From Desulfuromusa sp. (GTDB lineage Bacteria; Desulfobacterota; Desulfuromonadia; Desulfuromonadales; Geopsychrobacteraceae), in assembly GCA_029934095.1 (NCBI GenBank), contig JAOZMV010000010.1, positions 1 to 16,003 on the forward strand: a DNA stretch of 16,003 bases, in the 5' to 3' direction. Below the pieces are notes generated by a model, which searched no databases, was not told the DNA's origin, and was given only the letters and a program-made list of their open reading frames with translations. The translations under genes were made by a program, and so were the position numbers. This document shows positions 1 through 16,003 of the stretch, piece by piece. Position 1 is the first letter of the stretch. Every line of letters starts with the position of its first letter.

Positions 1-40
1 AATTTAAGCGGGTTTAATTTAAAATTTATAGGAGCCAATT

Positions 41-988
41 ATGACACATATTTTTGCAGATAACTCTCTCTCTATTGGTCGTACTCCACTGGTACAGTTG
101 AATCGGGTGATTGCCCCCGGCGGGGCAAATGTCTACGGCAAAGTGGAGGGGCGCAATCCCTCTTATTCAGTGAAATGTCGGATTGGCGCATCGATGATCC
201 TGGATGCACAACTAAAAGGGACATTGAAGCCAGGTATGGAAATTATTGAGCCCACCAGTGGTAATACCGGGATTGCCCTTGCTTTTGTCGCCGCCGCTAA
301 AGGGATACCCTTGACTCTGACGATGCCGGAGACAATGAGTATTGAGCGCCGCAAGGTACTGAAAGCTTTTGGAGCCAAACTGATCTTGACTGCCGGGTCG
401 AAGGGGATGGCTGCTGCGATTACTGAAGCAGAGCGGATAGCAGAGGAAGATCCCGGTCGTTATCTGTTGTTGCATCAGTTCAAGAATCCGGCAAACCCCG
501 AGATTCATTTTAAAACCACCGGCCCGGAGATTTGGGATGATACTGAAGGGAAGATTGATGTCCTGGTCGCCGGGGTTGGAACCGGAGGCACCATCAGTGG
601 AATCTCCCGTTATATTAAAAAGGTTCAGGGGAAGCAGATCATGTCAGTTGCCGTGGAACCTGCTGCCAGCCCGGTTATAAGTCAATATCTTGCGGGTGAA
701 ATGTTGCAGCCCGGGCCACATAAAATCCAGGGAATAGGTGCTGGTTTCATCCCCGGAACTCTCGATCTGGATATGGTTGATCGAGTTGAATTGGTGAGTG
801 ACGATGAGGCTTATGATTTTTCCAGACGTTTGACCCGGGAGGAGGGGCTGCTTTCGGGAATTTCCTGCGGTGCAGCAACGGCCGTTGCTGCCAGATTATC
901 TCAGCAGGCTGAATTTTCTGGTAAAAATATTGTTGTGATTCTTCCAGATTCCGGTGAGCGTTACTTGAGTAGTGACTTGTTTTCCTGA
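41..988 (+). CDS. cysK: Cysteine synthase A (O-acetylserine sulfhydrylase)
   Basis: PLP enzyme that makes L-cysteine from O-acetyl-L-serine and sulfide in the cytoplasm, the last step of sulfur assimilation. The 315-residue protein follows E. coli CysK closely from the first residues. Visible landmarks are the PLP lysine K45 in [11 protein letters not shown], the substrate loop PTSGNTG (71-77), the phosphate-binding loop GVGTGGT (178-184), [12 protein letters not shown] (227-238) and PDSGERYL (302-309), whose serine contacts the PLP ring nitrogen. SVKCRIG, rather than SVKDRIA, is the normal proteobacterial CysK version and not a defect. The C-terminus is slightly shorter than in E. coli. The ATG has a good AGGAG at 30-34. 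No regulatory site is visible in the 40 bases upstream. The next gene starts 86 bases downstream on the same strand. Serine-acetyltransferase-associated or cystathionine beta-synthase paralogues are less likely given the CysK-specific motifs. Confidence 0.95.
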
Positions 989-1074
989 TAAAATGAGTTT
1001 TTTGAAAACACTTGAGTTTTTCTCTGATCTGCTTTTCAGTGTGTTCGAGGGTGTATTCTTTTTGAGGATTATTA

Positions 1075-2868
1075 ATGTACGAATCGCCACAGGAAAAGTT
1101 GGAACAGAATGATCCAGACAACAAGGTTGGCTTGATTGAGATTTTAACTCAAGCTCAGGCGCACCTTGATTGTCTGGATGATGATTACTCTGCTGGCCAG
1201 AGTGAATTGGAATCTCTCCAAAATCGCTTGGCTTCCGGGCAGTTTCGTTTAGCGGTTCTGGGTCAGTTTAAGCGTGGGAAAAGTACCCTGCTGAATGCTC
1301 TGCTTGGGGATAAACTGCTACCGACAGATATCCTTCCGGTGACTGCGATCCCAACTTTTATTGGTGCCGCAGAGAATGTTGATGTGCTGGTGAACTTCGA
1401 CATTGAAGCCGATCCGGTGAGGTTTATCCCTTCATCAGATCAATCCTTGAGGGATTTTCTGGTAGATTATGTCACTGAAGAGGGAAATCCAAACAACCAG
1501 CGTCAGGTGAAACGGGTTGAAATTGGTCACCCCTCAGCCATGCTCAAACAAGGTGTTGTCCTGATCGATACTCCAGGCATTGGCTCGACCCATAAGCACA
1601 ATACTGAAGTGGCTTATCAGGTTCTTCCTCAGTGTGATGCCGCTCTTTTTCTGGTTTCTCCCGATCCACCGATAACCGAAATAGAACTCGATTATCTCAA
1701 AGAAATTCGTCAACGGTTACCACAAACTTTTTTTATTCTGAATAAGATTGATTTTCTTGATGAGCAGGAGAAGACAGCTTCACTTAAATTTCTGGCCGAT
1801 CAATTAGCGCCATTATGTGACGGTATTCCTTTGGTGCTAGCGGTTTCAGCGCGCAACGGCTTAAATGCACGCCTGTCTGGCGACGTTGATGGCTGGAAAA
1901 GTAGTGGTATGCATCAAGTTGAGCAGAACCTCATTGATTTTTTTGCTCGGGAAAAACAGCAAATCTTTCAAGAATCTCTGCAACGCCGAATCAGTGATCA
2001 GCTTAACGATATTGTGATGCAATTAGAGCTTTCTTTAAGAGCTTTATTACTACCTGAGGCAGACCTGAAACAACGAATTGAGCAGTTTCGACAATCAATT
2101 CCTGATGTGGAGAGAGAAAAACATGCCGCTGAAGATATTTTATCCGGAGATTTAAAAAGGGTTGTCGAACGTTTAAATAAGGAAGTTGAAAAAGTTCGTG
2201 TTCAGGGTAAAGAAAAAATCATCACTCAGCTGGAAAACTTCGTTACAACTATTGCAGACACTGAAGAGATGGAACGTCTGGTGAGGGCGGATTTGGCGCA
2301 AGAAATACCAGTTTTCTTTGCTCCAGCGATGCGTCATGTTGCCGATATTATTCGAACTGAAGCGACGGAGCTATTGTCTCTGCACCAGCAGCGCAGTAAC
2401 CGACTGATTGAGCAGGTTCGACAGATTGCAGCTGAGCTATTTGATATCCCTTATCATGCCCCCTCAGTAGGGCGTTCCTACACAAAATTTGAAATATCAG
2501 GTTGGAGTCATGATCTGTTTATCTCCGATATGGATCCTTTGGGGCAGCGTTTTTCCCGCAAGTTTTTTACCCAGAAGTTCCGCCGTAAGAGAACTGTGAA
2601 GCGGTTGCGTGAAGAGGGTCTGAAATTATTGAATCAGAACGTTGAACAGATTAACTGGGCGTTGCGGCGTGGGCTGGATGAAAGTTTTCGTCAGTTTGGG
2701 GTGGAATTGTCCGAACAGTTGGAGAAAACAATTACCGCGACCAGAAAGGCGATGGAGGTTGCCTTAAGTCGAAGTGAATCGCAATCACATGAAACCGCCA
2801 GCCGGGAAATCAAGTTAAAACAGGCTCTATTGAAGCTTAAGAAAATTCTCAATCAGCTGGAAGAATAG
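1075..2868 (+). CDS. Dynamin-like GTPase (bacterial dynamin family)
   Basis: A 597-residue large GTPase. The G domain is complete: P-loop GQFKRGKS (63-70), probable switch-I threonine T90 in PVT, DTPG (165-168) and NKID (223-226). After the G domain the protein is mostly charged and predicted helical, with a coiled-coil-like stretch around 300-390 and a final helical part from about 525. A basic patch (FRRKRTVKRLREE, near 502-514) could contact lipid or nucleic acid. I see no convincing hydrophobic paddle or transmembrane segment, unlike membrane-inserting bacterial dynamins. Known family members remodel or protect membranes as pairs or oligomers; the role of this one cannot be read from sequence. 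It stands alone, without the adjacent partner dynamin gene often seen. The ATG is preceded by GAGG at 1064-1067. An operon with cysK is possible but unsupported by function. Confidence 0.82.
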   Translation: MYESPQEKLEQNDPDNKVGLIEILTQAQAHLDCLDDDYSAGQSELESLQNRLASGQFRLAVLGQFKRGKSTLLNALLGDKLLPTDILPVTAIPTFIGAAENVDVLVNFDIEADPVRFIPSSDQSLRDFLVDYVTEEGNPNNQRQVKRVEIGHPSAMLKQGVVLIDTPGIGSTHKHNTEVAYQVLPQCDAALFLVSPDPPITEIELDYLKEIRQRLPQTFFILNKIDFLDEQEKTASLKFLADQLAPLCDGIPLVLAVSARNGLNARLSGDVDGWKSSGMHQVEQNLIDFFAREKQQIFQESLQRRISDQLNDIVMQLELSLRALLLPEADLKQRIEQFRQSIPDVEREKHAAEDILSGDLKRVVERLNKEVEKVRVQGKEKIITQLENFVTTIADTEEMERLVRADLAQEIPVFFAPAMRHVADIIRTEATELLSLHQQRSNRLIEQVRQIAAELFDIPYHAPSVGRSYTKFEISGWSHDLFISDMDPLGQRFSRKFFTQKFRRKRTVKRLREEGLKLLNQNVEQINWALRRGLDESFRQFGVELSEQLEKTITATRKAMEVALSRSESQSHETASREIKLKQALLKLKKILNQLEE

Positions 2869-3133
2869 AGCCACTCCTTTTTTGTGACTATTTTGAACTG
2901 AGCTTGACCAGTCAGGTATCTGATCAAAACCGGTCATTGCCAGATTTGTTTAAAACCAACATCATTATATCTCTACTAAAAAAAGACAGGGATATATGCC
3001 AACCCCGTTTTGACAGGATATTTGACAAACTGATTAATACGGTTGCCGAGTAACACTATTAGCTGCCACAACTGCTAAATTTTAAAAGGGCGGCTTAGAA
3101 GGAATCAAACTTGACAGTAACAATCATCTCAAC
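2869..3133. other. Intergenic spacer between convergent genes
   Basis: This 265-base AT-rich spacer lies between the 3' ends of the dynamin-like gene (+) and the MOSC gene (-). I see no open frame of useful length, no tRNA and no GC-rich hairpin followed by a T run, so the terminators for the two converging transcripts are not evident. TTGACA occurs three times (3010-3015, 3022-3027, 3111-3116), but without a convincing -10 at the right distance and with no gene to drive on that strand. Confidence 0.5.
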
Positions 3134-3565
3134 TTACAAAAGATGAAATTCATCTCCAGGGTACACGCGTCCTCCTTGTAGAACTTTGGCGAAGATCCCT
3201 TCCTTCGGCATCACGCAATCTCCAGCCTGATGATAGATGGCGCAGCGGTTGTGACATTCCTTGCCAATCTGGGTGACCTCAAGCAACACTTCACCGATCT
3301 GCAGTTGAGCACCGACCGGCAGCTTCGGCAAGTCGATCCCATCAGTGGTCAGGTTCTCGGCAAAATCGCCGTTATCGACATCCAGCCCCATCTTGCGCAT
3401 TTTATCGATACTCTCTTTGGCCAGCAGGCTGACCTGCCGATGCCAGTCTCCTGCGTGGGCATCACCAACAATGCCGTGGTCTTCCCGTAGTTCGATCTGC
3501 CCGACAGGGGTTTTCCGCTCGCCTTTATTTTTGCTGATACAGACTGCCACGATCTGAGCTGTCAT
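3134..3565 (-). CDS. MOSC-domain protein, molybdenum-cofactor associated
   Basis: A 143-residue stand-alone MOSC domain (named for the MoCo sulfurase C-terminus). The family binds or transfers sulfur or molybdenum-pterin ligands; the substrate of small free MOSC proteins like this is generally unknown. Visible family features are GIVGDAHAG (31-39), DFAENLTT (67-74) and the conserved cysteine C104 in GKECHNRC, the candidate sulfur carrier. I start at 3565 rather than the in-frame ATG at 3610: an ideal GGAGG lies 8 bases before this ATG, the MOSC homology begins here, and the longer version would overlap the end of moaA. It follows moaA by 4 bases at the end of the mod/mob/moe/moa series, so a molybdenum-cofactor role is inferred from context. 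Unlike its two upstream neighbours it looks intact. Confidence 0.85.
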   Translation of the reverse strand: MTAQIVAVCISKNKGERKTPVGQIELREDHGIVGDAHAGDWHRQVSLLAKESIDKMRKMGLDVDNGDFAENLTTDGIDLPKLPVGAQLQIGEVLLEVTQIGKECHNRCAIYHQAGDCVMPKEGIFAKVLQGGRVYPGDEFHLL

Positions 3566-3569
3566 TTGT

Positions 3570-3865
3570 TTAACCTCCGATACTCGCCATACAGAAGGCA
3601 GCGGTTTCATGCTGCTTTTGGCTGAGTTGATGTTGTGAGGGTTTACCGTCGATAACCTGCTGTAGTGCGTTTCTGAGATCGATCGCCGATTTTCGCAGGT
3701 ATGGCTTCAGGTCCAGTCCATCATCGCTGAGCAGGCAACTCTTTGCCAAACCGGTCGAGGTGACCCGAATCCGGTTACCGGCATACAGTAACGACAACGC
3801 AGATTACAGCGATTGGTGATCGACAAGCGTAAGTAGTTTATGTTTCGTCCGTGAGAGTCCTGCAT
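3570..3865 (-). pseudogene. moaA: moaA remnant (GTP 3',8-cyclase) with large internal deletion and frameshift
   Basis: MoaA is the radical-SAM enzyme that starts molybdenum-cofactor synthesis from GTP. Reading from ATG 3865 (AAGGA upstream), the first 29 residues are a clear MoaA start, including [18 protein letters not shown] with the CxxxCxxC cluster motif (C20, C24, C27). Just after CMP, near 3778, the sequence jumps to a MoaA C-terminus in another frame: NRIRVTSTG, the third cysteine of the second Fe-S cluster (KSCLLSDD), and the conserved terminal Gly-Gly (MASIGG) before TAA at 3570. The original frame ends at 3707 after 52 residues. About 99 of the usual ~330 residues remain, so roughly 230 codons, the barrel core and the first two cysteines of the second cluster, are gone. 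The junction sits in CCGGTAACCGG. The remnant cannot make an active enzyme. A misassembly is the alternative. Confidence 0.88.
3573..3578 (-). promoter_or_regulatory. Ribosome binding site of the MOSC gene, inside the moaA stop region
   Basis: GGAGGT on the minus strand is both the Shine-Dalgarno sequence for the MOSC ATG at 3565 and the final Gly-Gly codon pair of the moaA C-terminal frame, immediately followed by its TAA. It decides the MOSC start and implies translational coupling to moaA in the ancestral operon. Confidence 0.75.
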
Positions 3866-3877
3866 AATATCCTGTCC

Positions 3878-5073
3878 TTAAAGAGCTCGCAGCAGGATGA
3901 TGTCAACCTCATCCCCTGCCGCGAGATCAGGGCTGCCAATCGCCACCGGCAGGAGTGCCTGAGCTGCCTGCAGGCTGCGGTTCTGACCTGAGCCCTGTCG
4001 CTGAAAGGGAATAAAACTTAGTAGCCCTGCATTGACAGATAACTTTCCCCAGAGGAATTGCTGGCGTTTACCACCCCCCTTAACAGGTTCTTCAGCCTGA
4101 CGCGGAGAACTGGCGCCAGCGGATTGGGGCAGCCGGAGAGTTTGCTCAGCGCCGGCCGGGTGAAAAGTTCAAAGGTTGCAGCAGTGGCGGCCGGGTTGCC
4201 AGGCAATCCAAAGTAGGGAACATTATTCAGGGTGCCAAACAGAAGTGGCTTGCCCGGCTTGATCGCGACTTTCCAGAATTTACGCACGAACTCGTGTTGC
4301 TCCAAAGACTGCAGGACAAGATCTTTTTCTCCAACAGAAACACCGCCGGTTGATATAATCAGATCACTCTTCATGGCTAGATCAAGCAGTCTGGAGAGGT
4401 CTGAATCCTGATCTTCTCCAATTCCCAGCGGGATAGGCGTGCAACCACACTCGCGTACGCGGGCAACGAGATACTGCAAGTTTGAATTAACGATCTGCCC
4501 CTCCCCCGGTTCTTGACCCAATTCGACCAGTTCGTCCCCCGTAGAAAAGATCGCTACTCGCGGCCTCGAGATGGCGTGAACCCGTTCAACGCCAGCACTT
4601 GCCAGCAATCCTATCGCACCAGCTTGTAGCTGCTCACCGGCTTCCAGCAGAACCTCTTCAGTGTGGTATTCTTCACCGCAGTAGCGAACGTGCTGTCCCT
4701 TTGACACCGCCTGTTTGAGAATCAGTTGCCCATTCTCTTCGGTGCAATCTTCGATTGGTATTACGGTATCCGCCCCCTCTGGCAGCGATGCACCGGTGGT
4801 AATGTGGATTGCCTCGCCCGGCGTCAAGCTACCGTTAAAGGGATGACCGGCATAGGCCACGCCGACAATTTCTAACCGCTTCGAACTTCCTACCGAAATT
4901 CCGGCCACGGCAAAGCCGTCCATCGCCGAGTTATCCCAACGGGGCATATCCCATCTGGCTTTGACCGGGGCGGCCAGAAACAGTCCAGCCGCGGGCGGAA
5001 GTGGCAGCTGTTGCGATGGCAGGGGGACGATGGTTTCCAGTACCTGTTGCAGGGCATCCTCGTAGCTCAGCAT
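3878..5073 (-). pseudogene. moeA: moeA with a one-base frameshift (molybdopterin molybdenumtransferase)
   Basis: MoeA inserts molybdate into adenylylated molybdopterin. The frame from ATG 5073 carries DNSAMDG (47-53), STGDE (177-181), STGGVSVG (241-248) and PGNP (291-294), but stops at 4018 after 351 residues. The -1 frame downstream encodes a convincing domain IV: KRQQFLWGKL, FIPFQRQGSGQNRSLQA and AAGDEVDIILLRAL, ending at TAA 3878. The frames meet most naturally at a run of six G (C run 4074-4079 on the plus strand), after R332. One extra G there gives an uninterrupted 398-residue protein, a normal MoeA length. The intact-frame product would have 19 junk residues and no domain IV. The start overlaps the end of modC by 7 bases, with GAGGAG just upstream. 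A sequencing error in the homopolymer, or frameshifting during expression, are alternatives to true inactivation. Confidence 0.88.
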
Positions 5074-6155
5074 GACAACTCCTCACGGTTTTCGATTCTA
5101 GATTCACGAGCCTTGAACACGGCCCAAAGTTGCTCTCCCGCTTGTGGTTCGCCGAGGGCCTGATAACCACGGCTACTGATTTCGGCAACCAACTTATCCT
5201 CTCGCGCCAGGGTAATTCGCACCCGATCGCCGCGTATGACCACATCGAGTACCTTACCGTGGAGATGATTGCGCGGGCTGCCGACCGGAAGGTCACGGTA
5301 CAGGGCGATATCCCACGGAAAGACGGTCAGGACTGCCGCCCCCGGAGAAACATGTTCGAAGGGGGCGAGGAAAGAGAGTCCGCCATGACTGCAGAAAAAC
5401 AACTTTCCGTCACAGCGTTGCACTTTTCCTGGAATATAATTGACACCGACAAAACGGGCGACGAATTCACTGGTCGGCTCGCGTAACAGTTGATGGAAGC
5501 TGCCACTCTGTACAATTCGGCCCTGTTCCATAACCGCGACCCGCTTGCGGAAGTAAGCGACTTCCTCGGCATCGTGGGTTACCAATAAGGTCGGAATTTT
5601 CAATTCGATCAGGATCGTGTGCAGCCAGCGACGGATTTCGCTTCGCGCGGCGGGATCGAGGGCTGTCGTTGGTTCATCGAGCAGCAGCAGCTCCGGATCG
5701 GTTGCCAGGGTTCGAGCCAGTGCCACCTTCTGTTGTTCGCCACCCGAAAGGGTGGCAACGTTGCGGTCGACCAGATGTTCGATGGCGAGTTTTTGCAACA
5801 GCTGATTGATGCGACGTTGCCGCTCTCCGTGGCCGGTACCACGCATTTTCAGACCGAAACCGATGTTACCGCTCACGTCGAGATGCGGGAAAAGGGCCAG
5901 ATCCTGAAAAACCATACCGATTCGCCGCTGCTCGGGTGGCAGGTCGATCTTTTGTGTTGAATCAAACAGGCAGCTTCCTCCCAGCATGATATGCCCGGAG
6001 TAAGGCTTGTTGAGCCCGGACAGCAAGCGCAGCAGACTGCTTTTGCCGGCACCGTTCGGGCCAAGCAGCACGGTGACTCCGGGGGCGACCGAAAGCTCCA
6101 CGTCCAGTTCGAAATGTGCCAAAGGATAGCGCAGTTTGAAGGCCAGATTGCTCAT
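5067..6155 (-). CDS. modC: Molybdate ABC transporter ATP-binding protein
   Basis: ATPase subunit that powers molybdate import by ModABC at the inner membrane. The 362-residue protein has Walker A GPNGAGKSS (32-40), ABC signature LSGGEQQK (136-143), Walker B ending LLLLDEP (156-162) and the H-loop THD (H194). The last ~110 residues after VNYIPGKV form the TOBE-type domain typical of ModC, which binds oxyanion and tunes transport. I start at 6155, where ATG overlaps the modB stop by 4 bases (ATGA). The same frame stays open upstream to 6428, but that extension overlaps modB, is arginine-rich and shows no family similarity. The 3' end overlaps moeA by 7 bases. Sulfate or phosphate ATPases are excluded by the modA/modB context and the TOBE tail. 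Confidence 0.93.
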   Translation of the reverse strand: MSNLAFKLRYPLAHFELDVELSVAPGVTVLLGPNGAGKSSLLRLLSGLNKPYSGHIMLGGSCLFDSTQKIDLPPEQRRIGMVFQDLALFPHLDVSGNIGFGLKMRGTGHGERQRRINQLLQKLAIEHLVDRNVATLSGGEQQKVALARTLATDPELLLLDEPTTALDPAARSEIRRWLHTILIELKIPTLLVTHDAEEVAYFRKRVAVMEQGRIVQSGSFHQLLREPTSEFVARFVGVNYIPGKVQRCDGKLFFCSHGGLSFLAPFEHVSPGAAVLTVFPWDIALYRDLPVGSPRNHLHGKVLDVVIRGDRVRITLAREDKLVAEISSRGYQALGEPQAGEQLWAVFKARESRIENREELSC

Positions 6156-6943
6156 ATCGGCCTTTCTCGCGGTGCCAGCATGTGGACCATAGCCAGCAGC
6201 AATAAAGCGATCAGCAGCAATAAAGTCCCTAGTCCAAACGCCTGTTGAGGATCGCTCTCGAAGGCGTTGTAGATCGCCAGCGACAAGGTTTGAGTGCGGC
6301 CCGGCAGGTTGCCGGCAAACAGGATGATTACGCCGAACAGACCGATCCCTTGCGCCAAAGCCATGATCCCTTCGGCAAACAGACCGCGGCGGACCACCGG
6401 TAAAGACACATGCCAGAATGTTTGCCATGGCGAGGCACCGAGCAGCAGCGCAGTCTCTTCCAGTTTGTAATCGATGCTATCGAAAAGGACCGTACAGCGG
6501 CGGACGAAAAAAGGGGTGACGACGAAGAGGATGGCGATCACCACGGCAATCAGGGTGAAGGGGATGCGCACCCCGATGTCGGCCAGCAGCTCACCGAGCA
6601 GTCCCCGGCGGCCAAAAGCAAGCAGCAGCGCCAGTCCGGCGACTACCGGGGGCATTACCATCGGTAGTTCCAGCAGGATTTCCAGGGTTCGGCGCAGACG
6701 GCCTTTACAGCGGGACAAGCCGTAGGCTGAAGGTAGCCCGAGCAGGAAAATCAGCGGCAGTGCCAGCAGTGATGACAGAAAGGTGATCCAGAGGGCCTGT
6801 AAAATCTCTGTATTCCCCAGCAGTTGCAGCAGCTCGCTCGGACTGCTGGCCAGCAACAGGGCAAGGATCGGCAGCAGGATCAGGGCCGCCAGCAGCAACC
6901 CGCTACCTGCTAAAAACAGGCTAAAGAGGCGTGGTCGTTTCAC
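6152..6943 (-). CDS. modB: Molybdate ABC transporter permease
   Basis: Inner-membrane channel of the molybdate importer. The 263-residue protein is strongly hydrophobic with about six membrane segments; the first is near 10-32. The coupling-loop motif that docks on ModC is clear: EETALLLGASPWQTFWHVSLP, the EAA-type loop ending in LP. ELPMVMPPVVAGLALL is typical of ModB. It is slightly longer than E. coli ModB (about 229 residues), with the extra length at the termini. The start is GTG at 6943, overlapping the modA stop by 4 bases (GTGA); the end overlaps modC by 4 bases. This tight packing indicates translational coupling of modA, modB and modC. Confidence 0.93.
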   Translation of the reverse strand: MKRPRLFSLFLAGSGLLLAALILLPILALLLASSPSELLQLLGNTEILQALWITFLSSLLALPLIFLLGLPSAYGLSRCKGRLRRTLEILLELPMVMPPVVAGLALLLAFGRRGLLGELLADIGVRIPFTLIAVVIAILFVVTPFFVRRCTVLFDSIDYKLEETALLLGASPWQTFWHVSLPVVRRGLFAEGIMALAQGIGLFGVIILFAGNLPGRTQTLSLAIYNAFESDPQQAFGLGTLLLLIALLLLAMVHMLAPRERPI

Positions 6944-7725
6944 TGTTTGGCTCCGCAGAGAAAACCATGTTGCGCAAAACTATTCTGTGCCCAGGGGTCG
7001 TACAGAAAAGTGATGAAATCATCGACCCGTGTTTCTGTTTTTTTGACTTTCGCCAGCAGGTATATTGCCAGAGGGTTGTGTTTCTGCGGTAGGGCGATAG
7101 CGGTTAATTTATGGCTATTTGCAGGGGTGAGATCGCTCTGGTAGACAATTCCAGCATCCACTTCGCCGAGCAGTAGTTTGGCGACTATTGCCTTAACCCG
7201 GCCCTCTTCACTGACAATATTTCCTTTGATCTTGCCGACCAGTGTCGGACCGTAGGCCGAATCGGTAGCCAGTCTTGCGAACAGTTGCCGGGTATAAAAA
7301 CCGATCGGCACTTGTCGGTTGCCGATTGCCAGCAACAGTTCGGGACGAGCCAGGTCCGCTATGCTTGTAAGACGTGGCTGCAAATCAGCACGAGCAGCAA
7401 GGACCAGTTGGTTGCCTAACAGTGGCTGCGGAGAATTCACGAGTTCTTGACGTTGCAATCTCTCCATGACCGGTCGGTTGGCAGAAATAAACAGGTCGGC
7501 CGGGGCGCCCTGCTCAATCTGGGTGGCCAAAGTCTGGCTGCCGGCAAAATTCAGCAGTACTTTGTCGCCGGGAAACTTGGTTTCGTAAGATCGAGCGATC
7601 TTGCTTAACGCCTCGCTGAGTGATGATGCCGCAAAAACTGACAGTTCAGCTCCACTTGCCGGGACGGCACAGATCAGCAGCAACAAAAGAGTGTTGATAA
7701 GCAGTTGGTTAATTACGGCGATCAT
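6940..7725 (-). CDS. modA: Molybdate-binding periplasmic protein
   Basis: Captures molybdate (or tungstate) in the periplasm and delivers it to ModBC. The 261-residue protein starts with a Sec signal peptide: a hydrophobic stretch at about 7-21 and likely cleavage after ASGA near residue 26. The mature part carries ModA oxyanion-site landmarks: VFAASSLSEAL (30-40), NFAGSQTLATQIEQGAPADLFIS (59-81) and a later GIVYQSD tyrosine region. No lipobox cysteine appears at the cleavage site, so it should be soluble. ATG at 7725 overlaps the modE stop by 4 bases (ATGA), and its own stop overlaps modB. Whether it favours molybdate or tungstate cannot be told from sequence; the nar context favours molybdate. 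Confidence 0.94.
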   Translation of the reverse strand: MIAVINQLLINTLLLLLICAVPASGAELSVFAASSLSEALSKIARSYETKFPGDKVLLNFAGSQTLATQIEQGAPADLFISANRPVMERLQRQELVNSPQPLLGNQLVLAARADLQPRLTSIADLARPELLLAIGNRQVPIGFYTRQLFARLATDSAYGPTLVGKIKGNIVSEEGRVKAIVAKLLLGEVDAGIVYQSDLTPANSHKLTAIALPQKHNPLAIYLLAKVKKTETRVDDFITFLYDPWAQNSFAQHGFLCGAKQ

Positions 7726-8060
7726 AGAAAGAGATCCTCGAAACTCCGGTCGGCTGCCGAATTGACCTGCTTGCGCAATTCCCGGAATTTTTTCAGCAGT
7801 TCCCGGGCCGCCTCAGTCAACAAGGTCGCACCGCCGCCTTTGCCTCCCAGACGCCGTTCCAGCAATGGAAAAGGAGCGTGCTCCTCCATCACCTGCAACT
7901 GTGACCAGGCTTTGCGGTATGAGATGTCGAGCTGTTTGGCCGCTGCGTTGATGGAGCCAGTATTCTCTATGGCAGCTAATATCCGGTAACGGCCATCACC
8001 GAGAAACGGTTGACCGTCAAATTCGAGCCAGACCTTAGAGCGGACGCGGAATTCATTCAT
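7722..8060 (-). CDS. modE: ModE-like DNA-binding regulator, N-terminal domain only
   Basis: A 112-residue protein equivalent to the DNA-binding half of ModE. It has the winged helix-turn-helix (GSINAAAKQLDISYRKAWSQL, about 35-55) and the ModE-characteristic glycine loop LGGKGGGATLL (71-81). E. coli ModE has two further TOBE/MOP domains that bind molybdate; here the protein ends soon after a helix (ELLKKFRELRKQV), so it has dimerisation capacity at most and no visible molybdate sensor. Its stop is natural, overlapping modA by 4 bases, so it is not an obvious truncation. Its start overlaps the mobAB stop by 4 bases. Such single-domain forms are known in other bacteria; how molybdenum status is sensed here is unclear. 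It may instead respond through the TOBE domain of ModC or act constitutively; both are speculation. Confidence 0.85.
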   Translation of the reverse strand: MNEFRVRSKVWLEFDGQPFLGDGRYRILAAIENTGSINAAAKQLDISYRKAWSQLQVMEEHAPFPLLERRLGGKGGGATLLTEAARELLKKFRELRKQVNSAADRSFEDLFL

Positions 8061-9178
8061 GTCAGAAATCGTTTAATAATAAGATCGCAGAGACCGGTGG
8101 CATCATTGATATCAAACACTGGCACATCGAGTTCGAGTGGACTGTCGGAGGCGACGCCAAACAGGCTCGGGTCATATTCCTCTCCACGGCAGAGCAGTTT
8201 TTCACTACGTTCGCGGCGGTGAACCTCGATCTTCGGCATGTTGCTGCGTTTGAAACCTTCGGTCAGAACAATATCGAGATCAGCGCAATAGTTGGCGATG
8301 GTTTCAGTCAGCAACGGTTCTTGATCGGGCGGGTTCTGTTTGACCATGGCAACCTTGTCCGGCGAGGTAATCAACATAGTGTCGGCTCCGGCTTGGGTCA
8401 ACCGCCAGGAATCCTTCCCTTCGTGGTCGATGCTGAAACTGTGCGCATCATGCTTGACAGCGCCAACTTTATAGCCACGCTGCTTAAGTTCAGCGATCAG
8501 TTTTTCCAGCAAGGTGGTTTTGCCAGTGCCGCTTTTGGCAACGATGGAAATGACGGGTGGGGTCATCGGTTTCTCCTCCATGATTTTCGCCAGTTGCTCC
8601 GGGGTGTTGATATTGATCAATGATCGTTGCCAGCCAACTGGCAATTCCGGTGGGTCGAGATAGCGGATGTTGATGCGCTGATAGAAGTCATAGATGCGAA
8701 ACTGGTTCTGTTGCAGCATCGCTTCCATCTCCGGCAGACAGTTTTTGTGGTAGAGGGCAAAGACTGGCTCGTACCCTGCGAAAGTGCGTGGTACCACCGC
8801 ATCAAACCCGGTTCGGCATTGTAATAAACGTTCGACAATCCGTTGATCCGGGTAGGGCATGTCGCAGGGGGCGACAAAGATCCAGTCGGTGGTTGCAGCC
8901 TGTAGCCCGGTGTGCAGGCCGCCCAAAGCACTGCCCGGATAGATGTCAGCAATCGACGGGATGGCGGGACGCATCAAGTCGGGCCGATCTCCGGCAATAA
9001 TGACCGTTGCAAAATATTCTTGCAGAAGTTCCAGCGATCGGTCGAACAGGGTTTTGCCCGAAAACTCCAATTGCGCCTTGTCCTGTCCCATGCGTCGGCT
9101 CTTGCCACCAGCCAGCAGTACCCCGGTGACATCGGTATAACGGCTGTCTGCTGCTATTTCGTTGTGCGGATTTTGCAT
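8057..9178 (-). CDS. mobAB: MobA-MobB fusion: molybdenum cofactor guanylyltransferase plus GTP-binding partner
   Basis: Converts Mo-molybdopterin to the bis-guanine dinucleotide form used by NarG-type enzymes. Residues about 16-200 are MobA: LLAGGKSRRMGQDKA (21-35) binds GTP and carries the catalytic residues, CDMP (105-108) is the metal/substrate loop, and NINTP (189-193) is typical near the MobA end. After a very short linker, residues about 207-373 are MobB, with P-loop VAKSGTGKTT (213-222), VGAVKHDAHSF (238-248) and TEGFKRS...PKIEVHR near the middle. In E. coli these are separate genes. The start at 9178 is only 13 bases past the T run of the upstream hairpin, with a weak GGGA as ribosome site, so there is no room for its own promoter between them. 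The stop overlaps modE by 4 bases. Confidence 0.93.
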   Translation of the reverse strand: MQNPHNEIAADSRYTDVTGVLLAGGKSRRMGQDKAQLEFSGKTLFDRSLELLQEYFATVIIAGDRPDLMRPAIPSIADIYPGSALGGLHTGLQAATTDWIFVAPCDMPYPDQRIVERLLQCRTGFDAVVPRTFAGYEPVFALYHKNCLPEMEAMLQQNQFRIYDFYQRINIRYLDPPELPVGWQRSLININTPEQLAKIMEEKPMTPPVISIVAKSGTGKTTLLEKLIAELKQRGYKVGAVKHDAHSFSIDHEGKDSWRLTQAGADTMLITSPDKVAMVKQNPPDQEPLLTETIANYCADLDIVLTEGFKRSNMPKIEVHRRERSEKLLCRGEEYDPSLFGVASDSPLELDVPVFDINDATGLCDLIIKRFLT

Positions 9179-9191
9179 ATCGCTATCCCAG

Positions 9192-9240
9192 AAAAAAGGC
9201 CTGTCACCGCCCCGAGTCGACCAATTGACTCGGGGCGGTG
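9192..9240 (-). terminator. Strong hairpin with T run between narK2 and mobAB
   Basis: A perfect 14-bp inverted repeat, CACCGCCCCGAGTC (9205-9218) and GACTCGGGGCGGTG (9227-9240), with an 8-base loop. It begins 4 bases after the narK2 stop. On the minus strand it is followed by 7 bases and then six T (9197-9192). It looks like the end of the nar transcript. However, the T run is farther from the stem than in a textbook intrinsic terminator, and mobAB begins just after, so partial termination or mRNA end protection is equally possible. Confidence 0.72.
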
Positions 9241-9244
9241 TAAC

Positions 9245-10849
9245 TCAGGGATTCTTAATATAAGCATTTTTTCTGGTGTAGAACCACCAGTTTAAAACCA
9301 GGCAGACAAAATAGAAGACGGCAAATCCATACAGGGCATATTCCGGGGTGGTCGCTTTGATCTGCTCACCAAACACCTTGGGGATGATAAAAGCGCCGTA
9401 GGCTGCAACCGCCGAGGTCCAACCAAGAACCGGTCCGGCCTGTTCGGCGTTGAAGATCATGGCGACGGAACGGAAGGTTGAGCCGTTGCCGACTCCGGTG
9501 GCGGCGAAGAGGATGATGAACAACAGCAGGAAAGGGTAGAAAAAACTTTCCGGCGTTGCTGAGCCGTAAGCGGCCTTCATGAAGTAGGCACAACCGAGCG
9601 CGGAGATAATCATCACGATTGAGACCCATTGGGTGACGATAGCGCCGCCGAGCTTGTCGGCGATCTTACCGCCGACCGGGCGGATCAGAGCACCGATGAA
9701 GGGCCCCATCCAGGCAAACATCAGCGCACTGGGGCCGTTGGGGTTGATCGTATTGTGGGTCATGACACCATCAACCATGATATGTGAAAAACCAAAGATG
9801 ACCTTGATCGACAGGGCAAAGGCAGCCGAGTAGCCAATAAAGGAGCCGAAGGTCATGGTGTAGATAACGGTCATCGCCCAGGTGTGCTTATTTTCAAAAA
9901 TCTTGTATTGCCGGTCGAGATTTTCACGCAGCCCACCGCTGGTGAGGTACTTCATACCGAAGACCGTCGCGGCAATAACCAGCGGCAGTACGATCCATTT
10001 ACTGAGCAGGCCGAGTCCGACCGGGGCTGGTAGCATCAGATAGAGTCCGGCGACAGCAGTGGAGAAAGCGATCAGCAGCAGGCCGGTAATCATCGCGAAC
10101 GACTTGCCGGTGGAACCGAGGTTGGGGGTGACTGTAGCGGTTTTGATGTTGTTCATGCCGAAGAAACCAGCAAAGGCCAATGGGATCAGAAAGATCAGCC
10201 AGATATAACCGGCATTATGGATATAGGTCTCGGTCCCGGCCGGAATCTTGCCGATCAGGGTGCCGCTGGTGTTGATCAATTGCTGCGGAGTGCCACCAAA
10301 CAGACCGAAGGTCATCGCCAGCGGGATCAGTATCTGCATGGTGGTGACGCCAAAGTTGCCCAATCCGGCATTTAAGCCCAACGAGGTCCCCTGGACTTTT
10401 TTCGGGAAGAAAAAACTGATATTCGACATCGAAGAGGCGAAGTTGCCGCCACCGAAACCGGAGAGCAGAGCGAGGAAGTAGTAAACCTCGATCGGGGTGT
10501 TGATGTTCTGCAGGGCAATGCCGGTACCGACCGCCGGGATCATCAGCAGAGCAGTAGTGAAAAAGATGGTGTTCCGCCCACCGGCGATACGGATCAGGAA
10601 AGAACTGGGAATCCGTAGCGTCGCGCCGGTCAGTCCAGCAATCGCCGACAAGGTGAACAGTTGAGACTGGCTGAAGGGATAGCCGAGGTTGATCATCTGC
10701 ACGGTGATGATGCCCCAATACAGCCAGACGGCGAAACCGCAGAGCAGACTGGGGATCGAAATCCACAGGTTGCGGGTGGCTATTTTTTTACCGGTGGAAT
10801 TCCAGAACTGTTCATCTTCAACATCCCACTTATCAAGATTGATCGACAT
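9245..10849 (-). CDS. narK2: Nitrate/nitrite transporter, NarK2 (E. coli NarK-like) type
   Basis: Major facilitator of the nitrate/nitrite porter family, expected to exchange external nitrate for internal nitrite. The 534-residue protein aligns by eye with E. coli NarK throughout: RNLWISIP, the substrate arginines R79 (TGATLRIP) and R390 (GALIRPVGG), the first nitrate signature region GLNAGLGNFG following FFFPKK, and a second near AFIIPKVFG. It is about 70 residues longer than E. coli NarK, mainly from an extra hydrophobic region (about 250-302) between the usual TM6 and TM7, perhaps two more membrane spans. I use ATG 10849, because AGGAGG (10856-10861) sits 6 bases upstream and the homology to NarK begins there; the in-frame start at 10876 lies before this site. 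The gene is 39 bases downstream of narK1. Confidence 0.92.
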   Translation of the reverse strand: MSINLDKWDVEDEQFWNSTGKKIATRNLWISIPSLLCGFAVWLYWGIITVQMINLGYPFSQSQLFTLSAIAGLTGATLRIPSSFLIRIAGGRNTIFFTTALLMIPAVGTGIALQNINTPIEVYYFLALLSGFGGGNFASSMSNISFFFPKKVQGTSLGLNAGLGNFGVTTMQILIPLAMTFGLFGGTPQQLINTSGTLIGKIPAGTETYIHNAGYIWLIFLIPLAFAGFFGMNNIKTATVTPNLGSTGKSFAMITGLLLIAFSTAVAGLYLMLPAPVGLGLLSKWIVLPLVIAATVFGMKYLTSGGLRENLDRQYKIFENKHTWAMTVIYTMTFGSFIGYSAAFALSIKVIFGFSHIMVDGVMTHNTINPNGPSALMFAWMGPFIGALIRPVGGKIADKLGGAIVTQWVSIVMIISALGCAYFMKAAYGSATPESFFYPFLLLFIILFAATGVGNGSTFRSVAMIFNAEQAGPVLGWTSAVAAYGAFIIPKVFGEQIKATTPEYALYGFAVFYFVCLVLNWWFYTRKNAYIKNP

Positions 10850-10855
10850 GTATTG

Positions 10856-10861
10856 CCTCCT
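10856..10861 (-). promoter_or_regulatory. Ribosome binding site of narK2
   Basis: A full AGGAGG on the minus strand lies 6 bases before the ATG at 10849. It favours that ATG over the upstream in-frame start at 10876 and is the strongest such site in this gene series. Confidence 0.75.
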
Positions 10862-10877
10862 GACTAAATCATCCAAA

Positions 10878-10892
10878 ATAAAATTATTTTAT
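10878..10892. repeat. AT-only palindrome at the narK1/narK2 junction
   Basis: ATAAAAT, one central base, then ATTTTAT: a perfect 7-bp inverted repeat that overlaps the narK1 stop codon (10889-10891) in the 39-base gap before narK2. It could be a weak protein site or chance in AT-rich spacer DNA. It does not match a known FNR or NarL site. Confidence 0.35.
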
Positions 10893-12379
10893 CGCTCTTC
10901 AATCTTCTGCATATCTGCAGGGTGTTTATCCTTCATCATTTTCCTGGTGGTCAGATGCAACCAGATCAGACAGACCAGAGATAGTATGAACATGAACATC
11001 CAACAGCTGGTCCATAACCCGGTATATTCGAGAAGATAACCAAAGATGATCGGGCAGAAGAAGCCACCCAGACCACCGAGCACGCCAACCATACCGCCGA
11101 CCACACCAACCTCATCCGGAAAATAATCGGGAATCAGTTTATAAACCGCTGCCTTGCCGATCCCCCAGATACTGCCGAGCAGGATAATGAATCCGGCAAA
11201 AATCCAGACATTTGCCTGAAAAAAGATCCGCGTCACACCTTTTGCCAACAGTTCCTTCTTTTTAACCTTCTGACCAACTTCAACCACCGGTTCCTGCCAG
11301 GCCTGCTTGCTCGGCAGAATCAGCATCTGGTTGTCAAAATTATCCAGCGGTTCGGGCCTGAGATTAACCCTGTAGGACTTGCTGTCAATCACCACTGTGC
11401 CAGCTGAGACTGCAGTAACCACTCCGGCTCGCTTGGCCATGATGCCCCGTCCTGGAGAGTAGATATCCATCTTTGGAATGATAACCAGGAAGCTGATCAC
11501 CACCGAAGCACCGAGAACCCAGAACATGACCGTTCGACCACCAAGTTTGTCGGACATCCAGCCACCGAGGGCCCGGATCACTCCGGAGGGCAGGCTGAAC
11601 ATCGACGCAAAAATACCGGCGGTGACCAACGGCAGATAGTAGACATTGACAAAATAGGGAACCAGCCATTGTGAAAAGGCAACGAAGCAACCGAACACCA
11701 GAAAATAATAGAGACCAAACCGCCAGACTCTCACATCTTTCAGCGGGATCAGCATCTGTCCAAACGACTTGCCCGATGAAGCAGGTTTCTTGTTTTCGGA
11801 GAAGATAAAGAAGATTACGCCCATGGTGGCCAGCATTGCCGCGTAGTAGATCGGCAGCTCGCGCCAGCCCTCAATGTTAACGCCATTGTTGGTCAAACGG
11901 TTCAGCAGGGTCGGCGCAAACAGAGTTGTCAGGGCCGCCCCGGCATTTCCTGCCCCAAAGATCCCCAGTGCCGTTCCTTGCCGCTCGCGAGGATACCAGA
12001 CCGAAGAAAAGGCTATGCCGATGGAAAAACTGACCCCGACCAGACCGAAGCCGAAACTACACAGCGCAAAGGTGGTGAAACTATCTGCTTTTGAGAGCAG
12101 AAACATGGGAATGGCGCAGACCAGCAGCAGCGTACCGAAAATTGGCTTGCCGCCGAATTTATCGGTCAACATCCCGGCTGGCAACCTGAAAAGCGAACCG
12201 GTCAGTACCGGGATGCCCATCAGCCAGCCGATCTCGATCGGCCCCCAGTCAAAAACCTGATTATCGACCAGGAAGGTCACCAGCACGCCATTGAACATCC
12301 AGACGGCAAAGCAAACCGTAAAGGCCAGCGTGTTCAGAAAGAGAACTTTATGTGACTTTGCAGTTGCAACTTCTAGCAT
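10889..12379 (-). CDS. narK1: Nitrate transporter, NarK1 type, with an inserted soluble domain
   Basis: Major facilitator of the nitrate/nitrite porter family; NarK1-type members typically import nitrate with protons. The 496-residue protein has the two substrate arginines, R65 (GSLFRLPAG) and R269 (GVIRALGG), each followed by the MFS loop D-K-x-G-G, and the glycine-rich signatures FGAGNAGAAL (141-150) and VGVLGGLGGFF (431-441). Between membrane segments, residues about 303-388 form a hydrophilic insert not found in typical NarK proteins. It contains GVVTAVSAGTVVI and VVEVGQKVKKKELLAKG, which resemble a barrel-sandwich (lipoyl-like) fold. ATG 12379 has AAGGG about 7 bases upstream. The gene lies 62 bases after narI, in the usual nar order. 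Confidence 0.9.
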   Translation of the reverse strand: MLEVATAKSHKVLFLNTLAFTVCFAVWMFNGVLVTFLVDNQVFDWGPIEIGWLMGIPVLTGSLFRLPAGMLTDKFGGKPIFGTLLLVCAIPMFLLSKADSFTTFALCSFGFGLVGVSFSIGIAFSSVWYPRERQGTALGIFGAGNAGAALTTLFAPTLLNRLTNNGVNIEGWRELPIYYAAMLATMGVIFFIFSENKKPASSGKSFGQMLIPLKDVRVWRFGLYYFLVFGCFVAFSQWLVPYFVNVYYLPLVTAGIFASMFSLPSGVIRALGGWMSDKLGGRTVMFWVLGASVVISFLVIIPKMDIYSPGRGIMAKRAGVVTAVSAGTVVIDSKSYRVNLRPEPLDNFDNQMLILPSKQAWQEPVVEVGQKVKKKELLAKGVTRIFFQANVWIFAGFIILLGSIWGIGKAAVYKLIPDYFPDEVGVVGGMVGVLGGLGGFFCPIIFGYLLEYTGLWTSCWMFMFILSLVCLIWLHLTTRKMMKDKHPADMQKIEER

Positions 12380-12441
12380 TGGCAGCCCTTTTCGCTGATG
12401 GAGTCAGTCTCTTATCCGCTACGATCTCTAGTCTGTTAGCA

Positions 12442-13119
12442 TCAAACCTGATTCCGCTGCCGATACCAGACCACCAGTTGGTAGGGGCGACTGATATAGG
12501 CCAAGGGAATACTGACCACATGGACCAGCCGTGAAAAAGGAAACAGCGCGACCAGGAAAAAAGCATTGACTGCATGCAGCTTGACCACAAGCGGCATGCT
12601 CGCCAGATATTGAATTTTCGGGCTGAAGGAGACCAGCGACCAGAGCCAGGGCGAGACCGTATGCAGATACCAGAAACCACCCCAACGCATGGTGATGGCG
12701 ATAAAGACGCCAGTTGCGACCTGGATCAGCAGGGCGACCAGCAAAATCCAGTCGACCGTAGTGGTTACTGCGCTGACCCGGGCGTTACCGACACGCCGGA
12801 GAATCAGCACCAGCATGGAGATGGTGCTGACCACGCCGAGCGCCATCCCGGTGACCTCCAGCAGGTAGAGGCGGCCCGGCGCACCGAGCAAGGCTCCCCA
12901 AGCTGATGGGAAAAGAAAAGCGAGCAAGTGGGCCAGCAGTACCAGCAGGATAGCGTAGTGCCAGGGGACCGAGCCCCAGAATAGCGCGCGGCTCTCCAGA
13001 AACTGGGACGATTGTGACGAATAGGAGTAGCGGTCGAAGCAGTAGCGATAAATACCGACAGCGACAGCAAGGGCGACGGCCACATAGGGAAATACGCCGA
13101 AGAGAATCATATCGATCAT
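12442..13119 (-). CDS. narI: Respiratory nitrate reductase gamma subunit (cytochrome b)
   Basis: Membrane diheme cytochrome b that takes electrons from quinol at the periplasmic side and passes them to NarH. The 225 residues match E. coli NarI in length and layout, with about five membrane spans. All four heme-ligand histidines are visible: H54 and H64 (PWHYAILLVLLAH), and H182 and H200 (KLHAVNAFF ... RLVHVVSIP), close to E. coli positions 56, 66, 187 and 205. The start ATG overlaps the narJ stop by 4 bases (ATGA), with AAAGGAGC upstream within narJ, showing translational coupling. Confidence 0.95.
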   Translation of the reverse strand: MIDMILFGVFPYVAVALAVAVGIYRYCFDRYSYSSQSSQFLESRALFWGSVPWHYAILLVLLAHLLAFLFPSAWGALLGAPGRLYLLEVTGMALGVVSTISMLVLILRRVGNARVSAVTTTVDWILLVALLIQVATGVFIAITMRWGGFWYLHTVSPWLWSLVSFSPKIQYLASMPLVVKLHAVNAFFLVALFPFSRLVHVVSIPLAYISRPYQLVVWYRQRNQV

Positions 13120-13661
13120 GATAGTGCTCCTTTTTCTGCGCTGCTTTCGTGCAAAAAACTGTGCAAGGCCTTGAGCAGCCCCTTATAGGGGTGGTCATCG
13201 TTATCGATGCCGGCGATGATCTTTTCCACTGCCGGTAACAGGCCATCGCAGATCAGCTCCTGACGGCAGATTTGATCGCCAGTGGTGCCGATGAAACGCA
13301 GCATTTCGCCCAGATGATCTGGCAGCTCAATCCCCGGATTGAAATCGTGCTCGCGATAGATTTGATGCATCTTCATCAGAAATATGCTGCGTTTCTGGTT
13401 TTCGCCGCAGAGCTGATAGCCGACATACGGGTGACAGACTGGTTGTAGATCAAAGGTTGCGGTGAACAGTTCCTCGATCTGTGCCTGATCGCTTGTTTCC
13501 AACAGATCGACGAAGCTTTGCAGTTGCGGGGCAACTTCGGGCCGGTTTTCTTGCAGCAGTTCCCGGCAGGTGGCAGCGGTTGTCTGCACCCCTGCTTCCG
13601 GGTAGCTGAGCAGCGTGGCGAACTGACGGCAAATATCCTGATGGGTCTGTAGACTGGTCAT
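13116..13661 (-). CDS. narJ: Nitrate reductase assembly chaperone
   Basis: Dedicated chaperone of the TorD/NarJ family. It binds apo-NarG in the cytoplasm until the molybdenum cofactor and Fe-S cluster are in place, and is not part of the final enzyme. The ~181-residue helical protein carries the family hallmark ELFTATFDLQPVCHPYVGYQL and a later KGLLKALHSFL segment. I use ATG 13661, 2 bases after the narH stop. An in-frame GTG at 13670 would add three residues and overlap narH; neither has a strong ribosome site (GGTGG only), so the start is uncertain by nine bases. The end overlaps narI by 4 bases. Confidence 0.9.
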   Translation of the reverse strand: MTSLQTHQDICRQFATLLSYPEAGVQTTAATCRELLQENRPEVAPQLQSFVDLLETSDQAQIEELFTATFDLQPVCHPYVGYQLCGENQKRSIFLMKMHQIYREHDFNPGIELPDHLGEMLRFIGTTGDQICRQELICDGLLPAVEKIIAGIDNDDHPYKGLLKALHSFLHESSAEKGALS

Positions 13662-13663
13662 AA

Positions 13664-15151
13664 TTACCACCGTCTCTTCGGCGGTTGTCGTTTGCCGAAG
13701 CCCATTTCCTGTTTGTAGGCCTCGGGGTCCATCCCGGCTTCGACCGCTTGTTCGCGCAGCATCGGTGGAATCACGATCCGCTGCTTGATACTGGTCAGCG
13801 AGGTCATGCGGAAAATCGCTTCGATCGTTTCTGCGCTGATTCCGGCAATCTCCCGCGCCTTGGCCACCTCTTCATCGGCAAGATCGTTAACGGTTATCTT
13901 GCGGCGTTGAATCCGCACGGCAATCAGCTTGCGATAAACCTCTTTGACCGCTTCTTCATTACCACCGGCAAACATTCCGGCGAGATACTTCAGTGGCAGG
14001 CGGGCTTGTTCGAGACTGCTGAAAAAGCCATCGGCCAACTGATGGATACCCTGGGTTTCTTTCGACAGTACCGGCAACAATGGCGGCACATAAAATAGCA
14101 TCGGCAGGGTGCGGAACTCGGGATGCAGCGGCAGAGCGATGCCCCACTCCTTGACAAATTTATAGGTCGGCGACTTCTGCGCGGCATCCAGAACTTCGGT
14201 CGCAATCCCGGCTTTTTTTGCCTCCTCTATGACCTGTGGATCGAAGGGGTCGAGGATCATCTCGCGTTGCGCTGCGGCCAGTTCCGCATCTTCGAGTTTG
14301 GCCGTTGCGGCAAGGCGGTCGGCGTCGTAAAGTAAAACACCCAGGTAGCGGATTCGGCCGACACAGGAATGGAAACAGCCCGGAGCCTCACCGGCTTCCT
14401 GACGCGGGTAGCAGAGTATGCACTTTTCTGATTTGCCACTGGTCCAGCCGTAATAGGTTTTTTTATAGGGGCAGGCCGAAACACACATCCGCCAGCCACG
14501 GCACTTGTCCTGATTGATCAGCACAATCCCGTCTTCACCCCGTTTGTAGATCGCGCCGGAGGGACAAGCAGCCACACAAGCGGGATTGAGGCAGTGGTTA
14601 CAGATTCGCGGCAGATAGAACATGACCATTTTTTCGATGGCGAACATCTGCTGCTGCTCTTCTTCACTTAACTGCACAACCCCCGGATCATTGGCGGCAT
14701 AGATATTTGAGCCGGAGAGATCGTCATCCCAGTTGGGACCTGCTTCGATCTTCATTGGCTTGCCGCTGATCATCGACACCGGGCGGGCGGTCGGTTGATC
14801 ATTGCCAGCCGGGGCGTTGGTTAAATCCTGATATTTAAAAGTGAACGGCTCGTAGTAGTCGTCCATGGTCGGCAAATCGGGGTTATGGAAAATTCTGCCG
14901 AGTGAAGCCGCCTTGCTGCCCATTTTAAGTTGCAGATCCGAACCTTTCTTTTCCCAGCCGCCTTTATATTGCTGCTGGTCTTCCCATTTGGTCGGATAGC
15001 CGGTTCCCGGTTTGGTTTCAACGTTGTTCCACCACATGTATTCGCTGCCTTTGCGATCAGTCCAGATATTTTTGCAGGCGATACTGCAAGTATGGCAGCC
15101 GATACATTTGTCGAGATGGAAAACTGAGGATACCTGTGCACGTATATTCAT
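13664..15151 (-). CDS. narH: Respiratory nitrate reductase beta subunit (Fe-S protein)
   Basis: Carries electrons from NarI heme to NarG through four Fe-S clusters. All ligands are present and, counted from MNIRAQ, fall at the same positions as in E. coli NarH: C16/19/22/26, C184/187/192/196, C217/223/227 with W220, and C244/247/259/263. W220 (CRGWRMC) is the normal substitution that makes the [3Fe-4S] cluster, not a defect. The 495-residue length fits. I choose ATG 15151 because AAGGAG (15160-15165) is 8 bases away; the other ATG at 15157 is only 2 bases from it. narG ends 28 bases upstream and narJ starts 2 bases downstream. Confidence 0.96.
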   Translation of the reverse strand: MNIRAQVSSVFHLDKCIGCHTCSIACKNIWTDRKGSEYMWWNNVETKPGTGYPTKWEDQQQYKGGWEKKGSDLQLKMGSKAASLGRIFHNPDLPTMDDYYEPFTFKYQDLTNAPAGNDQPTARPVSMISGKPMKIEAGPNWDDDLSGSNIYAANDPGVVQLSEEEQQQMFAIEKMVMFYLPRICNHCLNPACVAACPSGAIYKRGEDGIVLINQDKCRGWRMCVSACPYKKTYYGWTSGKSEKCILCYPRQEAGEAPGCFHSCVGRIRYLGVLLYDADRLAATAKLEDAELAAAQREMILDPFDPQVIEEAKKAGIATEVLDAAQKSPTYKFVKEWGIALPLHPEFRTLPMLFYVPPLLPVLSKETQGIHQLADGFFSSLEQARLPLKYLAGMFAGGNEEAVKEVYRKLIAVRIQRRKITVNDLADEEVAKAREIAGISAETIEAIFRMTSLTSIKQRIVIPPMLREQAVEAGMDPEAYKQEMGFGKRQPPKRRW

Positions 15152-15159
15152 TGTCATAG

Positions 15160-15165
15160 CTCCTT
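15160..15165 (-). promoter_or_regulatory. Ribosome binding site of narH
   Basis: AAGGAG on the minus strand. Its spacing is 2 bases to the ATG at 15157 and 8 bases to the ATG at 15151, which makes the second ATG the better narH start. That start also matches the N-terminus of E. coli NarH. Confidence 0.7.
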
Positions 15166-15179
15166 AATCCGTGCCGGGA

Positions 15180-16003
15180 TTACCAGCTCGGCTCCCCTTT
15201 GAGTTTGCGAACCAGAATGAAGGTGTCCCGGTTAGCACCGGTCGGCCCCCAATAGTTCCAGCCGTAGGTGAACTGGCCGTAGCCGCCGAGCATCAGATTC
15301 GGCTTTAGACGGATCCGGTTGAGACTGTTATGGCCGCCGGCGCGTTTGTTGCCACGTAGCGGTGACTTGGGAACACCGATGGTGCGTTCCGGAGCATGGT
15401 AGAGGAAGGAGATCCCTTCCGGCAGCCGGGCACTGACTACCGCTCGGGTGACAACGACGCCATGATCGTTGTAAACCTCGACCCAATCGTTGTCGATCAC
15501 ACCGATCTTTGCCGCATCCTTATCGTTAATCCAGAAAGGGTGACAGCCGCGCGACAGAGTCAACATCCGGTGGTTATCACCATAGGTCGAATGGATTCCC
15601 CATTTCCCATGCGGAGTCAGGTAGTTGAGCATGATGCTCTGCTCATCTGATTTACTGACCACCAGATCCTGCAATGAGCTGGGATCGGGCTTCGGTTTGT
15701 AGGTCGGCAGATGTTCGCCGTAGGCGATGTAACCCTCATGATCCAGATAGAAATGCTGACGTCCGGTCAGGGTCCGCCAGGGGACCAGCCGTTCGACATT
15801 GAGAGTGTAGGCAGCATAAGCCCGACCATTGTTGGTCAATCCGCTCCAGCAAGGGCTGGTCAACAGCCGTTTCGGTTGCCGATCCAGTTCTGCAAAAGTG
15901 GTGCGCACAGCACGTGTATCAGCTGCCAGATCGACCAGCGGCATGCCGACCTTCTCCTCTTTGGCCAGAAAGGCCCGGTGGGCGATTTCACCATTGGTTT
16001 CCG
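15180..16003 (-). CDS. narG: Respiratory nitrate reductase alpha subunit, C-terminal part
   Basis: Only the last ~273 codons are in the window; the gene runs off the right edge and the frame is open to base 16003. The visible protein matches the C-terminal region of E. coli NarG, the Mo-bis-MGD catalytic subunit that reduces nitrate in the cytoplasm: [51 protein letters not shown] and [14 protein letters not shown]. This part helps bind the molybdopterin dinucleotide; the active-site aspartate and N-terminal Fe-S ligands lie outside. It is the most upstream visible gene of the minus-strand series, so its promoter and any FNR/NarL sites are beyond the window. Confidence 0.95.

Follow-up and report, generated by a model that had tools for sequence, protein, structure and literature searches.

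The stretch of DNA analysed here, referred to as the window, is 16,003 nucleotides long and is an entire contig (C303) of a draft Desulfuromusa sp. assembly, which has 1,779,390 bases in 309 contigs and is 78.73% complete and 0.3% contaminated. Among the 40 relatives searched, the closest DNA match to positions 3100-5100 of the window was found in the same genus, in Desulfuromusa kysingii (genome G001). The window holds a nitrate-reductase and molybdenum gene cluster that runs on the minus strand in the order narG (3' part), narH, narJ, narI, two narK-type transporter genes, a mobA-mobB fusion, modE, modA, modB, modC, moeA, moaA and a gene for a MOSC-domain protein. In the assembly, both moeA and moaA are broken. 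The features are as follows.

9245..16001, minus strand: two narK-type transporters, narI, narJ, narH and the 3' part of narG (NCBIfam, Pfam, TIGR01580 positions 962-1229)
5067..9178, minus strand: modC, modB, modA, modE (DNA-binding domain only) and the mobA-mobB fusion (NCBIfam)
4018..5073, minus strand: moeA open reading frame with an early end, the frame changing near 4090 (4087-4093); PF03453 and PF00994 matched, PF03454 did not
3878..4090, minus strand: out-of-frame remainder of moeA (C-terminal domain); residues 329-398 of homologue P0121 at 4090-3881, 98.6% identity
3773..3865, minus strand: N-terminal piece of moaA with the start codon and the radical-SAM cysteine motif CNLRCRYC; TIGR02666 positions 1-31, 50.2 bits, E 2.1e-13
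3777..3778, minus strand: moaA deletion junction, at which relatives have 670-676 further bases (673 in D. kysingii); the D. kysingii alignment breaks at 3776/3780
3570..3776, minus strand: C-terminal piece of moaA, out of frame with the N-terminal one and ending in GG and a stop; TIGR02666 positions 264-336 at 3776-3573, 37.4 bits, E 1.3e-9
3134..3565, minus strand: intact gene for a MOSC-domain protein (PF03473), 79% identity to D. kysingii, start chosen by reading

The narG gene is divided over two contigs, with 15180-16001 in the window and another piece on contig C95 of the same draft (G000:C95), and model positions 807-961 lie on neither. The NarK-type transporter at 10889-12379 matched the NarK family in two stretches, separated by an insert that was put at very roughly 80-100 residues by reading, and ModE at 7722-8060 has 112 residues and matched the DNA-binding domain model alone. 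Rfam gave no match at gathering threshold within the window.

The moaA gene is present as two end pieces in different frames

The MoaA family model TIGR02666 matched the locus in two pieces, neither of which reached its curated cut-off of 284.05 bits. The N-terminal piece has the radical-SAM CxxxCxxC motif as CNLRCRYC at 3808-3785, and its frame ends after 52 codons (counted by eye). The C-terminal piece lies in a 75-residue open reading frame, which matched Pfam Mob_synth_C at positions 76-127 of 128 and keeps the terminal Gly-Gly (...ASIGG followed by the stop); no ribosome-binding site was seen for this piece on reading. The two pieces are in different frames and are joined at about 3777/3778. 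The radical-SAM barrel (TIGR02666 model positions 32-263) is absent from the window, and neither a family search nor a protein query from a near relative found it elsewhere in the draft. The C-terminal cluster cysteines of MoaA form the motif C-x2-C-x13-C; here, two of the three are gone and the last one is left, with the cysteine that precedes NRIR lost at the join. The junction (3772-3782) also forms a short inverted repeat, CCGGT-A-ACCGG, which is probably a matter of chance.

The size of the missing stretch was taken from 68 relatives whose moaA has the same motifs. The distance from breakpoint to breakpoint is 676 bases in 46 of these genes, 673 in 21 and 670 in one, and in D. kysingii (L033) it is 673. 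All three distances are a multiple of three plus one, so the frame is shifted whichever applies. The assembly shows an internal deletion of about 673 bases, which removed the radical-SAM barrel and shifted the moaA frame. The sequence-only reading had described moaA as cut down to its two ends in different frames by an internal deletion of about 700 bases; the two-piece family match and the frames bear this out, and the 670-676 bases held by the relatives come close to the size that it gave. Like MoaA proteins of the TIGR02666 family, the remnant has both protein ends, the motif CNxRCxYC, the terminal GG and a position between moeA and the MOSC gene; unlike them, it misses about 673 bases of the middle, has its ends in different frames and scores under the family cut-off.

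Both ends of the gene are well preserved. When the fragments were aligned with 139 MoaA proteins, as the same reading had proposed, and the columns conserved in 95% or more of them were scored, the N-terminal piece kept 16 of 17 and the C-terminal piece 18 of 18, or 34 of 35 together. These 139 proteins were the hits of two protein-set queries (the best 120 of 6404, and 19 new ones, P0241-P0259, among the best 120 of 1651), both with scoring limited to the candidates with the most shared words. Because 34 of the 35 highly conserved positions are kept, the deletion appears recent, which agrees with the age suggested earlier; judged from these residues, the event is recent or else absent from the cell. 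A substitution in the N-terminal piece (TNRC) falls at a column that holds D in 136 of the 139 aligned proteins and N, as here, in 1; it was weighed as a possible sign of decay. An intact MoaA of the same species was also sought in the large protein set. The nearest among the best 120 of 6404 hits, P0011, shares 81 of 97 residues with the two pieces (28 of 29 with the N-terminal piece) and is probably from another species; P0241-P0259 entered the column count only.

The adjoining moeA changes frame

About 310 bases upstream of the moaA junction lies a second lesion, which the sequence-only reading overlooked. In the assembly, the adjoining moeA has changed frame and lost its last domain, PF03454, which the listed MoeA homologues carry. 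The closest homologue among the matches listed, P0121, is a protein of 398 residues, in frame and with PF03454. At columns at least 95% conserved in 120 MoeA proteins, the first moeA piece departs at 2 of 109 (residues 339 and 343) and the second at 9 of 25, inside its first 25 residues, and every one of these departures sits in an out-of-frame tail. The window moeA differs from P0121 at 25 positions in the first 160 residues, at 5 in the next 167 and at 1 in the 70 past the frame change. Because so close a homologue is in frame, with a single difference in the last 70 residues, the moeA lesion would be very recent or not in the cell.

The identity to P0121 is uneven along moeA (3878-5073), which could reflect recombination, a mosaic of strains or a less conserved domain. 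A switch of strains at the frame change was considered and rejected, as the identity shifts near residue 160 and not there.

Intact counterparts in relatives

In D. kysingii, the order moeA-moaA-MOSC is intact (L046), with full-length open reading frames for moaA (322 residues) and moeA (402 residues), and this moaA is the nearest copy among the genus genomes compared. The window shares the gene order, and unlike D. kysingii it has both genes broken. We further surveyed moaA at 80 loci with a related MOSC gene, the best 80 of at least 568 confirmed stretches, counting as full-length a single match that spans at least residues 15-295 of 322. A full-length moaA adjoins the MOSC gene at 69 loci, lies elsewhere on the stretch at 6 and is absent from 5, and a partial moaA was found at none of the 80 (matches above 120 bits). 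The 5 loci without moaA, and not the other 75, were searched again at a low threshold (E up to 1); no weak moaA pieces were found, while the window, used as a control, returned both of its pieces. Thus moaA is as expected of a pseudogene, in that the counterpart at the same place is intact in relatives and broken here.

The MOSC gene itself has a ribosome-binding-like site, GGAGG, within the final codons of moaA. Because its start and this site are kept in the surviving end of moaA, MOSC can probably still be translated. The MOSC gene occurs in 2 of the 14 genus genomes, the draft that holds the window and D. kysingii, i.e. in 1 of 13 genus-mates. The moaA pieces agree with the MOSC-linked copy of D. 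kysingii at 67 of 97 residues and with five other copies in the genus at 46 to 50 of 97, and by this comparison the broken moaA is of the MOSC-linked kind, most likely a second copy.

Extra copies of these genes next to a nitrate reductase have a precedent. The Geobacter metallireducens genome has three copies each of moaA and moeA, and one pair, at the end of the nar operon, has been suggested to support nitrate reduction (PMC2700814). Like that nar-linked moeA-2/moaA-2 pair, the extra moeA and moaA in the window belong to a nitrate-reductase operon that has two narK genes (PMC2700814). The G. metallireducens pair is described as cofactor-synthesis genes and not as broken, whereas both genes are broken in the window, and the cluster here adds mobAB, modEABC and MOSC (PMC2700814).

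Other cofactor genes in the draft and in the genus

The sequence-only reading had also proposed a search of the whole genome for a second moaA. Family search and protein query found no full-length moaA elsewhere in the draft, which is 78.73% complete, and moaC was not found in it either, with about a fifth of the genome missing. Other radical-SAM hits, on contigs C235, C113 and C7, are open frames of 326-352 residues that are unlike MoaA on reading; one of them (L005) is presumably a lysine 2,3-aminomutase, as it reads like one.

On contig C92, which is 3,190 bases long, are moaE and a second moeA that is intact, both named by homology and reading; in the 163 bases between the contig end and moaE, on the upstream side, no moaA end was seen. 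Seven genus-mates (G001, G005, G006, G008, G009, G010 and G012) have a moaA upstream of moaE, at a distance of about 20 to 710 bases, and in three of them (G006, G008 and G009) this moaA is interrupted by a contig end. In G004, moaA is followed by moeA with no moaE match between. Counted by the family cut-off, moaA is found in 7 of the 13 genus-mates (G001, G004, G005, G008, G010, G011 and G012), and none was shown in G002 (96% complete), G007 and G013, so it is not unusual for these drafts to show no moaA. For moaC, the count is 11 of the 14 genus genomes, and 8 of 8 among those at least 90% complete and at most 5% contaminated. A narG over the cut-off is found in 2 of the 14 (G001 and G010), with weak matches in two more and the two pieces in the draft of the window.

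Discussion

We regard the broken moaA as either an ordinary pseudogene or a fault in the local assembly. We consider it rather probable that it is a recently inactivated pseudogene of moaA, the gene for GTP 3',8-cyclase, at the distal end of the nitrate-reductase and molybdenum cluster, that moeA beside it is broken as well, that the pair is probably spare, and that cofactor synthesis probably continues from the C92 locus. The broken moaA and moeA would then be spare copies, the synthesis going on from the locus of moaE and the second moeA. Continued synthesis is probable because that second moeA is intact and next to moaE, on a contig that ends where the genus-mates carry their other moaA; since neither a full-length moaA nor moaC was found in the draft, we infer it rather than observe it. 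The sequence-only reading had proposed that the deletion takes away the catalytic core of the first step in making the cofactor. This holds for the copy in the window, and it does not carry over to the organism, as the draft is fragmentary and has moaE and an intact second moeA on C92.

Somewhat less probable is an assembly or library fault, in which low coverage or a chimera in this part of the draft produced both lesions and the genes are intact in the cell. The assembly is fragmentary, as its contig number and completeness show, the two lesions adjoin, and on reading and family match every other gene in the window appears full-length except narG, which is cut by the contig end. The homologue P0121 is close and in frame, and in the drafts of four genus-mates (G003, G006, G008 and G009) moaA is cut by a contig end. 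Several results speak against such a fault. If a repeat had collapsed, the two breakpoints should have in common a word as long as those used by an assembler. In 68 relatives, the longest word common to both breakpoint regions, taken as 30 bases to each side, measured 4 to 9 bases; this result applies to the relatives' sequence, from which the lost stretch of this species may differ. The two moaA ends are collinear. Over 40 bases, the N side of the window matches the N side of eight of these relatives at 32-34 positions, as against 4-8 for the sequence that precedes their C side; for the C side of the window, the counts are 24-32 with the C side of the relatives and 8-14 with the sequence that follows their N side. 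As a control on the draft as a whole, its 35 matches to PF00005 and 45 to PF00072 were inspected, and none has an internal stop within the matched domains, to which this control applies. Five matches that score above the cut-off and are clearly truncated (C308, C199, C108, C66 and C97) all lie at contig ends; further partial matches, all of them weak, were seen on C147 and, below the cut-off, on C121, C13 and C225. The draft is thus not riddled with frameshifts, since no internal stops were seen and the truncated matches checked lie at contig ends.

That the organism lost molybdenum-cofactor synthesis entirely, leaving its nitrate reductase without cofactor, is very unlikely. It would agree with the failure to find another moaA or any moaC, but the draft lacks about a fifth of the genome, moaC is found in every one of the more complete genus genomes, and the draft keeps moaE, the intact second moeA, the narG piece on C95 (a 785-residue open frame) and another molybdopterin oxidoreductase match on C14 (an 852-residue open frame). 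Even more improbable, to the point that we give it hardly any weight, is that the shortened gene encodes a small protein with a function or a MoaA split in two. The conserved residues retained at both ends would suit such a product, but the frames differ, the barrel is missing, two of the three C-terminal cluster cysteines are gone, and no short form was seen at the 80 MOSC loci (the best 80 of at least 568 stretches).

Returning to the reading of moaA as a recent pseudogene in a probably spare pair, it is possible, and we put it forward tentatively, that both lesions are real and mark a recent and ongoing loss of nitrate-linked cofactor genes in this lineage, with the nitrate reductase then relying on the general cofactor supply or falling from use. 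If the lesions are real, they would provide a small example of the decay of spare cofactor genes. Regardless, a broken moaA beside narGHJI in a draft genome is likely to be misread as loss of cofactor synthesis by the organism, which it does not imply, because relatives hold more than one moaA and more than one moeA.
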